Source: Sulfurovum sp. TSL1 (GTDB lineage: Bacteria > Campylobacterota > Campylobacteria > Campylobacterales > Sulfurovaceae). From it: DNA of 64,000 nucleotides. Below, piece by piece: positions 1-64,000 of this stretch; positions within the stretch are counted from its first letter, which is position 1, and every line of letters starts with the position of its first letter. The notes under the pieces were generated by a model. It was given only the letters and a program-made list of their open reading frames with translations, had not been told where the DNA came from and did not search any database. The DNA lies in the NCBI RefSeq assembly GCF_019972135.1, contig NZ_BPFI01000001.1, positions 479,106 through 543,105 of the forward strand. Direction: 5' to 3'. The position numbers and the translations under genes were made by a program.

Positions 1-26
1 GATAACCCCAGATTTGTAAATGACAT
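1..26 (-). CDS. 5' end of a probable DEAD-box RNA helicase (partial)
   Basis: On the reverse strand an ATG at position 26 opens a frame reading MSFTNLGL before the window ends. This is the usual opening of RhlE-type DEAD-box helicases, where the Q-motif region follows. An AAGG lies about nine bases upstream. Only eight residues are visible, so the call rests on N-terminal resemblance alone and could be wrong. If correct, the gene is divergent from the ankyrin gene and the two share the 27-292 intergenic region. Confidence 0.35.
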
Positions 27-244
27 GTATGTATACCTTATGAACGAGCCTACCATCTGATGTGAGAGGTCGGTCCTAGGCTAAGTTAGTTGTTTAATTT
101 TATTGTAGTGCCCCAAGGGCATTATTCCCTATAGTCAGGGTAAATAGAAGTCGTTGACCGATGTACGCTTAAATTGTTTGACATTATAGCGTAATTTTAT
201 AGTCATTATATTTTATATGTAAGGATGATCAACATTTGGATATC

Positions 245-304
245 CATCTCCTCATTATTAGTTTATTTAAATACAATATAATATAATCAGACAATGAGGA
301 GATG
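245..304 (+). promoter_or_regulatory. Promoter and inverted repeat covering the ankyrin gene RBS
   Basis: Two overlapping TATAAT boxes lie at 277-282 and 282-287. A 12-bp perfect inverted repeat joins CATCTCCTCATT (245-256) to AATGAGGAGATG (293-304), which contains the AGGAG ribosome binding site and the first ATG. If transcription begins upstream of 245 the repeat would form an RNA hairpin hiding the RBS. If it begins from the TATAAT boxes, the repeat can only act as DNA, for example as an operator. The rest of 27-244 shows a few short GC-rich palindromes but no gene I can support. Confidence 0.5.
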
Positions 305-307
305 ACT

Positions 308-682
308 ATGGCAGATGAAGATTTTATGAGACTTGAAAAAATTGTCTATGACAATGACTTAGAGGCATTTAAGAAAGAATTTGAGAACGGCATGGATATT
401 GACATTCAAAATATATACGGATGGACCCCGCTTCACATAGCTATCAGACGGGACAGAAGAGATATGGTTGAGTATCTTTGGGGACAAGGAGCCGATATCG
501 ATAAAGTAGATGGTGTTGGATGGACACCTCTCATGGAAGCTGTGATGGATGACATGCCGGAAATTTGTGCCTATCTTATAGAAAAAGGTGCTGACGTTAC
601 CATCGCCAATCATAGAGGTGCAACCGCAGCTATGATTGCTCAAAAATTTGGACGTGACTCCATGGCAAAGTATTTTAAGTAG
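308..682 (+). CDS. Ankyrin repeat protein
   Basis: Small (124 aa) cytoplasmic protein made of ankyrin repeats. The repeat consensus is visible twice: YGWTPLHIAIRRDRRDMVEY, then GWTPLMEAVMDDMPEICAYL followed by EKGADVTIANHRG. A third, partial repeat follows at the C-terminus. No signal peptide or membrane segment is seen. I chose the ATG at 308 because AGGAG ends six bases upstream; the ATG at 302 directly abuts the RBS. Ankyrin repeats mediate protein-protein contacts, and the partner is unknown. The cation exporter gene follows 9 bp downstream, so the two may be co-transcribed. In other bacteria small ankyrin proteins often sit beside catalase genes, but here katG is 38 kb away. Confidence 0.85.
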   Translation: MADEDFMRLEKIVYDNDLEAFKKEFENGMDIDIQNIYGWTPLHIAIRRDRRDMVEYLWGQGADIDKVDGVGWTPLMEAVMDDMPEICAYLIEKGADVTIANHRGATAAMIAQKFGRDSMAKYFK

Positions 683-691
683 TCCCCATTC

Positions 692-1606
692 ATGTCAGAT
701 TCACACAGCCATCATCACCATGAAATAAATAACTATAACCGTTCTTTTGCCATAGGCATTACACTCAATGTCATTTTTGTGATCATTGAAGTAAGTTATG
801 GACTTGTTGCTGACTCTTTGGCACTTATAGCAGATGCCGGGCATAACTTCAGTGATGTTCTGAGCCTTATGCTTGCATGGGGTGCAAGCTATCTGGCAAC
901 GAAACACCCAACGCACAAAAGAACCTATGGCTTACGTAAAGTCACCATTATGGCTTCTTTGGTTTCGGCTGTATTACTTCTGGTGGCACTGGGCGGTATC
1001 GCGTGGGAATCCGTAGAACGCCTCTCTTCCCCTGAACCTGTGAATGGGATGATCATTATTGTGGTTGCTGCGATCGGTGTGGTCATCAATACCGCAACAG
1101 CACTGCTTTTTGTCAAAGGTCAAAAACATGATCTTAACATCCGGGCAGCATACCTGCATATGGCGGCTGATGCAGCCATCTCTTTGGGTGTTGTAGTCGC
1201 CGGTATCGCCATCATGATCACAGGCTGGCTTTGGCTAGATCCTCTTATCAGTCTTTTTATTGTGTTAGTTATCCTGATCGGAACATGGAGTCTACTCAGA
1301 GATTCTATAGATCTCTCCATCGATGCAGTACCACAGGGGATAGATGTTTACCATATCAAAAACTATCTCACAGGTCTAAAAAATGTAACCGAGATACATG
1401 ACCTGCACATTTGGGCCATTAGTACCACGGAGATAGCCCTGACCGTGCATCTTGTAACGACCCATGAGCTGATCGACAATTGTTTCTTGGAACAGATACA
1501 AGCACATCTTCATCATCACTGTGGCATTAGCCATGCCACTATTCAGATCGAAAATGAAGCGGACGATTACAGCTGTGTATTAAATCGTGATGAATGTAAA
1601 TTTTAA
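692..1606 (+). CDS. CDF-family cation efflux transporter (CzcD/ZitB-like)
   Basis: 304-aa inner-membrane metal:proton antiporter, normal length for the family. A His-rich N-terminus (HSHHHH) is followed by about six membrane helices. The family's metal site is seen as DAGHNFSD in helix 2 and HMAADAAISLGVV in helix 5. A cytoplasmic ferredoxin-like C-terminal domain follows, containing HDLHIWAIS. Likely substrates are Zn(II), with Co(II) or Cd(II) possible; sequence alone cannot decide. The start lacks a strong RBS, which fits translation coupled to the ankyrin gene just upstream. A hairpin at 1620-1672 lies after the stop codon. Confidence 0.93.
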   Translation: MSDSHSHHHHEINNYNRSFAIGITLNVIFVIIEVSYGLVADSLALIADAGHNFSDVLSLMLAWGASYLATKHPTHKRTYGLRKVTIMASLVSAVLLLVALGGIAWESVERLSSPEPVNGMIIIVVAAIGVVINTATALLFVKGQKHDLNIRAAYLHMAADAAISLGVVVAGIAIMITGWLWLDPLISLFIVLVILIGTWSLLRDSIDLSIDAVPQGIDVYHIKNYLTGLKNVTEIHDLHIWAISTTEIALTVHLVTTHELIDNCFLEQIQAHLHHHCGISHATIQIENEADDYSCVLNRDECKF

Positions 1607-1619
1607 ACCTTGATACTCC

Positions 1620-1676
1620 ATGCAAAGCAGGAGTTCATCACTTTGATGAGCCCCGGAAGCTCACTGCTGCATTTTG
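1620..1676 (+). terminator. Structured hairpin after the cation exporter gene
   Basis: Nested pairing is visible. ATGCA pairs with TGCAT, GCAG with CTGC and GAG with CTC, enclosing a second hairpin TCATCA-ctt-TGATGA. A TTTTG tract follows. It most likely ends the ankyrin-exporter transcript. The branched shape is more elaborate than a simple terminator, so a small structured RNA remains possible. Confidence 0.4.
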
Positions 1677-1726
1677 TAGTTTTATAGATATCACGGTACA
1701 CTTCTATTTCCAAAAGAAAAAAACAT

Positions 1727-1802
1727 GTCCTCATCGCTTAACTGGATAAAGCAGGGCCCTCCTAAGGCCTAGCTCGAGGTTCGAGTCCTCGTGGGGACAC
1801 CA
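1727..1802 (+). tRNA. tRNA-Arg (anticodon CCU)
   Basis: A full cloverleaf can be drawn. The acceptor stem is GTCCTCA/TGGGGAC, the D-arm lies near TCGCTTAACTGGATAAAGC, and the anticodon stem GGGCC/GGCCT encloses loop CTCCTAA with anticodon CCT. The T-arm is CGAGG-TTCGAGT-CCTCG. The discriminator base is A and the terminal CCA is encoded. It reads AGG codons. Confidence 0.95.
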
Positions 1803-1932
1803 CCATCTACCTCTTAACATACTTGATATCACAACTTTATGCACAATGTTATGTAAAAAAATGACAATATGACATTTTTTCAGCAACTCTCTCTATAATA
1901 GACTATGATACACCTACACAACAAAGGAGTCA

Positions 1933-2262
1933 ATGGTGGAAGGTATGATAAAAGTGATGTATACAGTGATGTGCAAGAATGATGTCAATGAAACAGTGAG
2001 CCTGGCTGAGATACTGGCAAATGAAAAGGTTCAGAAGGCCATCAAGAGCGAATTTGCTCCGGGGCTGAGGAACCTTGCACTCTCTTGCAAAGAGGATACA
2101 GAGGTTTATTTGAAAACAGACAAGGTCGTGTATGAAATGACCGTCAGCAAAAACGACTTTGCGGACCTTGTGGTGCTGGCTGAAGAGGATGCCCGAAAAC
2201 ATAAACGTCTCAAAAAAGAGTGTGATGGAGTGGAATTGGTTGATATTTTAACCATTGAGTAG
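1933..2262 (+). CDS. Conserved hypothetical protein, 109 aa
   Basis: I do not recognise a named family. The protein is soluble, with no signal peptide or membrane helix, and contains three cysteines (MCKND, LSCKED, KECDG) and many acidic and lysine residues. AAGGAG lies correctly spaced before the ATG, supporting expression. A TATGAT-like -10 is present near 1904. It precedes the SUV3-like helicase gene by 57 bp on the same strand and may be co-transcribed. Function unknown. Confidence 0.7.
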   Translation: MVEGMIKVMYTVMCKNDVNETVSLAEILANEKVQKAIKSEFAPGLRNLALSCKEDTEVYLKTDKVVYEMTVSKNDFADLVVLAEEDARKHKRLKKECDGVELVDILTIE

Positions 2263-2319
2263 ACACAAGGATCACTTTTTCATGTTATACTTAGTCAAAA
2301 TAAAGAATGATAGAAGACT

Positions 2320-5136
2320 ATGGCAAAGAAAAAGAAAAAATACTTTATAAAACTGAATAATAAAATACGGAACTATTTTAATGGTCTGCCTTTTGATGAA
2401 GGGGTGGATACGCTGGATGAAGACAAGCTCATAGAGCTTATCATGCTGCTGGAACTCACCCTTCCCTCACATACCAAAGAAGAGATGGTACGTGCACTCA
2501 GACGTGTCTGGAGTGAAGGTGATGCAGTCTCCAGAGAAAAGATAGTCTCTTACCTTACAAAGCGTTACAAAGCGGTTCCCTACTCCGGAGAGCGTAAGCG
2601 TCCTCAAGACAAAGTAGAGAAGATCCTCCAGCTCTTAGGTGACACTGACTACACCAAACATGAAGAAAACCTGATCCTTGAGGCATTTATCGATGTGAAA
2701 AGCAGTAAGATCACTGAAGAAAAAGTACGCAATAAGCTCAACTATTTACGAATGAGAAACCGACTTCATACACTTGAAAAATCTTTGGAAGTCGTGTTCA
2801 ATTCCATGAATGAAATGGAGTTTTACCATAGCTTCACTTTTTCACTGCAGAACTTTGACTTTAATAAACTGCTTCTGTGTACAACTGCAACGCTGAATGT
2901 AGATGAACTCTGGAATTTGGACGATGAAGAGATCATCACTAAACTCGAAGCGCTAAAAGAAGAGACTATTAACAAAAAAACTGTAGAGATAGAAGCGTTT
3001 CTGAAACATGTACAGGATACTAAACATGCTTACCTGACAGAACAAGAGATCAGTACTGCACTCAAAAGTATGCCTCCGGAAGTATCACTTTATCATGCGC
3101 CTCTGGCATTTGAAACTGTTGAAAAAATATTGAGAGAGATCAGCGATAAATATGAAGTGTTTGAAAGCACGGATCATATCATTATAGAGAAAGAGAAAAA
3201 CGATGACCTGTTTGGTACCACACTCTTTTACAATACCTCTGTTTCCTATGAAAAACCGTTTATTTACAACCTCATTTGGAGAGGCAAAGAACTGCCTGTT
3301 AAAGAAGATATCAACCGGGTCAATGATGATCTCCTTGCACACTTCAGAGTTGCAATAGATGACGTGATCTCCGATATGAGAGAAGAGAGCGACAAACTGG
3401 ATATAGAAGATGAAAAACTGCATGAGTTCATCGTACGTTTTGTAGAACCGCAGATACGATCCTCCAACGTGCTCAAGTTCAAAGAGAAAAGTAAAAGACG
3501 CATACTCTTTCACTTCGGAGAATATATCAGGCCTCTGCTTGAGAAACAAAAACGTGAAGAGTTGCTGGCTAAAACGATCCGTGACTTTAAAAACCTCTTC
3601 CCTCTTGCGCGTGAACTGAAAAGAAAGATCATCTTTCATGTAGGACCGACAAACTCCGGGAAAACCTATGCATCACTTAAAGAGCTGGAGGCGGCAGAGA
3701 CAGGCTACTACCTTGCACCTCTGCGGCTTCTTGCACTCGAAGGGTATGAAAATCTCAAAAAAGAAGGTGTCGCGGTCTCGCTCATCACGGGTGAAGAAGA
3801 GATCATCGACGAAGAATCCACCCATATCTCTTCGACGATAGAGATGATGAATGCCTCAGTAGATGTGGATGTTTGTGTCATCGATGAGATCCAGATGATC
3901 GCAGACCGTGACAGAGGATGGGCTTGGGCAAATGCGCTTATAGGCGTACCTGCCAGAAAAGTCATACTTACAGGGTCCAGTAATGCGCTTCATGCGGTAA
4001 AGGAACTCTGTACCTACCTGGGTGAAGAGTTGGAAGTGGTCCACTTTGAACGAAAAAATGAACTGTCCATGCTGCCTAAACCTACCTCCATGAAGCATAT
4101 AGAGCCCCAGACCGCGGTCGTTGCCTTTTCCCGACGTGATGTCCTTTCACTCAAACAGCAACTCAGTGAAAGGTATTCGGTCTCTGTCGTATACGGTAAT
4201 CTTTCTCCTGAAGTCAGACGTGAAGAAGCCAGACGTTTCAGAGAAGGTGAAAGCCAAATACTCGTTGCCACAGATGCTATAGCCATGGGACTGAATCTTC
4301 CCATCAAGACCCTGCTCTTTTCCAAAGACAACAAGTTTGACGGTCTAAGAAGACGCGAACTTCTTCCTACAGAAGTACTCCAGATCTCCGGACGGGCAGG
4401 ACGTTACGGTTTTGAGGAAAAAGGATATGTGGGTGCATTGGATGAGACGGCACTGGCCACCATCACTTCAGCCTTTCATATGCCGCTTCCGGACCTTAAA
4501 TTGCCTGTTTCTGTCATGGCCAGTTTGGAACATGTCATGCTCATAGGTGAGATACTCGAAACCGATAACATATTGGATATTCTTGCATTTTTTGCGGAAA
4601 ATATGGAGTTTGAAGGTCCTTTTGTAGCCGCTAACATCGACTCTATGCTCGAAATAGCCGCCATCGTCAGTGAATATGATCTGGACCTGAAAACTCGTTT
4701 TTATCTCTCCTGTGCACCTGCAAGTATCTCATCGCCCTATATAGAATCGGTCTTCCACCGTTATATCCGTCAGATCGAAGCAGGAGGGAAAGTACTCTAT
4801 ATCCCGCCACGAGACCTCCCTGCGTTTGCACAGACCAATGATATGCTGCTCAATGCAGAGGACAGGGTAAGAGAGATCTCACTCTATCTGTGGCTCTCCT
4901 TCAAATTCCCCGATATTTTTCAGGATACGGACAAAGCTGTGGCCGCCAGAGTACGATTGAACAACTTCATTGAAAATTCTCTTAGACAGGGACACTTCAC
5001 CAAACAGTGTCGTAAGTGTGGGAAGGTACTTGACTTCTCTTACAGATTTTCCATTTGTGATGAGTGCCACAGTAAAAATAAAAGAGGCGCAGGATCTTCG
5101 GGCTATACTGGCTATCGCGGCCGAAAACGACGGTAA
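2320..5136 (+). CDS. SUV3-like superfamily 2 RNA helicase with C-terminal zinc ribbon
   Basis: A 938-aa ATP-dependent helicase. A long N-terminal region of about 430 residues, without motifs I recognise, precedes the helicase core. Motif I is GPTNSGKT near residue 442, the SUV3-type Walker A. DEIQ lies near residue 522 and motif VI, QISGRAGRYG, near 688. The C-terminal part resembles the SUV3 C-domain. It ends in a CRKC...CDEC zinc ribbon near residues 897-923 and a basic RGRKRR tail. SUV3 enzymes unwind RNA with exoribonucleases in mitochondrial RNA turnover. A role in bacterial RNA decay is inferred from family membership, not shown here. The zinc ribbon and long N-terminus differ from the eukaryotic proteins. 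Confidence 0.9.
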   Translation: MAKKKKKYFIKLNNKIRNYFNGLPFDEGVDTLDEDKLIELIMLLELTLPSHTKEEMVRALRRVWSEGDAVSREKIVSYLTKRYKAVPYSGERKRPQDKVEKILQLLGDTDYTKHEENLILEAFIDVKSSKITEEKVRNKLNYLRMRNRLHTLEKSLEVVFNSMNEMEFYHSFTFSLQNFDFNKLLLCTTATLNVDELWNLDDEEIITKLEALKEETINKKTVEIEAFLKHVQDTKHAYLTEQEISTALKSMPPEVSLYHAPLAFETVEKILREISDKYEVFESTDHIIIEKEKNDDLFGTTLFYNTSVSYEKPFIYNLIWRGKELPVKEDINRVNDDLLAHFRVAIDDVISDMREESDKLDIEDEKLHEFIVRFVEPQIRSSNVLKFKEKSKRRILFHFGEYIRPLLEKQKREELLAKTIRDFKNLFPLARELKRKIIFHVGPTNSGKTYASLKELEAAETGYYLAPLRLLALEGYENLKKEGVAVSLITGEEEIIDEESTHISSTIEMMNASVDVDVCVIDEIQMIADRDRGWAWANALIGVPARKVILTGSSNALHAVKELCTYLGEELEVVHFERKNELSMLPKPTSMKHIEPQTAVVAFSRRDVLSLKQQLSERYSVSVVYGNLSPEVRREEARRFREGESQILVATDAIAMGLNLPIKTLLFSKDNKFDGLRRRELLPTEVLQISGRAGRYGFEEKGYVGALDETALATITSAFHMPLPDLKLPVSVMASLEHVMLIGEILETDNILDILAFFAENMEFEGPFVAANIDSMLEIAAIVSEYDLDLKTRFYLSCAPASISSPYIESVFHRYIRQIEAGGKVLYIPPRDLPAFAQTNDMLLNAEDRVREISLYLWLSFKFPDIFQDTDKAVAARVRLNNFIENSLRQGHFTKQCRKCGKVLDFSYRFSICDECHSKNKRGAGSSGYTGYRGRKRR

Positions 5137-5169
5137 ACAAGACTCTGGTTGAATTGAATAGAGACTTGC

Positions 5170-5658
5170 ATGCAGATAAACAAAGTATCAAATAATGAGC
5201 AGCTAAGCACCATTGAAACGCTTGCAAATGAAATATGGTATGAACACTACACCCCAATCATAGGCAAGCATCAAGTGGCGTATATGCTGGAGAAGTTTCA
5301 ATCCGTTGAAACGATGATGGAACAGATCAAAAACGGTTTCCAATACTTTTTAATTCTAGATGACAATGTACCCGTAGGATATATGAGTGTGGAACTTCTC
5401 TCAGATAGCGTGTTCCTAAGTAAATTTTATATGACAAAGAGTGCACGGGGTAAAGGATATGGACGAAGAATGATAGCCTACCTGGAAACGTTGGCCAAAG
5501 AAAAAGATCTTCACACTATTTCACTCACAGTCAACAGGTATAATACGGGAAGCATTACCATGTATGAAAAAGTTGGTTTTGTTGTTTCCGGCACAGTGGT
5601 GAAAGATATCGGTGAAGGGTTTATCATGGATGACTATCAGATGGAAAAGAGACTCTAA
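5170..5658 (+). CDS. GNAT-family N-acetyltransferase
   Basis: 162-aa cytoplasmic acetyl-CoA-dependent transferase. The acetyl-CoA-binding motif A is seen as ARGKGYGRRMIAYLETLA, followed by SITMYEKVGFVV (motif B) and a C-terminal strand. Length and order fit single-domain GNAT proteins of the YhbS/SpeG-like general group. The substrate cannot be told from sequence. It follows the helicase gene by 33 bp on the same strand and has only a weak RBS. Confidence 0.88.
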   Translation: MQINKVSNNEQLSTIETLANEIWYEHYTPIIGKHQVAYMLEKFQSVETMMEQIKNGFQYFLILDDNVPVGYMSVELLSDSVFLSKFYMTKSARGKGYGRRMIAYLETLAKEKDLHTISLTVNRYNTGSITMYEKVGFVVSGTVVKDIGEGFIMDDYQMEKRL

Positions 5659-5836
5659 ACTTCCTGATTTCATCTCAGTAGGATATAATAAGAGAAAAAC
5701 AATTCAAATGAACAGAAAGAGTATCTGCAAGATACTCAGGAAAACAAACAGTTTATATTCAATGGATCATAAGCTATGAACAAGCATTTAACAGTGCCCA
5801 AGTATAAAAATATTGAACCGATAAAAGGCACTGACG

Positions 5837-6688
5837 ATGACAGAAAAATTCATAGTAAAAGAAAGATCCAAACTTTTAGATTTTCTTTTTATCCATCTTA
5901 CAGGCTGGTCCAAAAAGACCATCAAACAGCGTTTACAGGGGTCAAGTATTGCTGTGAATGGTGAAATTAATACCAAACATGATTTTCCTCTACATGTCAA
6001 TGATGTGGTAGAAGTGGGTGTAGTCAAAAAAGCTTCGACACAGACGCTACACAAATTAGAGATCCTCTATCAGGATAAAGAGATCATCGCTATCAATAAA
6101 CCTGCGGGACTTTTGTCCGTTGGTAATACGACAGAAAGCAAACAGCATGCCCTTGCCATACTGAGGGATCAACTCTCACATGGTAAAAAACAGGTGAAGC
6201 TCTGGCCTGTACATAGATTGGATCGGGATACCTCGGGCATACTGCTCTTTGCAACCTCCAAAGAGATGAGAGAAGCGGTGATGGACAAATGGGGTATATC
6301 TGAGAAGGTCTATCTGGCTATCGTTGAGGGGTGTCCAAAAGAAAAAAAAGGGACCATAGATCAACCCTTAAGAGCCGATGAAAAAGTGTACCGCATGCAT
6401 GTAGGGAAACATCCCGATGCCAAACCTGCCATTACCCACTATGCCGTGAAACAAACCGTCTCCGAACGATCTTTGCTGGAGGTCAGAATAGAAACAGGAA
6501 GACAGCACCAGATACGGGCACATTTGGCTTGGCTGGGGCACAGTATCATCGGTGATGAACGTTATGGAACCAAAGGTGAAAGAATGGGACTTCATGCAAA
6601 AAAACTGACAATTATCCATCCTGTAAAGAAAAAACCTATCTCTTTTGAGGTAGATGCTCCAAGGGATTTTTATGCACTTTTGCGTTGA
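5837..6688 (+). CDS. RluA-family RNA pseudouridine synthase
   Basis: 283-aa enzyme that converts uridine to pseudouridine in rRNA or tRNA. An N-terminal S4-like RNA-binding region (residues about 5-60, GWSKKTIKQRLQGSSIAVNG) precedes the catalytic domain. The catalytic motif is HRLDRDTSGI, with the essential Asp. The conserved GRQHQIRAHLAWLGHSIIGD follows near the C-terminus. Which rRNA position it modifies cannot be said; it could be an RluC/RluD-like or a lineage-specific paralogue. Confidence 0.93.
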   Translation: MTEKFIVKERSKLLDFLFIHLTGWSKKTIKQRLQGSSIAVNGEINTKHDFPLHVNDVVEVGVVKKASTQTLHKLEILYQDKEIIAINKPAGLLSVGNTTESKQHALAILRDQLSHGKKQVKLWPVHRLDRDTSGILLFATSKEMREAVMDKWGISEKVYLAIVEGCPKEKKGTIDQPLRADEKVYRMHVGKHPDAKPAITHYAVKQTVSERSLLEVRIETGRQHQIRAHLAWLGHSIIGDERYGTKGERMGLHAKKLTIIHPVKKKPISFEVDAPRDFYALLR

Positions 6689-6861
6689 ACAGGGAAGATT
6701 GTTCTTCTGACAAAAAAAGATAAATTGATGTAAGCCACATCAGTAAAACTTCTCTTGATCTCTGCAGATAGCAGCCTCAACTTTTTACACACTTCTTTAA
6801 ATTGTGGTATACTTTTCATATGTTCATGGGCAAGAATGTACAAAATCTTGATCTCAGCCAT

Positions 6862-6875
6862 ACAGTTTAAACTGT
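6862..6875. promoter_or_regulatory. 14-bp palindrome upstream of lapA-like gene
   Basis: ACAGTTTAAACTGT is a perfect palindrome ending about 25 bp before the LapA-like start codon. It could be an operator. No regulator is assigned. Confidence 0.25.
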
Positions 6876-6899
6876 TCCATCAACCAAAGAGGATGTTTT

Positions 6900-7094
6900 A
6901 TGAATGTTAAAATTATTTCCATCATTGCATTGATCGTTCTTGTTGTTTTGTTTGTTGTGCAAAATATTTCTGTCGTAGAAATTACATTTTTATTTTGGTC
7001 TCTTCAAATGTCTCGTGCCTTACTTATTTTTTTCCTGCTTGCGATCGGTATCGCTATAGGTTGGCTTTTACATGCGCACTTTAAAGGTGAATGA
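6900..7094 (+). CDS. lapA: LapA/DUF1049-type small membrane protein
   Basis: 64-aa protein with two predicted membrane helices (about residues 4-22 and 38-58) separated by SVVEITFLFWSLQMSRALL. That pattern is typical of the lipopolysaccharide assembly protein A domain (DUF1049). LapA in E. coli works with LapB to control LPS synthesis through LpxC turnover. The same role here is inference, and no lapB is visible nearby. GAGGATGTTTTATG provides the RBS. Confidence 0.8.
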   Translation: MNVKIISIIALIVLVVLFVVQNISVVEITFLFWSLQMSRALLIFFLLAIGIAIGWLLHAHFKGE

Positions 7095-7191
7095 TATATC
7101 ATACAAAGAACTCGTATGGATCTGATGTACATCTCATTTTTGCTATAATGCCAACAAATATATGTAATTTTCATATAAACACTCTATAGAT

Positions 7192-8490
7192 TTGAAAGGA
7201 AAAATCATCAAATCATTTGAAAAACTCAATTTACATCCTGATATTCTAAAAGCCATAGCATCTGTCAAATACGAACAAACAACGGCGATACAGAACAAAG
7301 TCATACCTCCTGCACTCAAAGGTGCAGACATATTGGGTGCATCAAAGTCCGGTACCGGGAAAACAGCCGCCTATGTACTCCCACTGCTCAATAAACTGCA
7401 GAAAATTGTAAAACATGACCAGAAAGTAGTGAGAGCACTGATCATCGTTCCTACGATAGAGCTAGTGGACCAGGTTTCTCGTACGATCAATGACTTTAGC
7501 AAATATCTTGATATCAAGAATGTAAAGGTTCAAGGGGGGATACCCAAAAGTGCTCAACTCGAAAGGCTCTCTCAAGGTGCTGATATTATTGTCGCCACAC
7601 CGGGAAGACTGCAAAGCTTCATAGAAGATAAAAAGATCAATCTCTCCTACATTAATACTGTGATCCTGGATGAGGCAGATACCATGCTGGACCTGGGATT
7701 TCTTGGTGAGATACAAGGGATTCTCAAGCACTGTGCTCAGCCAAGACAAACAATGATGTTTTCTGCGACCATTTCACAAAATATTAAAAAACTTGCAAAA
7801 GAGTTTTTACGTGACCCTGTTATCGTTGAAGTAAGCCAGAGAAGAGATGTCGTTGATTTCATTGCGCACAGAGCCTACAAGGTAGACAAAGCCCGGAAAG
7901 CAGAATTGACCGCTAAGCTCATCCAGGATATGCATTTGGATCAAGTTTTACTTTTTGCCAGTACCAAAGAGTCTGCCAACAAGATATATGAATACCTGAG
8001 AAGTCAAAATATACGTACTTCCATCATACATGGGGATCTTACAAGAGGTGCCAGAGCAAAATCGTTAGCCCTTTTGAAAAGTGGGAAAACCCAGGTATTG
8101 GTAGCCACTGACATTGCGGCAAGAGGTATAGACATCAAAGAGCTCTCTATGGTCATTAACTATGATATGCCTGAGGGTACGGATGACTTTACGCATCGCG
8201 TAGGAAGAACCGGTAGAGCAAACCATAAAGGCTCAGTCATCTCTATTTTAACGACAAGAGATTATGATGTCTTCTCTAAAATGGAAAGAAACTTGCGCCT
8301 GAATATCAAAAGAGAGATCTATACCGGTTTTGAACTGACAGACAAACAGCCAAGACAAAAACAACCGAAGAAAAAATCACTGATCGAGCGAAAAGGCGGA
8401 TTTGACTTTCATAAACAAAAAATGCAAAAGAAAAATGCACAAAAAAAGATCGGTCAAACAAAGAAGAAGCCAACAGGACGAAAAAAATAA
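7192..8490 (+). CDS. DEAD-box RNA helicase (RhlE-like)
   Basis: ATP-dependent RNA helicase of about 430 aa. The motifs are in order: Q-motif region with TTAIQ, Walker A SKSGTGKT, PGRL, DEAD, SAT, and HRVGRTGRA. A lysine-rich C-terminal tail follows that probably binds RNA. The likely role is cold-responsive RNA remodelling, ribosome assembly or RNA decay. The start is uncertain. The listed TTG at 7192 has no RBS before it. AAAGGA at 7195-7200 is instead spaced six bases from an in-frame ATC at 7207, giving the expected N-terminus (I/M)KSFEKLNLHPDIL. Either a rare ATC start or a sequence error of ATG is possible. Confidence 0.93.
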   Translation: MKGKIIKSFEKLNLHPDILKAIASVKYEQTTAIQNKVIPPALKGADILGASKSGTGKTAAYVLPLLNKLQKIVKHDQKVVRALIIVPTIELVDQVSRTINDFSKYLDIKNVKVQGGIPKSAQLERLSQGADIIVATPGRLQSFIEDKKINLSYINTVILDEADTMLDLGFLGEIQGILKHCAQPRQTMMFSATISQNIKKLAKEFLRDPVIVEVSQRRDVVDFIAHRAYKVDKARKAELTAKLIQDMHLDQVLLFASTKESANKIYEYLRSQNIRTSIIHGDLTRGARAKSLALLKSGKTQVLVATDIAARGIDIKELSMVINYDMPEGTDDFTHRVGRTGRANHKGSVISILTTRDYDVFSKMERNLRLNIKREIYTGFELTDKQPRQKQPKKKSLIERKGGFDFHKQKMQKKNAQKKIGQTKKKPTGRKK

Positions 8491-8526
8491 AAGATCCGTA
8501 CCTTGACTTGAGAGAAGGTATACACC

Positions 8527-9933
8527 TTAGAGTAATGGTGCAAACACTTTCATCACATTTTCAAAGGCTTCACGCAATTTGGATGGTTTTTCCATGCCCC
8601 GACTTGAATGGTCTATCAATCCCTTCATCCAATTTTCTATACTCTCTATAAATTCAGGAGAGTAGACAAAGGTGACCACTTCATAGTTGAGAAAAAGACT
8701 GCGGTTGTCGAAATTGACCGACCCTACCATACCACCCACATCATCAAAGAGTATGGCTTTTGCATGCAGCATTTCCCCTTCATACAAGACCACGTCGGCA
8801 CCTATCTCATCCAGCTCACGCATATAAGCGCTTCTTCCCATATCGGCCAGGAGATGGTCAGAGTTTTTAGGTGTGATCAATTTGATATCAACCCCTTTGT
8901 GGTGGGCTATCACCAATGCCTGTATCATATTTTCATCCGGCACAAAGTAAGGAGTGACGATCCAGATACGTTCTTTCGCATTATAGATGGCATTCAACAG
9001 TGCCTCATAAAGTGCATCGGTTGGAATATCCGGGCCGGAGGGAACCACTTGCACCCTACTCTCTCCCCCGCATGAATCTTCTACCTTCAGTTCTGTAGTT
9101 TTTTCTTCTTTTGTCGCATAGATCCAGTCATTCTCAAAAATATGGTAAAAATGGTAGACTGAAGGTCCGTTCAAACAGTAAAGAAGATCTTCCCAGCGTT
9201 TAGTGCCATCTGCTTCTCCCATATATTCATTACTCAGGTTCATACCACCGCTGAGCAGGGTCGTTTGATCAAAGAGATAAATTTTGCGATGGTTGCGAAG
9301 ATTAATATAGTTTTGAAACGGTCTTTTCAAGATCGGGATAAAAAATGCCACCTCTCCACCTGCTTTTTTTAATGCTTTAAACCCCTTTTGATTGAAGCTT
9401 GCCCCTAAAGAGCCCACCAGGTCCATAAGCAGTCGTACCTTTACTCCCTCTTTGGCCTTTTGGGTCAATGCGTCCAACACTGTCCGGGTCATTCTATCAA
9501 ACTGAAAAATATAGGTACAGATATCGATACTCTGTTTTGCCTGACCGATCTCTTTGAGCAGTCTATCATAGGCTTCTGTATTATTGGTGATCAGCTCAAA
9601 GCTATTGCCTCTTGTTGCAGGAGGCATACCGTTCTTGTGCAGAAGGTTCTGAAACGTATGATGCGAATCATCTGATTCATGAATGGGATGTTCACATGTA
9701 TGATCAAACTTCACATACTCTTTTTTATGTTTCCCTTCACGCTTCCGTATACCGATAAGAAAATAGAGCGGTACAACAATGTAGGGTAAAAAGAAAATAG
9801 ACAACATCCATGAGATCATACTGGTAGGAGAGCGTTTTTGATACAGAATATGACTGAGTGCAGAGAAAACAAAAAAACCGGCAATGATAACAAGAAAATA
9901 AGTACCGATAAACTGTAAAGGTGTAACGTCGAT
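8527..9933 (-). CDS. cls: Cardiolipin synthase (phospholipase D superfamily)
   Basis: Membrane enzyme that joins phosphatidylglycerol molecules into cardiolipin. Two HKD motifs are present: NHRKIYLFD and HAKAILFD, each followed by the conserved GG/GS...N residues. The first ATG is at 9819, but the frame stays open upstream and encodes a hydrophobic helix (YFLVIIAGFFVFSAL) followed by YQKRSPTSMISWML. These are normal parts of Cls, so a start at 9819 would cut the first membrane segment. The best RBS, GAGGAG at 9940-9945, is six bases before an ATC codon at 9931-9933; no ATG, GTG or TTG is available there. I therefore place the start at 9933, as inference. Confidence 0.85.
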   Translation of the reverse strand: MDVTPLQFIGTYFLVIIAGFFVFSALSHILYQKRSPTSMISWMLSIFFLPYIVVPLYFLIGIRKREGKHKKEYVKFDHTCEHPIHESDDSHHTFQNLLHKNGMPPATRGNSFELITNNTEAYDRLLKEIGQAKQSIDICTYIFQFDRMTRTVLDALTQKAKEGVKVRLLMDLVGSLGASFNQKGFKALKKAGGEVAFFIPILKRPFQNYINLRNHRKIYLFDQTTLLSGGMNLSNEYMGEADGTKRWEDLLYCLNGPSVYHFYHIFENDWIYATKEEKTTELKVEDSCGGESRVQVVPSGPDIPTDALYEALLNAIYNAKERIWIVTPYFVPDENMIQALVIAHHKGVDIKLITPKNSDHLLADMGRSAYMRELDEIGADVVLYEGEMLHAKAILFDDVGGMVGSVNFDNRSLFLNYEVVTFVYSPEFIESIENWMKGLIDHSSRGMEKPSKLREAFENVMKVFAPLL

Positions 9934-10076
9934 GGGTAACTCCTCTCTAGTAAGACATCTCTAAAAGACTAAGTACTTTTATAGGTTGATTATAACATAA
10001 AGAGAAGTCTAGGACACAAAGTTTTATAAAGTGTAAAATCAGAACTGTCATACGTATCACAAACAATGACTTACGC

Positions 10077-10089
10077 TATAATATCTTCA
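10077..10089 (+). promoter_or_regulatory. Leaderless-type promoter of the patatin gene
   Basis: TATAAT at 10077-10082 is preceded by ACGC and followed by exactly six bases before the ATG at 10089. A start of transcription about seven bases after a -10 box falls on the A of the ATG, so the mRNA would lack a 5' leader. No RBS precedes the ATG. Confidence 0.6.
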
Positions 10090-10868
10090 TGATAAAAAAA
10101 CTACAGAACAATGACTTCACTCTGGTACTTTCTGGTGGCGGAGCTTTGGGTATCGCACATTTGGGAATATTGCATGATATGGAAAAACAGCATGTAGTGC
10201 CGAATGAAATAGTCGGTACCAGCATGGGAGGCATTGTGGGTGCATGCTTGTCTGTCGGTATGAAAGAAAAAGACATCTATGAACACATTCAAAGTTTTGC
10301 CGACATCTTTAACTGGATCAAGTTCTCTTTTTCCGGTAATGCCATTGTACACAATGACAAACTGGCTCAGATCTTTGAGCAAATTTTTAAAGACAAGAAG
10401 ATGAAAGATACCGCTATACCTCTCAAACTCATTGCAACGGATCTACTGAAGGGCGACAAAAAAGTATTTGATGCTTCTGATGATGTATATATCAAAGATG
10501 CCGTGCTTTGTACAATGGCTATACCGGGTGTGTTTGACGAGCATACCATAGAGGGAAAAACATATGGTGATGGTTTTCTCTGCGAAAACCTGGGAATCAG
10601 CGAAGCTTCTTTTGATACTGTGCTTGCAGTAGATGTTCTTGGGAAAAACGCTTTTGAGGAGACTATGCCTGACAACTTTTTAAAAACAGCTAATGTTTTA
10701 GAAATGTTTGAAAGGTCGATCAGACTTCTTATCTACAACCAAAGTAAAACACAATTAGAACATTCAAACAAACATATCTACCTCATAGAACCCAAAACAC
10801 GAGGGTACAAAACATATCAATTCCACAAACATCAAGCGATACGAGCCTTAGGATTGAATCTCTTATGA
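10089..10868 (+). CDS. Patatin-like phospholipase
   Basis: 259-aa serine lipid hydrolase. The oxyanion loop is LSGGGALGIAHLG near the N-terminus, the nucleophile elbow is GTSMGG (GxSxG), and the catalytic Asp is in YGDGF (DG motif). Together they form the Ser-Asp dyad of patatins. No signal peptide is seen, so action is cytoplasmic or at the inner membrane face. The substrate is probably a phospholipid or another acyl ester. It appears to be expressed from a leaderless promoter. It ends 5 bp before the convergent Hsp20-like gene. Confidence 0.92.
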   Translation: MIKKLQNNDFTLVLSGGGALGIAHLGILHDMEKQHVVPNEIVGTSMGGIVGACLSVGMKEKDIYEHIQSFADIFNWIKFSFSGNAIVHNDKLAQIFEQIFKDKKMKDTAIPLKLIATDLLKGDKKVFDASDDVYIKDAVLCTMAIPGVFDEHTIEGKTYGDGFLCENLGISEASFDTVLAVDVLGKNAFEETMPDNFLKTANVLEMFERSIRLLIYNQSKTQLEHSNKHIYLIEPKTRGYKTYQFHKHQAIRALGLNLL

Positions 10869-10872
10869 TTCT

Positions 10873-11523
10873 TTAGACATGTGAACTTGTATGCGGCACT
10901 TTAACCTTTAGTGTATTGTTTTCAATTTTCTCTTTGACTTTTTCTGTTTTGGATGTCTCTTTAGGCTTTTTCTCCTCTTTAGCTTTTTCTGCCGGCTGGG
11001 TAAGGCCCTTTTTTTTCTGTAGCGTTAAAACAAGCAAACCATTTTTATATTCACTCTTCAAACTTCTGGCATCAGCATCTTGGGGCAATGTTTCACTGCG
11101 TTGTATCATACTCACATAATGCTGTTGCATGTTCATATTGGGTTCGTTACTCTTCTTTACCGTATCTATCTTTGCTTTTAAATGCAAAACACCATCATGG
11201 ATAGAGATGTCTATCTGATTGTTTTGATTTTCGGGTATTTGTGTATGGTACTCATAATGGGTACCTTTGTCTTCCAATAAACTTGCAGTTCTTATGCGAT
11301 TGCCTGGAGTGAATGTTTGTCTTGTAGGGTAATTCCAGAGTTTTGTACGTTGGTTCATACGTTCATGCATGCGCTCAAAGATCTTATCCATCTCTTTTTG
11401 CATCTGATACATCTCTTTAAAAATATCATCTCCAAATGGATCATCGAGAACAGGATCATTGGCCTGTAGTGAGACCATGGTCATCAAAGGCAGAACAAAA
11501 AATGAAATTTTTTTACTGAACAT
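10873..11523 (-). CDS. Exported Hsp20/alpha-crystallin-like protein
   Basis: 216-aa protein with a signal peptide (MFSKKISFFVLPLMTMVSLQA). An acidic, Met-rich helical segment follows (KEMYQMQKEMDKIFERM). The alpha-crystallin-like beta domain includes IDISIHDGVLHLKAKID and a C-terminal EYKNGLLVLTLQKKKG, the usual end of the Hsp20 fold. A charged Lys/Glu-rich tail closes the protein. Small heat-shock proteins hold unfolded proteins. The export signal implies a periplasmic holdase, unlike the usual cytoplasmic location. It is transcribed alone, toward the patatin gene. Confidence 0.8.
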   Translation of the reverse strand: MFSKKISFFVLPLMTMVSLQANDPVLDDPFGDDIFKEMYQMQKEMDKIFERMHERMNQRTKLWNYPTRQTFTPGNRIRTASLLEDKGTHYEYHTQIPENQNNQIDISIHDGVLHLKAKIDTVKKSNEPNMNMQQHYVSMIQRSETLPQDADARSLKSEYKNGLLVLTLQKKKGLTQPAEKAKEEKKPKETSKTEKVKEKIENNTLKVKVPHTSSHV

Positions 11524-11645
11524 GTGGTGCTCCTTATGTATAAACTAGTGATAATAAAAGTATAAAAAAGGTAGGTTAATCGTTATTTAATACCCATTCC
11601 AAAAGCAAAGCATTCGAATCGTATCTATTCTCTTCAATGCATACG

Positions 11646-11651
11646 CTATAA
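11646..11651 (+). promoter_or_regulatory. -10 box of the DUF819 gene
   Basis: TATAAT preceded by ACGC, with a conventional leader of about 37 bases and GAGGG before the ATG at 11689. The same ACGCTATAAT block is used at the leaderless promoters at 10077 and 14645. Confidence 0.55.
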
Positions 11652-11688
11652 TACAGGTCGAATGATAACGTGTTTGTAGAGGGTATAG

Positions 11689-12852
11689 ATGGTCGAAAAT
11701 GGATTTACTTACGTAGTTTTGCTGGTACTGATCGGCTCTGCCATCGTCTATACGGAGAAGAGAAGCCGGCATAAACTCTTTGGGTATCTCCCTTCCATCG
11801 TCATACTTTACTTTGTGGTCATGCTCTTTTCCACCTTTGGACTCTGGCAAAGATCCGAGTCTGTAACAGAGACCTATACATTTCTGAAATCCAACCTGCT
11901 TCCGGCAATGATCTTTTTGATGTTGCTCTCTGCAGATATGAGAGAGATCTTTAAACTGGGGAAGAAGATGCTCCTTACTTTCTTTTTAGCCTCCGTAAGC
12001 ATTGCCATCGGCTTTATAGGGACTTTTTCTCTGTTCCATGGCTACTTTGAGCCTGGTTCATGGAAAGCCTTTGCTGCACTTTCAGGATCCTGGATGGGAG
12101 GAACGGGAAATATGGTAGCCATACAGGGTGCCCTGGACCTGCCTGATTCTGCCATGGGATATACCCTGCTCATCGATTCCATTGATTATGCCATATGGGT
12201 GATGATACTGCTTGCACTGGTACCATTTGCCAAAAAGTTCGATCTCTGGAGTAAAGCCGATACTTCGGTCATAGATGAAGTGGGAGAAAAACTGGCGCTC
12301 AAAAATGCGCATCAAAAACCTCTCACCTTCTCTTCTCTTTCCCTCTTACTGGTCAGCGCCCTGTTCGTATCTGTATTTGCACAGTATGGAGCATCACTCT
12401 TTCCTACGACTTCATTTCTTACTACAACGACATGGGTGGTCATCATAGCCACATTGACAGGTATCCTGTTTGCCATGACACCGTTGGCAAAGCTATCAGG
12501 GGGTTCAACTCTGGCAAACATGATGCTTTATCTTATCGTGGCACTCATCGCTTCACGGGCCGATTTCTCAGAACTGACCGAAGCACCTCTGTATATCATT
12601 GCAGGATTTGTCATCATCGCTATACATGGCAGTATCATGATACTCTTTGCCAAACTCTTCAAACTTGATCTTTTCTCTTTGGGTGTGGCTTCTTTGGCCA
12701 ATATAGGCGGTGTGGCATCTGCTCCCATCTTGGCATCGGCCTATTCAAAAGCACTCATACCTATAGGTGTGCTTATGGCAATGATGGGATATATCATAGG
12801 GACATTTGGAGGACTCATGGTGGGAAAGATCTTAAAGATGATAGCAGGATAA
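11689..12852 (+). CDS. DUF819-family membrane transporter
   Basis: 387-aa inner-membrane protein with ten or more hydrophobic helices, typical length for DUF819. The glycine-rich LSGSWMGGTGNMVAIQGAL and SLANIGGVASAPILASAY are hallmark segments that occur in two halves, suggesting an inverted-repeat transporter fold. It is followed after 7 bp by a dipeptide epimerase gene, so an operon is likely. That pairing suggests uptake or movement of peptidoglycan-derived peptides or glutamate-like substrates. The substrate is inference. Confidence 0.85.
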   Translation: MVENGFTYVVLLVLIGSAIVYTEKRSRHKLFGYLPSIVILYFVVMLFSTFGLWQRSESVTETYTFLKSNLLPAMIFLMLLSADMREIFKLGKKMLLTFFLASVSIAIGFIGTFSLFHGYFEPGSWKAFAALSGSWMGGTGNMVAIQGALDLPDSAMGYTLLIDSIDYAIWVMILLALVPFAKKFDLWSKADTSVIDEVGEKLALKNAHQKPLTFSSLSLLLVSALFVSVFAQYGASLFPTTSFLTTTTWVVIIATLTGILFAMTPLAKLSGGSTLANMMLYLIVALIASRADFSELTEAPLYIIAGFVIIAIHGSIMILFAKLFKLDLFSLGVASLANIGGVASAPILASAYSKALIPIGVLMAMMGYIIGTFGGLMVGKILKMIAG

Positions 12853-12859
12853 AGAGAAA

Positions 12860-13951
12860 ATGAAGATAAAAGATATACATATACGCACACTCAAGGCCCC
12901 GCTAAAGAAGCCTTTTATTACCTCGTTACGCCGTGTGGAAGCGCTTGAAGATATTGTGGTCATCATCGAATGTGATGATGGTACCGTGGGTTATGGTGAA
13001 GGGGCTCCTACGCCTGTTATTACAGGAGAGACCATGGGCTCCATGGTCGCTGCTATCGAGTATATCAAGCCTTTTATTCTAGGACTTGATATAGAAGAGT
13101 TTGATGTTATATTAAACAATATACACTCCTCTATACTTAAAAACACGACTGCCAAATCTACCCTCGAGATAGCACTGTACGACCTGAAATCCAAGTCGGT
13201 CAAACAACCTCTCTATCAAATGCTTGGAGGTACAAAGACCGCCTTCAAAACCGACATTACCATTAGCATGGGAGAGATCGACAAAATGATATCAGACAGT
13301 CTTGATGCTGTAAATCTGGGCTATGATACACTGAAGATAAAAATAGGAGACCATCCCAAAAAAGATGTGGAACGCGTCATCGCCATATATGAAGCATTAG
13401 GTAAGAATATCACCCTGAGACTTGATGCGAACCAGGGCTGGACAGCGCAAGAGAGTGTGGCACTTTTACTTGCTTTGGAAAAACAGGACATTCTGGCTGA
13501 GTTCATAGAGCAGCCCGTAGCAGCAGATGATATAGACGGACTTCGTTACATCAAAGAGAGAGTCCAGACTCCCCTTCTGGCAGATGAGTCCATATTTTCC
13601 GTGAAAGATGCAAAAAGACTGCTTGAAATGGAAGCGATAGACTATGTGAATATCAAACTGGCCAAGACAGGAGGTATCACACAGGCTTTAGCATTGGCAG
13701 ATCTCTCTAAAGCATTTGGTGTCAAATGTATGATAGGATGCATGCTTGAGGGCCCCATCTCCGTCGCTGCGGGGGTACATGTAGCTTCTGCCAAGGCAGA
13801 TACCATTACAATGCTTGATCTGGATGCTGTGAGTCTCTTGGCTTCTCATCCCGTAAAAACATCTATCGTATTTAATGAGAGTGAGATCAGACTTTCTGAA
13901 GATATGGGTTTAGGTGTATGGTATGAGACAGGATCTATCATTTCATCATGA
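12860..13951 (+). CDS. Dipeptide epimerase (enolase superfamily, L-Ala-D/L-Glu epimerase-like)
   Basis: 363-aa cytoplasmic enzyme of the muconate lactonizing subgroup. The catalytic KxK is KIKIG (near residue 157). The metal ligands are in RLDANQGW, EFIEQPV and LADESIF, and the second catalytic Lys is in VNIKLAKTGGI. Such enzymes epimerise L-Ala-D-Glu from murein to L-Ala-L-Glu during peptidoglycan recycling. Co-location with the DUF819 transporter supports a muropeptide-recycling role. The exact dipeptide specificity cannot be read from the sequence. Confidence 0.88.
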   Translation: MKIKDIHIRTLKAPLKKPFITSLRRVEALEDIVVIIECDDGTVGYGEGAPTPVITGETMGSMVAAIEYIKPFILGLDIEEFDVILNNIHSSILKNTTAKSTLEIALYDLKSKSVKQPLYQMLGGTKTAFKTDITISMGEIDKMISDSLDAVNLGYDTLKIKIGDHPKKDVERVIAIYEALGKNITLRLDANQGWTAQESVALLLALEKQDILAEFIEQPVAADDIDGLRYIKERVQTPLLADESIFSVKDAKRLLEMEAIDYVNIKLAKTGGITQALALADLSKAFGVKCMIGCMLEGPISVAAGVHVASAKADTITMLDLDAVSLLASHPVKTSIVFNESEIRLSEDMGLGVWYETGSIISS

Positions 13952-14046
13952 AGTACATATTCAGGCTGAGAATTACTTGACGCATGCTCTTAGACATCAA
14001 TGGTACCCTTTACACGATACCTTTAAAACACGGATAGTCACTCATG

Positions 14047-14538
14047 CTACAAGTATTCGATCTTTCCAAGTCTGGTAAAGAATACTTTATTGAACTCTTT
14101 CTCCTGTCTGATGTCAATGTATTTTTCTACCATGGTAAAAATGATCTCCTGAATCGTGTATAGTGTCGTTTTGATCTCTGCTTCCACACAGTAGCTCGAT
14201 TTCCCACCGTGCAAACGCACGTTGGACATAAGGATCTCCGCGAACTTTTCTCCGCCATCCATATCGGTAGACTGGCAAAGCAATACATAGATATTGTTTA
14301 CTTTATCGATCTCATATAAAATATCCGTTTGACGTTTCCACTTTTCAATGAGGTTTTCCAGTTTCAGGTCATCCGATGAAAATAAGATCATTGTAAAGGA
14401 TAATTCCTCTTTACGTTCCATAAGATAATAAAGAAATTCCAGTGTACTTCTTAATCTATCCATCATTTTCTGTGCTAATTTAATTTCATCTTCATGAAAT
14501 GACAGGTCATTTTTATTTCTTCTTTCAAATGTAAGCAT
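14047..14538 (-). CDS. Degenerate GGDEF-like domain protein
   Basis: 163-aa soluble protein. An N-terminal helical part (KLAQKMMDRLRSTLEFLYYL) is followed by a nucleotidyl-cyclase-like segment. LLCQSTDMDGGEKFAEILMS lines up with the A-L-L...T-D-xxGA...A-E-xLR region after the active site in GGDEF proteins, but the GGDEF motif itself is absent. It is therefore unlikely to make c-di-GMP. A regulatory or partner role is possible. AAAGG before the ATG serves as RBS. Confidence 0.6.
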   Translation of the reverse strand: MLTFERRNKNDLSFHEDEIKLAQKMMDRLRSTLEFLYYLMERKEELSFTMILFSSDDLKLENLIEKWKRQTDILYEIDKVNNIYVLLCQSTDMDGGEKFAEILMSNVRLHGGKSSYCVEAEIKTTLYTIQEIIFTMVEKYIDIRQEKEFNKVFFTRLGKIEYL

Positions 14539-14644
14539 ATTATACCTTTCACATTAAGATAATAAAACTGCATTATTTTCAATTATAACGAATTTATATA
14601 AAATTTCAACTATACAATACGCTAAGATATCATCACTCTTACGC

Positions 14645-14657
14645 TATAATATCTGCA
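14645..14657 (+). promoter_or_regulatory. Leaderless-type promoter of the metal ABC operon
   Basis: TATAAT at 14645-14650 is followed by exactly six bases and then the ATG at 14657, with no RBS. The block from CTTACGC through the start codon matches the patatin gene promoter at all but one base. Predicted transcription starts at or next to the A of ATG. Confidence 0.6.
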
Positions 14658-15532
14658 TGAAAAAGATCACTCTAATATTTTTAGTATCAACCACCTATAT
14701 ATTTTCTAATATAAACGCTGTGGTCAGCATCCTGCCTGAACAGACATTTGTCAAGGCCATAGGTGGAGACAAGGTCAATATATCACTTATGGTACAGCCG
14801 GGGAACTCACCACATACGTATGAGCCCAAGCCTTCACAGATGGTGGAGATCGCAAAAGCACAACTTTACTTTGCCATTGATGTCGAGTTCGAACAGGTCT
14901 GGCTCTCTAAATTTAAAAGCCTGAACCCTGAAATGCAGATCATAGATCTTGCAGAGGGCATTACCAAAATAGAGATGACAGAAGCACATGAAGAGAATGG
15001 TCATGAAGAAGAGAGTGATACAGATCACAGTGAACACAAACATGAAGGTAAAGACCCACATATCTGGACAGCACCTGCCAATGTCAAGATCATCGCGAAA
15101 AACATCTACAATGCTTTAAAAAAAGAAGATCCTGAGAACAGTGATTACTACAAAAAAAACCTTGATATTTTTTTGACGGAGATTGATAAAATAGACAGAG
15201 AGATCATCGACATCCTTTCTTCTTTGAAAGATGGCAAAAAGTTTATGGTATTTCACCCTTCCTGGGGCTACTTTGCCCAAGCCTATCATCTGGAGCAAAT
15301 AGCTGTAGAGGTAGAGGGTAAAGAGCCTAAGCCCAAAGAACTGATACACCTGCTTGAAGAGGCAAAAGAAGAGAAGGTCAAAGCGATCTTTACACAGCCC
15401 GAATTTTCAGATACCGTTGCTAAGATCATTGCCAAAGAGTTACAGATACCTGTAGTGAAAGTAAGTCCATTGGCTGCAAACTGGTCTGAAAATCTCATCA
15501 ATATCGCCAAAGCGATCGCAGGCAAACACTAA
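14657..15532 (+). CDS. znuA: Zinc/manganese ABC transporter substrate-binding protein
   Basis: 291-aa periplasmic cluster A-I binding protein. It has a signal peptide (about residues 1-20), NSPHTYEPKPSQM carrying the first metal His, DPHIWTAPANVKI carrying the second, and VFHPSWGYFAQAY carrying the third. The acidic ligand is in the QPEFSD region. A His- and acid-rich loop (HEENGHEEESDTDHSEHKHE) at residues about 112-131 is typical of zinc-binding members. It is first in a four-gene unit with the ATPase, the permease and a small lipoprotein. Zn(II) is more likely than Mn(II) because of the His-rich loop. Confidence 0.92.
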   Translation: MKKITLIFLVSTTYIFSNINAVVSILPEQTFVKAIGGDKVNISLMVQPGNSPHTYEPKPSQMVEIAKAQLYFAIDVEFEQVWLSKFKSLNPEMQIIDLAEGITKIEMTEAHEENGHEEESDTDHSEHKHEGKDPHIWTAPANVKIIAKNIYNALKKEDPENSDYYKKNLDIFLTEIDKIDREIIDILSSLKDGKKFMVFHPSWGYFAQAYHLEQIAVEVEGKEPKPKELIHLLEEAKEEKVKAIFTQPEFSDTVAKIIAKELQIPVVKVSPLAANWSENLINIAKAIAGKH

Positions 15533-15533
15533 G

Positions 15534-16322
15534 ATGTCGGTCATCGATATAAAAAATGTTTCATTTGCTTATGACAGGCAGATGATCCTGGAAAATATTA
15601 ACCTGACTGTAGAAGAGAGAGATTTCCTTGCTATCATTGGTCCAAACGGTGGAGGTAAGTCTACCCTGCTCAAACTCATTTTGGGTCTCCTTAAACCCCA
15701 AAAAGGTTCTATCTCCGTCTTGGACAAAACACCTTCAAAGAGTCTTACACAGATCGGCTATGTGCCGCAAAATACCAATGTGAATACCGACTTTCCCATC
15801 AAGGTCATTGAAGTGGTCATGATGGGGCATGTGGGAAGTAAAAGACCTCTCTTTGGTTACGGCAAAGATGAAGTCCTCTGTGCGATGGGTGTCCTGGCCC
15901 AAGTCGGTATGGAAAACTTTGCGCAAACCAAGATAGGTGCCCTCTCTGGTGGACAGCGCCAAAGAGTGATGATCGCGCGTGCCCTCTGTGCCCATCCAAA
16001 GATCCTTATACTCGATGAACCAACATCAAGTATCGATCTTACAGGACAAAAAGAGATCTATGAGTTGATCAAGCAATTAAACCAAAACATTACGGTCATT
16101 GTAGTCAGTCATGACATTTCAGTGATCTTGGAGTATGCAAATAAAGCAGCGCACGTCAATAAAGGCCTCTCCTATCACGATATTTCAGACAAAACACAGA
16201 TGTTCCATACCCATGGTGATGAGGATCATTTCTGTGAAGTTGAGCTGCTGCAAATGCTGGGCAGTGAGAACTGCGATACATGTGAACCCGAACCTGCACC
16301 AAAGTGGAGAACAGAAAAATGA
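15534..16322 (+). CDS. znuC: Metal ABC transporter ATP-binding protein
   Basis: 262-aa ATPase that energises metal import. Walker A is GPNGGGKST, the Q-loop is YVPQNT, the signature is LSGGQRQRV, Walker B is ILILDEP and the switch His is in VVSHD. The C-terminus is His/Cys-bearing (HTHGDEDHFCEVE...NCDTCEPEP), which may bind metal. It starts one base after the binding-protein stop codon and overlaps the permease gene by 19 bp, so translation is coupled. Confidence 0.94.
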   Translation: MSVIDIKNVSFAYDRQMILENINLTVEERDFLAIIGPNGGGKSTLLKLILGLLKPQKGSISVLDKTPSKSLTQIGYVPQNTNVNTDFPIKVIEVVMMGHVGSKRPLFGYGKDEVLCAMGVLAQVGMENFAQTKIGALSGGQRQRVMIARALCAHPKILILDEPTSSIDLTGQKEIYELIKQLNQNITVIVVSHDISVILEYANKAAHVNKGLSYHDISDKTQMFHTHGDEDHFCEVELLQMLGSENCDTCEPEPAPKWRTEK

Positions 16323-17119
16323 TAGAAGCACTCCAGTTTGAATTTATGCAGCATGCTCTTTTGGCAGGCTTGCTGGTCAGTTTTGCTGCGGGTATCATCG
16401 GATCACTCATTGTAGTGAACCGTATGGTATTTTTGGCAGGGGGCATTGCGCATACCTCTTATGGAGGTATCGGTCTTGCTGTCTATTTCGGATTGCCTAT
16501 TTTTCTGGGTGCATCCTTCTTTGCAGTAGGTGCTGCGCTGCTTATAGCGGGACTTACACTGAAAAAACGTCATCGTATGGATACCTTTATCGGGCTTATC
16601 TGGGCGGTCGGTATGGCGATCGGTGTGATATTTGTTGATCTTACACCCGGGTATAATGTAGATCTCATGAGCTATCTTTTTGGTTCCATACTGGCAGTCA
16701 GTTCTGAGGACCTCTATTTTATGGGTATTTTATTGGGGGTTATACTTTTCATTGTAACACTCTGGTACAGAGATATCTTAGCCGTTTCCTATGACAGTGA
16801 ATATGCAGGTTTACGCGATGTCAATGTCACGTTTTTCTATACACTCATACTGATACTCTCAGCGCTTACGGTGGTCATCGCCATTAAAGTGGTGGGTCTG
16901 ATCCTGGTCATAGCGATGCTTACTATCCCTGTATATATTGCAGAAAAACTCTCAAGCTCTCTGTTTTCTATGATGTTCCTCTCTGGAACCGTTGCTACAC
17001 TCTTCACACTTTCGGGGTTGTGGTTCTCTTATACCTATAACCTGACCTCTGGTGCCTCTATTATTATCGTATCCGCTGTTTCTCTGGGTGCTTTTTTACT
17101 GTTTTATAAAGGAAAATAA
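16304..17119 (+). CDS. znuB: Metal ABC transporter permease
   Basis: 271-aa inner-membrane permease of the ABC-3 family with about eight hydrophobic helices. Typical segments include MVFLAGGIAHTSYGGIGLA and, in the C-terminal half, IKVVGLILVIAMLTIPVYIA, the conserved glycine-proline region that contacts the ATPase. Length is normal. The start lies inside the ATPase gene, a common coupled arrangement in this family. It forms the importer with the two preceding genes. Confidence 0.93.
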   Translation: MENRKMIEALQFEFMQHALLAGLLVSFAAGIIGSLIVVNRMVFLAGGIAHTSYGGIGLAVYFGLPIFLGASFFAVGAALLIAGLTLKKRHRMDTFIGLIWAVGMAIGVIFVDLTPGYNVDLMSYLFGSILAVSSEDLYFMGILLGVILFIVTLWYRDILAVSYDSEYAGLRDVNVTFFYTLILILSALTVVIAIKVVGLILVIAMLTIPVYIAEKLSSSLFSMMFLSGTVATLFTLSGLWFSYTYNLTSGASIIIVSAVSLGAFLLFYKGK

Positions 17120-17120
17120 G

Positions 17121-17306
17121 ATGCCCAGAGTGGTAAATCTGGCTTTGTTACTGCTTCTGAGTTTAACTGCATGCACGCCCCATGCAGGTGTTGGCGTAGG
17201 AGGAGTCGTAGCTTCGTCTAACGGCATCGCTGCGACAGAAGTAGTTGCAGAGACTCAAAACGGTGTCCATGGGAATGTCTTCATGGGTACAGAGTTGGGG
17301 CTTTAA
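17121..17306 (+). CDS. Small lipoprotein at the end of the metal importer operon
   Basis: 61-aa protein with an N-terminal signal (VVNLALLLLLSL) and lipobox LTAC, then a Gly/Val-rich tail (HAGVGVGGVVASSNG). It starts one base after the permease stop codon and has AAAGGAAAA as RBS, so it is part of the operon. The cysteine would be lipidated. No family is recognised; similar tiny lipoproteins occur at the ends of envelope operons. Confidence 0.75.
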   Translation: MPRVVNLALLLLLSLTACTPHAGVGVGGVVASSNGIAATEVVAETQNGVHGNVFMGTELGL

Positions 17307-17330
17307 AGTTTTATCCCCCCTGACCATGCA

Positions 17331-19316
17331 TCATACAATACTTTTCTTTTTATCAGACTCTCTAGACCGATAATAGGATTCAAATGCTTTACCATCCAAA
17401 GCTTTTGAATAATAATATCCTTGTATCATATCACATCCTATTTCTTTAAGATACTCTACCTGATATGCCTCTTCTACTCCTTCTGCGATAGTAGTCACAT
17501 CTATGGCATGAGAAAGGTTTATGATCGCATTCAATAAATGCACGGGTTTTTTATCCGGTGTGATCCCATCAATAAAACTTTTGTCTATCTTTATTGAAGA
17601 AATGGGAGTATCTTTCAAATACGTTAATGAAGAATACCCTGTTCCAAAATCATCCAAACGGAAAGTCATACCATCAAGCTGCATTTTATTCAACATTGCC
17701 ATCGTGGTTTCTCTATACTGCATTAATGTATATTCTGTGATCTCTAAACTTATTTTTTTTATATCTATATCATATTTTTTTATAATGGCATTCATCACAT
17801 CGTAAAAATTGGTTGCATGCATATGCTTGACAGAAAGATTAACAGACATATTAACATCGATCCCTTTCTCCAACCATTCTTTTTGCTGTTTGCATGCTCT
17901 ATCAAATACCCATATCCCTATTTCTTTCACACAACATCCTTTTTCAACAAAAGGAATAAATTCACTTGGATAAATTGTCCCTTTGACTGGATGTTCCCAG
18001 CGTATAAGTGCTTCCACAGCTACTACTTTTCCACTGTTAATGTCAATAATAGGCTGATATTTTAAACGGAATTCATTATGTTCAAAAGCATATCTAATCT
18101 CTTTTTCAAGTTCTATCTCTGATTCAATTTTCTTTCCAAGCTCTTTTGAGAAGAAAACGACCCTGTTACGTCCTTCATGTTTCGCCTGATACATTGCTAT
18201 ATCTACATTTTTAAGCAAAGTTATCACATCATTACCATCTTCAGGACACATCACGCCGCCAATGCTCATACCAATAGTAATATCATATCCTTCTATATGG
18301 AACGGTGCTTTAAATTTTGCAATTAGTTTCTGAAGTTTCAGAGAAACATCCACAGTATTGATATAATCAATAATGATCAGAAACTCATCACCACCCAATC
18401 TTCCAATATTATCTGCCATGCGTATCTCAGATTGTAATATTTCTGCTATCTCTTTTAACAGTTGATCACCTACATGGTGGCCATAACTGTCATTGACCTT
18501 TTTAAAATGGTCAAGATCGATCATTGCTACAGCAAAGGGATGTTTATTTTTTTTTGTTTCAATGATCTTTTTTTCTAAGATCTCTTCAATGGCCTTTCGA
18601 TTATATACCCCGGTTAAAGTATCAAAATAGGCAAGTTCTTTTAACTCTTTGAGGTTGTTCTGTAAATTTTGTGAAAGGTGATTAAACTCCAGTATGTAAA
18701 ATTTTGGAATTCTCTGGACCATACCACGTAAAAAATCGTCAACGATCATGATCGGTTTCATGATCAGTTTTTTAATATAGAGCAAATAAAATATGACTAC
18801 TCCGATAAAAAAGAGCAATGGATAAATGATCTGTAATCCAATACGCTGCTGCACACTGTTAGTTATATATTTGTTGTCCATCTTTACATACATACTATAA
18901 GGAACTATCTTATCATGATCGATCACTTTAATATCTGAACGTAACAGATCTATCTTCGATATATTGTCTGTATTTAGTTGACGTAAAGAGATAGTATTTT
19001 CCTCTTTGAAAGTATTCTTCTCATAGAGATAATCCGATGTACGTAAAAGCGTGCCATCATCTTTCACTACATAGATCTCTTTGATCATACGAGATCCTGC
19101 TTTTTGTCGATCAAGATACGCTTTTAGGTTGATCGTATCTTGATTATTGAGTATCGCTTTAATATCAAACTTCATATCCGACACTGATTCTCGTAAATTG
19201 TCGATCATAATGGTATGGATATGTTTTACGGTGTGGTTATAATGTAAAATCATCGTTAGAATAAAAAAGCCAACAAACAATACCATGAATGTCAAATTTA
19301 ATTTTTTAAAACTCAT
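17331..19316 (-). CDS. Membrane GGDEF-EAL protein with periplasmic sensor
   Basis: 661-aa inner-membrane c-di-GMP enzyme. TM1 (about residues 10-27) and TM2 (about 165-187) flank a periplasmic sensor domain. A GGDEF domain follows with the active motif RLGGDEFLIII. The EAL domain (about 415-650) has EALIRWEHP, VNLSVKHM, LEITEY, RLDDFGTGYSS, KIDKSFI and QGYYYSKAL. Both domains look catalytically complete, so direction may be set by the sensor. Its start overlaps the end of the upstream binding-protein gene by 11 bp. This suggests the binding protein delivers the signal, as in the NspS-MbaA pair of Vibrio. Confidence 0.93.
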   Translation of the reverse strand: MSFKKLNLTFMVLFVGFFILTMILHYNHTVKHIHTIMIDNLRESVSDMKFDIKAILNNQDTINLKAYLDRQKAGSRMIKEIYVVKDDGTLLRTSDYLYEKNTFKEENTISLRQLNTDNISKIDLLRSDIKVIDHDKIVPYSMYVKMDNKYITNSVQQRIGLQIIYPLLFFIGVVIFYLLYIKKLIMKPIMIVDDFLRGMVQRIPKFYILEFNHLSQNLQNNLKELKELAYFDTLTGVYNRKAIEEILEKKIIETKKNKHPFAVAMIDLDHFKKVNDSYGHHVGDQLLKEIAEILQSEIRMADNIGRLGGDEFLIIIDYINTVDVSLKLQKLIAKFKAPFHIEGYDITIGMSIGGVMCPEDGNDVITLLKNVDIAMYQAKHEGRNRVVFFSKELGKKIESEIELEKEIRYAFEHNEFRLKYQPIIDINSGKVVAVEALIRWEHPVKGTIYPSEFIPFVEKGCCVKEIGIWVFDRACKQQKEWLEKGIDVNMSVNLSVKHMHATNFYDVMNAIIKKYDIDIKKISLEITEYTLMQYRETTMAMLNKMQLDGMTFRLDDFGTGYSSLTYLKDTPISSIKIDKSFIDGITPDKKPVHLLNAIINLSHAIDVTTIAEGVEEAYQVEYLKEIGCDMIQGYYYSKALDGKAFESYYRSRESDKKKSIV

Positions 19317-20205
19317 CTACCGGTTCCAATATAGTGTGGGTTGGAATGTGGTGTAACTCCAGCTGTTCCAGGAGAGGTAATGAACGGTCATTATAGATCC
19401 ACTGTATAGAAGTAAGTGCCTGCATAAACGCATTTTTATCTTTATAATTAAAGTAGATCTGAACTGTGGAAAAATACTCTTCCGGATCTTTTTTTAAATG
19501 ATCCAATGCCTTAGCGATCAATTGGTTCAGTACTGCCAGTTCTTCTGCATATTTTTCTCTTGTCTTCAGATCGGTATAGAGTGCATCCATCATAAAAAAA
19601 GAGACATTTTTTGTCGTATCCACTACTTTATATCCATTTTTTTTCAACAGCATGTCATAAGGGGTATAGGTAATGATAAGTGTAGGTTCATCTGCCATTT
19701 CAAGCATAGAACTATTATCTGAATCTTTGTTGATCAAGTGTAACACTGATGGGTTAATGCCATATAACTCTGTAAAACTATCAAGCAATACTTTATTGAC
19801 ACTGTCTATCTCTAAATAGACATTTATTTTTTGAGCCTTTTTCAATGTGTGTATATCACGGTTTCCCATGATAACATCTCCGCCAAGAGAACGATCAAGT
19901 AGTATCATAGGCTCTAAATCTGGCGTTTTTTTCTTCATTTGTTCAAATTCATATTGTGTGCCGGTAAATGCATTGACAAAACCTGATTCATACATTTGCA
20001 TATTTTCAGAGAGTGAAACCACATTAACGATTTCTATGTTGTGATCTTTCAGCCACCCTTTTTGCTGCATATAAAAAAATGGAGAATAGCCGATCCATAA
20101 ATTTGTAGAGATACGTAATGGCTGAGAAATAGATATGGTACAACCGATTACTATAGAAAATATAACAAAAGCAAACACTATAAAGTTATTTTTCAATATT
20201 TTCAA
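19306..20205 (-). CDS. Substrate-binding lipoprotein (NMT1/SsuA-like) of a sensory pair
   Basis: 299-aa protein with an N-terminal hydrophobic stretch ending in VIGC, a likely lipobox. The mature part resembles THI5/NMT1/SsuA-type binding proteins, opening with LRISTNLWIGYSPFFYMQQK. No ABC permease or ATPase is adjacent. The only partner is the overlapping GGDEF-EAL gene downstream, so a sensory rather than a transport role is inferred. The ligand is unknown; the family binds thiamine precursors, sulfonates, nitrate and related small molecules. Confidence 0.8.
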   Translation of the reverse strand: MKILKNNFIVFAFVIFSIVIGCTISISQPLRISTNLWIGYSPFFYMQQKGWLKDHNIEIVNVVSLSENMQMYESGFVNAFTGTQYEFEQMKKKTPDLEPMILLDRSLGGDVIMGNRDIHTLKKAQKINVYLEIDSVNKVLLDSFTELYGINPSVLHLINKDSDNSSMLEMADEPTLIITYTPYDMLLKKNGYKVVDTTKNVSFFMMDALYTDLKTREKYAEELAVLNQLIAKALDHLKKDPEEYFSTVQIYFNYKDKNAFMQALTSIQWIYNDRSLPLLEQLELHHIPTHTILEPVDEF

Positions 20206-20280
20206 CCTTTTGAACGAAAGGATTATTGTATATAATAAAATATAATATTTACTATTGTATCTATTTTCTCTTTAATCTAT

Positions 20281-21360
20281 CTAGGCTTTTCGTCTAAGAA
20301 GAAGATATCCTACAAGCCCCCATAGTATCACAGAACTCACTACTGCAACTACTCCTGATTCTTCTTCCATATGAACCAGGGAAGCGGGATTGATCTCTGA
20401 TGCAGAAAAAATATAGTCCAATCCCAGTCCAAACAGGAGGCTTCCCACAACGATACTTCCCAAATAGATAACAAGTGAGCGTGTTCCAAGCATTTTTTTC
20501 ACGACCCCTATGGTCACCGTATTGGTCGCAGGACCTGCAGAGAGGAAGACAAAAGCTGCCCCTGCACTCACACCGGAAAGCATCAGCCCCGCAGCGATAG
20601 GCAAAGATGCTGTTGCACAGACATACATGGGTACAGCAATTGCAATCACTATCAGATAAGACAACCACGAGTACTCTATAAGCATATCACTGATACTTTG
20701 AGGGATCGCTACGGTGATCAGTGCACCCAGGAGCAGACCCCATATAAGCGGCTTGGCAATGTCACCCAAAAGTGTGATAAACGCATAGCGTAACGCACCG
20801 GCAAGCCAAAAACTTTTTGCTTCTGTCGCACAACACGAGGCATCCGTACTGCAGCAGCTTGCCTCTTCTTTTTTCTGCAGTGAAAAGGACGGAGCGAAAG
20901 TATTGGGGGTCTTCACGGCTGAAAATGCGGGTTTCTCGGCTGTCACTTCTTTATCAAAAAGATTGGCCAAAATACCTGACACTATGGCTATGATCATAGA
21001 AGTGATCACGCGATAGATGGTAAAGATCCAACCAAATATCCCATAGGTCGCCAGAATAGAGTCTACCCCTGTGATCGGTGTTGATATAAGAAATGAAAGT
21101 GTCGACCCTTTGCTTGCACCACTCTTTTTAATACTGGTTGCCAAAGGGATCACCCCACAGGAGCATACAGGCAGAGGAATACCGAACAGTGTGGCTTTGA
21201 TCACAGAGAAGATATTGCCTTTTCCCAAATGTTTGGTCACAAGGGTATCGGGGACAAACTCATGCAAAATACCGGCAAAAAGCAGACCAAAAAGTATGTA
21301 GGGAGCCATTGCATTACTAAGCTCCATCAGTGCAGTGAAAAATTCAGTGATGTATTCCAT
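20281..21360 (-). CDS. Permease of the SO_0444 Cu/Zn efflux type (DUF318)
   Basis: About 359-aa inner-membrane permease with eight or more helices. Conserved segments are GIPLPVCSCGVIPLA and STPITGVDSI near the N-terminus, and SAGPATNTVTI near the C-terminus. A Cys-rich loop (CCSTDASCCATE) in the middle probably binds metal. Family members export Cu or Zn in Shewanella-type systems; the substrate here is inferred. I start at the ATG at 21360, preceded by AAGGA; the ATG at 21384 lacks an RBS. It is related to the permease at 25173-26117. Confidence 0.85.
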   Translation of the reverse strand: MEYITEFFTALMELSNAMAPYILFGLLFAGILHEFVPDTLVTKHLGKGNIFSVIKATLFGIPLPVCSCGVIPLATSIKKSGASKGSTLSFLISTPITGVDSILATYGIFGWIFTIYRVITSMIIAIVSGILANLFDKEVTAEKPAFSAVKTPNTFAPSFSLQKKEEASCCSTDASCCATEAKSFWLAGALRYAFITLLGDIAKPLIWGLLLGALITVAIPQSISDMLIEYSWLSYLIVIAIAVPMYVCATASLPIAAGLMLSGVSAGAAFVFLSAGPATNTVTIGVVKKMLGTRSLVIYLGSIVVGSLLFGLGLDYIFSASEINPASLVHMEEESGVVAVVSSVILWGLVGYLLLRRKA

Positions 21361-21509
21361 GGGTGTCCTTGAATATTTATACATATATAACCATATTTCT
21401 ATAAATCGAAACTTAAGAGAATCATATATTTTGTTACAATCAAAATATTACGCTACACTTGTAATACTTTAAAGTCTAATTGCTAAAATAGTATCAAAAA
21501 AGGACACTG

Positions 21510-22361
21510 ATGGCAGTAGGAATTTTAGCTCTTTTGGATGATATATCTATACTTATGGATGATGTAGCCACCATGTCCAAGGTAGCTACCAAAAAGACCG
21601 CAGGAATACTTGGAGATGACCTTGCAGTAAATGCAGAAAAGGCTTCAGGCTTTGCCTCTTCTCGTGAACTTCCAGTACTTTGGGCCATTATAAAAGGCTC
21701 TTTTATTAACAAAACCATCATTTTACCTTTTGCTTTTTTACTCAGTGCCTTTGCACCATGGCTCATAGTCCCTATACTTATGTTTGGTGGGGTGTACCTG
21801 GCGTATGAAGGTGTAGAGAAGATCTATGCATACTTCTTCCCTCATGAAGAGAAAAAACATATCAAATCTCTTGAGAAAAAAAGTAAAGACGATATCCTCG
21901 CTGAGGAGAAAGAGAAAATAAAATCTGCCGTCATTACAGATTTTATTCTCTCCATAGAGATCATCATTATCGCACTGAGTGCTGTAGCAGATCAAACCAT
22001 AAAAGTACAAATAGCTGCCGTAACTTTTGTAGCTTTTTTAGCAACTGTAGGTGTGTACGGTCTAGTTGCCCTGCTAGTTCGTATGGATGACTTTGGATAC
22101 AAGATCATCGCCGTTAACGGAGGAGAGAGTAAAGTGGGTGAATTCTTCGTACTTGCCCTCCCTAAGGTCATTAAAGCCCTCACGGTTATCGGTACGATCG
22201 CTATGCTTCTAGTAGCCGGGGGCATTTTTATACATAACTCACACTTCGTACATGACCTTGTCGATGGAATTCCTTTTATCGTGGGTGATCTACTTATAGG
22301 CTTTATCGTGGGCAGTGTAGCTATAACTATAATGCTAGGGATCGAGAGGGTGAGGAAATAA
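21510..22361 (+). CDS. DUF808-family membrane protein
   Basis: 283-aa inner-membrane protein. The N-terminus (LALLDDISILMDDVATMSK) and KKTAGILGDDLAVNAEKASG are signatures of the DUF808/YedI family. Several hydrophobic helices follow at the centre and the C-terminus. AAAGGA precedes the ATG. Biochemical function of the family is unknown. It is transcribed alone between two reverse-strand metal units and need not be related to them. Confidence 0.85.
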   Translation: MAVGILALLDDISILMDDVATMSKVATKKTAGILGDDLAVNAEKASGFASSRELPVLWAIIKGSFINKTIILPFAFLLSAFAPWLIVPILMFGGVYLAYEGVEKIYAYFFPHEEKKHIKSLEKKSKDDILAEEKEKIKSAVITDFILSIEIIIIALSAVADQTIKVQIAAVTFVAFLATVGVYGLVALLVRMDDFGYKIIAVNGGESKVGEFFVLALPKVIKALTVIGTIAMLLVAGGIFIHNSHFVHDLVDGIPFIVGDLLIGFIVGSVAITIMLGIERVRK

Positions 22362-22585
22362 GAAAACAGCTTCTCACTTTTTAACCTCTCTTCGCTTTAA
22401 CTTCTCTGTTCATGGAAAAGAAAAAACGGTTTTTTTGTCGTCTCAAGCACTTATATTCATTTTTTTTCAATAATTTGAAGTATTTTACCATTTAAAAATG
22501 AGATCTATGTTTTTAACGTGTTAGGGTGGTTAAGCATCTAATGGAAACGGTATTGCCTGTATCACAAGAGGCGTACACGTTTGCA

Positions 22586-22957
22586 TCAGATGCCATGTTT
22601 GGAGAGAAACGCTTCAAGCTCTTCTGCACTCATTCCGCCGATATGACGCTCTACCTCTTTCCCTTGCGCATCATAAAAGATCTGTGTAGGTATCATCTGG
22701 ATCTTGAGCGCTTTGGCCGCCTCACGCTCTTTGCCGACATCCACAAAAAAGATCCTACTCTCAGGCTTTTTCTGCATACGGTTGTAGAGCAGTTTGCCCA
22801 TCTCCTGACAGGCATAGCAACTGGTCGACCCTACTTCTATCATCATGGGTTTTCCTTTGGCGATCTCTTTGGTTACAAGGGCGTAAGGGGTTGATTCCAA
22901 TTCGTTTGAGAAAAGAAACGAAACGCTGAGTCCGGCTAAAAGTAAAAGTTTGAACAT
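22586..22957 (-). CDS. Periplasmic thioredoxin-like protein
   Basis: 123-aa protein with a signal peptide (LLLLAGLSVSFLFS), a CYAC active site in GSTSCYACQEMG, and cis-Pro in QMIPTQIFYD. It is the last gene of the arsenic/redox operon, 9 bp after the CcdA gene, which should keep it reduced with electrons taken across the membrane. The role is probably reduction of a periplasmic disulfide or thiol-linked arsenic species. The exact target is not evident. Confidence 0.88.
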   Translation of the reverse strand: MFKLLLLAGLSVSFLFSNELESTPYALVTKEIAKGKPMMIEVGSTSCYACQEMGKLLYNRMQKKPESRIFFVDVGKEREAAKALKIQMIPTQIFYDAQGKEVERHIGGMSAEELEAFLSKHGI

Positions 22958-22966
22958 GGTTATCCT

Positions 22967-23674
22967 TTATAGTTGTTGATAGGCCAAGATGAAAAAGTAG
23001 AGTCCGATCCCCAAAAGAGCCATCGCAAATCCTTTTGTCATCCATCCTGTGAGCATCGCTAATTTTTTGCTTGACGCAACGCTTTGGGCAAATCCGACCG
23101 ATACGCCTGCCGCAAGAAGCAGCAGCGAATGCCCCAGTGCAAAAGTAAGCACGAGTATATAGGCGTACCAGTCAGGGGCATTCGTAGCAGCGGTAATGAT
23201 GGCCACCAGCGGTGCAGAAGCACAGGGGGTGGAAACCAGACCGAACATCATTCCGATCATAAATGCTCCCAAAAAACGCAAACGGACCAGTTTTGCCACC
23301 CAGCGACCCTTGTCTATGACTTCAGGCAAGACTCCCAGTGAGTAGAATCCGATCAGAATAGAGAGAACTCCTGCCGCAATGTAGGCTTCCAGCGGCGCGA
23401 TGGAGAAGAAAAATCCCATTTTTGCGACCATATAGGCAAGTATCGAAAAGCTTACCGCCACTCCGAATGCAAACAAGAACGAAAAGAGATAGGTAAAGCG
23501 TACCCGTTCTCGTGCTGAGAGATGCGAACTCATCCCTAGCGCACTTCCGACCAGCAGCGGTACCGAGATGATCGAACAGGGAGCCAAAGAGGTCAACGCC
23601 CCGATCCCGAAAGCTCCGGCAAAAACGAGAACACCGTGCGATTCAAGTAAGGCTAAGATACTCTCCTGCAACAT
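22967..23674 (-). CDS. ccdA: CcdA/DsbD-type transmembrane thiol transporter
   Basis: 235-aa inner-membrane protein with about six helices. The two redox cysteines are in SLAPCSIISVPLL and STPCASAPL, the CcdA pattern. It passes electrons from cytoplasmic thioredoxin to periplasmic partners. The neighbouring periplasmic thioredoxin-like gene is the likely acceptor. Its start overlaps the stop of the DUF4395 gene, so the two are translated together. CcdA most often serves cytochrome c maturation. Here the operon context points to arsenic or thiol stress instead. Confidence 0.9.
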   Translation of the reverse strand: MLQESILALLESHGVLVFAGAFGIGALTSLAPCSIISVPLLVGSALGMSSHLSARERVRFTYLFSFLFAFGVAVSFSILAYMVAKMGFFFSIAPLEAYIAAGVLSILIGFYSLGVLPEVIDKGRWVAKLVRLRFLGAFMIGMMFGLVSTPCASAPLVAIITAATNAPDWYAYILVLTFALGHSLLLLAAGVSVGFAQSVASSKKLAMLTGWMTKGFAMALLGIGLYFFILAYQQL

Positions 23675-24432
23675 TAGAACCCCTCATCGTCACTAAAAAA
23701 TGCTTCCTCTTCGGCTTTCTCTTTTGCTGCTTGTATCGCATCGAGTTCCGCTTGTGTCATCATTAACACTTTCATCTTCTGAACAAAAATGGTTTTGTCA
23801 GGAAGCTTGGTAAAATATGCATACACACCATATGCCATCACTGCAAAAGTGGCGATAAGGATGATCTTCTGCTCTGGTGAAAATCTTTGGATCGGCTCTT
23901 TGATATTCATTTCACACACGCCACCGGGACAATATTTTGGATCTTTTCTTTTCACCCATTCAAAGATCTTACACCCTAAACAGATCGAAAAAGCCGCTTC
24001 AAAAAAGAGCAAGGCCATACAGAGCAAACAGACAAGCACTTTGAGCGGATTTGGCTGAAAATCGATCACGAGATAATAAAACATAGGCCACGCCAATACA
24101 AATCCAAGTATCCACGCAAAACGCTTTTGGGCCGCTCCCACATACTCCGGCCTTTGATTCTGGACAAAGAAACGCCCCAGCATCAGACTCGGTGCATATC
24201 TGGGTTGTATGATACGAATCGTAAAATCGATCGCAAAAAATGTCACAAAATATTTGGAAAAAATTGCCGTATGGAGCATGACACCATTGGTGAGCCCGAG
24301 AAAAGCTCCCACAAAGAGTATCGCTGCGGCTGCTCGTGCCTCTCTTTCGTTGAGCACTCTTACTTCGTACCCGGGTACACTCTCACCATAGGCAAAAAAA
24401 TCATTTAAATTTGTTCTATTTTTGATTAACAT
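23674..24432 (-). CDS. DUF4395-domain membrane protein
   Basis: 252-aa membrane protein with four or five helices in the first two thirds. NEREARAAAAILFVGAFLGL and LMLGRFFVQNQRPEYVGAAQ match the DUF4395 pattern. FSICLGCKIFEW and KYCPGGVC supply cysteines that could be redox-active or bind metal. A helix and an acidic tail end the protein. DUF4395 proteins are often found beside thioredoxin-like and rhodanese genes, as here, but have no assigned activity. It overlaps the small redox protein gene upstream by 7 bp. Confidence 0.8.
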   Translation of the reverse strand: MLIKNRTNLNDFFAYGESVPGYEVRVLNEREARAAAAILFVGAFLGLTNGVMLHTAIFSKYFVTFFAIDFTIRIIQPRYAPSLMLGRFFVQNQRPEYVGAAQKRFAWILGFVLAWPMFYYLVIDFQPNPLKVLVCLLCMALLFFEAAFSICLGCKIFEWVKRKDPKYCPGGVCEMNIKEPIQRFSPEQKIILIATFAVMAYGVYAYFTKLPDKTIFVQKMKVLMMTQAELDAIQAAKEKAEEEAFFSDDEGF

Positions 24433-24674
24433 TCTTCACTACCACCATGCATTAATGCAACCACTTCATCTACGCTCAATAATTTTCCTGTACTTACGAC
24501 TTTACCGTCTATCACAAGTCCGGGTGTACTTACCACCTGATACTCCATGATCTTCATGATATCATCGACTTTTTCTATTTGGGCGAACTTACCGCTTTTG
24601 GCAACAGCTTCTTTCACAACCTTTTCCAAGGCGACACACTTGGCACATCCCGTACCTAACACTTCGATCTTCAT
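24426..24674 (-). CDS. Small thioredoxin-fold redox protein (CxxC)
   Basis: 82-aa cytoplasmic protein with active site GTGCAKCVALEK and cis-Pro region VVSTPGLVIDGKVVSTGK. It matches the redox-active disulfide protein 2 family, which commonly sits with DUF318 permeases and ArsR regulators. It overlaps the rhodanese gene upstream by 4 bp (ATGA). A role in moving thiols or reducing equivalents to the permease or arsenate system is inferred. Confidence 0.88.
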   Translation of the reverse strand: MKIEVLGTGCAKCVALEKVVKEAVAKSGKFAQIEKVDDIMKIMEYQVVSTPGLVIDGKVVSTGKLLSVDEVVALMHGGSEEC

Positions 24675-25114
24675 TTTGCATTATCCTTTTTGTATTCTTC
24701 TATAAATTCTTGAGCATTGCTGCCTTTCAGGTAGTCTGTCGTTGACAAAAGTCCGTCACTCAAATACCTTACTCTATAACCTTTAAACATTAAAAACATT
24801 CTAGCAATATTTGCCCTGTCATTATGTGGGCAAGCTGTAATAATAAGTTTGTTCTTATCAAGCTCGTTTAGACGATCTGGAAGTTCATTGATAGGTATGT
24901 TTTTAGCAAAACCAATATGCCAGGCCTCGTATTCTTCAGGAAATCTTATATCTATGACCTGGGCTGTACCGTCCTCTACCATATTAAGCATTTCAACGGT
25001 TCTTATTTTCATCTCTTTTATTGCATTGTAGTCAAAATTTTTTAAATAATCATCAAAACCATCCGAATACAATAAGCTGCAAAGCAGCACCATTCCTATT
25101 AATAGCTTTTTCAT
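24671..25114 (-). CDS. Exported rhodanese-like protein
   Basis: 147-aa protein with a signal peptide (MKKLLIGMVLLCSLLYS) and one rhodanese domain. VIDIRFPEEYEAWHIGFAKN opens the domain. The catalytic loop reads ITACPHNDRANIA, with the Cys in place but a loop unlike the usual CRSGxRS. It may carry sulfur on that Cys in the periplasm. It lies 58 bp after the permease gene and overlaps the redox protein gene. Its place in an arsenic operon suggests a sulfur or thioarsenic link, as inference. Confidence 0.85.
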   Translation of the reverse strand: MKKLLIGMVLLCSLLYSDGFDDYLKNFDYNAIKEMKIRTVEMLNMVEDGTAQVIDIRFPEEYEAWHIGFAKNIPINELPDRLNELDKNKLIITACPHNDRANIARMFLMFKGYRVRYLSDGLLSTTDYLKGSNAQEFIEEYKKDNAK

Positions 25115-25172
25115 AATATCTCCTTTTCGTTTAATTAACGGCTACAGTGGGCAGCAGCATCTTTTTATTATT

Positions 25173-26117
25173 CTACAAAATCAAGTTAAAAAGATACCCT
25201 ATTGCAATAATTCCTCCACCTACTATAGCAAAAAAGATGCCGATAAGCTTGAGTGAAATAATTTTTTTCAGTATCAAGGCTTCCGGTAAACTTAGCGCTG
25301 TGACTGCCATCATAAAGCTTAGCGCAGTTCCTAAAAGCATCCCTTTACTTGTAAGTACTTCTACCAGAGGCATCACACCAGCTGCATTAGAGTACATCGG
25401 AATACCCATGATTACAGCGATGATCACAGCGAACGGATTGCCCTCACCTGTATATCGAGCGATAAAATCAGTCGGGATATATCCATGTATCCATGCGCCT
25501 ACCCCTACACCAAGCAATACATACAAATAAATTTTCTTGAAAATATCCAATGTATAGTCCCATGCTTCTTTCGCTCTATCTTTAAACGTCAGTTTCACGA
25601 GTTGGGCTTCCAGTTCAGAATCTGTGGGTTTAACCTCCAACAATATCTCATTCTCAGCACCCATTTTTCCGATAAAATAACCGCCGATAATAGCAACTAT
25701 TAGTCCAAAAGCAATATAGATAGATGTGACTTTCCAGCCAAAAAGTCCGAAAAGCATCGCTATGGCAATCTCATTGTTCATTGGTGCAGAGATAAGATAA
25801 CTAAAGGTAACTCCTACCGGGATCCTTGCTTGAATAAAACCTAAAAAAAGAGGTATCGCTGAGCAAGAACAAAACGGTGTAATGATCCCGAACAGTGAGG
25901 CTCCTACATGTCCGTAGAGTGCTGACTTTCCTTGAAGATGTGCTCTTACATACTCGGTATTGACCCATGTTCTCAAAAAGGAGACGGCAAAAATGATAGT
26001 CAGCAGTAAAAACCATATCTTTATCGTATCATAGATAAAAAAATGTGCAGCATCGGCCAGCTTTCCCTCTAAACCTATAAAGCTATAGATAAATTCTTTT
26101 GAAAGTTCATACCACAT
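25173..26117 (-). CDS. DUF318-family permease (ArsP-like)
   Basis: 314-aa inner-membrane permease with about eight helices. The key segment GIITPFCSCSAIPLF carries the paired cysteines found in ArsP and relatives, and YLISAPMNNEIAIAM follows. A second half (GNPFAVIIAVIMGIPMYSNA) suggests an internal repeat. ArsP exports trivalent methylarsenicals. The adjacent arsI, arsR and arsC genes make this substrate plausible but not proven. The arsC gene ends one base before this start. Confidence 0.87.
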   Translation of the reverse strand: MWYELSKEFIYSFIGLEGKLADAAHFFIYDTIKIWFLLLTIIFAVSFLRTWVNTEYVRAHLQGKSALYGHVGASLFGIITPFCSCSAIPLFLGFIQARIPVGVTFSYLISAPMNNEIAIAMLFGLFGWKVTSIYIAFGLIVAIIGGYFIGKMGAENEILLEVKPTDSELEAQLVKLTFKDRAKEAWDYTLDIFKKIYLYVLLGVGVGAWIHGYIPTDFIARYTGEGNPFAVIIAVIMGIPMYSNAAGVMPLVEVLTSKGMLLGTALSFMMAVTALSLPEALILKKIISLKLIGIFFAIVGGGIIAIGYLFNLIL

Positions 26118-26522
26118 TTAGCAAAGCTCCTCTTTGATAATAGGAAGGAGTTCTTTTTCAATAAGATCGAGTGTTTTTTCATACTCTTCTACTGCTTTAC
26201 CGCTTGGATCTTCAAAGCCTACATGTATCGTCTTCACTGCTTTGGGAAACATCGGACAGGTCTCATTGGCATGGTCGCATACCGTTACTACCAGATCAAA
26301 AGGCGTATCCAGAACGGTTTCGATCACTTTTGAGTGATAGTCATCTCTCCAGTATCCTTTTGACTTCAAAAGTGCCTGAGCATGCGGGTTTACCTTACCG
26401 CTTGCTTTGACACCGGAACTTTGCGCAGAAACGTAATCACCAAGTTTGGCATTGATGAGTGCCTCTGCCATTATGGAGCGGCAGCTGTTCCCCGTACATA
26501 AGATCAATACATTTTTTTTCAC
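26118..26522 (-). CDS. arsC: Arsenate reductase, low-molecular-weight phosphatase type
   Basis: 134-aa thioredoxin-coupled arsenate reductase. The P-loop CTGNSCRS (CX5R, near residues 10-16) binds arsenate. The redox pair is in VTVCDHANETCPMFP, the same spacing as Cys82/Cys89 of the S. aureus enzyme, and the acid Asp lies in FEDPSGK. It converts As(V) to As(III) for export. It overlaps arsR by 4 bp. The thioredoxin-like proteins in the same operon are candidate reductants. Confidence 0.95.
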   Translation of the reverse strand: MKKNVLILCTGNSCRSIMAEALINAKLGDYVSAQSSGVKASGKVNPHAQALLKSKGYWRDDYHSKVIETVLDTPFDLVVTVCDHANETCPMFPKAVKTIHVGFEDPSGKAVEEYEKTLDLIEKELLPIIKEELC

Positions 26523-26842
26523 AGGCTACATCCTTGTGTTTGTGAAATTTTCTTTAACTCCGGAAGATCCATATGCAAATAACGTATCTCTTCCAATGCT
26601 TCACTGCGAAAGCGGTCCAATGGTTTTCGAATGGAGTAGTAGGCCCAGGTACCTTTACGTTCGACTCGTAGAAATCCTGCATCTTTCAAAATTTTGAGGT
26701 GGCGTGACAGGCGCGATTGGATCATATTAAAAGATGCCTGCATGTCACATACACAGGTTTCCCCGTATTCATCAAGAAAGCGCAGGATCATAACCCTGGT
26801 CTCGTCATTCAGCGCAGCGACACTTTTTAAGAAAACTTCCAT
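26519..26842 (-). CDS. arsR: ArsR-family arsenic-responsive repressor
   Basis: 107-aa winged-helix regulator. The As(III) site is ETCVCDM in the DNA-recognition region. It is followed by the recognition helix (NMIQSRLSRHLKILKDAGFL) and a wing (VERKGTWAYYSI). A C-terminal cysteine (GCSL) may add a ligand. When As(III) binds, the protein leaves DNA and the operon is expressed. The likely operator is the palindrome at 27356-27371 between arsI and arsB. Confidence 0.94.
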   Translation of the reverse strand: MEVFLKSVAALNDETRVMILRFLDEYGETCVCDMQASFNMIQSRLSRHLKILKDAGFLRVERKGTWAYYSIRKPLDRFRSEALEEIRYLHMDLPELKKISQTQGCSL

Positions 26843-26845
26843 GCT

Positions 26846-27301
26846 TTAACAGCTTCCCTTGGCTGACCACTGCCCGTTTGCACTAAAAGAAGGTTGGCAA
26901 CATCCGACCCCACCTGTAAAACTGTCTCCTCCAAAAACCTCTACCTGCTCCATAGTATGGTAATTTTCCCAGATAATCCCCTCAGGATCCTGCACCCAGT
27001 ACTTGTTGGATCTTGCATAACAACATACTGCCTCTTTTTGTTTTTCTCCTGAAACACCGGCAGTTTGAAGTCTCTCTTCAAGCTCCTGTACTGCTTCATC
27101 ACTGTCAACCTGCAGACCTAAATGGTTCAGACCTTTTTTATCTCTGCCAGAAGAGATCGCCATATTTACGGCAGGGTCATCTACCAGCCATTGCGCATAA
27201 TCCTCTTTGAGTTTTGTAGGTTCCATACCGAAAAGTGCCGTATAGAACTTTACACTTTTTTCCAGATCCTCTACCGATATATGTATATGTAATCTCTTCA
27301 T
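26846..27301 (-). CDS. arsI: ArsI/CadI-type vicinal oxygen chelate protein
   Basis: About 151-aa protein of the glyoxalase fold. MKRLHIHISVEDLEKSVKFY opens the first beta-alpha module, LNHLGLQVDSDEA carries a metal His, and WVQDPEGIIWENY carries the Glu. The vicinal cysteines AVCCYAR match the organoarsenical-binding site of the C-As lyase ArsI, and the tail is Cys-rich (GVGCC...KGSC). ArsI demethylates trivalent methylarsenite. CadI-type relatives bind cadmium, so function needs testing. The second ATG (27301) fits the GGAG spacing better than the one at 27313. It is the first gene of the nine-gene operon. Confidence 0.85.
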   Translation of the reverse strand: MKRLHIHISVEDLEKSVKFYTALFGMEPTKLKEDYAQWLVDDPAVNMAISSGRDKKGLNHLGLQVDSDEAVQELEERLQTAGVSGEKQKEAVCCYARSNKYWVQDPEGIIWENYHTMEQVEVFGGDSFTGGVGCCQPSFSANGQWSAKGSC

Positions 27302-27355
27302 TATGATCTCCATCTATTTAAAATTAAGAAAATTGTAGCAGATTATGATCATTAA

Positions 27356-27371
27356 ATCAAGATATCTTGAT
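27356..27371. promoter_or_regulatory. Probable ArsR operator between arsI and arsB
   Basis: ATCAAGATATCTTGAT is a perfect 16-bp palindrome with the ATCAA/TTGAT half-sites common in ArsR operators. It overlaps TTGATA at 27367-27372, which with TATAGT at 27391-27396 (18-bp spacer) makes a promoter for arsB. One site could therefore control both divergent units. Confidence 0.65.
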
Positions 27372-27423
27372 ATATTTATCTTATTTTCGCTATAGTTACC
27401 ATATTCATTCATAGGGAGTCTAT

Positions 27424-28686
27424 ATGTTTCTGGCAATTTCGGTCTTTTTTATCACTTTGATCTTTGTGATCTGGCAGCCAAAAGGACTTCAGATAGGTAC
27501 AACAGCCGTTATAGGTGCAATTGTTGCATTGCTCGTTGGTGTAGTGAGCTATACAGATGTTTTTACCGTGATTGATATCGTCTGGGATGCAACCTTGGCT
27601 TTCATAGGTATCATCATTCTATCCATGGTACTGGATCAGATAGGTTTTTTTGAATGGGCAGCGATAAAAATGGCGAAACTGAGCCGTGGCAGCGGGAACA
27701 GAATGTTTGTCTATATTCTACTCCTGGGTGCGCTTGTTGCAGCCTTCTTTGCCAATGACGGTGCAGCACTTATCCTCACCCCTATTCTGCTTGCTAAGAT
27801 GAAGTACTTAAAAATGAATCCTTTGGCAATATTTGCATTTTTGATGGCGGGTGGGTTCATAGGCGACAGTGCATCTAATCCGCTGGTGATCTCCAACCTT
27901 ACCAACATCGTTACGGTCGGATATTTTGATATAGGTTTCGTGGAATATGCAAAAAATATGTTTTTACCTAACCTTTTGTCGATCTTTGCTTCCATCGCAG
28001 TGCTATGGATCTATTTCCGTAAAGATATTCCTTTAAAAGTGGATGTCACTACGCTGCCTGAAGCCGCTTCGGTCATTAAGAACCAAACCATGTTCAAACT
28101 CTCCTGGTTCTTTTTGGCACTTTTGATGATAGGCTACTTTGTCGGTGATCTTTATCACCTTCCGGTGTCCCTTTTTGCATTAGGCGGGGCACTGATCTTT
28201 TTAGCCATTGCAACCCATTACAAAGCAACAAAACCCATCATGACCATCAAAGCTGCACCATGGCAGGTGGTGTGGTTCAGTATCGGGCTCTATGTGGTAG
28301 TCTACGGACTGAAAAATGCGGGTCTGACTGAAGTGATCGCCTCGTGGATCACAGGTCTGAATACACAGGGAACGGCTGTGGCAGTCGTAGGAACCGGGTT
28401 TTTATCCGCATTGATCAGCTCGGTGATGAACAATATGCCAACGATCATGATCATGGATATCGCTATTGATCATGTGGGTTATACGGGAAATGAAGCACTG
28501 GTCTATGCCAATATCTTAGGCTCGAACCTTGGACCTAAAATGACACCGATCGGTTCGCTGGCTACCCTGCTCTGGCTGCATGTACTTGCACAAAAAGGGG
28601 TAAAAATAGGCTGGGGAGAATATATGAAAGTAGGACTGGTTATTACGCCTCCTGTCTTGTTCATAGCCCTGTTAGGTTTAATTTAG
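27424..28686 (+). CDS. arsB: ArsB-type arsenite efflux transporter
   Basis: 420-aa inner-membrane protein with 11-12 helices. It belongs to the ArsB/NhaD ion transporter superfamily, and length is normal for ArsB. Diagnostic stretches are FFANDGAALILTPILLAKM and SSVMNNMPTIMIMDIAIDH, plus GSNLGPKMTPIGSLATLLW. It exports As(III) or Sb(III) produced by ArsC. AGGGAG precedes the ATG. It is divergent from the arsI operon and its promoter overlaps the putative ArsR operator. Confidence 0.93.
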   Translation: MFLAISVFFITLIFVIWQPKGLQIGTTAVIGAIVALLVGVVSYTDVFTVIDIVWDATLAFIGIIILSMVLDQIGFFEWAAIKMAKLSRGSGNRMFVYILLLGALVAAFFANDGAALILTPILLAKMKYLKMNPLAIFAFLMAGGFIGDSASNPLVISNLTNIVTVGYFDIGFVEYAKNMFLPNLLSIFASIAVLWIYFRKDIPLKVDVTTLPEAASVIKNQTMFKLSWFFLALLMIGYFVGDLYHLPVSLFALGGALIFLAIATHYKATKPIMTIKAAPWQVVWFSIGLYVVVYGLKNAGLTEVIASWITGLNTQGTAVAVVGTGFLSALISSVMNNMPTIMIMDIAIDHVGYTGNEALVYANILGSNLGPKMTPIGSLATLLWLHVLAQKGVKIGWGEYMKVGLVITPPVLFIALLGLI

Positions 28687-28988
28687 CCTCTTTTTCTTTC
28701 ATTTCAGATCCTCACTATACAACGATCAAAAAAGTTCGTGCTTATATCTGTGGTGCAGGATTTCAAGAAATATATTTATTTGGAAATGGGTTTGTTTTTT
28801 CAATCAACTTTATTAAACGAAGGGAAAAACATGACTACCCCCACCTTTTTCTTCTAAATCATCTTAGACTTCTTAAATGCTGTTGTACACTATAACATTA
28901 GTAAAATACCGCTATAATAATTGAAGTTACACCATATATCCATCCACAAACAATGAACTACAGAGATAGTCCTTGAAGGTTATTTTAA
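28687..28988. other. Intergenic region without a supported gene
   Basis: About 300 bp between arsB and the PAS-GGDEF gene. A GCTATAAT -10 box at about 28912-28919 probably drives the downstream gene with a leader of about 70 bases. No long ORF, repeat or clear terminator hairpin is seen in the rest. Confidence 0.4.
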
Positions 28989-29903
28989 ATGAACGATTCA
29001 CCTAATTTCCTACACTCTATTCTTAACACGCTTACAACGAATATAGCTGTTATTGATAAACTGGGTTATATTCAATATGTCAATCTAAGCTGGGAGAAAT
29101 TTTCCCAACACAATGATCATATACTCAATAGTAGTTGGGACAATATCAATTATTTGGAAACTTGCGATAAAGCTGCATTAATGGGTGATGAATTAGCGAA
29201 ACAAGCAGCAGATGGTATCAGAAAAGTGATCAATAATGAACAAGAATTGTTCTACCTTGAATACCCCTGTCATAGTCCCAATGAGGCAAGGTGGTTCATG
29301 ATGAGAGTTACGAAATTTCAATTGGAAGAGAAGACCTATTTCGTATTATCGCATTATAATATTACAGAGAGAAAACTTGCTGAAGAAAAAGTATTAAAGC
29401 TATCTCAAATTGATGGGCTTACCAACATAGCGAATCGTAGACATTTTGAAAATTTTCTTAATGATGAATGGAATCGGTGTCTACGTTTAAATATGCCTAT
29501 AACGCTTGCAATCATTGATATCGATAACTTCAAGACATTGAATGATACATACGGGCATCAAACTGGAGATGACTGCCTAAAGAGAATTGCTGCTATACTT
29601 AAGAACTTTGCTAAAAGACCAAGTGATGTTTGTGCAAGATATGGTGGAGATGAATTTGTCCTGTTATGGGGTAATACAGGTTATGAGACATCCAAAGTGA
29701 TAGTAGACAAACTATTTAATGCTATACATGAGCTAAAAATACCGAACATAAATGCTCCAAGTATACCAATTATGACTTCAAGCATTGGAGTGTCAACACT
29801 GTATCCTGACAAAAAGACAACTAAAGAAGACCTAATTAAAGCTGCAGATATTCTACTTTATAGAGCAAAAGAACTTGGTAGAAATCAAGTTTGCTATAAA
29901 TAA
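28989..29903 (+). CDS. PAS-GGDEF diguanylate cyclase
   Basis: 304-aa soluble protein. An N-terminal PAS domain (about residues 8-125, opening LTTNIAVIDKLGYIQYVNLS) leads into a GGDEF domain with substrate region DIDNFKTLNDTYGHQTGDDC and active motif RYGGDEFVLLW. It should make c-di-GMP from GTP in response to a ligand or redox change sensed by PAS. No membrane helix is present. It converges on two reverse-strand genes also built on GGDEF/EAL folds. Confidence 0.93.
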   Translation: MNDSPNFLHSILNTLTTNIAVIDKLGYIQYVNLSWEKFSQHNDHILNSSWDNINYLETCDKAALMGDELAKQAADGIRKVINNEQELFYLEYPCHSPNEARWFMMRVTKFQLEEKTYFVLSHYNITERKLAEEKVLKLSQIDGLTNIANRRHFENFLNDEWNRCLRLNMPITLAIIDIDNFKTLNDTYGHQTGDDCLKRIAAILKNFAKRPSDVCARYGGDEFVLLWGNTGYETSKVIVDKLFNAIHELKIPNINAPSIPIMTSSIGVSTLYPDKKTTKEDLIKAADILLYRAKELGRNQVCYK

Positions 29904-29982
29904 GTCGATGAGATCATATATTAGACACGTATTTCGCTAATAGATCTGAGAACACTGCAGTAAGAAATTTAATGCTTTCTAC

Positions 29983-30756
29983 CTACATTTTATTATGAAA
30001 AAGTTTTTCATCCAGTTGATCTAATACGGATGAAAAAGATTCATTTTTGATGTATTGTATCTCAGCGGCATTAAATGTCAGGCTAAATACCCTGTTACGG
30101 TGTTTGAAGCTATAGTTTGACATCTCATGTTGCATATTGCTGATATGTTCCTCTACTTCGTTTTCATTCATGTCATGCATAAAAATGAGAAAGTTGTCTT
30201 TCAAATAACGAACGATCTCATAATGACAATGTTTCTGATCCAGATAACCGATCATATAATCACTTACCTGTTTTATGAGTGTATTACCTATATTTGAATC
30301 ATACTCTCTAACGATCTTGTCATAATCTACGATCTTGATACTTATCAAAAATCCATAATCCTTAAATGTTTCATTCTTATTGAGTTTATCTTTAAATATC
30401 CATAATCGATTTTTGGTCTCCGAAATATCATCTGAAAAAAGTTGTGTACGCAGAGTATCCACAGCAGATCTAAGGACATTCAGCTCCCTCACATAGTCTC
30501 TGCCTGAATCAAACCAATACTGCTCCATTTTTTTAAGCGATTGCATAGTGTTCATGATCTCATCTTCATCCGCAGAAACTCTATGAAGACTTTCTTCTTT
30601 ATGTTGATTGTCGATTTTTTCCATCTCTTCAGTAAAGATCTCTAGATACTTAGAAGGCATGACGATCTCATTCTTTAACGCTCTAAGCATAGCTTTTTCC
30701 GTTATGTGTACCAGTTTTTCATTATCGTTATACAATGTTATCTCCTTTCGAGCCAA
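29983..30756 (-). CDS. Degenerate GGDEF-domain protein
   Basis: 257-aa soluble protein. A helical N-terminal half rich in Glu/Lys precedes a cyclase-like C-terminal half (LISIKIVDYDKIVREYDSNI...VRYLKDNFLIFMHD). The position of GGDEF is occupied by YLKDNF, so no cyclase activity is expected. Its start overlaps the end of the upstream EAL-domain gene by 29 bp, suggesting an operon and a physical or regulatory partnership. It may act as a c-di-GMP or partner-binding adaptor. Confidence 0.65.
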   Translation of the reverse strand: MARKEITLYNDNEKLVHITEKAMLRALKNEIVMPSKYLEIFTEEMEKIDNQHKEESLHRVSADEDEIMNTMQSLKKMEQYWFDSGRDYVRELNVLRSAVDTLRTQLFSDDISETKNRLWIFKDKLNKNETFKDYGFLISIKIVDYDKIVREYDSNIGNTLIKQVSDYMIGYLDQKHCHYEIVRYLKDNFLIFMHDMNENEVEEHISNMQHEMSNYSFKHRNRVFSLTFNAAEIQYIKNESFSSVLDQLDEKLFHNKM

Positions 30757-32287
30757 ATGTCGCTGTTACATTGTCCCAATGTTCCGGCTTATGCAAATGA
30801 TACCCTTGCAGATAATCTACACCGATACTTTTTGCCAGTCTCATAATATGCGCATCACTGATATATTCAGCAATGGTTTTGATCCCGAGATCATGACAGA
30901 TCTTCACCATATTCTCCAGGATGATCCTGTATTTTATATCATCGATCTTCGATACCAGTGAACCATCCAGTTTGACACAATCGATATCAAGATGCACGAT
31001 ATTGTCAAAATTGGAGAATCCACTGCCGAAATCATCTATAGCGATAAGTACCCCCTGTTTTTTCAGTGCAAAGATAAATTCATTGACCTGTTCAATATCT
31101 TCGATCTGCTCACTCTCTACGATTTCAACCGTTAAACGCTCTCCTATATTTCTCTGTTTGATCTGTTGTATCAAGGTGTTACAAAGTTCAGAGTTGTTGA
31201 TATCCAGATAAGAGAGGTTCAGGGTCATGGCAACCTCACAGTGATCCATGACATCAAACACTTTTTCTATCATTTGGGACATCAGCTGTGTATATAAACG
31301 GTATTCCTTTGATTTGTCCATAAATACTGCCGGTGATAAGACATGCCCGTCATCGTCCATCAATCTCATAAGACTTTCAAATTTACAGGGAACACTATTA
31401 TTATCAGCATCAAAGATACCCTGAAAATATGGGGTGACCGTCTCTTGTTTGATATTATGAAGCAGTGTCTCATAGACCTTATTAACGATATGTTCATTCT
31501 TCTGGATCGAATAACTGTCATAAAAGACATAATTCTTGCGTGATCTTTTTGCTTCCTGCAATGCTTTTTCCGCATAAAGCAAACTGACAGAACTGTCTGC
31601 TTTTGTGGCACCAAAGGTCGTATTGAGATGAATATGGCTATCCTCAGATACAAAGAACTTATGGTTTGCGATGCTATCAGAGAGTTGTTTCACCACAAAT
31701 TCAAGCAGGCGATGATGTAAACCATGTTTGATGAATAAACAGAGTTTGTCTGCATAGACATGATAGAGTTCATAGGAAAACACTTCCAAACCCTGTTTTT
31801 TAAATACACCTGTGGTCTCCATCTCTTTCAGGGTATTTTCTATCAGCGTTTGCATCTCATTCACCATACGTGTACCGGTTTCATAGCCATAGAGGATATT
31901 GATATCATCAAATGCAACGATGTCGATCAGTGAAACGATAGCAATATCATTGTACGAAGAGATCATTTTCTGGTGATCCTGCATGGTTCTACCTGATGAT
32001 ATAACAGAAAATGGCCTCTTTGTGTTCTCATCGGCCAATATTTTTTTATCCGGTTGAGGAAGAGTCGCACCCATATTCGTTCCTTTTTTATCTAAGTCAA
32101 CTTGATGTTTGATCTCCATCAGTTTAAGTAAGGCTTCATCTCTTGTCTGAGCATCTACTCTTTTTTTGATCGGTTTGCCGTCAGCATCTCTGTAGGTAAC
32201 GTAGTAACCTGTGACCTTGCCATCAGATTTACGATAGAGTTCACTGACACCTTTATAGTGCTTGTCAGTGATAGTTCTGATTGGCAT
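30728..32287 (-). CDS. EAL-domain protein with integrase-like N-terminal DNA-binding domain
   Basis: 519-aa protein with an unusual layout. Residues about 5-65 (KHYKGVSELYRKSDG, GYYVTYRDADGKPIKKRV, then a helix with EALLKLMEIKHQV) look like the arm-type, three-strand-plus-helix DNA-binding domain of tyrosine recombinases. No recombinase catalytic domain follows. Residues about 95-260 form a GGDEF-like domain whose active motif is lost (VYADKLCLFI). Residues about 265-510 are an EAL domain with FESLMRL in place of EALxR, but LNLSYLD, VEIVESE, IDDFGSGFSN, KLDGSLV and QGYHLHKP are kept. A c-di-GMP phosphodiesterase or sensor able to bind DNA is inferred. Confidence 0.8.
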   Translation of the reverse strand: MPIRTITDKHYKGVSELYRKSDGKVTGYYVTYRDADGKPIKKRVDAQTRDEALLKLMEIKHQVDLDKKGTNMGATLPQPDKKILADENTKRPFSVISSGRTMQDHQKMISSYNDIAIVSLIDIVAFDDINILYGYETGTRMVNEMQTLIENTLKEMETTGVFKKQGLEVFSYELYHVYADKLCLFIKHGLHHRLLEFVVKQLSDSIANHKFFVSEDSHIHLNTTFGATKADSSVSLLYAEKALQEAKRSRKNYVFYDSYSIQKNEHIVNKVYETLLHNIKQETVTPYFQGIFDADNNSVPCKFESLMRLMDDDGHVLSPAVFMDKSKEYRLYTQLMSQMIEKVFDVMDHCEVAMTLNLSYLDINNSELCNTLIQQIKQRNIGERLTVEIVESEQIEDIEQVNEFIFALKKQGVLIAIDDFGSGFSNFDNIVHLDIDCVKLDGSLVSKIDDIKYRIILENMVKICHDLGIKTIAEYISDAHIMRLAKSIGVDYLQGYHLHKPEHWDNVTATFGSKGDNIV

Positions 32288-32372
32288 TTTTTCCTCCGAT
32301 CTCCATTAAACTTTTTTTCTTAAAGATATTTTCAAACTGAAAATATCTAAACCATATTTTACTATTGTAGTC

Positions 32373-32411
32373 AAAAGTTACTACATATGTCAAGTTAATG
32401 TAGTAACTTTT
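32373..32411. repeat. 14-bp inverted repeat upstream of the EAL/DNA-binding gene
   Basis: AAAAGTTACTACAT (32373-32386) and ATGTAGTAACTTTT (32398-32411) are perfect inverted copies separated by 11 bases. They lie about 85 bp upstream of the start codon at 32287, just before a possible -10 box (TAAAAT on the reverse strand near 32358). An operator for the gene's own DNA-binding domain is a natural reading. Confidence 0.65.
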
Positions 32412-32495
32412 AAATATAACCAAATAAACATGCTATAAAAGGCGATAGAGGGAACCAAATAGCATATTATATATTTATTAATATAGCATGACTCT

Positions 32496-32508
32496 AAAAG
32501 TTACTACA
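32496..32508 (+). repeat. Third copy of the AAAAGTTACTACA site
   Basis: AAAAGTTACTACA repeats the left arm of the inverted repeat at 32373 exactly, about 110 bp farther upstream. The stretch between is AT-rich and has no gene. Confidence 0.6.
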
Positions 32509-32641
32509 ATTTCATTCCTACTTTATATTAATAAATATTTATCATGGGATCACGAGAAAGAAAAACGATTTTCATTCTTCCCTACTCCATTAGGATGGTT
32601 TCTGTTATACTTATAAAAGACTAGTTAAAACAAGGTATCCA

Positions 32642-33099
32642 ATGGGCAGTGAAATAACCCACCACCCCCCCCCGTCAATCAACTTGGCATAGACAAAGCC
32701 GTCGCCCTGATAGATGATCTGATGCATATGGACCATTTCCCCGAGAAAGCCCTTCCCTCCCATGACCTGCAACTGGTACAGAACAGTGCAGTCCTGAAAA
32801 TAGCTGAAGGTGTGCACTTCGGGTTTGAGGATGAGGAAGAACGTTTTGATCTCACGCTGGTAGAGAACTTTGACCGTCACAATTTCACGCAACTTAAGAT
32901 CTCAGAAGTCTTTGCCCATACTACCCTGGAGAGACCTCTCATCGCCACAGCGGAAGATGGTACGGATCTAACGGATGAGTTGATATCCAATCAAAACGGT
33001 GCGATCTCTCTCAAAAAACCTCTCATGCCGGCAATGATCACCCTGGACAAAAAGATCATTATGCAAGATTGTCTCTGTTATCTCTTGGAAGACTATTAA
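32642..33099 (+). pseudogene. Hypothetical gene interrupted at a poly-C tract (phase-variable or frameshifted)
   Basis: AAGG precedes an ATG at 32642 that reads MGSEITHHPPP and then meets a stop soon after a run of nine C (32665-32673). With one C more the frame joins the long downstream frame, which is open to 33099 and includes VNQLGIDKAVALIDDLMHMD. That would give a protein of about 151 aa. The joined sequence is acidic and soluble with no family I recognise. The frame change occurs exactly at the homopolymer, so slipped-strand phase variation (as in Campylobacter contingency genes) or a length error in the sequence are the two explanations. An internal ATG at 32722 could still give a 125-aa product. 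Confidence 0.55.
32665..32673 (+). repeat. Poly-C tract (nine C) inside a coding region
   Basis: Nine consecutive C near the 5' end of the hypothetical gene. Homopolymer C/G runs of this length are rare in AT-rich genomes and prone to slippage. Confidence 0.8.
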
Positions 33100-33124
33100 G
33101 ATTTAAATTTTTCATCCTTTATGT

Positions 33125-33832
33125 TTAAACATAGTTTTTTTTCAAAAATATCAAATAGATCGCTACAGAAATGCCCGCAGAACCCAGGATCATCAGCATG
33201 ACCATGATCTGATACCGTACAGCGATCAAAGGATCAACCCCTGAAAGTATCTGACCTGTCATCATTCCCGGTAAAGATACCAATCCCACAGCAAAGAGTG
33301 CATTGATTATGGGGATAAGTGCTGCTTTATAGGATGTTGCTCTGGCATCACTATAATTATTTCCTCTTTCTAATTCACTCTCAAACCTCTCAGCAGAGAT
33401 ACTCACAGCATTCATAGAGTTTGCAAATATCATACCCGCTATAGGTATAAGAAATCTAGGCTCATACCAAGGGTGCAAGTCCAATACACCAAACACTACC
33501 ATCAGCAAAGTAAATACTCCACCAAAGAAAATAGCGATAAAAGCATGAAGGTAGAGTGAGTTTTGTCGTTTTTGAACCGGACGCAGTGCGATGACACTTG
33601 CAGCGATGAGCATTACACAGAGTATTATGATCACAAAATAAGGGGAGTTTGCATCAAAGATGTATGTAAGTACATATCCGATCAAGATCAATTGTATCAA
33701 CATTCTGAACAGTGCATAAAAAAGTGTCGTCTTGTCTTGTGTCCAACGCATATAGATCACGATCACTATAGCAACGGGAATCATGACCCACAAAAGGTTT
33801 AAAAATGAGATATCGTATATAGATGTATTCAT
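33125..33832 (-). CDS. fetB: FetB-like ABC transporter permease (UPF0014)
   Basis: About 235-aa inner-membrane protein with six to seven helices. FIPIAGMIFANSMNAVSISAE-like residues and ALFAVGLVSLPGMMTGQILS are hallmarks of the UPF0014/FetB family. In E. coli, FetAB exports iron and aids oxidative-stress resistance. The partner ATPase FetA is not next to it here. The ATG at 33832 is chosen because TATAAT lies exactly six bases upstream (leaderless type); an ATG at 33865 would add 11 residues upstream of the promoter. Confidence 0.88.
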   Translation of the reverse strand: MNTSIYDISFLNLLWVMIPVAIVIVIYMRWTQDKTTLFYALFRMLIQLILIGYVLTYIFDANSPYFVIIILCVMLIAASVIALRPVQKRQNSLYLHAFIAIFFGGVFTLLMVVFGVLDLHPWYEPRFLIPIAGMIFANSMNAVSISAERFESELERGNNYSDARATSYKAALIPIINALFAVGLVSLPGMMTGQILSGVDPLIAVRYQIMVMLMILGSAGISVAIYLIFLKKNYV

Positions 33833-33844
33833 AGATATATTATA
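33832..33844 (-). promoter_or_regulatory. Leaderless-type promoter of fetB-like gene
   Basis: On the reverse strand GCTATAAT (box at 33844-33839) is followed by ATATCT and then the ATG. The spacing is again six bases with no RBS, the same design as at 10077 and 14645. Confidence 0.6.
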
Positions 33845-33916
33845 GCAAATTCCCCTCTGCTCCACTCAAACTTGATCTCCACTTGTCAAAATCATTTATC
33901 CAGCATCATTTTAACA

Positions 33917-33941
33917 CGCTTGATTAAAATTTAATCAAGCG
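33917..33941. promoter_or_regulatory. 25-bp near-perfect palindrome between fetB and the ABC genes
   Basis: CGCTTGATTAAA and TTTAATCAAGCG are inverted copies separated by one base. No T-tract follows, so it is more likely an operator than a terminator. The TTGAT/ATCAA ends are nine bases apart, too far for an FNR site. It lies about 75 bp upstream of the fetB start and may control either divergent unit. Confidence 0.5.
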
Positions 33942-34010
33942 ACTATACATAAATTGCTCCATTATTGTTATACTTGAAACACAAATATTGGAAAGTAATT
34001 TAAGAGGTCT

Positions 34011-34222
34011 AAATACAAAGTGTCATGCTTTGTATTTACAAGTGCCTGAAGTGAATTAAAACCTCCTTTTTGAATACGATGTAATCTCTCCTTATCTCAC
34101 TTCAGGTACCTGTAAATACAAAAATTTCAACTCTTAAAAATTTCAATATGGCATAGGTATACCCCCCCCATGTAGAGGCTATACCTATGTCAAAAAACGT
34201 ATAAGTTTTTTTAAAAGGAGGT
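34011..34222 (+). promoter_or_regulatory. Structured leader of the nitrate-type ABC genes with an anti-RBS loop
   Basis: Hairpin A pairs AAATACAAAG (34011-34020) with CTTTGTATTT (34028-34037). Hairpin B pairs 34029-34054 with 34097-34122 (26 positions, one G-U and one mismatch) and uses the same 34029-34037 strand, so A and B exclude each other. The loop of B holds ACCTCCTTTT (34061-34070), exactly complementary to the RBS AAAAGGAGGT (34213-34222). A third hairpin pairs CATAGGTATA (34152-34161) with TATACCTATG (34180-34189) around eight C. This looks like a cis-acting control RNA; the signal is unknown. Confidence 0.6.
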
Positions 34223-34225
34223 AAG

Positions 34226-35044
34226 ATGAAATATGTACTTTTAAAAAAGATCATATTCCCGCTGTTCATAGTGATCGCCCTATTGACTATATGGAGCGTC
34301 ATCGCAAGTGTGGTGGACGGGTTCCCGACTTCTGCCGATACCTATGTAGCAGCTTTTGGAGGAGAAGATGCAGAAGGAGATGAAGTCGATGGTGTTTTCT
34401 CTGATCCTTTTTTTATAGATGCTGAAGATGATAAAGGGATCTTTTGGCATCTATTGGAATCACTGAAAAGCGTTTTTGGCGGATTTGCACTTTCACTGAT
34501 CATAGGAATTCCTTTGGGGATACATATAGGCATGAGCAAAAATCTGCAATATGCCTTTGATCCTTTTATTCAGATATTGAAGTCTATATCGCCATTGGCA
34601 TGGTTGCCCCTGTTACTTTTTATCTTCAAAGATATAAAAATGACAATGATCTCAACCATCTTTCTTACTTCTATCTGGCCGGTCATGATCAACACGGTTG
34701 CAGGTGTACGCAGTGTCAGTGAGGATTATATAAATGTGGCCAGGATCTTAAGATTTACAGCACTTGAAAAAGTAGTACAGATCATTCTCCCCGTTGCTGT
34801 ACCGCACATCTTTACCGGGATGAGACTCTCAGTGGGACTTTCCTGGTTGGTGATCATCGGTGCTGAGATGCTGGCCGGGGGTATGGGTATAGGAGCGTGG
34901 ATCTGGAATGCATACGATGACCTTGCTTATGCTCATGTGATTATTGGCATTATCCTGGTCGGATTGATCGGGTTTATGTTGGATCTGATGATGAGAAAGG
35001 TAGCCGATTTCTTTGATTACACAAAAAAAGGTAGAGCGTCATGA
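34226..35044 (+). CDS. ABC transporter permease, nitrate/sulfonate/bicarbonate type
   Basis: 272-aa inner-membrane permease of the NrtB/SsuC/TauC group. A first helix is followed by an acidic periplasmic loop (GGEDAEGDEVDG) and five more helices. The ATPase-contact loop is near SEDYINVARILRFTALEKV, and the conserved LSWLVIIGAEMLAGGMGIG follows. It overlaps the ATPase gene by 4 bp. No substrate-binding protein is next to it. The neighbouring NarK-type gene makes nitrate or nitrite plausible. It has a strong RBS that the leader could sequester. Confidence 0.88.
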   Translation: MKYVLLKKIIFPLFIVIALLTIWSVIASVVDGFPTSADTYVAAFGGEDAEGDEVDGVFSDPFFIDAEDDKGIFWHLLESLKSVFGGFALSLIIGIPLGIHIGMSKNLQYAFDPFIQILKSISPLAWLPLLLFIFKDIKMTMISTIFLTSIWPVMINTVAGVRSVSEDYINVARILRFTALEKVVQIILPVAVPHIFTGMRLSVGLSWLVIIGAEMLAGGMGIGAWIWNAYDDLAYAHVIIGIILVGLIGFMLDLMMRKVADFFDYTKKGRAS

Positions 35045-35832
35045 GTGAATTTCTAAATTTGAAAAATATTGAAAAAAAGTTCCCTGTTTCTGGAAAAGAA
35101 GCGTATATTGCACTGACCAATGTAAATCTGGAAATTAAAAAAAATGAGATCATTTCTATCATCGGACACAAAGGATGTGGCAAATCAACGCTACTGAATA
35201 TCATCTTGGGTCTCGAAAAACAGACCAAAGGGGATATTACCCTGAATGGAAATAAAGTGACTGAACCTGGACCGGACAGAGCAGTCGTATTTCAGCATGG
35301 CTCTTTGCTTCCATGGCTGAGCGTATATGAGAACATAGAGATGGCCATTAGAAAAATCATGCCTGAACTTGATGCACGCGCCTTACGTGAACGTGTAGAA
35401 AAATTTGTCTCCATCGTAAATCTGGATGCAGCAAAAGACAAACTTCCGTGTGACATCTCCGGAGGTATGAAACAGCGTGCCGATATCGCAAGGGCCCTTT
35501 CTATCAAACCGGATGTCTTACTGCTGGATGAACCTTTTGCCGCGATAGACTCTTTAACAAGAAGTACGCTGCAGGAACTTTTAATGGATATACAGCAGAG
35601 TGTGAACACTACCATGATCATTATGACACATGACATAGATGAAGCCGTACTGCTCAGTGATCGAGTGGTCATGATGACCAACGGACCTGAAGCAACCATT
35701 GGTGAGATACTCGAAGTAAATCTGGAACGTCCGAGAAACAGAGTGGAGCTTCAACATGATCCTGAGTATATCAGATGCAGAGAAGCCATTGTGGCTTTTT
35801 TTTATAAAAAATTTGCCAAAGAAGACGAATAA
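35041..35832 (+). CDS. ABC transporter ATP-binding protein, nitrate/sulfonate type
   Basis: 263-aa ATPase. Walker A is GHKGCGKST (Cys in place of the common Ser/Gly), the Q-loop is VVFQHGSLLPWLSV, the signature is ISGGMKQRADIARAL, Walker B is VLLLDEP and the switch is MTHDIDEAV. The pattern fits NrtD/SsuB/TauB enzymes. It pairs with the preceding permease. It ends 13 bp before the convergent MscS gene. Confidence 0.9.
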   Translation: MSEFLNLKNIEKKFPVSGKEAYIALTNVNLEIKKNEIISIIGHKGCGKSTLLNIILGLEKQTKGDITLNGNKVTEPGPDRAVVFQHGSLLPWLSVYENIEMAIRKIMPELDARALRERVEKFVSIVNLDAAKDKLPCDISGGMKQRADIARALSIKPDVLLLDEPFAAIDSLTRSTLQELLMDIQQSVNTTMIIMTHDIDEAVLLSDRVVMMTNGPEATIGEILEVNLERPRNRVELQHDPEYIRCREAIVAFFYKKFAKEDE

Positions 35833-35845
35833 GATCATGCACTTT

Positions 35846-36679
35846 TTAAGCTTTTGCCGGATCTAAATGCACATCCATTTGCGGGTAAGGAATGGAGATA
35901 CCTTTTTCATCAAATGTAAGTTTTACTTTTTCAATGGTATCAAAATGTACATCCCAGTAATCTGCAGCTTTGACCCATACACGTACCGTAAAATTCACAG
36001 AACTGTCTCCAAGTTCACCGACACCTATAAAACTTGCAGGATCTTTCAATATACGTGTATCCGCATCAATGATCTCTTGAAGGGTTGCCTTTGCCAGTTT
36101 CAGATCATCATCATACCCTATACCAAATACAAAATCGACACGGCGTTCTTCTTTTTTAGAGAAATTCGTGATATTACCCGAAGCAACCGCACTGTTTGGA
36201 ATTAAAATGACCTTATTGTCCGGTGTCAAAAGGGTTGTGTTGAAAAGTGTGATCGCTTCCACTGTACCGCTTTCCCCTGCTACAGTAACGAAGTTCCCTA
36301 CTTCAAAAGGACGGAAAAGTATCAAGATCACACCCGCACCGATGTTTCCAAATGTACCCTGGAGTGCCAAACCTATAGCCAAACCGGCAGCACCCAATAT
36401 CGCTATGAACGAGGTTGTATCGACTCCTAAATTGTTGATCGCGGCTAAGACCACTACGACCATTAGAAGTATATCGATTATACTGGCTATAAATGCACTG
36501 AGTGTTGTATCGATCTCTCCGCGTTCCATGAGTTTTTTAATGAAGGAAGAAATTTTATGTGCCACCCATTTACCAATGACAAAAATAGCGATAGCACCGA
36601 TCACCTTTATCCCATATTCAGTACCGTACTGTATGGCCATATCTACATATTTATTGACCTCTGTGTTTGTTACTTCCAT
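35846..36679 (-). CDS. MscS-family mechanosensitive channel
   Basis: 277-aa inner-membrane channel, the size of E. coli MscS. Three N-terminal helices end in the pore helix, with ILGAAGLAIGLALQGTFGNI forming the Gly/Ala packing face and the hinge. The cytoplasmic beta and alpha-beta domains follow, with RPFEVGNFVTVAGESGTVEA and LIPNSAVASGNITNFSKKEE. It opens on membrane tension to release osmolytes during hypo-osmotic shock. It appears to be transcribed alone. Confidence 0.93.
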   Translation of the reverse strand: MEVTNTEVNKYVDMAIQYGTEYGIKVIGAIAIFVIGKWVAHKISSFIKKLMERGEIDTTLSAFIASIIDILLMVVVVLAAINNLGVDTTSFIAILGAAGLAIGLALQGTFGNIGAGVILILFRPFEVGNFVTVAGESGTVEAITLFNTTLLTPDNKVILIPNSAVASGNITNFSKKEERRVDFVFGIGYDDDLKLAKATLQEIIDADTRILKDPASFIGVGELGDSSVNFTVRVWVKAADYWDVHFDTIEKVKLTFDEKGISIPYPQMDVHLDPAKA

Positions 36680-36788
36680 TGTATCCCTTTATTTTTTTAA
36701 CATTTTTTTCTAATGTATGACTCAACATTAGAAATGTTGTATTATAGTATGATATTTTGATAACATTCATAGTGTGAAGCAGTGAACG

Positions 36789-38069
36789 TCATATGATCCC
36801 TCCTGATTTGACACCCCATGTGGTTCTCCATCTGCTCTTTACCAAACTAAGTCCTGCGATAGCGATCAGGGCATTTGCAGCGATAAACATGAATCCTATC
36901 GTATAATCCCCGAACATCAGTGTAGATGCCCCGAGTATCATTAAAATACCTACACCTCCAAGAGCACCTGCTGCACCGATGATACCTGTCATAATACCTA
37001 TATCTTTGGAAAATCTTTGCGGTACAAGTTGAAACAGAGCCCCGTTCGCCATACCGAGATTGGCCATAATAAGTAACATAATAAAAATGGCAAATTCAAA
37101 TGACAATCCAATAAAAGCATTTATGAAGATAAGCACTGCAACACTTGTAAAGAAAATATAAAGTGATTTGATCCCTCCTATTCTATCGGCAATAGCTCCG
37201 CCTACAGGTCGAAGCAGCGCACCAGCCATAATACAGAATGCTGCAAAGTACCCCGCAACCACATGAATGTTCCCTTCTCCCAATACTTCAACTCCAAATA
37301 CCGCCATCTCAGCAGCATACATTGCCATAAGGTAGACTTTCATATACATAGCAAATCCTACAAAAGCGCCAAAGCTTACGGCATAAAAAAGGTTGAACCA
37401 CCATGTATCCCTGTCCTTTAAGAGTCTTACATAGTCAGAGAGATTTTTTGGTCTTGGGACATACACCTCTTTGGGTGCATCTTTGGCCATGAGAACATAA
37501 ACAATAAAAACGAGTAAAGATAAAACCGCCGCCACAAAAAATACCGATTTCCATCCCCAGATCTCAGCGATCTTGGGGGCAAAAAGAAAACCAACTACCA
37601 CACCCAGATTTCCTATACCCGCGATACCAAGTACGACCCCCTGTAATCTTGGTGGATACCATTGCCCTGCCTGCGGTAAAGCCACGGCAAAGGATGCCCC
37701 TGCAAAACCGAGTCCGACACCCACGAACAACAACTCATCATAAGAGATATGCTCACCAAATGATGTCACATAAAATAAGGTCAATATAACTATAGCCTGT
37801 GCTCCCAAAGCGGTCTTTTTAGCACCGATCTTACCCACAAAAAAACCGAGTACGACACGTAATAATGATCCTACGAGTATGGGCACTGAAAGGAGTGTCG
37901 CTGTCTCGGAGGATGTCATCAAAAATCCATAATTGGCCAAACTGTCCGTGATCTCTGTTGCAAGTGGCGCGAGTATCGTCCATACCATAAAACTAAAATC
38001 AAAATACAAAAATGCTGCAAACAAAGTAGAGGGGCTCCCCTCCCCCTTTAAACGTTTAATACCTATCAT
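36789..38069 (-). CDS. narK: Nitrate/nitrite transporter, NarK-type MFS
   Basis: About 426-aa inner-membrane transporter with 12 helices. The NarK/NasA signature regions are visible: LGFAGASFAVALPQAGQWYP with GIAGIGNLGVVVGF after it, and MANLGMANGALFQLVPQRF with GIIGAAGALGG in the second half. It imports nitrate or exchanges it with nitrite for respiration or assimilation. The ATG at 38069 has AAGGAG correctly spaced; the ATG at 38114 has not. Its proximity to the nitrate-type ABC genes suggests a nitrogen-oxide theme. Confidence 0.9.
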   Translation of the reverse strand: MIGIKRLKGEGSPSTLFAAFLYFDFSFMVWTILAPLATEITDSLANYGFLMTSSETATLLSVPILVGSLLRVVLGFFVGKIGAKKTALGAQAIVILTLFYVTSFGEHISYDELLFVGVGLGFAGASFAVALPQAGQWYPPRLQGVVLGIAGIGNLGVVVGFLFAPKIAEIWGWKSVFFVAAVLSLLVFIVYVLMAKDAPKEVYVPRPKNLSDYVRLLKDRDTWWFNLFYAVSFGAFVGFAMYMKVYLMAMYAAEMAVFGVEVLGEGNIHVVAGYFAAFCIMAGALLRPVGGAIADRIGGIKSLYIFFTSVAVLIFINAFIGLSFEFAIFIMLLIMANLGMANGALFQLVPQRFSKDIGIMTGIIGAAGALGGVGILMILGASTLMFGDYTIGFMFIAANALIAIAGLSLVKSRWRTTWGVKSGGII

Positions 38070-38229
38070 GTATACTCCTTGAGGACAAGTTAAACAGTAT
38101 AGTAAAGTATACATAAAAATGATACGAAGAACCGGGATGGTGTGATTAAATATTATACATGCTTATGTTAATACGACATACCCATATTGGATATACTTTA
38201 AGAGGAAGTTTTAGAGGAAAGGAGCCCAT

Positions 38230-38658
38230 ATGCGAATCACACGACTTATCATTTTTTTCATTTCTACGATGATACTTTACTGGATCGCAATGGCAGGCTT
38301 ATTTATCTCTTTTGCATACTCTAAAGGCTGGATACTCGCAGACTTTGAGTTTATCGATGCCAAACAGGCTATCGTACGTTTAACTGAAGACAGTAACATC
38401 ACACTGCTAGATGTAAGAACTGTAAAAGAATATGAAGAGAAACACCTCAAAAATGCTATCAACATACCGGTTCAAAAACTTGACAGCAGTCTAAACAGAC
38501 TGGAAAAAGTGAAATCCAAACCTATACTGGTCTATTGCCGGTCAGGAAGCAGAAGTATCAAAGCATCGCGTATTCTAGACAAATATGGGTTTACCCCTCT
38601 GAATGTAGAAGGCGGCATCATCGAGTTAATGCGTAATGATGCAGAGATAGTAAGATGA
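38230..38658 (+). CDS. Membrane-anchored rhodanese-domain protein
   Basis: 142-aa protein with one N-terminal membrane helix (about residues 6-30) and a rhodanese domain. The domain has LLDVRTVKEYEEKHLKNAIN and the catalytic loop VYCRSGSRSIKAS with the active Cys. It probably carries sulfane sulfur on the periplasmic side. It is transcribed alone with AAAGGAG before the ATG. In a sulfur-oxidising organism a role in handling sulfur intermediates is likely but not shown. Confidence 0.88.
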   Translation: MRITRLIIFFISTMILYWIAMAGLFISFAYSKGWILADFEFIDAKQAIVRLTEDSNITLLDVRTVKEYEEKHLKNAINIPVQKLDSSLNRLEKVKSKPILVYCRSGSRSIKASRILDKYGFTPLNVEGGIIELMRNDAEIVR

Positions 38659-38733
38659 TCTATATCTCATAATTTGGATGATATAGGGGAAAATACACTC
38701 ACTTCTTATATAAAAAAGCGGTGTGAGTACTGA

Positions 38734-38922
38734 TCAAGACTTATTTTGACCATCCTCATCCTCGTAGATACTGAAGATCGGTGCAAATCCCATGAGTTGT
38801 AGTTTTTTATCAAGCGCCTTTGCATCAAATCCGCTTATTTTTACAGATGACAACAATTTGACCTGTTGTTCTCTACTCAATCCTGCCAGCTCCAACTCAA
38901 ACTCAATCTCTTCTAACGTCAT
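38734..38922 (-). CDS. Small hypothetical protein, 62 aa
   Basis: Acidic, soluble short protein (LEEIEFELELAGLSREQQVK at the start, then LLSSVKISGFDAKALDKKLQ). Two adjacent ATGs follow GGAG; the second (38922) has better spacing. No family is recognised. It sits alone between the rhodanese and katG genes. The good RBS and helical, non-random composition support a real gene. Confidence 0.55.
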   Translation of the reverse strand: MTLEEIEFELELAGLSREQQVKLLSSVKISGFDAKALDKKLQLMGFAPIFSIYEDEDGQNKS

Positions 38923-39029
38923 CATATCTCCTTATGCAAACTGCTACTGCATTATCTATATTTTTAAGGATTGTAGCATGCAATGCTTAGAGTTGAAATA
39001 TTTTGATAACTCCATCCTTTATATCGTGA

Positions 39030-41449
<2,420 letters not shown>

Positions 41450-41511
41450 AAAACCTTATAAAATTATGTATTTTATAAGGTTTTGGAAACAAGACACTTT
41501 CGATATAAATC
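41450..41511 (+). repeat. Hairpin repeat copy A
   Basis: AAAACCTTATAAAA (41450-41463) and TTTTATAAGGTTTT (41471-41484) form a perfect 14-bp hairpin. It is followed by AAACAAGACACTTTCGATAT, which resembles the tail of copies B and C. It lies just beyond the 3' end of the reverse-strand gene at 41521. Confidence 0.7.
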
Positions 41512-41520
41512 GTGCACAAT

Positions 41521-42294
41521 TTAATAGTGGCAATTTATATTTCCATTGTCTACTTCTTTGACAAATCGTATATGATGAGAAACTTGATACAATTCCCCAT
41601 CTATGCCTTTTCCAACTATGATAATTTTTCCATCTTTTTTCATACTAATACTAATATAATCAGGGATAGTCTTATTAAAAAAATTCATGGTAGCAATAGT
41701 TGCATAAGTATTATTATTTATAAAAATTGCCAGTGATTCAAATTGAACATCCGATTTAATTTTCAAAGTAACACCATTAGTACTTTCTTCCATTGGATCT
41801 GGAATACAAAGCAAGATTTTCCCCAATATTGGTTCTCTTGAACCATATAAGAATGTTTTAGCAGTTTCGCTATCTTTTATTTTCCATACCTTTTGATCTG
41901 TGTATTCATTTTTAATTAAATCTTGTGAACTAACTTGCCGAACTTTCACATTTTCATTATGCATACTTTTAATTCTTTGATCAGTATGCCCAAGACTATC
42001 AATATAAGATAACTTAATATTTTTAGCATTTGGCCTTTTATTTACAAAAAAGCTGACTCCTAGTATTCCTCCACTTAATGGATTTGACGAAGCATCGTAT
42101 ACTTTATGGCCATCTAGTTCAAGCGAAAAATATGTTACCTTAACAAAATCTTTTACTTTCTTCGGGTATTTAAACTTTACATTTGTAAGTATGTCATGTG
42201 TAAAATCATGAATAATAAACCCAACTTTATACTTATTGTCTTGTCCAAATAACTGTAAAGACATAATTAATAAAATTAAAATAATTTTTCTCAT
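41521..42294 (-). CDS. Exported SoxZ-SoxY-like fusion protein, paralogue 1
   Basis: 257-aa protein with a signal peptide (MRKIILILLIMSLQLFG). The first half resembles SoxZ (VTYFSLELDGHKVYDASSNP, then IKLSYIDSLGHTDQ). The second half resembles SoxY (LYGSREPILGKILLCIPDP, then LAIFINNNTYATIATMNFFN and GKGIDGELYQVSHHIRF). SoxY normally ends in GGCGG with the sulfur-carrying Cys; here the end is GNINCHY, so a Cys is kept but the motif is lost. It shares LYGS...PI.G.I and GKG.DG..YQV with the protein at 44153. A thiol-carrier or binding role is possible. The assignment is by pattern only. Confidence 0.6.
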   Translation of the reverse strand: MRKIILILLIMSLQLFGQDNKYKVGFIIHDFTHDILTNVKFKYPKKVKDFVKVTYFSLELDGHKVYDASSNPLSGGILGVSFFVNKRPNAKNIKLSYIDSLGHTDQRIKSMHNENVKVRQVSSQDLIKNEYTDQKVWKIKDSETAKTFLYGSREPILGKILLCIPDPMEESTNGVTLKIKSDVQFESLAIFINNNTYATIATMNFFNKTIPDYISISMKKDGKIIIVGKGIDGELYQVSHHIRFVKEVDNGNINCHY

Positions 42295-42335
42295 TTAATT
42301 CTTCCACTTCTTGAATAAAGGATTATAACAAAAGT

Positions 42336-42434
42336 CAAAACATTATAATCTAATATAGAATATGGAAAGAATGAAGACCTCATAGAGTTATATATTTTAT
42401 AAGGTTTGAAAACAAGACGTTTTAGATATACTCT
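42336..42434 (+). repeat. Hairpin repeat copy B
   Basis: 99-bp element aligned end to end with copy C. It opens CAAAACATTATAATCTAATA, ends in TTTAGATATACTC and contains TTATATATTTTATAAGG at 42388-42404. Its arms are less perfect than those of C. TATACT near its end could be a -10 box for the gene at 42524. Confidence 0.7.
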
Positions 42435-42523
42435 GAAGATTGAAATATCGTCATAGAAGGACAAAGTGTTTGGCTAATAAATAGTTATGCGTCACTTACA
42501 GATAAATTCAACAAAGGCACTAG

Positions 42524-43924
42524 ATGAATCGTTTCATATATTTATTACTTTTAATATCTATAAACCTTTTTGCTTTAGAAGAAATAGATCAACTATTACA
42601 AAAGGGTATGATCCGTACAGCAACAGCACAAGATTTTGATAGGTGGGAAAGGCAAAAGCAAAAAGAACTAAAGGTTTTTATGAAAGAGCTTCCTTCTATT
42701 ATCAAATGGGAAAAACAAGCAGATATACTAAAGGCTGTAAATATAGAACCACCTTCTCTTAAGGATGTAAAAGAATATGTTTCATCTAGATTACCTATAG
42801 AGAGTAGCGGATATATCATTCTAAAAAAAATTACAATTCCAACAAGTTTTTATCAAAAAGATTCAGCAACGTTCTTTTTAGAAAAAGGTGTTCCTTATCC
42901 TGATGGTAAACTTGGGCATTCAAAACTTTACGATTTCAATACAATGTCATGTCAGGGCTTTGGATGTAGAAATACTAAAAGTGACAAAATCAAAAAACTG
43001 TATTCGCAATGTGAATTCAATAAATTTGAATTACCAGATGACATTCAGATCTATGCAAGTGATGCTCCCAATGGGCAAGTTACAGGACACACTATTGATG
43101 ATAGCAACAAAGGTGCATTTTTAGTGAAAGTTGTGGTCAACTCACCGAATAAACCCGTTGCCCTGCTTCTTTCATCATATAGTCCGTGTATTTGGGATAT
43201 CAAGTGGACAGAAGGGACTAAAATTGAAGCTGTTTTTACAACTGGATATTATGGGCAAGAGGTAAGCGGTTTACCGAAAGACATACCTATAGGAAGTAGT
43301 AAGCGTTCTAACGGTGAGCATCCATGTTATTTAGCCAGTGTTTCTCATAAAATAAGAGACCTGGTAAGAATAAATACTTTTTCTAATAAAGTATACGGGA
43401 AAAATACTACTGTACTTTATACGGACAATTATAAAAATGACACTTTAATAATTGGAAATGAAATCTCAAAATCGACTAAGCGATATTCTTCAAATGACAA
43501 TTCTATTGAATCGTTTTTTACTACAACAGAACCAAATGCTGGAAATGCTGGAATGGAATATTTGCTCAAGAACAATATGATTCGAAGAGCAACAGAAGAT
43601 GACTTGAATACGTGGGCACAAGAAAGATATAAACTGTACTTAAAGCAGTTAAAAACATCTAGTATCAAAGCTACAGCAATGAATGTAAATATGAATTCAT
43701 TCAAACCTATTTGTAGTTATGATAATGGCTATATTATCTTAAAAAAGATCAGAATACCCGCTGGATTATATGGAGGCAATTCGGCTGTCTTCTTCTTGAA
43801 GAAAGGTGTTCCTTATCCAGATGGTGACCTTGCACATTCCACTCTTTTTGATTTCAATTCACTACAATGTAAAGGTATTAGTTGCGGTGTATGCAGTGAT
43901 CAAAGTCAAGTGTCAAACAATTAA
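42524..43924 (+). CDS. Exported protein with duplicated terminal domain
   Basis: 466-aa protein with a signal peptide (FIYLLLLISINLFA). Two copies of one domain flank a middle region. Copy 1 (about residues 22-150) has LLQKGMIRTATAQDFDRW, GYIILKKITIPTSFY, then FFLEKGVPYPDGKLGHSKLY. Copy 2 (about 345-460) has LLKNNMIRRATEDDLNTW, GYIILKKIRIPAGLY and FFLKKGVPYPDGDLAHSTLF. The middle has SPCIWDIKWTEGTKIEAVFT and several cysteines (CEF, PCI, PCY). I do not recognise a named family. It lies between the two SoxZ-SoxY-like genes, each separated by a hairpin repeat. Confidence 0.7.
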   Translation: MNRFIYLLLLISINLFALEEIDQLLQKGMIRTATAQDFDRWERQKQKELKVFMKELPSIIKWEKQADILKAVNIEPPSLKDVKEYVSSRLPIESSGYIILKKITIPTSFYQKDSATFFLEKGVPYPDGKLGHSKLYDFNTMSCQGFGCRNTKSDKIKKLYSQCEFNKFELPDDIQIYASDAPNGQVTGHTIDDSNKGAFLVKVVVNSPNKPVALLLSSYSPCIWDIKWTEGTKIEAVFTTGYYGQEVSGLPKDIPIGSSKRSNGEHPCYLASVSHKIRDLVRINTFSNKVYGKNTTVLYTDNYKNDTLIIGNEISKSTKRYSSNDNSIESFFTTTEPNAGNAGMEYLLKNNMIRRATEDDLNTWAQERYKLYLKQLKTSSIKATAMNVNMNSFKPICSYDNGYIILKKIRIPAGLYGGNSAVFFLKKGVPYPDGDLAHSTLFDFNSLQCKGISCGVCSDQSQVSNN

Positions 43925-44016
43925 TGACTTATGGCTATTTTAAGTATAACACCATAACAAGCACGGGGAAACTATTACTCTCCTTAAACATTATGAATGT
44001 TTTATCCCATAAGAAT

Positions 44017-44115
44017 CAAAACCTTATAATCTAACATAGATTATGAGGGGCAAGAAAACCTCATAAAGTTATATATTTTATAAGGTTTTGCAAACAATAC
44101 ATTTTAGATATACTT
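44017..44115 (+). repeat. Hairpin repeat copy C
   Basis: The best preserved copy. CAAAACCTTATAA (44017-44029) pairs with TTATAAGGTTTTG (44078-44090), enclosing an inner stem TTATGAGG/CCTCATAA. A tail, AAACAATACATTTTAGATAT, follows. TATACT at the end could be the -10 box of the gene at 44153. Confidence 0.75.
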
Positions 44116-44152
44116 CTAATACATAATTTTATAATGAAAGAGAAAATGATAA

Positions 44153-44977
44153 ATGAAAAGAATAAAATTGAATTATTTTTTTATCATATTACTTTTATTG
44201 ACACTAAACATAAATGCATATTCAAATGACTTTCGAATAATACGTGCTCAAGCAGTCCTGGATGGGAATATAGTCAAAATAAAAGTACAAATAAAAAGTA
44301 ATATGATTGATAAAGATACTGCATTAAGGAAAAGAATTAGACCGGAGTACATTTCACATGTTACTGCAAAAGTTAACAATAAAACTATTTATGATATCGC
44401 AACTAGTGCATATTTAAATAAGACTCCATTATTAAGTTTTCAATATAAATCTCATGCAAAAAATGACATTATTGAGTTTTTTATTACAGACAATAATGGA
44501 AAACAGATAAAACAATCTATTCAAGTGGATCATAGCAAAAGAAAGCAAACTATTACAAAACCAGAAAACATATATTTTTTAACTGATAGTAATCTCACTA
44601 AACCAAAATTATGGGAAGCAACAACAACAAAAGAGGCTATCAATGAACTATATGGTTCAATCACTCCTATAAATGGGCATATTAAACTCACTGTGCCATC
44701 TCTTGTTGCTAACCATCGTGATGTTCCCATACATATTCAATCGAATGAAAACCTAGAATCATTTGCAATTTTTATAGATAAAAATCCACGTCCTACTATT
44801 GCAGTAGTTACCAATCCACTAGATGGTATTATTGATTATAAATTTCTACTAAGAATGGTGACCACTCTAGATGACGTCTATTATCCTATAACAATAATAG
44901 GTAAAGGTAGAGATGGAAAGTTTTATCAAGTTAAAGATGTGTTGAATCTACCGTGTTCCATGGATGAAAAAATTTGA
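44153..44977 (+). CDS. Exported SoxZ-SoxY-like fusion protein, paralogue 2
   Basis: 274-aa protein with a signal peptide (YFFIILLLLTLNINA). Residues about 25-125 match the SoxZ pattern: RPEYISHVTAKVNNKTIYDI, LSFQYKSHAKNDIIEFFITD, NNGK. Residues about 165-274 match SoxY: LYGSITPINGHIKLTVPSLV, LESFAIFIDKNPRPTIAVV, LLRMVTTLDD, then GKGRDGKFYQVKDVLNLPC. The Cys falls where SoxY has its sulfur-carrying GGCGG, but the glycines are gone. The order Z-then-Y is the reverse of the SoxYZ-like fusions known beside quinoprotein dehydrogenases. It could carry or bind sulfur compounds; no other sox gene is present here. Confidence 0.65.
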   Translation: MKRIKLNYFFIILLLLTLNINAYSNDFRIIRAQAVLDGNIVKIKVQIKSNMIDKDTALRKRIRPEYISHVTAKVNNKTIYDIATSAYLNKTPLLSFQYKSHAKNDIIEFFITDNNGKQIKQSIQVDHSKRKQTITKPENIYFLTDSNLTKPKLWEATTTKEAINELYGSITPINGHIKLTVPSLVANHRDVPIHIQSNENLESFAIFIDKNPRPTIAVVTNPLDGIIDYKFLLRMVTTLDDVYYPITIIGKGRDGKFYQVKDVLNLPCSMDEKI

Positions 44978-45008
44978 TGAGGAAAGACTAAAAAAAGAAG
45001 CATTTGAG

Positions 45009-45123
45009 AAACCTTATAATCTAACATATTTTATAAGGTTATTCGCTGTAGCGACGTTTGCAGGCTATAAATTCTCCTCTATCAACAGAAAACCTTATAA
45101 AATGTTCTATATAGGAGGTTTTA
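45009..45123 (+). repeat. Hairpin repeat copies D and E
   Basis: Copy D (45009-45040) is a short form with AACCTTATAA and TTATAAGGTT around TCTAACATAT; it looks like copy C with the interior deleted. Copy E (45089-45123) keeps AAAACCTTATAAAA on the left and a changed right arm containing AGGAGG. A 12-codon frame (ATG at 45126) follows copy E with good RBS spacing. Frame 44964-45164 reads through both copies and may be a remnant. Confidence 0.55.
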
Positions 45124-45165
45124 TAATGAAATTGGATTTAATGAAAATCTTTTTATCTAATTAAA

Positions 45166-45744
45166 TCAAGATTCTTCAACATCTGCCAATGTCAAAGCAA
45201 AAAGTACGTTGACCCCGTGAGAGATCAGTACTTTTTGTGCCTCTTGCAGTGTGATACCCGTTGTAATGATGTCATCTACGAGTATCACATCCATATCTGA
45301 TTTGCCTTTATAGAGAAAATCCCTGGGGTTTTCCAGACGAAACTGTAGATTTTTACCCGAATAGTTCACTCTGTTTCGTGCCATGAGTACACTGTGTTGT
45401 ATGATGGAGTTCTTTGTCTTCATCGCTCTTGTCAGAAGTGACACATGAGAGTAGCCGCTTTTAACATATTCATCTATGCCTACGATGTAGACATCTCTGT
45501 CATCAGACTCAACAAATTCTTCCATGAAGGGTTTCATGGTCATGTTGGCCAACGCTTTGTAGATACGGTATCCTTCGGGTTTGTGTTTAGTGTGCAGCAG
45601 TGTTTCAAGGGTAGAGTACTTAAAAAAGCTAATGACATCCAGTGTTCCTACTTTTCGTGTACTGATCGTAGGTATAAACAGTTGTTCCACACATTGCTTA
45701 CAAATGATCTTAATACTTAATTTTGAACATGAAAAACAACGCAT
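45166..45744 (-). CDS. ComF-family phosphoribosyltransferase
   Basis: 192-aa cytoplasmic protein. The N-terminal CFSCSKLSIKIICKQC is the Cys4 zinc finger of ComF proteins. The PRPP-binding loop is VILVDDIITTGITLQEA near the C-terminus. ComF is needed for DNA uptake in naturally competent bacteria and may act in handling incoming single strands. Competence in this organism is inference. The gene borders the right edge of the repeat island and has conventional composition. Confidence 0.9.
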   Translation of the reverse strand: MRCFSCSKLSIKIICKQCVEQLFIPTISTRKVGTLDVISFFKYSTLETLLHTKHKPEGYRIYKALANMTMKPFMEEFVESDDRDVYIVGIDEYVKSGYSHVSLLTRAMKTKNSIIQHSVLMARNRVNYSGKNLQFRLENPRDFLYKGKSDMDVILVDDIITTGITLQEAQKVLISHGVNVLFALTLADVEES

Positions 45745-45899
45745 AGTAACCCTTTTTTATTGGCTATATCAAGCCAAAATATTCGGCCATTGTTATTGAA
45801 GATGATCCTAATCATAAATAGAAAATAATAGATAGTATATCTAAGTATTTATTGTAGCGAAATGGTATAATATCACATTAATTACAAGAGAGTGTATGT

Positions 45900-46709
45900 A
45901 TGATAAAAAATAAGATCCATTATATGATAGTAACAGGCATTCTATTACTTATAAGTGGATGTGGTTCCGATACGGTAGAACCGGATAAAAAAAAGCATAA
46001 AGCAGCCGGTTTTCATACCAATACATCGATGTTTATCGCTACCATTGATAAAGAATCACCTACGAAAGAAGATCGTAATGCTATGATAGATGAATTTATC
46101 ATGAAATCGAACCTTCAGTGTCAACACTACTTGGACAATCCGCTCAATAAATCATCATCCAACCCTAAAAAACAAGGGCTCTATATGGATATTTTTGATG
46201 GGGTAAGCCAGGCATTTGGCGTGAAAAATATCACGGATGGTGCCAAGAAACTTTATAAAAAAAGTAATGACAGTGGCAGCAATAAAGCAAAAATAGCCTA
46301 TGAAAATGCACTTTCTCCCGAAATTAAACGGGGTGTAGAAATTGCAAGAGAAACATATGCCCAAAAGATGATGCTTCGAAAAACCAGAATGATAGAAAGT
46401 TACACGATAGCCATGCTGGAACGGGATATGGAAAATTATGATAAATTATGCAGTTATGAAACGGGTTTGATTGAGATACATAAAGCATTAAAAAAGGCTC
46501 AAAGACAACCCAAGATAAAACCTTTTTCTCCCAAAATAGATCCTACCACCATCAAAAATAAAGTAGAAGCTGTTACAAGAGAGGCTGAAGCGAATGAAGC
46601 ATCCAACGTAAAAATAGATGTAAAGGTTATAAAGGCTAAAGAATCAGAAGAAGAGAGTCAAAGCCAAACGATCAATGACTCAGAAGAGCTCAATGGTACT
46701 GCATTTTAA
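45900..46709 (+). CDS. Hypothetical lipoprotein
   Basis: 269-aa protein. A signal stretch ends in LISGC, a clear lipobox, so the protein is likely membrane-anchored by lipid. The mature part is helical and rich in Lys, Glu and Asn (HSL-free coiled-coil character near residues 125-195), ending in an acidic Ser/Glu tail. A GTATAATATC -10 region and GAGAG lie before the start. No family is recognised. Confidence 0.7.
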   Translation: MIKNKIHYMIVTGILLLISGCGSDTVEPDKKKHKAAGFHTNTSMFIATIDKESPTKEDRNAMIDEFIMKSNLQCQHYLDNPLNKSSSNPKKQGLYMDIFDGVSQAFGVKNITDGAKKLYKKSNDSGSNKAKIAYENALSPEIKRGVEIARETYAQKMMLRKTRMIESYTIAMLERDMENYDKLCSYETGLIEIHKALKKAQRQPKIKPFSPKIDPTTIKNKVEAVTREAEANEASNVKIDVKVIKAKESEEESQSQTINDSEELNGTAF

Positions 46710-46732
46710 AGATCAACAAAATAATCTATCCG

Positions 46733-47551
46733 CTAGATAAGCTTATTCAATGCCTCAACTGCACCCAAAGGAAGCCCGATCTCTGCGCCAAAGCTCTCTC
46801 TTGGATTGATACGGATCAAAGGAACATCAAACCTTCTGGCTATCTGTTCAGATGTATTTCTGACCGTTGGTACAGCGGTGCCTGCTCCCAGTTCAACGAT
46901 GGCAAGATTGGCACCCTCTTCTTCTAAAGTATCCATCCAGCGGCTCAGTCTCTCTCTTTGTCCATCGGTACGGGCATACTCCCACCCGAAGTCTCCGAAC
47001 ATTAAAATATTGGGGCGTGCCATAGCCCCGCAGAAAGGACAGGAAGGCAAAGGCTCTTTGGCTTTAAACCCCTCTTCTATCTCTATAAAAGTATCATCCG
47101 CACTCCAGAGCATTCCCTGACAATTGTCGATACACTGCATGTGGTGAATGGAGCCGTGACACTCCATGATCTGCTCTTCTTTGAAGCCGGCTTTCTGAAA
47201 CTGACCATCGACATTTGATGTAAAGATACGGGAACCATATTTTTTAGTATTAGATAGTTCCAGAAGTAATTTAAAACCTTTATGAGGCACGGTGTCACGG
47301 TAAAGGTGCAGCCTGTGCCCATAAAATGCCCAGGCCAACCGGGCGTCGGACTCAAACCACTCCGGATTTGCCATCTCTTCAAAATGAAGCCCCAACTCCT
47401 TGGCCTTTGGATAGGCATTCCAAAACCCCTCTACCCCTCTAAAGTCAGGCAATCCGCTGTCCACTCCCATCCCTGCTCCTGCAGTGATGAATATAGCATC
47501 CGCTTCTTCCAAAAGTTGTTTGGCTTTATCTACGTTTTCTTGTATATTCAT
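46733..47551 (-). CDS. Sir2-family NAD-dependent protein deacylase
   Basis: 272-aa cytoplasmic enzyme. The NAD-binding motif is TAGAGMGVDSGLPDFRG, the catalytic His is in MECHGSIHHMQC, and Cys pairs (CIDNC, then CPFC) form the zinc site. The C-terminal half has FGDFGWEYARTDG, VELGAGTAVPTVR and IRINPRES. It removes acyl groups from lysines using NAD+. SIR2 domains also occur in phage defence proteins, but the stand-alone length and complete zinc site favour a metabolic deacylase. Confidence 0.92.
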   Translation of the reverse strand: MNIQENVDKAKQLLEEADAIFITAGAGMGVDSGLPDFRGVEGFWNAYPKAKELGLHFEEMANPEWFESDARLAWAFYGHRLHLYRDTVPHKGFKLLLELSNTKKYGSRIFTSNVDGQFQKAGFKEEQIMECHGSIHHMQCIDNCQGMLWSADDTFIEIEEGFKAKEPLPSCPFCGAMARPNILMFGDFGWEYARTDGQRERLSRWMDTLEEEGANLAIVELGAGTAVPTVRNTSEQIARRFDVPLIRINPRESFGAEIGLPLGAVEALNKLI

Positions 47552-47751
47552 AGAAAAGATTATAGCATATCCAAAAAGGATTGCTACACTATTCTACTAC
47601 ATTTGAGCATCATGATCTGTTTGCTCAAATCAACATATATTGGCAGACTTTCTCAAAATAATAATGCATATAGAGTTATAAAAAATAACAAATACTTATG
47701 CATATATTATCTTTATACAAAATCTTATACATTATATTTAATTTTATAATT

Positions 47752-47779
47752 TTGAAAAAACAGGTATTTTATGTATACT
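47752..47779 (+). promoter_or_regulatory. Promoter of the coiled-coil stress protein gene
   Basis: TTGAAA at 47752-47757 and TATACT at 47774-47779 with a 16-bp spacer, about 100 bp upstream of the ATG at 47878. The rest of 47552-47877 holds no gene I can support. Confidence 0.55.
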
Positions 47780-47877
47780 AAATAGTTGGCATAAAAATGA
47801 AATGAGGTGCGAGAGAAATATCCGAAGCATTGGCAGAGAAAATTGTTATTAACCATTTAATCGAACAGGAGAAAATC

Positions 47878-48165
47878 ATGAGCATGAAAGAGTCATACGA
47901 GCAAAAACTACAGGCACAGCTAGACGAATGGGGTGCCCAGATCGATAAGCTTAAAGCGAAAGCAGACGGTGCGGAAGCTGACATACAGCTTGAATATTAC
48001 AAACAAATTGAAGAATTACGGTCTATGCAGAAATCGGCTACCGATAAACTTTCTGAGTTAAAGGATGCTGGTGACAACGCATGGGAAGATCTCAAAGCAG
48101 GCATTGACAATGCGTGGGACTCTCTAGGCAATGCAGTGAAATCAGCTGCTTCAAAATTCAAGTAA
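47878..48165 (+). CDS. Coiled-coil stress protein, sll1863-like
   Basis: 95-aa helical protein with heptad-like Lys/Glu/Ala/Leu repeats (EQKLQAQLDEWGAQIDKLKA) and the tryptophan-bearing repeats AGDNAWEDLKAG and DNAWDSLGNAVKSA. The pattern fits the sll1863 stress-response family. AGGAG six bases before the ATG at 47878 decides the start. It is followed by a related exported gene 37 bp downstream. Membrane or DNA protection during stress is a family-level guess. Confidence 0.7.
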   Translation: MSMKESYEQKLQAQLDEWGAQIDKLKAKADGAEADIQLEYYKQIEELRSMQKSATDKLSELKDAGDNAWEDLKAGIDNAWDSLGNAVKSAASKFK

Positions 48166-48202
48166 ATATCATACTTGATCTCAATCATTAAGGAGGTTAC
48201 AA

Positions 48203-48658
48203 ATGAAATTACATATCCGGACATTGATGTTGATCGGCATACTTGGTGCTACGCCAGTTTGCTATGCGCAAACTTCAGACGCTAACACTTCTATAGAAGA
48301 AGTTAAGAAAGAAACGCAAGACCTGCTCCAAACTATCGGTGCATATACTGCCGATAAAAGGGATGAAGCAGTTCAAAAAGCAAAAGATGGCCTGAATAAA
48401 GTAGATAAACGTATTGACGCGTTAGAGGCGAGAATCGATAAAAACTGGGACAATATGAACGAAGCTGCGCGAGAAGAAGCTCGTGAAAACCTTAAGGCCC
48501 TTCGCAAACAGCGTAATAAAGTGGCAGAGTGGTATGGCAGCATGAAGACCAGTTCAGCCAATGCGTGGGAGCACATGAAAAAAGGATTCTCTGACGCGTA
48601 TAAGGCCCTTGAAGATGCCTGGGAAAAGTCTGAAAAGGAATTTAACTCAAGTAAATAG
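48203..48658 (+). CDS. Exported coiled-coil protein, sll1863-like
   Basis: 151-aa protein with a signal peptide (LMLIGILGATPVCYA) and an all-helical mature part. It shares the Trp repeat (NAWEHMKKGFSDAY, DAWEKSEKEF) with the preceding protein, and RIDALEARIDKNWDNMNEAA is a typical heptad segment. AAGGAGG before the ATG is strong. Together the pair looks like one cytoplasmic and one periplasmic version of the same protein. Base composition is somewhat richer in GC than the neighbours, hinting at transfer. Confidence 0.7.
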   Translation: MKLHIRTLMLIGILGATPVCYAQTSDANTSIEEVKKETQDLLQTIGAYTADKRDEAVQKAKDGLNKVDKRIDALEARIDKNWDNMNEAAREEARENLKALRKQRNKVAEWYGSMKTSSANAWEHMKKGFSDAYKALEDAWEKSEKEFNSSK

Positions 48659-48686
48659 ATTTGCCTAACAATCTCGCCAACTCGTA

Positions 48687-48726
48687 CTACCCAAAGCTAC
48701 ACACTTTATTGTGCCGCTTTGGGTAG
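48687..48726 (+). terminator. Hairpin after the coiled-coil gene pair
   Basis: CTACCCAAAGC (48687-48697) and GCTTTGGGTAG (48716-48726) are perfect inverted arms, with a further CACA/TGTG pairing inside. No T-tract follows. It probably ends or stabilises the upstream transcript. Confidence 0.55.
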
Positions 48727-48833
48727 AAAATTACACGAACATTATATTTACAAATGATTTAAAGTAGACAGCATACAAATGCAATACAGCCTTGCATTCA
48801 AATTCTACACCCATCAAAAGTTAAGGGAAAAAC

Positions 48834-49010
48834 ATGCATAGAAGAAAAGCACCAAAAACCGTCAGTATCACTGCTGCAGCTGCAACCTTGACTCTTGAGC
48901 AGTCAAGGGCCAATGAATCCATCTACTGTATGGAGATGAAATCTAAAGATCCCAATAATTTGGGAAATTCAGAACTAAAGCATACCACAAATGACGATCA
49001 AAGATCATGA
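48834..49010 (+). CDS. Small hypothetical protein, 58 aa
   Basis: A frame below common length cut-offs: MHRRKAPKTVSITAAAATLT, then a polar remainder with one Cys (SIYCMEMK). AGGGAAAAAC precedes the ATG, and the stop overlaps the next start codon as ATGA, so the two are probably translationally coupled. No family is recognised. Confidence 0.5.
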   Translation: MHRRKAPKTVSITAAAATLTLEQSRANESIYCMEMKSKDPNNLGNSELKHTTNDDQRS

Positions 49011-49414
49011 CATTCCCTCTTTTTCTTAAGACAAGTATGATTTGGTTTGTTATAGTCATCTTAGCTATAGCAAATGCTATCTTCAGAGAAACTGTTTTAG
49101 TATCACTGCTTGGTCAAAACATTGCAATGCCGCTCAGTGGAATACTTCTCTCACTTATTGTGTTTATCGTTACGTATCTCTTTTTTCCCCTCTTTGGTAA
49201 AAACAATATACTGATTTACTTTCTTATAGGACTTCAATGGGTTGTAATGACACTGTTGTTTGAATTTTTATTTGGACACTATGTGATTGGTAAATCATGG
49301 TCCAGTTTATTACAAGTGTTCAATATCATGAAAGGCGATCTCATGATTTTGGTCTTGCTTGTAAGTTTAGTTTCACCTATTTTAGTCGCAAAGATAAAGA
49401 ATAATATTTTATAA
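49007..49414 (+). CDS. Hypothetical four-helix membrane protein
   Basis: 135-aa hydrophobic protein with about four predicted helices (MIWFVIVILAIANAIF, GILLSLIVFIVTYLFF, ILIYFLIGLQWVVMTLLF, LMILVLLVSLVSPILVA). The charged loop HYVIGKSWSSLLQVFN lies before the last helix. It starts inside the stop of the 58-aa gene and is followed 27 bp later by the amino acid permease gene, so a three-gene unit is likely. No named family is assigned. Confidence 0.65.
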   Translation: MTFPLFLKTSMIWFVIVILAIANAIFRETVLVSLLGQNIAMPLSGILLSLIVFIVTYLFFPLFGKNNILIYFLIGLQWVVMTLLFEFLFGHYVIGKSWSSLLQVFNIMKGDLMILVLLVSLVSPILVAKIKNNIL

Positions 49415-49441
49415 TATGTAATAAAAGATGAGGAATAGACA

Positions 49442-50767
49442 ATGCGTATGAATCACAGAGACAACCATATTCACAGGAGAAGGAATAAGGCACTTGGAGT
49501 TCCCGAACTCATTGCAATCGCACTTGGCGGTATGGTCGGTGGTGGTATATTTACCATTTTAGGTATCTCTGTATCAATGGTCGGAGTCTTTACGCCGCTG
49601 GTGATCATTCTTGGCGGGTTGATAGCCTCTCTTGCGGCTTATTCCTATATCAAACTGGGTGTTTATTATAAAGATGAAGGTGCCACTTACTCATTTTGTA
49701 AAAAGACTTTTCCCAAGTCTCCCTTTGTTGCATCTTTTATCGGCTGGTGGGTTATATTTGGATATATAAGCACACTGGCGCTCTATGCCTATACCTTTGC
49801 TTCATATGCCATCAGCGGTTTCACATTTTCCGATAGTGATCTGGCACGAAAGGTAGTTGCCGGAATCGTCATTCTCTTTTTTACACTGGTGAATATGTGG
49901 AGTGTAAAGGGCATGGGGAAGATCGAAGATATTATGGTCTATACCAAACTGGTGATCCTTGTTGTCATCTCATTCGTACTGATGAACAACTCTCAAACCA
50001 CCCTGCCCGCGTTATATCAGAATCATCAAGAGGTAACTCTCTTATCGGTTTTGATCGTCGCTTCGATTACTTTCGTGGCATACGAAGGCTTTCAGCTTGT
50101 CATCAATGCTGTCAATGAAATGGAAAACCCTGAAAAGAATATTCCAAAAGCCATCTATTCTGCCATTTTTCTTGCGGTTGTGATCTATGTTGTTATTTCA
50201 TTGGGGGCCATATTGGCAATTCCCTTTGATGATATTATAAAAAACAAAGAATACGCCCTTGCATCGGGTACGGGAAATGTACTGGGGCATTGGGGCACAG
50301 AACTTGTGATCCTTGGTGCGCTTTTGGCTACGAGCAGTGCGATCAGCGGGACGGTATTTGGTGCATCAAGACAAATGGCCGTCATAGCGAAAGACGGTTA
50401 TTTTCCTTCTGTGCTTAGCAGGAGAACGAACCATATTCCTGTGTTTGCCATTATCTGTATGGCACTTTTCGCATTCTTGCTTGTACTTACAGGCAGTCTG
50501 GAAGTCATTCTTGAATTCGGAAGCATTACATTTCTATTGGTCTCATTTCTCATGGCCTATGCCAATTTTAAAATTCGCAACTTAACCAACTCATCGTTAT
50601 GGATCACTACACTTTCTATTGTCGGTCTACTCTTTGGTATTGTATTTATTTTATATTATGAGTTTAACAACAAGCCTCAACAACTGTTATTTATTGTGGG
50701 TCTCTATGTTCTATTGACCTTATGTTCATGGCTCTATTCAAGAAATAAACTACCCCCTCACCTATAG
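49442..50767 (+). CDS. APC-family amino acid permease
   Basis: 441-aa inner-membrane transporter with about 12 helices. The substrate-binding helix 1 reads ALGGMVGGGIFTILGISVSM, the unwound Gly motif of the APC fold. FVAYEGFQLVINAVNEMENP (helix 6 region) and SSAISGTVFGASRQMAVIAK (helix 8) are conserved. It carries amino acids or amines by proton-coupled transport; the substrate is unknown. GAGGA lies before the ATG. Confidence 0.9.
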   Translation: MRMNHRDNHIHRRRNKALGVPELIAIALGGMVGGGIFTILGISVSMVGVFTPLVIILGGLIASLAAYSYIKLGVYYKDEGATYSFCKKTFPKSPFVASFIGWWVIFGYISTLALYAYTFASYAISGFTFSDSDLARKVVAGIVILFFTLVNMWSVKGMGKIEDIMVYTKLVILVVISFVLMNNSQTTLPALYQNHQEVTLLSVLIVASITFVAYEGFQLVINAVNEMENPEKNIPKAIYSAIFLAVVIYVVISLGAILAIPFDDIIKNKEYALASGTGNVLGHWGTELVILGALLATSSAISGTVFGASRQMAVIAKDGYFPSVLSRRTNHIPVFAIICMALFAFLLVLTGSLEVILEFGSITFLLVSFLMAYANFKIRNLTNSSLWITTLSIVGLLFGIVFILYYEFNNKPQQLLFIVGLYVLLTLCSWLYSRNKLPPHL

Positions 50768-50779
50768 GGAATTCACCGA

Positions 50780-50893
50780 TCAATAGATCAACGGTACGAA
50801 CATAAATCCGTAAAAATCTTCTTTTTCGATCTCTCTCTTTGAGACCTTTAAAAATTTAAAAATAGACTCTCTTACCAGTATTTTACTTGCCAT
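50780..50893 (-). pseudogene. Remnant of a pcm 3' end
   Basis: On the reverse strand this frame reads MASKILVRESIFKFLKVS and then ends EDFYGFMFVPLIY-stop. It matches the last part of the intact pcm at 51673 (ESIFKF, EEFYGFVFVPLIY). Only about 37 residues remain, so no methyltransferase is made. The two copies are direct repeats about 890 bp apart, flanking the bacterioferritin gene. Confidence 0.7.
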
Positions 50894-51038
50894 TACACAA
50901 TCATTGCATGATAGTATTGTATTGTATATTTATTCTATATGTGGAACTAGAGAATAAACTAAAGAAGTGTGTGCTCTGGTCAATGGTGACGTTGTCCTAA
51001 TACAAGAAAAAACAACATCTGAAGGAAAGGATAGAGAA

Positions 51039-51500
51039 ATGAATGATACAGTTACAAAAAGTGCTATTGATATCTTAAACAGAATCATGGAGGTCGAATT
51101 GGCAGGTGTTGTACGTTACACCCATTATTCCTTAATGATCTATGGCTACAATAGGTTACCCATAGTTGATTGGATGAAAAGTAACGCTCAAGAAGGGTTA
51201 GATCATGCACATAAGGCTGGTGAGCTTGTAACGCTTTTGGGTGGTCACCCTTCACTTAACATCGGGAAGCTGCTTGAAACAGCGAAGCATGACATTGGTG
51301 ATATCCTTCGAGAAAGTCTAGATCATGAAAAAACAGCACTTGAATCCTATTACGAGTTATTGAAACTAACAGAAGGTGGTACATCAGTGCTTTTGGAAGA
51401 ATATGCTAGAGAAATGATAGTGGCAGAGGAAATGCATCTTGATGATGTGAACAAAATGTTAAGACACCCTGGTGATGTTGAAGTATTTAAATCCAAATGA
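51039..51500 (+). CDS. Bacterioferritin-like protein
   Basis: 153-aa four-helix ferritin-like protein. Di-iron ligands can be placed in EVELAGVVRYTHYS, EGLDHAHKAGEL, DHEKTALESYYELL and EEMIVAEEMHL-like segments (REMIVAEEMHLDDVNK), two Glu/His sets as in Bfr. AAAGGA fits the ATG at 51039; an upstream TTG/GTG extension from 50967 looks unlike the family. It stores iron or consumes peroxide. It sits between two copies of a pcm 3' end, with a degraded Cys-rich gene after it, so it is probably an inserted segment. Confidence 0.87.
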   Translation: MNDTVTKSAIDILNRIMEVELAGVVRYTHYSLMIYGYNRLPIVDWMKSNAQEGLDHAHKAGELVTLLGGHPSLNIGKLLETAKHDIGDILRESLDHEKTALESYYELLKLTEGGTSVLLEEYAREMIVAEEMHLDDVNKMLRHPGDVEVFKSK

Positions 51501-51551
51501 AGCACTGCCTTATCCATTTTTATGGGATGTTTTTGTATTACCATGTACTAG

Positions 51552-51656
51552 GCAGATAATGAAAAAGAACTTATTTTAAAATCTGAAATCAGATGTCCAA
51601 AATCTGGTCACAAAAAAATGGAAACCATGCCAACAGATGCTTGTCGTCAATCATAG
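51552..51656 (+). pseudogene. Remnant of a GDCCVxC-type Cys-rich protein gene
   Basis: The frame reads ADNEKELILKSEIRCPKSGH, then KKMETMPTDACRQS-stop. This resembles the N-terminal half of short Cys-rich GDCCVxC proteins (ILxSxITCPxCGH...METMPTDAC). A stop lies just upstream, no start codon is present, one Cys has become Ser and the C-terminal half is gone. It is a decayed fragment. Confidence 0.55.
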
Positions 51657-51672
51657 ATAGAGCCTATAGCAG

Positions 51673-52287
51673 TCAATAGATCAACGGCACGAACACAAAT
51701 CCGTAGAATTCTTCTTTTTTAATCTCTGTTTCAGAGATCTTTGTAAATTTAAAAATAGACTCTCCTATGGGTATCACCAGAATACCGCCTGTTTTCAATT
51801 GTACAAAAAGTTCTTCGGGAATTTCATCCGCTGAGGCAGAAACAAGTATCCTGTCAAACTGTTCACCAGGCAGGCCAAGCTTATCTCCTGCCCTTTCAAT
51901 GTGGCAATGACTGTTAAAACGAAATTTAGACAGATTTTCGCTTCCCTGTTCTACCAGTGTCTCTACCCTTTCAAGCCCGATCACACTGCCTTTATCTCCC
52001 ACCATATAACAAAGAAGTGCTGTAGTCCACCCTGACCCCGAACCAATGTCCAATACCGTGTTTCCATCTTTAGGGTCCAGACGTTCCAGCATAAAAGCAA
52101 CCGTTGAAGGCTGGGAGATGGTTTGGTAATTGCCTATGGGCAAGGGCATATCTGCATAGGCCTCATCTGCATACTCATCAGGTACAAAATATTTTCTGTC
52201 GATCGTTCTAAAAGCATCAATGATCAGTGGACTTTTCAACATACCGGATGAGATCATAGCATCCACAAGTCTATCCATGGTTTTCAT
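51673..52287 (-). CDS. pcm: Protein-L-isoaspartate O-methyltransferase
   Basis: 204-aa cytoplasmic repair enzyme that methylates isoaspartyl residues using S-adenosylmethionine. The SAM-binding motif is VLDIGSGSGWTTALLCYMVG. ADMPLPIGNYQTISQPSTVA is the conserved substrate loop, and FDRILVSASADEIPE follows. Length is normal. Its start directly abuts the MEMO-like gene's stop (same strand), so the three genes down to 54101 form one unit. A partial second copy of its 3' end lies at 50780. Confidence 0.94.
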   Translation of the reverse strand: MKTMDRLVDAMISSGMLKSPLIIDAFRTIDRKYFVPDEYADEAYADMPLPIGNYQTISQPSTVAFMLERLDPKDGNTVLDIGSGSGWTTALLCYMVGDKGSVIGLERVETLVEQGSENLSKFRFNSHCHIERAGDKLGLPGEQFDRILVSASADEIPEELFVQLKTGGILVIPIGESIFKFTKISETEIKKEEFYGFVFVPLIY

Positions 52288-53094
52288 CTACTGCTCCACG
52301 AATGCTGCGCTCATATACCCTACGACTTGTGATTCGTCACCACTGGCATCCGCGCTCGTACGATAATCCAACAGAACAGATCTTAAGCCGTTCTTTTTTG
52401 CTGCAAGCAGCATCGCTTCCACACCGATCTTACCACAGGCTTCACACCCTTGATGCAGTTGGGCGGTGCTCAGTTTTTTTACCGCATCCAAACAGATACT
52501 GTCAAGTGCATTGGCCTTTTTGATATCATAATAGTGGCTCAGGTCCGTACTGATAACGACGGCCGTCTCACGGTCAGCAAGAAGATACTCGATCACTTCT
52601 GCCAGTTTTTCGGGTGACTCATCACCATAGACCAACTCGACTACGGATACATCCGGTGTGTAGGTTTTGACAAAAGGGATCTGCACCTCTGTACTGTGCT
52701 CATGGTGGGCTTCAGGAACAAACGCTAACTCAAAACGCTCTTTCAGATCTATGACCAACGGTTTGTCGATGAGCAATGCACCAAGAGGAGTATGATAGGT
52801 ATCAAATTCAGAGATACTGGTCCCGGTGAGATAGACCCTGTGGCTAGGGCCTATGATCACCACACGTGTGATAGCTGAATTAGATAACAGTCTTAATGCG
52901 ATGTTCGCAGTAAAACCACTGTAGACATATCCTGCATGCGGTACAATGACCGACCTGGGTTTAAGGTGCAATACACTACCTTTTTCTTTGAGATGTGCAT
53001 CAAGGATCTGATTGTAATGTTCCAGCATGGCGTGTATCTCATCCGGACTGGATGGATAGAACTGTCCGGCAACGGCTGCTTCTCTTGTACTCAT
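52288..53094 (-). CDS. amrB: AmmeMemoRadiSam system protein B (MEMO1 family)
   Basis: About 268-aa protein. It opens STREAAVAGQFYPSSPDEIH, the MEMO start, and has IVPHAGYVYSGFTANIAL, VVIIGPSHRVYLTG, EAHHEHSTEVQIPF and STDLSHYYD. The His residues line a metal site like that of extradiol dioxygenases. The ATG at 53094 has AAGGAG before it and overlaps the radical SAM gene stop. MEMO, AMMECR1 and a radical SAM enzyme form a conserved but poorly understood modification system. AMMECR1 is not seen in this window. Confidence 0.9.
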   Translation of the reverse strand: MSTREAAVAGQFYPSSPDEIHAMLEHYNQILDAHLKEKGSVLHLKPRSVIVPHAGYVYSGFTANIALRLLSNSAITRVVIIGPSHRVYLTGTSISEFDTYHTPLGALLIDKPLVIDLKERFELAFVPEAHHEHSTEVQIPFVKTYTPDVSVVELVYGDESPEKLAEVIEYLLADRETAVVISTDLSHYYDIKKANALDSICLDAVKKLSTAQLHQGCEACGKIGVEAMLLAAKKNGLRSVLLDYRTSADASGDESQVVGYMSAAFVEQ

Positions 53095-54101
53095 GACCAT
53101 ACTCCTTCTATCTCTCTGTGACACTTCGGACAGTGACCATCTTCTAACTTGTTCACCGTCACATCATATCCGCTGCGGTCGATCACCAGCGTTCCGCACT
53201 GAGGGCAATGTGTATCAGCATGCACCGGCACATTCCCCAGATAGATATAGTACAGCCCGGCTTTTTCCCCTATCTTTTTGGCACGCATGAGCGTATCGAG
53301 TTTTGTTCTCTCATGGTCCATCATCTTATAATCAGGATGGAACGCACTTAGGTGCCATGGGACATGTTTACCAAGGTCATTGGCAATAAACGCTGCCATC
53401 TCTTCAAGGTCTTTATCGCTGTCGTTCTCACCCTCGATAAGCAGTGTGGTGATCTCGACCCATATCCCTGCTTTTACCATTCTCCTCAGCGTGTCTTTGA
53501 CCTCTTCCAGTCCGCCTTTGAGCACTTTCTTATAATAGCTGTCATTCCAGCTTTTAAGATCGATATTTGCAGCATCTACCCAGCTTGCCATATCAGCGAT
53601 AACCTCTGGTGTTTCAAAACCGTTAGAGACAAAAAGGTTTTTAAGCCCTTTTGCTTTGGCGATCACTCCTATATCTTTGGCATAAGGATAGAAAATGGTC
53701 GGTTCATTGTAGGTGTATGCAATGGATTCTGCGCCATGTGAAATGGCCAGTTCCACCATCTCTTCAGGGCTTACCTTGATGGATTCATTGACTTTTTTCT
53801 CTTGGGAGATATCCCAGTTTTGACAGAACGGACATTTAAAGTTACATCCGACTGTACCAAAGGAGAGTGCTGTACTTCCGGGAAGTACATGGTTCAACGG
53901 TTTTTTTTCTACAGGATCTACATGGACTGCAACAGGATGGCCGTATACCAGTGTTTCAAGCTCTCCGCCCACATTTTTATTGATACCGCAGAAACCTACC
54001 TGCCCCTCTTTGAGTTTGCAAGAGTGGCGGCAGAGCAGACAGATGATCCTGTCTTTACCTTCTTCTTTGGTATAATATTTCATATCTTTATTAGTTGTCA
54101 T
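53091..54101 (-). CDS. amrS: AmmeMemoRadiSam system radical SAM enzyme
   Basis: About 336-aa iron-sulfur enzyme. The radical SAM motif is CNFKCPFCQNWD (CX3CX2C). An N-terminal Cys cluster (CLLCRHSCKLKEGQVGFCG) and a C-terminal zinc-ribbon-like part (CPQCGTLVIDRSGYD, CPKCH) bracket it. The ATG at 54101 has AAGGAG; the one at 54146 has no RBS. It belongs with the MEMO-like gene, overlapping by 4 bp. The modified substrate is unknown. Confidence 0.92.
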   Translation of the reverse strand: MTTNKDMKYYTKEEGKDRIICLLCRHSCKLKEGQVGFCGINKNVGGELETLVYGHPVAVHVDPVEKKPLNHVLPGSTALSFGTVGCNFKCPFCQNWDISQEKKVNESIKVSPEEMVELAISHGAESIAYTYNEPTIFYPYAKDIGVIAKAKGLKNLFVSNGFETPEVIADMASWVDAANIDLKSWNDSYYKKVLKGGLEEVKDTLRRMVKAGIWVEITTLLIEGENDSDKDLEEMAAFIANDLGKHVPWHLSAFHPDYKMMDHERTKLDTLMRAKKIGEKAGLYYIYLGNVPVHADTHCPQCGTLVIDRSGYDVTVNKLEDGHCPKCHREIEGVWS

Positions 54102-54337
54102 CTTGACTCCTTTCATGAGCCAGCCTAGCAACAACAGTTGACTCAACTATTCTTAATCATATCACACACCATTATAAATGTCAATAAATTTTTTAGGGGC
54201 TAGACTAGTTTATAAGGTATAAATGCAAAACCTGTCATCTTTGGTTTAAACAGATGAAACAACTTCCTGTCATACAGTACATTTTTTGCTGCTCAGTATT
54301 AAGTCTACTATGACTATAATGCGAAAAAAAGACCACT

Positions 54338-55522
54338 ATGATAAAGACACTTTTCGATAAGAACAATAACACTGCTATACTCCTGGCCGGTATACTTGCT
54401 ATTGTCGTAGGTATAGGTGTAGCAAGATTTGCCTTTACTTCACTTCTTCCATCTATGCTTGAAGAGTTCTTGTCACTCACCTATGCCGGTGTACTGGCAT
54501 CGTGTAACTTTGCAGGCTATCTGGCCGGTGCCGTTTTTTCTATATTTATCAAAGATATCAACACAAAAGTAAAGTATTTTCGTATCGGTATGATACTGAG
54601 TATCGTGACAACACTGGTGCTGGCGACTACCAGCAATGAGGCATTGTGGCTGATCTCAAGGATCATCGCCGGTTTTGGTTCCGCTATGGTCCTTATCGTG
54701 GGTGGTGCCATCGTAATGGTCAAACTGAACTTTGAGAGTAAGACAAAGGCGATGGGCATACACTTCAGCGGTATTGGTTTTGCTATCGTGATATCGGAGC
54801 TTATCAGCCAGTATGTTCTACAAAGCGGTACATGGACCGATGCTTGGCTCACTTTATCCCTGTTTGGTTTGATCGTCACTTTTTATACACTTTATATTTT
54901 ATCTTTTGATAAAATCATCAAAAAAGATGCGGTCAAACACCCTCTCTCAAAGTCTATATTTTCTCCCTATGTAATACTGCTGATCCTGGCTTATTTCACC
55001 GAAGGTGTCGGCTTTGTTGTGCAGGGTACTTTTTTACCCGACATCATTAATTCACTTCAAGGTTTGGATGGGTATGGAAATCTCGGTTGGCTGATCGTGG
55101 GTATTGCAGGCATCCCCTCTTCCATACTCTGGATGAGACTCGCGCATACCTATGGAAGTGTTAATGTCATTATCATCGCGATGGCTCTACAGATCATAGG
55201 TATCCTGATACCGACATTGAGTACCAGTATATACTTAAACCTGCTGAGCGGTGCACTCTATGGCAGTACCTTCATAGGCCTTGTGGCACTCTTTCTCAAT
55301 CTTGGCGGTCAATTGGCGGGGAAAAACCCGGTAGTGCTTATGGGAGCTATGACTGCTTCCTACGGTATAGGCCAGGTCGGTGCACCGCTTTACAGTATTG
55401 CCCTGATCGATCATTTTGGGAACTATAACGCTACACTGTATGTGACAGCATTGATCGTCTTTTTGGGCATACTTTTTTTACTCTATGCAAAGAGAATTGA
55501 AAACAGATATAGCATCTGTTAA
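54338..55522 (+). CDS. MFS transporter, YbfB/YjiJ family
   Basis: 394-aa inner-membrane transporter with 12 helices. The first helix reads LLAGILAIVVGIGVARFAFT, and the GVARFAFTSLLPSM segment is characteristic of the YbfB/YjiJ group. A central loop (KIIKKDAVKHPLSKSIFSP) splits the two six-helix halves. The substrate is unknown. It is transcribed alone and converges on the sorbosone dehydrogenase-like gene, overlapping by 4 bp. Confidence 0.88.
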   Translation: MIKTLFDKNNNTAILLAGILAIVVGIGVARFAFTSLLPSMLEEFLSLTYAGVLASCNFAGYLAGAVFSIFIKDINTKVKYFRIGMILSIVTTLVLATTSNEALWLISRIIAGFGSAMVLIVGGAIVMVKLNFESKTKAMGIHFSGIGFAIVISELISQYVLQSGTWTDAWLTLSLFGLIVTFYTLYILSFDKIIKKDAVKHPLSKSIFSPYVILLILAYFTEGVGFVVQGTFLPDIINSLQGLDGYGNLGWLIVGIAGIPSSILWMRLAHTYGSVNVIIIAMALQIIGILIPTLSTSIYLNLLSGALYGSTFIGLVALFLNLGGQLAGKNPVVLMGAMTASYGIGQVGAPLYSIALIDHFGNYNATLYVTALIVFLGILFLLYAKRIENRYSIC

Positions 55523-56658
55523 TCTTTTCCACTATACCATATCCGGTATACTGCATCTGCCTTGTCGTCTGAAACCAGCATCGAACCGTCAGATATGATC
55601 TCAATATCCACAGGTCGTCCCCATGCTTTTATACCTCTCAGCCACCCCTCGGCAAACACATCATAGGAAACAGGCTTCCCGGATGAAAAACGGACCATGG
55701 TGATTCGGTACCCACTAGGCGGGAACCTGTTCCAAGATCCATGCTCAGCTATAAATACCTGATCATAGTACTCCTGGGGAAACTGCTTACCGGTATAAAA
55801 GCGCATTCCCAGTGCAGCCACATGCGCTCCCAGTTCCATCACAGGAGGCGTGGATTCGGTACATCCCTCTTTTTTTCCGAACTCGGGATCACGTATCTTT
55901 TTTCCATGACAGTATGGATATCCAAAATGCATCCCTTTTTTAAAAGCCATGTTCAACTCATCAGGCGGTTGGTTGTTCCCCATCCAGTCACGTCCATTGT
56001 CAGTAAAAAATAAACTCTTGCGCTTTGGATGCCAATCAAAACCTACTGTATTTCTCACACCCTTTGCAAAGATCTCAAGTCCACCCCCATCTGCTTGCAT
56101 ACGCATAATAGAGGCATATCTCGGATCAGTGGACTCACATATATTACATGGTGCGCCCACCGGTACATAGAGATATCCGTCCGGACCGAACCGTATGAAC
56201 TTCCAGCCATGATGGGTATCACGGGGGAACGAATCATTGATGACCACCGGAATAGGCGGAGACTTGAGATTATTTTCAATGTGATCATAGCGCAAGATAC
56301 GATTGATCTCAGCGACATAGAGGGCACCCTTTCGGAATGCTACACCGTTGGGATTATTGAGCCCGCGCGCAATGATAAACCGCTGATCAGCACGAAAATC
56401 ACCATCTGTATCAACCACTGCATATACAGTGCCCTCTGAGCGTGAACCTATAAAAAGTGTGCCGCGTTCTCCACGTGCAAGAGAACGTGCACCCTCTATC
56501 TCTTTCGCATAGACAGAGATATGGAATCCAGGCGGAAGTTTGATATCACTCAGACTCTCTTCCAGTTCATCGGCGTGGAGAGGAACAGAAAAGACAGTAT
56601 GTAGCATAAAAATGCATAGCCACAGAAACAATATAGGTATATAGCGTAATGTTCCCAT
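55519..56658 (-). CDS. Exported sorbosone/glucose dehydrogenase-like beta-propeller protein
   Basis: About 379-aa protein with an N-terminal signal (IPILFLWLCIFMLHTVFSV). The mature part is a six-bladed propeller of the PQQ-type soluble sugar dehydrogenase family: LPPGFHISVYAKEIEGARSL, NNPNGVAFRKGALYVAEINR, FIRFGPDGYLYVPVGAPCN and FIAEHGSWNRFPPSGYRI. Length fits the L-sorbosone dehydrogenase-like group. The cofactor and substrate are uncertain. The ATG at 56658 follows AAGGAA; the ATG at 56721 would add a non-signal-like extension. It probably acts in the periplasm. Confidence 0.85.
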   Translation of the reverse strand: MGTLRYIPILFLWLCIFMLHTVFSVPLHADELEESLSDIKLPPGFHISVYAKEIEGARSLARGERGTLFIGSRSEGTVYAVVDTDGDFRADQRFIIARGLNNPNGVAFRKGALYVAEINRILRYDHIENNLKSPPIPVVINDSFPRDTHHGWKFIRFGPDGYLYVPVGAPCNICESTDPRYASIMRMQADGGGLEIFAKGVRNTVGFDWHPKRKSLFFTDNGRDWMGNNQPPDELNMAFKKGMHFGYPYCHGKKIRDPEFGKKEGCTESTPPVMELGAHVAALGMRFYTGKQFPQEYYDQVFIAEHGSWNRFPPSGYRITMVRFSSGKPVSYDVFAEGWLRGIKAWGRPVDIEIISDGSMLVSDDKADAVYRIWYSGKD

Positions 56659-56732
56659 TATCAATTCCTTTTTTTCATTATAACATAAAAGAGAAATCCA
56701 TATTTTTGCTATAATCAACAAAAGGAAATCTC

Positions 56733-57464
56733 ATGAAATGGTTACTCTCTTTACTTTTTCTTTCTAATATTCTCTTGGCCAACGAGGCACAAGAGATCAT
56801 CAAAAAACTTGAAAATAACCTCCGTGGTGACTACATGTACTCCACGATGAGCATGATAGTCACTTCCAAACGAGGTAAACGTACCGTAAAAATAGAAAGC
56901 TGGTCTGAGGGGAATGACAAAAGCTTTATTAAGATCCTCTACCCTAAAAAAGACAAAGGGATCACCTTCTTAAAGATCGACAATCAAATGTGGCAGTATA
57001 TTCCCAAGATAGAACGTACCATCAAAATACCACCCTCCATGATGCTTCAAAGCTGGATGGGGAGTGACTTTACCAATGATGATATGGTCAAAGAGAGCTC
57101 TTTGGAAGAGGACTACAGTGCCTCTCTCCTCTCAAAAAAAGGTGACTCTGCGACGCTGGAGCTGATACCAAAACCCAACGCTGCCGTGGTTTGGGGGAAG
57201 ATCGTCATTGATGTCGATCTCAAAGATGCTGTACCGATCAGAGAGGTCTTTTATGATGACATGATGCAAAAAGTCAGAGTCATGACATTCTCCAAAATAG
57301 AAGAGCATGGTTCACACACGATCCCTATGGTCATGGAACTTCAGCCTCTGGATCCGGACAAAAAGAAAAACCGTACGAAGGTGATCTTTGAGAAGGTCAA
57401 TTTTGATACCAAAATAGATCCTTCTTATTTTACAAAACAGGCTTTAAAACGCTATTCAAGGTAA
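56733..57464 (+). CDS. Outer-membrane lipoprotein-sorting (LolA-like) protein
   Basis: 243-aa exported protein with a signal peptide (WLLSLLFLSNILLA). The mature part resembles the LolA/LolB-fold family of predicted lipoprotein-sorting proteins: YSTMSMIVTSKRGKRTVKIE, FIKILYPKKDKGITFLK, MWQYIPKIERTIKIPPSMML and QSWMGSDFTNDD. It should carry a lipid or lipoprotein across the periplasm. It heads a five-gene unit with two LolC/E-like permeases, a LolD-like ATPase and a beta-barrel protein; spacing to the next gene is 6 bp. GCTATAAT lies 25 bp upstream, with AAAGGAAA as RBS. Confidence 0.87.
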   Translation: MKWLLSLLFLSNILLANEAQEIIKKLENNLRGDYMYSTMSMIVTSKRGKRTVKIESWSEGNDKSFIKILYPKKDKGITFLKIDNQMWQYIPKIERTIKIPPSMMLQSWMGSDFTNDDMVKESSLEEDYSASLLSKKGDSATLELIPKPNAAVVWGKIVIDVDLKDAVPIREVFYDDMMQKVRVMTFSKIEEHGSHTIPMVMELQPLDPDKKKNRTKVIFEKVNFDTKIDPSYFTKQALKRYSR

Positions 57465-57470
57465 GGATGA

Positions 57471-58691
57471 ATGCTTTTTTCACTCGCTTTTAGAAACATT
57501 GTAAGATCCAAAGGCAGAAGTATCACCACACTGCTTTTAAGCACTTTTAGTACGATTCTCTTCATCAGCTATGTTGCACTGATGGATGGTTCCCATCATC
57601 AGATCATCAAAAGTTCGGTGGAGATCTATACGGGGTATGCCCATGTGAACCTTGAGGGGTATAGAGATGAAGGTGGCTATGATCATCTCATTGAAGATGC
57701 AGATCACATTGATACTCTTCTCAAAAATGATCCTTCCATTAAACGCTACAGCCCAAGGTTTGAAACCTATGCACTGCTCTCCGGAGAAGTAAAGACCATA
57801 GGAAGTTTGATCGGAGGGATCATTCCTTCCCGTGAAAAAATGCTGAGTAAACTGCATGATTCTCTCATCAAAGGTGCCTATCTTGATGATAATGACACCA
57901 ATGCCATCTACATCGGCTCTTCACTTGCCAAACGATTAAATGCAGAGGTAGGCAGCCAGATCGCCATGGTAGGCTCTTCCGTCGACTACTCCATCGCTGC
58001 GGATCTTTTTACCGTCAAAGGGATCTTCAAAACCGGTCTTTTCGAATTTGATTCCCAGTCGGCCTTTGTCAATAAATCGTATCTGGACACGGTAATGATG
58101 AGTGACAATATAGCCAGTTATTTTACCCTCTACTTCCATGACAATGATAAGATAGATAAAATGACCACAAAGCTGCAAAATGTACTCCCCTCAGGGGTTG
58201 AAGCGGTCAACTGGAAAACACTTCTTACAGCGCTCGTGCAGGCGATGCTGGTGGATTCCATTTTTGGGTATATCTCCATCTCCATCTTTTTTATCGTGAT
58301 CTTTTTTGTGATCATGATCTTTTCTTATGTCAATATCTATACACGTGCCCGGGAAATAGGACTGTTGCGTGCTTTAGGTCTGACCTCTAAAAATATCTTT
58401 GGCATGCTTTTTATTGAGATCCTGATACTCGCTACCATCAGTATACTCCTGGGTACCCTCATCGGTGCATCGATTGCCTACTATTTTGAAATCCATCCTA
58501 TCGTCATATCGGGGATCGCAGAAACCTATAAAGAGTATGGTGTGGTCAGCGATGAAATACCTATGAAGTTCGATCCTTTCACCATCACATGGAATGCACT
58601 GACGATCTTCATACTCAATCTTACAGCCATACTCTACCCGATCTTCAAGGTCAATAAACTGACCGCAATGGAGGCAATGAGGTATGTATAA
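57471..58691 (+). CDS. LolC/E-type ABC permease, first
   Basis: 406-aa inner-membrane permease of the FtsX/MacB fold. One N-terminal helix precedes a large periplasmic domain (about residues 45-265), then three C-terminal helices. The domain-coupling segment is ARAREIGLLRALGLTSKNIF-like (TRAREIGLLRALGL), the mark of the FtsX family. It overlaps the second permease by 8 bp. With its partner and the ATPase it should extract lipids or lipoproteins from the inner membrane toward the LolA-like carrier. Confidence 0.88.
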   Translation: MLFSLAFRNIVRSKGRSITTLLLSTFSTILFISYVALMDGSHHQIIKSSVEIYTGYAHVNLEGYRDEGGYDHLIEDADHIDTLLKNDPSIKRYSPRFETYALLSGEVKTIGSLIGGIIPSREKMLSKLHDSLIKGAYLDDNDTNAIYIGSSLAKRLNAEVGSQIAMVGSSVDYSIAADLFTVKGIFKTGLFEFDSQSAFVNKSYLDTVMMSDNIASYFTLYFHDNDKIDKMTTKLQNVLPSGVEAVNWKTLLTALVQAMLVDSIFGYISISIFFIVIFFVIMIFSYVNIYTRAREIGLLRALGLTSKNIFGMLFIEILILATISILLGTLIGASIAYYFEIHPIVISGIAETYKEYGVVSDEIPMKFDPFTITWNALTIFILNLTAILYPIFKVNKLTAMEAMRYV

Positions 58692-59913
58692 AATAGCCCA
58701 ACATCTTGCATGGTTAAGTATCTGGAGGCGTAAAACCCGCTCTTTGATGGTCATCATGATGATCGCACTGAGTCTCAGCGGTCTGCTTGGACTTCAGGGA
58801 CTCTATGATGGAATGATCCTCCATTTGATCAACACGACCATCCGCAGTGACTCTGGAGAGATATCTCTCTACAATAAAGCCTATAGACTGAACAAAACAC
58901 TGGAGTACAGACTTACTCATGTTTCAAACTATATAGAGGCTTTTTCCGAGATAGAAGCTATTGAGGCTTACTCCGTCCGTTTGGAAAAAGAGGGTCTCAT
59001 TGCTACGGCACACAAATCTCTCGGGGCGGTCCTCAAAGGTATCTCTTTGGAAAATGAACAGCATTTTGGAGGACTTGATGCCTTCATCACTCAAGGAGAG
59101 TACAGCTTTGGGGAAAAGGATCAAAAGGCATTGATCGGTGCAGCACTGGCTAAAAAACTCAACCTGAACATAGGCAGCCGTGTGATCTTCACAGCACAAG
59201 ATGCGACAGGTGAGATCAATGCTATCTCTTTTCGCATCAGCGGTATTCTCAAAACCGGTAACCCTACGATCGACGACCATGCTGTATTTGTCTCTATGGA
59301 AAAGATGTCAAAGTTTCTCAATGTGTATCAGAGTGCAACCCAGATAGCGTTGCGTGTGAAAGATACCCAGAGTCTCCCTACTGTACAAAAAGAGCTGCAA
59401 AAACGTTTTCCTGATATCGATGTGCTTCGCTGGGATGAGCTCTATCCACTTCTCATACAGATGCAGGAGTGGATGACTATCTTCAATCTGGCCTCTTATG
59501 CCATTGTCTTTGTCGTCGCTGCGCTGGGCATTTTTGGTGTGATGCTTGTCTCTGTTCTGGAAAGGATGCGCGAGTTCAGCATCATGCTTGCCATAGGAAC
59601 TCCCTACAAAACCGTCAGAAACCAGATCATCATGGAAGCCTCTTTTCTAGGGTTTATCGGTTATATGGCAGGTGCTTTGGGAGGATGGATATTTCTGCTG
59701 TATATGTCGACGGCAGGTGTGGATATGCGTGCTTTTGAAGCAGGTCTTGAACTCTATGGCTACAGTGCTGTCATGTATGCCAATATGCATATCTACTATT
59801 TCTTTCAAGCTTTTTTTGCTGTATTTTTTGCTACCCTGCTCTCAGTGATATGGCCCCTGCGTAAACTGAAGAAAATCAAACCTATACAAGTCATACAAGG
59901 AAAAATGTTATGA
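58684..59913 (+). CDS. LolC/E-type ABC permease, second
   Basis: 409-aa paralogue of the preceding permease with the same layout: N-terminal helix, periplasmic domain (about residues 45-270), three C-terminal helices. VLERMREFSIMLAIGTPYKT replaces the usual coupling segment. It overlaps the ATPase gene by 4 bp. The two permeases probably form a heterodimer, as LolC and LolE do. The operon lies outside the standard lol context and includes a beta-barrel protein, so cargo may differ from ordinary lipoproteins. Confidence 0.87.
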   Translation: MYKIAQHLAWLSIWRRKTRSLMVIMMIALSLSGLLGLQGLYDGMILHLINTTIRSDSGEISLYNKAYRLNKTLEYRLTHVSNYIEAFSEIEAIEAYSVRLEKEGLIATAHKSLGAVLKGISLENEQHFGGLDAFITQGEYSFGEKDQKALIGAALAKKLNLNIGSRVIFTAQDATGEINAISFRISGILKTGNPTIDDHAVFVSMEKMSKFLNVYQSATQIALRVKDTQSLPTVQKELQKRFPDIDVLRWDELYPLLIQMQEWMTIFNLASYAIVFVVAALGIFGVMLVSVLERMREFSIMLAIGTPYKTVRNQIIMEASFLGFIGYMAGALGGWIFLLYMSTAGVDMRAFEAGLELYGYSAVMYANMHIYYFFQAFFAVFFATLLSVIWPLRKLKKIKPIQVIQGKML

Positions 59914-60581
59914 AACTAAACCATGTCTACAAAACATTCTACCCTGATACTCCCAAAGAGGTCAAAGCCCTTACCGATATCAATCTTATTTTTGAAAAAG
60001 GGGAATTCACGACCCTCAGCGGTGAGTCAGGTTCAGGAAAGACCACCCTTCTGAACATTATAGGCGGACTCGACTCTGTGACCAGCGGAGAGATATTTTT
60101 TGAGGGAGAAGAGATATCGGCTTACAGTGAGGAGAAGATGGCTAAGCTCAGACTGCATGATATAGGGTTCATCTTCCAGGCCTACAATCTCATCCATGTA
60201 CTCAATGTCAGAGAAAATATAGGATTCATCATGAAACTGCTCAAATTCGATCAAAAAGAGATCGATGCACGTATCATGGAACTGGCATCGATATTGCAGA
60301 TAGAGGATCTTCTCGATAAACTGCCCGGTGAGATCAGCGGTGGCCAGCAGCAGCGTGTGGCTGTAGCGCGTGCGGTCGCCTCACGCCCAAAACTGATACT
60401 CGCGGATGAACCTACGGCAAACCTGGATTCAAAGAACAGTGCGCGTCTGATGAATATGCTGCGAACACTCAATGAAAAAGAGCATGTGACGGTCATCTTT
60501 GCTTCCCATGACAAATATGTACTGGAACAGTCCAAACGTATCATAGTGCTGGATGACGGAGTTGTCGTTGAAGACCGTTAA
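59910..60581 (+). CDS. LolD/MacB-type ABC ATPase
   Basis: 223-aa ATPase. Walker A is GESGSGKTT, the Q-loop is GFIFQAYNLIHVLNV, the signature is ISGGQQQRVAVARAV, Walker B is LILADEPTANLD and the switch His is in FASHDKYV. The length and the ADEPTANLD form fit the LolD/MacB/FtsE group. It powers the two permeases just upstream. Confidence 0.93.
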   Translation: MKLNHVYKTFYPDTPKEVKALTDINLIFEKGEFTTLSGESGSGKTTLLNIIGGLDSVTSGEIFFEGEEISAYSEEKMAKLRLHDIGFIFQAYNLIHVLNVRENIGFIMKLLKFDQKEIDARIMELASILQIEDLLDKLPGEISGGQQQRVAVARAVASRPKLILADEPTANLDSKNSARLMNMLRTLNEKEHVTVIFASHDKYVLEQSKRIIVLDDGVVVEDR

Positions 60582-61695
60582 TTCTATAGCCCTGCTCTGT
60601 TTGGCCGTGCCGATCATGGCCATAGAGCATGACATCACCGTAGAGAACACCAACTACACGATCTCAAAGATACCCTATACCCAACAGGAGAGAACACTCT
60701 ATAACTATAACAGACTGAGACTGACCGATAAGATCAAAGAAGGGAACTGGTTTGCCAATATCATTGCAGATATAGACAACTATTATGGGGAAACCTATAT
60801 CAATAGCTTCGAGTATCAGTTTTTTCGCTCTATCAATGCAGATACTCCCTTTGATATAGAAACGAATGCCAAAAACTATGGAAAAGGCGAAGTGTTTGGA
60901 CGGCTGCACCGTTTTTCTGTGGGGTATGCAGATGAAAAACATAATGTGATCTTCGGTTTGCAAAAGATCACGATGGGTGTGGGACGGATATGGACACCCA
61001 CCGATCTCTTTAACCCCAGAAACCCCCTTGCCCTGGAACCTGACCAGATCTATGGTAACTTTTCTCTCTCCTATACCTATGCACTTGGTACACTTAGCCA
61101 AGCAATGGGGGTGGTGGCCAAGCGTCATGACGGCAGTTACAAATATGCAGGAAGGGTCAAAGGGAATACAAAGATCGGGGATATCGCACTGGACCTCTTT
61201 TCAAGCAATGATGCCCAAATGATCGCCTATGAGATAGAAGGCAATCTTTTTGATACCGGCATAGAGTGGCGAAGCGAAGGTGGGTACTATAAAGACAAAC
61301 TTTTAGATAAAAGCTTTTATCAAACCATACTGGGTGTAGACTATGGTTTTGTCAATGGACTGACCGCCATGGCCGAATGGCTGCACTCTTCCAAAATCTA
61401 TACGGTTGATGAGATACTCAACTTCCAGGAAAGCAGCCTGGGTTATAACCGTCACCTCTCTTCAGACTATGTAGGAGCCTCTGCCTATTATGACTTCAAC
61501 CTGCTCTACAGCGGTACACTGAGTGTGATCCACAGCCCGGAAGACCAAAGCAGTTTTATCTCACCACTCCTCAACTACAGCATCAGTGACGATGCCTCCG
61601 TAGCCATAGGTGCGATGCTTTATACCGGAGATGAAGAGAGTGAATTTGGAAGTGTGGAAAACAGCTATTATCTGCGTTTCAGAGTGACCTATTGA
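60568..61695 (+). CDS. Beta-barrel outer-membrane protein of the export operon
   Basis: About 375-aa protein. I choose the TTG at 60568: GGAG ends six bases upstream and the product then begins with a clean signal peptide (KTVNSIALLCLAVPIMA). The ATG at 60553 would add five residues. The mature part is rich in aromatic and alternating polar residues (WFANIIADIDNYYGETYINS, ending RFRVTY), and GMGRIWTPTDLFNPRNPLA-type residues (GVGRIWTPTDLFNPRNPLAL) recall DUF1302-like barrels. C-terminal aromatic residues fit outer-membrane insertion. It overlaps the ATPase gene by 14 bp, tying it to the Lol-like system. Confidence 0.75.
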   Translation: MKTVNSIALLCLAVPIMAIEHDITVENTNYTISKIPYTQQERTLYNYNRLRLTDKIKEGNWFANIIADIDNYYGETYINSFEYQFFRSINADTPFDIETNAKNYGKGEVFGRLHRFSVGYADEKHNVIFGLQKITMGVGRIWTPTDLFNPRNPLALEPDQIYGNFSLSYTYALGTLSQAMGVVAKRHDGSYKYAGRVKGNTKIGDIALDLFSSNDAQMIAYEIEGNLFDTGIEWRSEGGYYKDKLLDKSFYQTILGVDYGFVNGLTAMAEWLHSSKIYTVDEILNFQESSLGYNRHLSSDYVGASAYYDFNLLYSGTLSVIHSPEDQSSFISPLLNYSISDDASVAIGAMLYTGDEESEFGSVENSYYLRFRVTY

Positions 61696-61836
61696 TCTTT
61701 TGCCACGTTCTTCTAAAACACTTTTCACTCTTTTTGTCTAACCTTCAGACTTTTTGTGTCTCTCAGTAAATATAGAGTTTTCTAAACGCTCTAAAACCAA
61801 AAGCTAAAGTATACCTACACTATATCCGCTATGATG

Positions 61837-62208
61837 TTACTCGTCATCCTCTTCATCTTTGGCTATCTCTGCGCGTATTTGATCCATATCAAGCCCCTTC
61901 ACATGGGTGATGAGCTTATCAAAAGCTTCTTCAGGCAGCATACCTGCTTGATTAAGCAGGATGATACCATCCCTGCTGACCATCAGTGTCGGGATCGAAC
62001 GGATACCGTACTGGGCTGATATAGCGGGTTGTTCTTCCGTATTGACCTTGGCAAAGGTGATATCAGGATACTTTTCTGCTACCCTTTCAAAAATAGGGGC
62101 AAACTGTTTACAGGGGCCACACCATTCTGCCCAAAAATCGATAATGACTATTTCGTTATTATCCAGTGTTTCGTTAAAGTTTTGTGTTGTTAAATCTATA
62201 TATGCCAT
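61837..62208 (-). CDS. trxA: Thioredoxin
   Basis: 123-aa cytoplasmic thioredoxin. The active site is EWCGPCKQF, the cis-Pro is in GIRSIPTLMV, and the fold order is normal. An acidic C-terminal tail (AKDEEDDE) of about 10 residues extends beyond the usual end. It reduces cytoplasmic disulfides and can supply electrons to arsenate reductase and CcdA. A TATACT -10 box and AAAGGAAAG lie upstream on the reverse strand. Confidence 0.94.
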   Translation of the reverse strand: MAYIDLTTQNFNETLDNNEIVIIDFWAEWCGPCKQFAPIFERVAEKYPDITFAKVNTEEQPAISAQYGIRSIPTLMVSRDGIILLNQAGMLPEEAFDKLITHVKGLDMDQIRAEIAKDEEDDE

Positions 62209-62420
62209 AGTCTTTCCTTTATATGAGGATGGAGTATAGCATAGCGATCATATCTGTTCTCTTAATATTATAACTTGGATAATGAATGTTTATTTCATCT
62301 ATCCCTCTTCCCAATGTCCTCATCATTTGCCTATTAAAATCTGCTTTTAATGAACATTGCTTGATATTTTTAGAAGAGGATGAAGATAAATAGATACAGT
62401 TGAAATATCTATCCCTCCAT

Positions 62421-64000
62421 CTACACATTCTTTTTATTTGTATCCCTATAGCGTACAATATACTTTTCAAGCTCTACAAGAAAGAGTACAGAAGAGGCAA
62501 CCAACACTATACGCAACCAGATGGTAAAGTCGATCGCTGTGCTGCCGAACAGCGACTGCATGGGGTTAAGATAGGTAAAGCCAAGCTGGAGTATGATCAG
62601 TATAGCAATAGCGATCAATACATAACGGTTTCCAAACAGTCCTTCCCAACTAAAGATCGATCCTGTGATATAGCGGGAGTTGAACAGATAAAAGATCTCG
62701 AACATGATCAGCGTGTTCACCGCTACAGTTTGTGCATGCGCAATACCGGCACCCTGTGCCATTTCCCAAAGAAAAAGCCCGAATGTCCCACCCATCAAGA
62801 TCATTGAAACATAGGCAATACGCCAAATGAGATACCCTGTCAGTATAGCCTCATCAGCATTACGTGGGGGTCTTTGCATGACATTGTGTTCAGGTGGCTC
62901 AAATGCCAATGATAGAGCCAATGTCACAGCTGTCACCATATTGACCCAAAGGATCTGCACCGGTATGAGTGGCATTTGATGAAAGCCGAATGCAATAGCA
63001 GCAAGAATGATCAACGCCTCACCACCATTGGTCGGAAGAATAAAGAGTATGGCCTTTTTGAGGTTATCATAAACGGTACGCCCCTCTTCTACCGCATGCA
63101 TTATGGAAGCAAAATTATCATCTGCAAGTACCATTTCAGATGCTTCTTTTGCAGCTTCTGTACCATTGTGCCCCATCGCAGTACCGACATCAGCACGTTT
63201 AAGTGCCGGTGCATCGTTCACACCATCACCTGTCATCGCAACGATCAGACCATGCTCTTGTAATGATCTTACTAAACGAAGTTTATGTTCAGGATTCACA
63301 CGTGCATAGATATCAACCTCCAGCACACGTTGACGCAACTCCTCTTCACTCATAGATTCAAGTTCTGTTCCTGTCAGAACATCATTGGTATTCACGAGTT
63401 GCAGTTGTTGGGCGATAGCACGTGCAGTGGCACCATGATCACCTGTGATCATTTTCACTCTGATACCTGCTCTGTGACAGACCTGCACCGCTTCAATCGC
63501 TTCTTCACGAGGTGGATCGATCAAGCCAAGCATACCCAGCATGATCAGGCCATCCTCCAGATCACTGAATGCAAGTTCCTCCTGTTTATGCTTTGCCGGC
63601 TTGGAAGCAAGGGCCAATACGCGCTGTCCATGCCCCGCCAGCTCTTCAATACGCTCCAGCCAGTAATGCTTATCCAAAGGTTGGTCACCATTGAGACTTC
63701 TCTGATAGGTGCACATCTCCAAAATACGCTCCGGAGCACCCTTGAGAAAGATAAAAGTATCACATGAATGGTCATGGTGGAGTGTCGCCATAAAACGGTG
63801 TTCTGATTCAAAAGGGATAAGATCGGTACGGGGATACTGTTTGGCCTCCATCTCCATATCCAGTCCTGCTTTTAAGCCGGCTACCAGAAGGGCTCCTTCC
63901 ATCGGATCACCATGTACAAACCATTCACCGTTCTTTTGTTCCAATGATGCATCATTGCAAAGCATTGCAACCCGGGCCACTTCCTGTAAAAGCGGTCTCT
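62421..64000 (-). CDS. P-type cation-transporting ATPase (3' part, truncated by the window)
   Basis: About 526 C-terminal residues of an inner-membrane cation pump. The frame stays open to position 64000, so the N-terminal half and the DKTGT phosphorylation site lie outside. Visible motifs are FLKGAPERIL, MITGDHGATA, MTGDGVNDAPALKRADVGTA (hinge) and SEMVLADDNF, then six helices including NGGEALIILAAIAFG and QILWVNMVTAVTLALSLAFE. The pattern fits the PMA/Ca2+ (type II) group. The ion is uncertain; Ca2+ or Mn2+ are plausible. Confidence 0.92.
   Translation of the reverse strand, partial: RPLLQEVARVAMLCNDASLEQKNGEWFVHGDPMEGALLVAGLKAGLDMEMEAKQYPRTDLIPFESEHRFMATLHHDHSCDTFIFLKGAPERILEMCTYQRSLNGDQPLDKHYWLERIEELAGHGQRVLALASKPAKHKQEELAFSDLEDGLIMLGMLGLIDPPREEAIEAVQVCHRAGIRVKMITGDHGATARAIAQQLQLVNTNDVLTGTELESMSEEELRQRVLEVDIYARVNPEHKLRLVRSLQEHGLIVAMTGDGVNDAPALKRADVGTAMGHNGTEAAKEASEMVLADDNFASIMHAVEEGRTVYDNLKKAILFILPTNGGEALIILAAIAFGFHQMPLIPVQILWVNMVTAVTLALSLAFEPPEHNVMQRPPRNADEAILTGYLIWRIAYVSMILMGGTFGLFLWEMAQGAGIAHAQTVAVNTLIMFEIFYLFNSRYITGSIFSWEGLFGNRYVLIAIAILIILQLGFTYLNPMQSLFGSTAIDFTIWLRIVLVASSVLFLVELEKYIVRYRDTNKKNV

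Follow-up and report, generated by a model that had tools for sequence, protein, structure and literature searches.

What would an enzyme of c-di-GMP metabolism do with the DNA-binding part of an integrase? The question is raised by a gene, of a type carried by certain sulphur-oxidising bacteria, in a 64,000-nucleotide stretch of the Sulfurovum sp. TSL1 genome (hereafter the window), which encodes an EAL-domain protein with a recombinase-like N-terminus and lies downstream of a 14-bp inverted repeat. The initial annotation described the gene, the repeat and a third copy of its half-site; all are where it placed them and the repeat is perfect (Table 1). The putative promoter inside the palindrome and the second gene of the operon go beyond that description.

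Table 1. Features at and around the EAL-fusion operon, by position in the window
Feature	Position	Strand	Remarks
PAS-GGDEF protein	28989-29903	+	Intact GGDEF domain; convergent with the operon
Operon gene 2, degenerate GGDEF protein	29983-30735	-	Probable TTG start
EAL-fusion gene	30728-32287	-	ATG start; 519 aa
Arm-type domain (predicted DNA-binding), residues 1-67	32087-32287	-	Profile matches to tyrosine recombinase N-termini; AF2
Hairpin in predicted leader RNA	32325-32347	-	GATATTTTC-AGTTT-GAAAATATC
Predicted -10 box, TACAAT	32364-32369	-	18 bp from the -35 box; second half-site inside the spacer
Predicted -35 box, TTGACA	32388-32393	-	Between both half-sites; same position in orthologues
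Operator, perfect 14-bp inverted repeat	32373-32411		Half-site TGTAGTAAC, at 32411-32399 and 32385-32373 in gene-strand order; + strand reads AAAAGTTACTACAT-N11-ATGTAGTAACTTTT; conserved at all orthologous loci read
Second perfect inverted repeat, ATATTTATTAATAT...	32471-32485 and 32524-32538		Flanks the third half-site
Third, distal half-site, AAAAGTTACTACA	32496-32508	+	
Succinylglutamate desuccinylase/aspartoacylase-like gene, C-terminal fragment	32653-33096	+	~340 aa in relatives
Nine-C run	32665-32673	+	At the 5' edge of the fragment

The EAL-Fusion Protein and Its Operon

The protein consists of the arm domain, a disordered linker (residues 68-101), a degenerate GGDEF domain (~110-255) and an EAL domain (~268-512). 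The full-length AF2 model is of moderate confidence (pLDDT 70.5) and served for domain boundaries only. Pfam matches EAL at residues 274-501 (E = 2e-51) and GGDEF at residues 112-252, the latter below the cut-off. An intact GG(D/E)EF is absent from the protein; with YADKL at the motif position the GGDEF domain is degenerate, as the initial annotation had it. The same annotation called the EAL domain largely complete. The domain is present, but "largely" can be dropped: 13 orthologues share E304, N357, E388, D418, D419, K439, E474 and Q494 without exception. These eight residues were assigned by alignment to solved EAL domains and from general knowledge of the family, and we take them to be those expected for metal binding and hydrolysis. 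Judged by its residues, the EAL domain is catalytically complete, and phosphodiesterase activity is predicted. The Pfam scan found no match to Phage_integrase in the 519-aa protein, nor does it have the recombinase catalytic pattern R...HxxR...H...Y. The orthologue of genome G027 (L009) contains one in-frame TAG at about codon 165; close relatives have intact copies.

Which genes accompany the fusion? Between the EAL gene's stop and the probable start of operon gene 2 there is an overlap of 8 nt, and at all ten relative loci compared the EAL gene is followed by a homologue of gene 2. The product of the convergent PAS-GGDEF gene is a possible source of the c-di-GMP that the EAL enzyme would degrade. 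Beyond the operator lies the desuccinylase/aspartoacylase-like fragment, whose G106 counterpart is matched by the Pfam family AstE_AspA_cat. Between this gene and the operon, G106, G003 and G012 carry a gene of ~475 aa that is missing from the window. Its absence, together with the reduction of the AstE/AspA-like gene to a fragment, makes a deletion in the window likely. The nine-C run is possibly a phase-variable tract or the joint of a deletion.

The N-Terminal Domain and Its Integrase Relatives

Where does the N-terminal domain come from? A profile built from the fusion N-termini matches, besides the fusions, open reading frames mostly of 370-420 aa. The non-fusion matches that were scanned are tyrosine recombinases by Pfam, and the complete ones among them score between E = 1.8e-15 and 7.6e-4 per genome. 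Over the arm domain, the L062 integrase and the fusion are 44% identical. At the level of sequence, the fusion N-terminus is thus homologous to the arm-type domain of integrases, which bears out the earlier claim of an arm-like N-terminus. One weak N-terminal match in the window genome (L006, E = 0.05) is a trypsin-like protease and was rejected as a chance match.

The predicted fold is consistent with this homology. An AF2 model of the N-terminus (pLDDT 92) has a beta-beta-beta-alpha arrangement, with strands at residues 14-18, 25-33 and 39-44 and a helix at 49-71. The arm domain of Tn916 integrase (1bb8) stands second in a re-ranked list of structures; the match is weak (Z 3.6, 2.8 A over 51 residues). 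A Foldseek search of the PDB with the arm-domain model gave no significant match, and neither did sequence searches of PDB, Pfam and PHROGs with the N-terminus alone. The Pfam Arm models do not match the N-terminus; the same models barely match the related integrases. No viral contig yielded a relative of the L069 integrase. A single group (91/84) contains the fusions in the 32-domain tree; it clusters with the integrases L062 and L101 (98/89), a placement that is tentative because both integrases have long branches.

Do these integrases share more with the fusion than a domain? Exact tandem repeats, spaced 11-13 bp apart, lie upstream of integrase genes that share the arm domain. Such repeats are present in 22 of 50 nonredundant integrase upstream regions (0.455 expected from shuffles, with a maximum of 4) and in none of 50 coding controls; the remaining regions, more than half of the 50 (L100/L149, for example), have no exact tandem repeat and are included in the total. 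Given where they lie and how arm domains act, the repeats are probably arm-type sites.

Several of the repeats are TGTAGTAAC or TGTAGTAAA, the very word of the operator half-site. The repeat reads TGTAGTAAAAA at L085, L088, L096, L097 and L106 (in two copies at L085, L088, L097 and L106), TGTGGTAAAAA at L091, TGTATTAAAA at L095 and TGTGGAAA(C) at L063, L147 and L148, while a further integrase clade has GGGTAGCAA or GGTTACTAA. At L101, an integrase of the same genus, the repeat is GTAGTAACA (also given as TGTAGTAACATACAGTAGTAACA), and the upstream region reads TTTTGTAGTAACATACAGTAGTAACAAAGGAG, in which the fusion half-site is contained exactly. At L147 and L148, also of the same genus, an inverted copy lies 21 bp from a direct copy, and the stretch that separates the two contains TATAAT or TACAAT. 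These repeats before related integrases are the strongest evidence for the reading proposed below, and are independent of the fusion loci. They support the earlier inference that a recombinase domain has been reused.

The wider catalogue of repeats upstream of Campylobacterota integrases covers L085, L088, L091, L095, L097, L101, L106, L108-L117, L147 and L148. In this catalogue the repeat words follow the arm-domain clades.

The Operator and Its Predicted Promoter

The promoter predicted for the EAL-fusion operon is threaded through the palindrome. On the gene strand, the first half-site is followed after 5 nt by TTGACA, then after 2 nt by the second half-site, after a further 3 nt by TACAAT, and after 76 nt by the ATG. 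The half-site centres are 21 bp apart in the window. Dinucleotide shuffles of the window give an expectation of 0.03 such inverted repeats, and zero copies of the 13-mer.

Is this layout conserved? The repeats were found upstream of the gene at every orthologous locus read, as the initial annotation would lead one to expect. The order half-site, TTGACA, half-site, -10 holds at 16 of 16 loci of the EAL-fusion architecture, from at least two families. Those within the genus are the window, G003, G106, G116, G027, G012, G010 (two copies), G059, G007 and G014; those outside it are G340, G361, G265 and G442, which belong to another family, and L078, a Campylobacteraceae MAG. The four loci of the other family keep this order, although the protein there has 57-58% identity, its flanking DNA differs and changes have entered the second half-site. 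The -10 box reads TA(C/T)AAT or TAGCAT at most orthologous loci. Across the loci, the half-site centres are 21-23 bp apart; this amounts to two helical turns, the distance that a dimer contacting a single DNA face would be expected to need.

Within the genus, 10 of 78 genomes carry the fusion gene; extra profile matches in G003, G055 and G101 are integrases and were left out of this count. The palindrome with a 13-15 bp spacer is present in all ten genomes with the gene and in none of the 68 without it. Fisher's test gives 8e-13 for this association, a value that ignores shared ancestry: the orthologues descend from a common ancestor, so that 10/10 against 0/68 is not made up of independent events. 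Palindromes in G043 and G112 have spacers of 8 and 9 bp with no TTGACA between the half-sites, and were taken as unrelated.

Two further elements were noted near the operator. A+T words similar to the second inverted repeat of Table 1 also occur upstream in G003 and G106. The leader sequence that contains the predicted hairpin is kept in orthologues; the predicted folds differ.

Extent of the Regulon

Does the protein have targets other than its own operon? The 2.35-Mb genome holds four copies of the 13-mer, three at the locus and one inside an unrelated coding sequence (C1:1012858). Away from the locus, neither the palindrome (up to three mismatches) nor the exact 11-mer half-site is enriched in this genome over reversed-pattern controls. 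G000, G003, G106, G116 and G027 each have three copies of the 11-mer AAGTTACTACA at the locus; elsewhere in these genomes there are 0-2, which does not exceed the reversed control. A wider regulon was therefore rejected for the window genome. Since it has no other close copy of the operator, the protein is predicted to act on its own operon.

The exception is G010, a MAG in which a second promoter, that of an adjoining carboxypeptidase-regulatory-like lipoprotein gene, has the same operator and TTGACA. A further palindrome in G010 precedes a small lipoprotein-like gene with a weak 3D-domain match; this palindrome and the second operator are covered by L049:1276-1305 and 1088-1116. These two lipoprotein-like genes are possible extra targets. 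The homologue of the carboxypeptidase-regulatory-like gene in the window genome lies elsewhere, and the exact operator is absent there.

Proposed Mechanism and Alternatives

How would the domain, the operator and the enzyme act together? The gene probably encodes an autoregulatory, c-di-GMP-responsive DNA-binding phosphodiesterase that resembles PdeL and has an integrase-derived domain and operator. Physical binding, dimerisation, repression over activation and control by c-di-GMP are what we infer for it, as follows. The N-terminal domain, descended from a recombinase arm domain of the tyrosine type, would bind the word TGTAGTAAC, and the EAL part, which is probably dimeric, would set two arm domains on the inverted half-sites, ~21-23 bp apart. 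Because the half-sites bracket the -35 box and one of them lies between -35 and -10, the bound protein should keep RNA polymerase off the promoter and the operon repressed. Binding or hydrolysis of c-di-GMP by the EAL domain would alter the dimer and thereby tune repression, and synthesis of the phosphodiesterase would thus be coupled to the c-di-GMP level. Such a protein would combine the self-repression of integrases with c-di-GMP control of the PdeL type, the arm domain having been kept with its site and joined to an EAL enzyme.

Might the same protein and operator instead activate their own promoter? A DNA-binding EAL protein need not repress, as is clear from PdeL, which at low c-di-GMP activates its own gene through a palindrome that lies upstream (PMC5052742). 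Activation could proceed from the distal half-sites, which are found in the window and at most orthologous loci, while the promoter-proximal palindrome would set a ceiling or itself be the activation site. However, the best-conserved half-sites flank the -35 box and fill the -35/-10 spacer, the classic position of a repressor, and the -35 box is the consensus TTGACA, which usually has no need of an activator. The position of the sites thus favours repression, and activation appears unlikely.

It is more doubtful still that another regulator, for example one of MarR or TetR type or the gene 2 product, binds the palindrome and that the arm domain is employed otherwise. Half-site centres 21-23 bp apart over a -35 box would suit many repressors, but in the genus a palindrome in such a layout occurs only with the EAL-fusion gene, and in the window genome it has no other close copy. 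A different regulator would also leave unexplained why the half-site word is that of the tandem repeats of homologous integrases. The last alternative, that N-terminus and repeats are non-working relics of a decayed integrase and attachment site beside an EAL enzyme that alone functions, recalls that arm-type repeats normally adjoin integrase genes and that the G027 copy is interrupted, but it is very improbable given an arm domain with 39 of 73 columns invariant in eight sequences, an operator retained over two families despite diverged flanks, and the absence of tRNA genes near the operon.

Origin and Comparison with Known Systems

How might the autoregulatory phosphodiesterase have arisen? 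We moderately favour the view that a transcription factor was formed by capture of an integrase domain together with its cognate arm-type site, so that the self-repression of an integrase was inherited and is now under a second messenger. If this is true, a route can be traced from mobile-element recombinases to signal-controlled promoters. Such a capture would also show, in unusually well-preserved form, a mobile-element domain turned transcription factor, since the related integrases survive with their repeats and allow a base-by-base comparison. From this comparison, arm-type sites can also be predicted for many integrases of Campylobacterota. Few EAL proteins bind DNA, and this one, if the reading holds, would provide c-di-GMP control with a new module for reading DNA. 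In the mainly open-access journal literature covered, no EAL protein was found described whose DNA-binding domain is of integrase origin.

The closest parallel in mechanism is PdeL (YahA) of E. coli, an EAL enzyme whose binding to its own promoter region is controlled by c-di-GMP; in a review, it is the one DNA-binding member of the two trigger phosphodiesterases described (PMC5052742). The mechanism proposed here would be a variant of the trigger phosphodiesterase. Both proteins have a DNA-binding N-terminus (predicted in the present case), a complete EAL domain and a palindrome in their own promoter region. PdeL, however, uses a LuxR-type helix-turn-helix, activates itself and has its site relatively far upstream, whereas the EAL-fusion protein has an integrase arm-type domain, a GGDEF-like domain and a site that straddles the -35 box.

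Self-repression is known from integrase genes with a promoter overlapped by the attachment region, such as KplE1 intS and that of phage P4 (PMC2951348). There too, arm-type sites overlap the promoter of the gene, but these genes encode recombinases and their sites function in recombination, whereas the gene described here encodes a c-di-GMP enzyme without a recombinase domain. As regards the arm domains of tyrosine recombinases, such as that of Tn916 integrase (1bb8, 1b69), and the AP2-like fold, the protein has sequence homology to N-termini of Campylobacterota integrases, a predicted three-stranded sheet plus helix, and a half-site that is the short DNA word of the integrase repeats. In contrast to tyrosine recombinases, it lacks a core-binding or catalytic domain, and its half-sites are palindromic over a promoter.

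The AP2 transcription factors of plants and apicomplexans are related in fold to integrase and endonuclease domains. They likewise place a DNA-binding domain of mobile-element type in a transcription factor. The EAL-fusion protein differs from them in being bacterial, in being fused to a second-messenger enzyme, and in that the word of its ancestral site can still be recognised.

Follow-up and report, generated by a model that had tools for sequence, protein, structure and literature searches.

A conserved RNA element of Campylobacterota lies between nrtA and nrtB in operons for a nitrate-type ABC transporter, and its loop carries a segment that matches the RBS of nrtB. Its most likely effect, which we put forward with moderate confidence, is to lower nrtB translation through pairing of the loop with that RBS. 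Because the hairpin has been conserved for so long and its loop mirrors an RBS, we most likely have here a control element made of RNA, so far undescribed, that limits nrtB translation. In the window, by which we mean the whole stretch of 64,000 nucleotides from Sulfurovum sp. TSL1, nrtA has been lost, and the same element now forms the 5' leader of an orphan nrtBC pair. The original prediction, made from this one leader, was of a cis-acting translational switch; that the element was originally intercistronic, that a second copy is present in the genome and that stand-alone relatives exist are points that go beyond it. The features of the window are as follows.

33917..33941, no strand assigned: palindrome CGCTTGATTAAAATTTAATCAAGCG, a 12-bp perfect inverted repeat, probably an operator inherited with the nrtA promoter
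33969..33974, + strand: predicted -10 box TATACT, within TGTTATACTTG
34010..34038, + strand: upstream small hairpin, arms 34010-34020 / 34028-34038, competing with the main stem for its 5' arm
34029..34122, + strand: conserved element, a 23-bp stem (34029-34051 / 34100-34122) with a local extension to 34059/34092, plus loop
34061..34070, + strand: anti-RBS segment ACCTCCTTTT, in the loop of the long hairpin
34129..34217, + strand: third domain, a hairpin with a C8 loop (34149-34164 / 34177-34192) and an outer remnant
34213..34222, + strand: nrtB RBS AAAAGGAGGT, exact complement of 34061-34070
34226..35044, + strand: nrtB, start codon ATG at 34226, nitrate-type ABC permease
35041..35832, + strand: nrtC, nitrate-type ABC ATPase

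The two genes behind the leader had been described as nitrate-type ABC genes, and both products score above the relevant cut-offs (NrtB, TIGR01183, 214.9 vs 209.05; NrtC, TIGR01184, 320 vs 291.8). NarK-family and rhodanese genes lie 3' of nrtBC, and a divergent gene for a UPF0014 membrane protein lies upstream of the leader. The second copy of the hairpin in this genome is found on another contig, in the nrtA-nrtB spacer of a complete nrtABC operon.

The arms of the long hairpin (34029-34059 / 34092-34122) cover 31 positions and are 87% complementary, and the fold energy of the leader is 6.3 sd below that of shuffled sequences. Since the strand 34029-34038 is common to the small and long stems, the two are mutually exclusive at the base. 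The arrangement first noticed, a loop borne on a long hairpin with a smaller upstream hairpin competing for the same strand, was thus recovered, and both hairpins are conserved in relatives. The third hairpin with its eight C residues is likewise present, but it stands outside the conserved element and is lineage-specific: a hairpin is kept at this position in close relatives, and the C8 loop is replaced by other loops in three genomes (G097, G137 and G090). A role of the C8 tract as a phase-variable or metal-operator site was rejected on the grounds that the loop is not kept in close relatives. The outer remnant of the third domain (AACTCTTAAAAA, 34129-34140, with TTTTTTTAAAAG, 34206-34217) overlaps the RBS. 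The window leader contains no GC-rich hairpin followed by a U run of the intrinsic attenuator type. For the leader, a nested fold with loop and RBS paired is less stable than the optimal one (-60.9 vs -73.4 kcal/mol).

The exact complementarity of the loop decamer to the RBS, the starting point of the prediction, is borne out by the sequence. The decamer occurs twice in the 64-kb window, in the loop and at the RBS, and nowhere else, with 0.22 occurrences expected. When the loop was shuffled, 0.27% of the sequences contained a complement of at least 10 nt to the 22-nt RBS region, and when the leader was shuffled, 1.6% did; at chance levels of ~0.3% and 1.6% the match is notable, not overwhelming alone. 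It is the comparison across species, and not the single match, that makes the loop-RBS complementarity convincing.

Spacers were collected by DNA, protein and covariance-model searches, with family names inferred from organism names. The hairpin is present between nrtA and nrtB in the Sulfurovaceae, Sulfurimonadaceae, Arcobacteraceae and a fourth family of the order; it directly follows nrtA in most genomes and is absent from several nrtABC operons. Thirty-five sequences, 33 nrt leaders and two stand-alone copies, were aligned without gaps over the 23-bp stem. This set was picked by stem sequence only, and each loop was excised at the best inverted repeat found automatically. Compensatory changes are found at 20 of the 23 stem pairs, 93.3% of cells are paired, and double-change cells number 143, vs 39 (sd 5.7) in shuffled alignments and at most 32 when partners are slid. 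Judged by this covariation, which the original prediction had named as its check, the element is a structured RNA conserved as base pairing. On the nrt strand, G-U stem pairs outnumber A-C pairs, 39 to 17, which makes the nrt-sense RNA the probable functional form. Across 398 genomes of the order, model R2 matched only at nrtB loci and at the stand-alone locus, with one or two copies per genome; a weak match to model R1 was also recorded near a contig end (L067, G147:C306:132-198). Rfam, searched at gathering and relaxed thresholds, returned no family at gathering score, the best hit being at chance level (mir-550, 23 bits vs 81), and we found no description of an nrtB leader RNA in the open-licence literature.

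Outside the Arcobacteraceae, the loops co-vary with their own nrtB RBS. TCCT or CTCC is present in 30 of 35 loops, vs 9.7 (sd 2.5) in shuffles, and the reverse complement in 1 of 35. Loops fit their own nrtB RBS better than permuted RBSs, over all 35 sequences (p=0.0006) and within the Sulfurimonadaceae (p=0.0005), these permutation p-values being optimistic because the species are related. With the Arcobacteraceae set aside, the fit reaches z=-4.0 (p=0.0002), vs z=-1.0 for the nrtC-RBS control; neither the nrtC RBS nor windows of the nrtB coding region, used as controls, gave anything comparable to the nrtB-RBS fit. Eleven leaders of the Arcobacteraceae with the same stem show no preference for their own RBS (p=0.89), and in the Sulfurovaceae alone the fit is marginal (p=0.10 by energy, p=0.056 by run length). 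In absolute terms, pairing energy is equal for the own nrtB RBS (-8.5) and the own nrtC RBS (-8.4). The longest exact loop-RBS matches are of 13 nt in G099 and G676, where they reach beyond the SD core, 10 nt in G469 and the window, and 9 nt in G641, G600 and G592. In the window's own genome, the loop of the C2 paralogue scores -13.1 with the C1 RBS vs a weaker -7.3 with its own. An independent replication of the loop-RBS test was attempted, and nearly all the loci obtained came from genomes already used.

The history of the window copy can be read from its relatives. The element is identical at 94 of 94 positions in the window and in G097, vs 67.5% identity in the downstream spacer, ~80% in the promoter region and 67.7% at nrtB four-fold sites; this extreme identity holds for the orphan copies and is not generalisable, because other species pairs lack such conservation of the loop. 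The box TGTTATACTTG also occurs in G097 and G137. In G090, the order is a palindrome, this box, an intact nrtA and then the element. At the orphan locus of G137 (C10, L269), only the last nrtA codons, a C-terminal remnant, remain between box and element, and that genome carries a complete nrtABC operon at another site. No trace of nrtA is left in the window or in G097. From this series, the window leader is a fusion of an nrtA promoter with an nrtA-nrtB spacer, and it is comparison with relatives that establishes the loss of nrtA and marks the window genes as an orphan nrtBC pair. A TGATTAAAAxTTAATCA-like sequence occurs upstream of nrtA (G090, G139), of the orphan locus (G137, G097) and of the stand-alone element, and the palindrome TTGATTAAAATTTAATCAA (33917-33941 in the window) recurs ~27-30 nt before the TATACT box at nrtA and stand-alone loci; it is probably the site of one shared regulator. 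A promoter consensus scan of the window leader detected no + strand promoter and did not pick up the -10 box at 33969-33974. Because the element is preceded by this promoter-like box, the counterpart of the nrtA promoter in relatives, transcripts should include the loop, and the transcription start is expected near 33981, upstream of the loop.

We propose that the long stem presents its pyrimidine-rich loop to the downstream nrtB RBS and that pairing of the two, as a pseudoknot or a long-range contact, would lower nrtB translation relative to that of nrtA, keeping the membrane subunit scarce compared with the binding protein. Several results count against it: the Arcobacteraceae show no own-RBS preference and the Sulfurovaceae a marginal one, pairing energies to the nrtB and nrtC RBSs are equal, the C2 loop fits the C1 RBS better than its own, the nested loop-RBS fold is the weaker one, several nrtABC operons lack the element, and in many species the RBS is very close to the stem. 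In the window, a pseudoknot on the intact stem would be possible because the RBS lies ~90 nt from the stem. Many species have only 12-25 nt from the stem end to the start codon, and with the RBS so close, the loop could reach it in many relatives only if the stem opened at its base. It is this base for which the upstream hairpin competes in three families, which suggests a toggle: by pairing with the lower part of the 5' arm, it would release the 3' arm and put a longer tether between the loop and the RBS. Exchange at the base may then make or break the contact, for example as ribosomes finish nrtA, although this coupling to nrtA, like any signal acting on the element, is something that we infer. 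The overlap of small hairpin and main stem is kept in 16 of 18 leaders of the Sulfurovaceae, 2 of 2 of the fourth family and 19 of 21 of the Arcobacteraceae, so the mutually exclusive stems of the original prediction are conserved in three families; they are mostly missing in the Sulfurimonadaceae (5 of 15), the family with the best loop-RBS co-variation. As for the predicted switch, the cis RNA element with compensatory changes at 20 of 23 pairs, the anti-RBS loop with its species-specific fit outside the Arcobacteraceae and the competing hairpin all stand, whereas a ligand-sensing riboswitch finds no support: the stem is a plain helix of 23 bp, its loop varies, an aptamer-like junction is lacking, and Rfam gave no family at gathering score.

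The position of the element right after nrtA in most genomes would also suit an intercistronic stability or processing hairpin, at which the 3' end of the nrtA mRNA is protected or cut by an RNase so that nrtA message exceeds nrtBC message, with loop-RBS pairing secondary or absent. We consider this a serious but improbable alternative. It would accommodate the Arcobacteraceae, which keep the stem without a fit to their own RBS and some of which have a U tract after the first hairpin, resembling an intrinsic terminator, but it leaves unexplained the anti-RBS motif in 30 of 35 loops, the loop-RBS co-variation and the 94/94 identity in two genomes without nrtA. Rather unlikely is a reading in which the CCUCC loop pairs in trans with the RBSs of other mRNAs, or a protein reads the conserved AAGTRCCTAG-like stem, and the match to nrtB simply follows from the loop being anti-SD. 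The strong conservation of the stem sequence, the equal pairing energies to the nrtC and nrtB RBSs, and stand-alone copies with the same stem, a CCTCC loop and their own promoter-like box would agree with such trans pairing; it does not account for co-variation with the own nrtB RBS past the SD core, as in the 13-nt matches, which is not seen with the nrtC RBS.

A transporter-gene leader with alternative stems would suit a riboswitch that binds nitrate, molybdate or a related compound, yet such a riboswitch is highly improbable here, given a loop that ranges from 23 to 61 nt, no aptamer-like conserved core and no Rfam match at gathering score. Least probable of all, and close to negligible, is a feature of the DNA, an operator or mobile inverted repeat. 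The stem is indeed an extended inverted repeat of conserved sequence, but the nrt-strand excess of 39 G-U over 17 A-C pairs, the strand-specific loop motif and the presence of one or two copies per genome speak against it. A mobile or REP-type repeat in particular was rejected by the low copy number together with the orthologous positions.

Several known systems come close to the element. RBS-sequestering leaders, such as translational operators and riboswitch expression platforms, likewise have an RBS-complementary leader segment and alternative stems; the nrt element, by contrast, carries its anti-RBS segment in the loop that closes a very long stem, is located between genes of nrtABC operons and yielded no sensor domain. 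In repZ of ColIb-P9/IncI-type plasmids, a loop contacts a downstream segment near the RBS, with coupling to an upstream frame, and the pseudoknot activates translation. Compared by description, the likeness is the contact of a loop with the RBS region; the repZ pseudoknot activates, whereas the loop of the nrt element is matched to the very RBS. REP hairpins of the malE-malF type lie between binding-protein and permease genes and can skew subunit amounts, and REP sequences are high-copy. The type of position is the same, in contrast to the one or two copies per genome and the anti-RBS loop found here. To our knowledge, few structured cis-regulatory RNAs are known in Campylobacterota. The NMT1 motif, a xanthine riboswitch with a two-stem junction aptamer, precedes NMT1-like and nitrate/sulfonate-type ABC transporter genes in alpha-, beta- and gammaproteobacteria (PMC7373994). 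The gene context is similar, and the element described here matches no Rfam family at gathering score. The element occurs in four families, in the nitrate-importer operons of bacteria important in marine nitrogen and sulfur cycling, and the loop-RBS co-variation offers precise mutations for testing unequal amounts of binding protein and permease from one operon.

Stand-alone hairpins were found in five Sulfurovum-genus genomes, at the following positions.

L022:1504-1589; L024:1504-1589; L027:1438-1523(-); L047:1126-1214(-); L064:1501-1587(-)

Each is flanked by a glycine-zipper lipoprotein gene on one side and a cinA-like (MoCF_biosynth) gene on the other, and the copies have a conserved CCTCC loop and an invariant upstream YTATACTTTG box (TATACTTTG); the lipoprotein gene's own promoter is downstream of the element. 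These copies may be a small RNA gene acting in trans. They resemble the Rhodobacter cuckoo RNAs, CCUCC-loop small RNAs with an anti-SD motif in hairpin loops; this comparison is by description, and the main form here is cis-encoded. As a tentative extension, one RNA family might exist in two forms, one in cis at nrtA-nrtB, where the loop pairs with the nrtB RBS, the other a free small RNA with its own nrt-like promoter (palindrome and -10 box), whose CCUCC loop would act on RBSs in trans. Stand-alone copies would give a way to study an RNA moving between cis and trans roles. A short peptide within the L024 element was dropped as a candidate because its reading frame is not kept in relatives. 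In four of the five genomes with a stand-alone copy, an NrtB match is absent.
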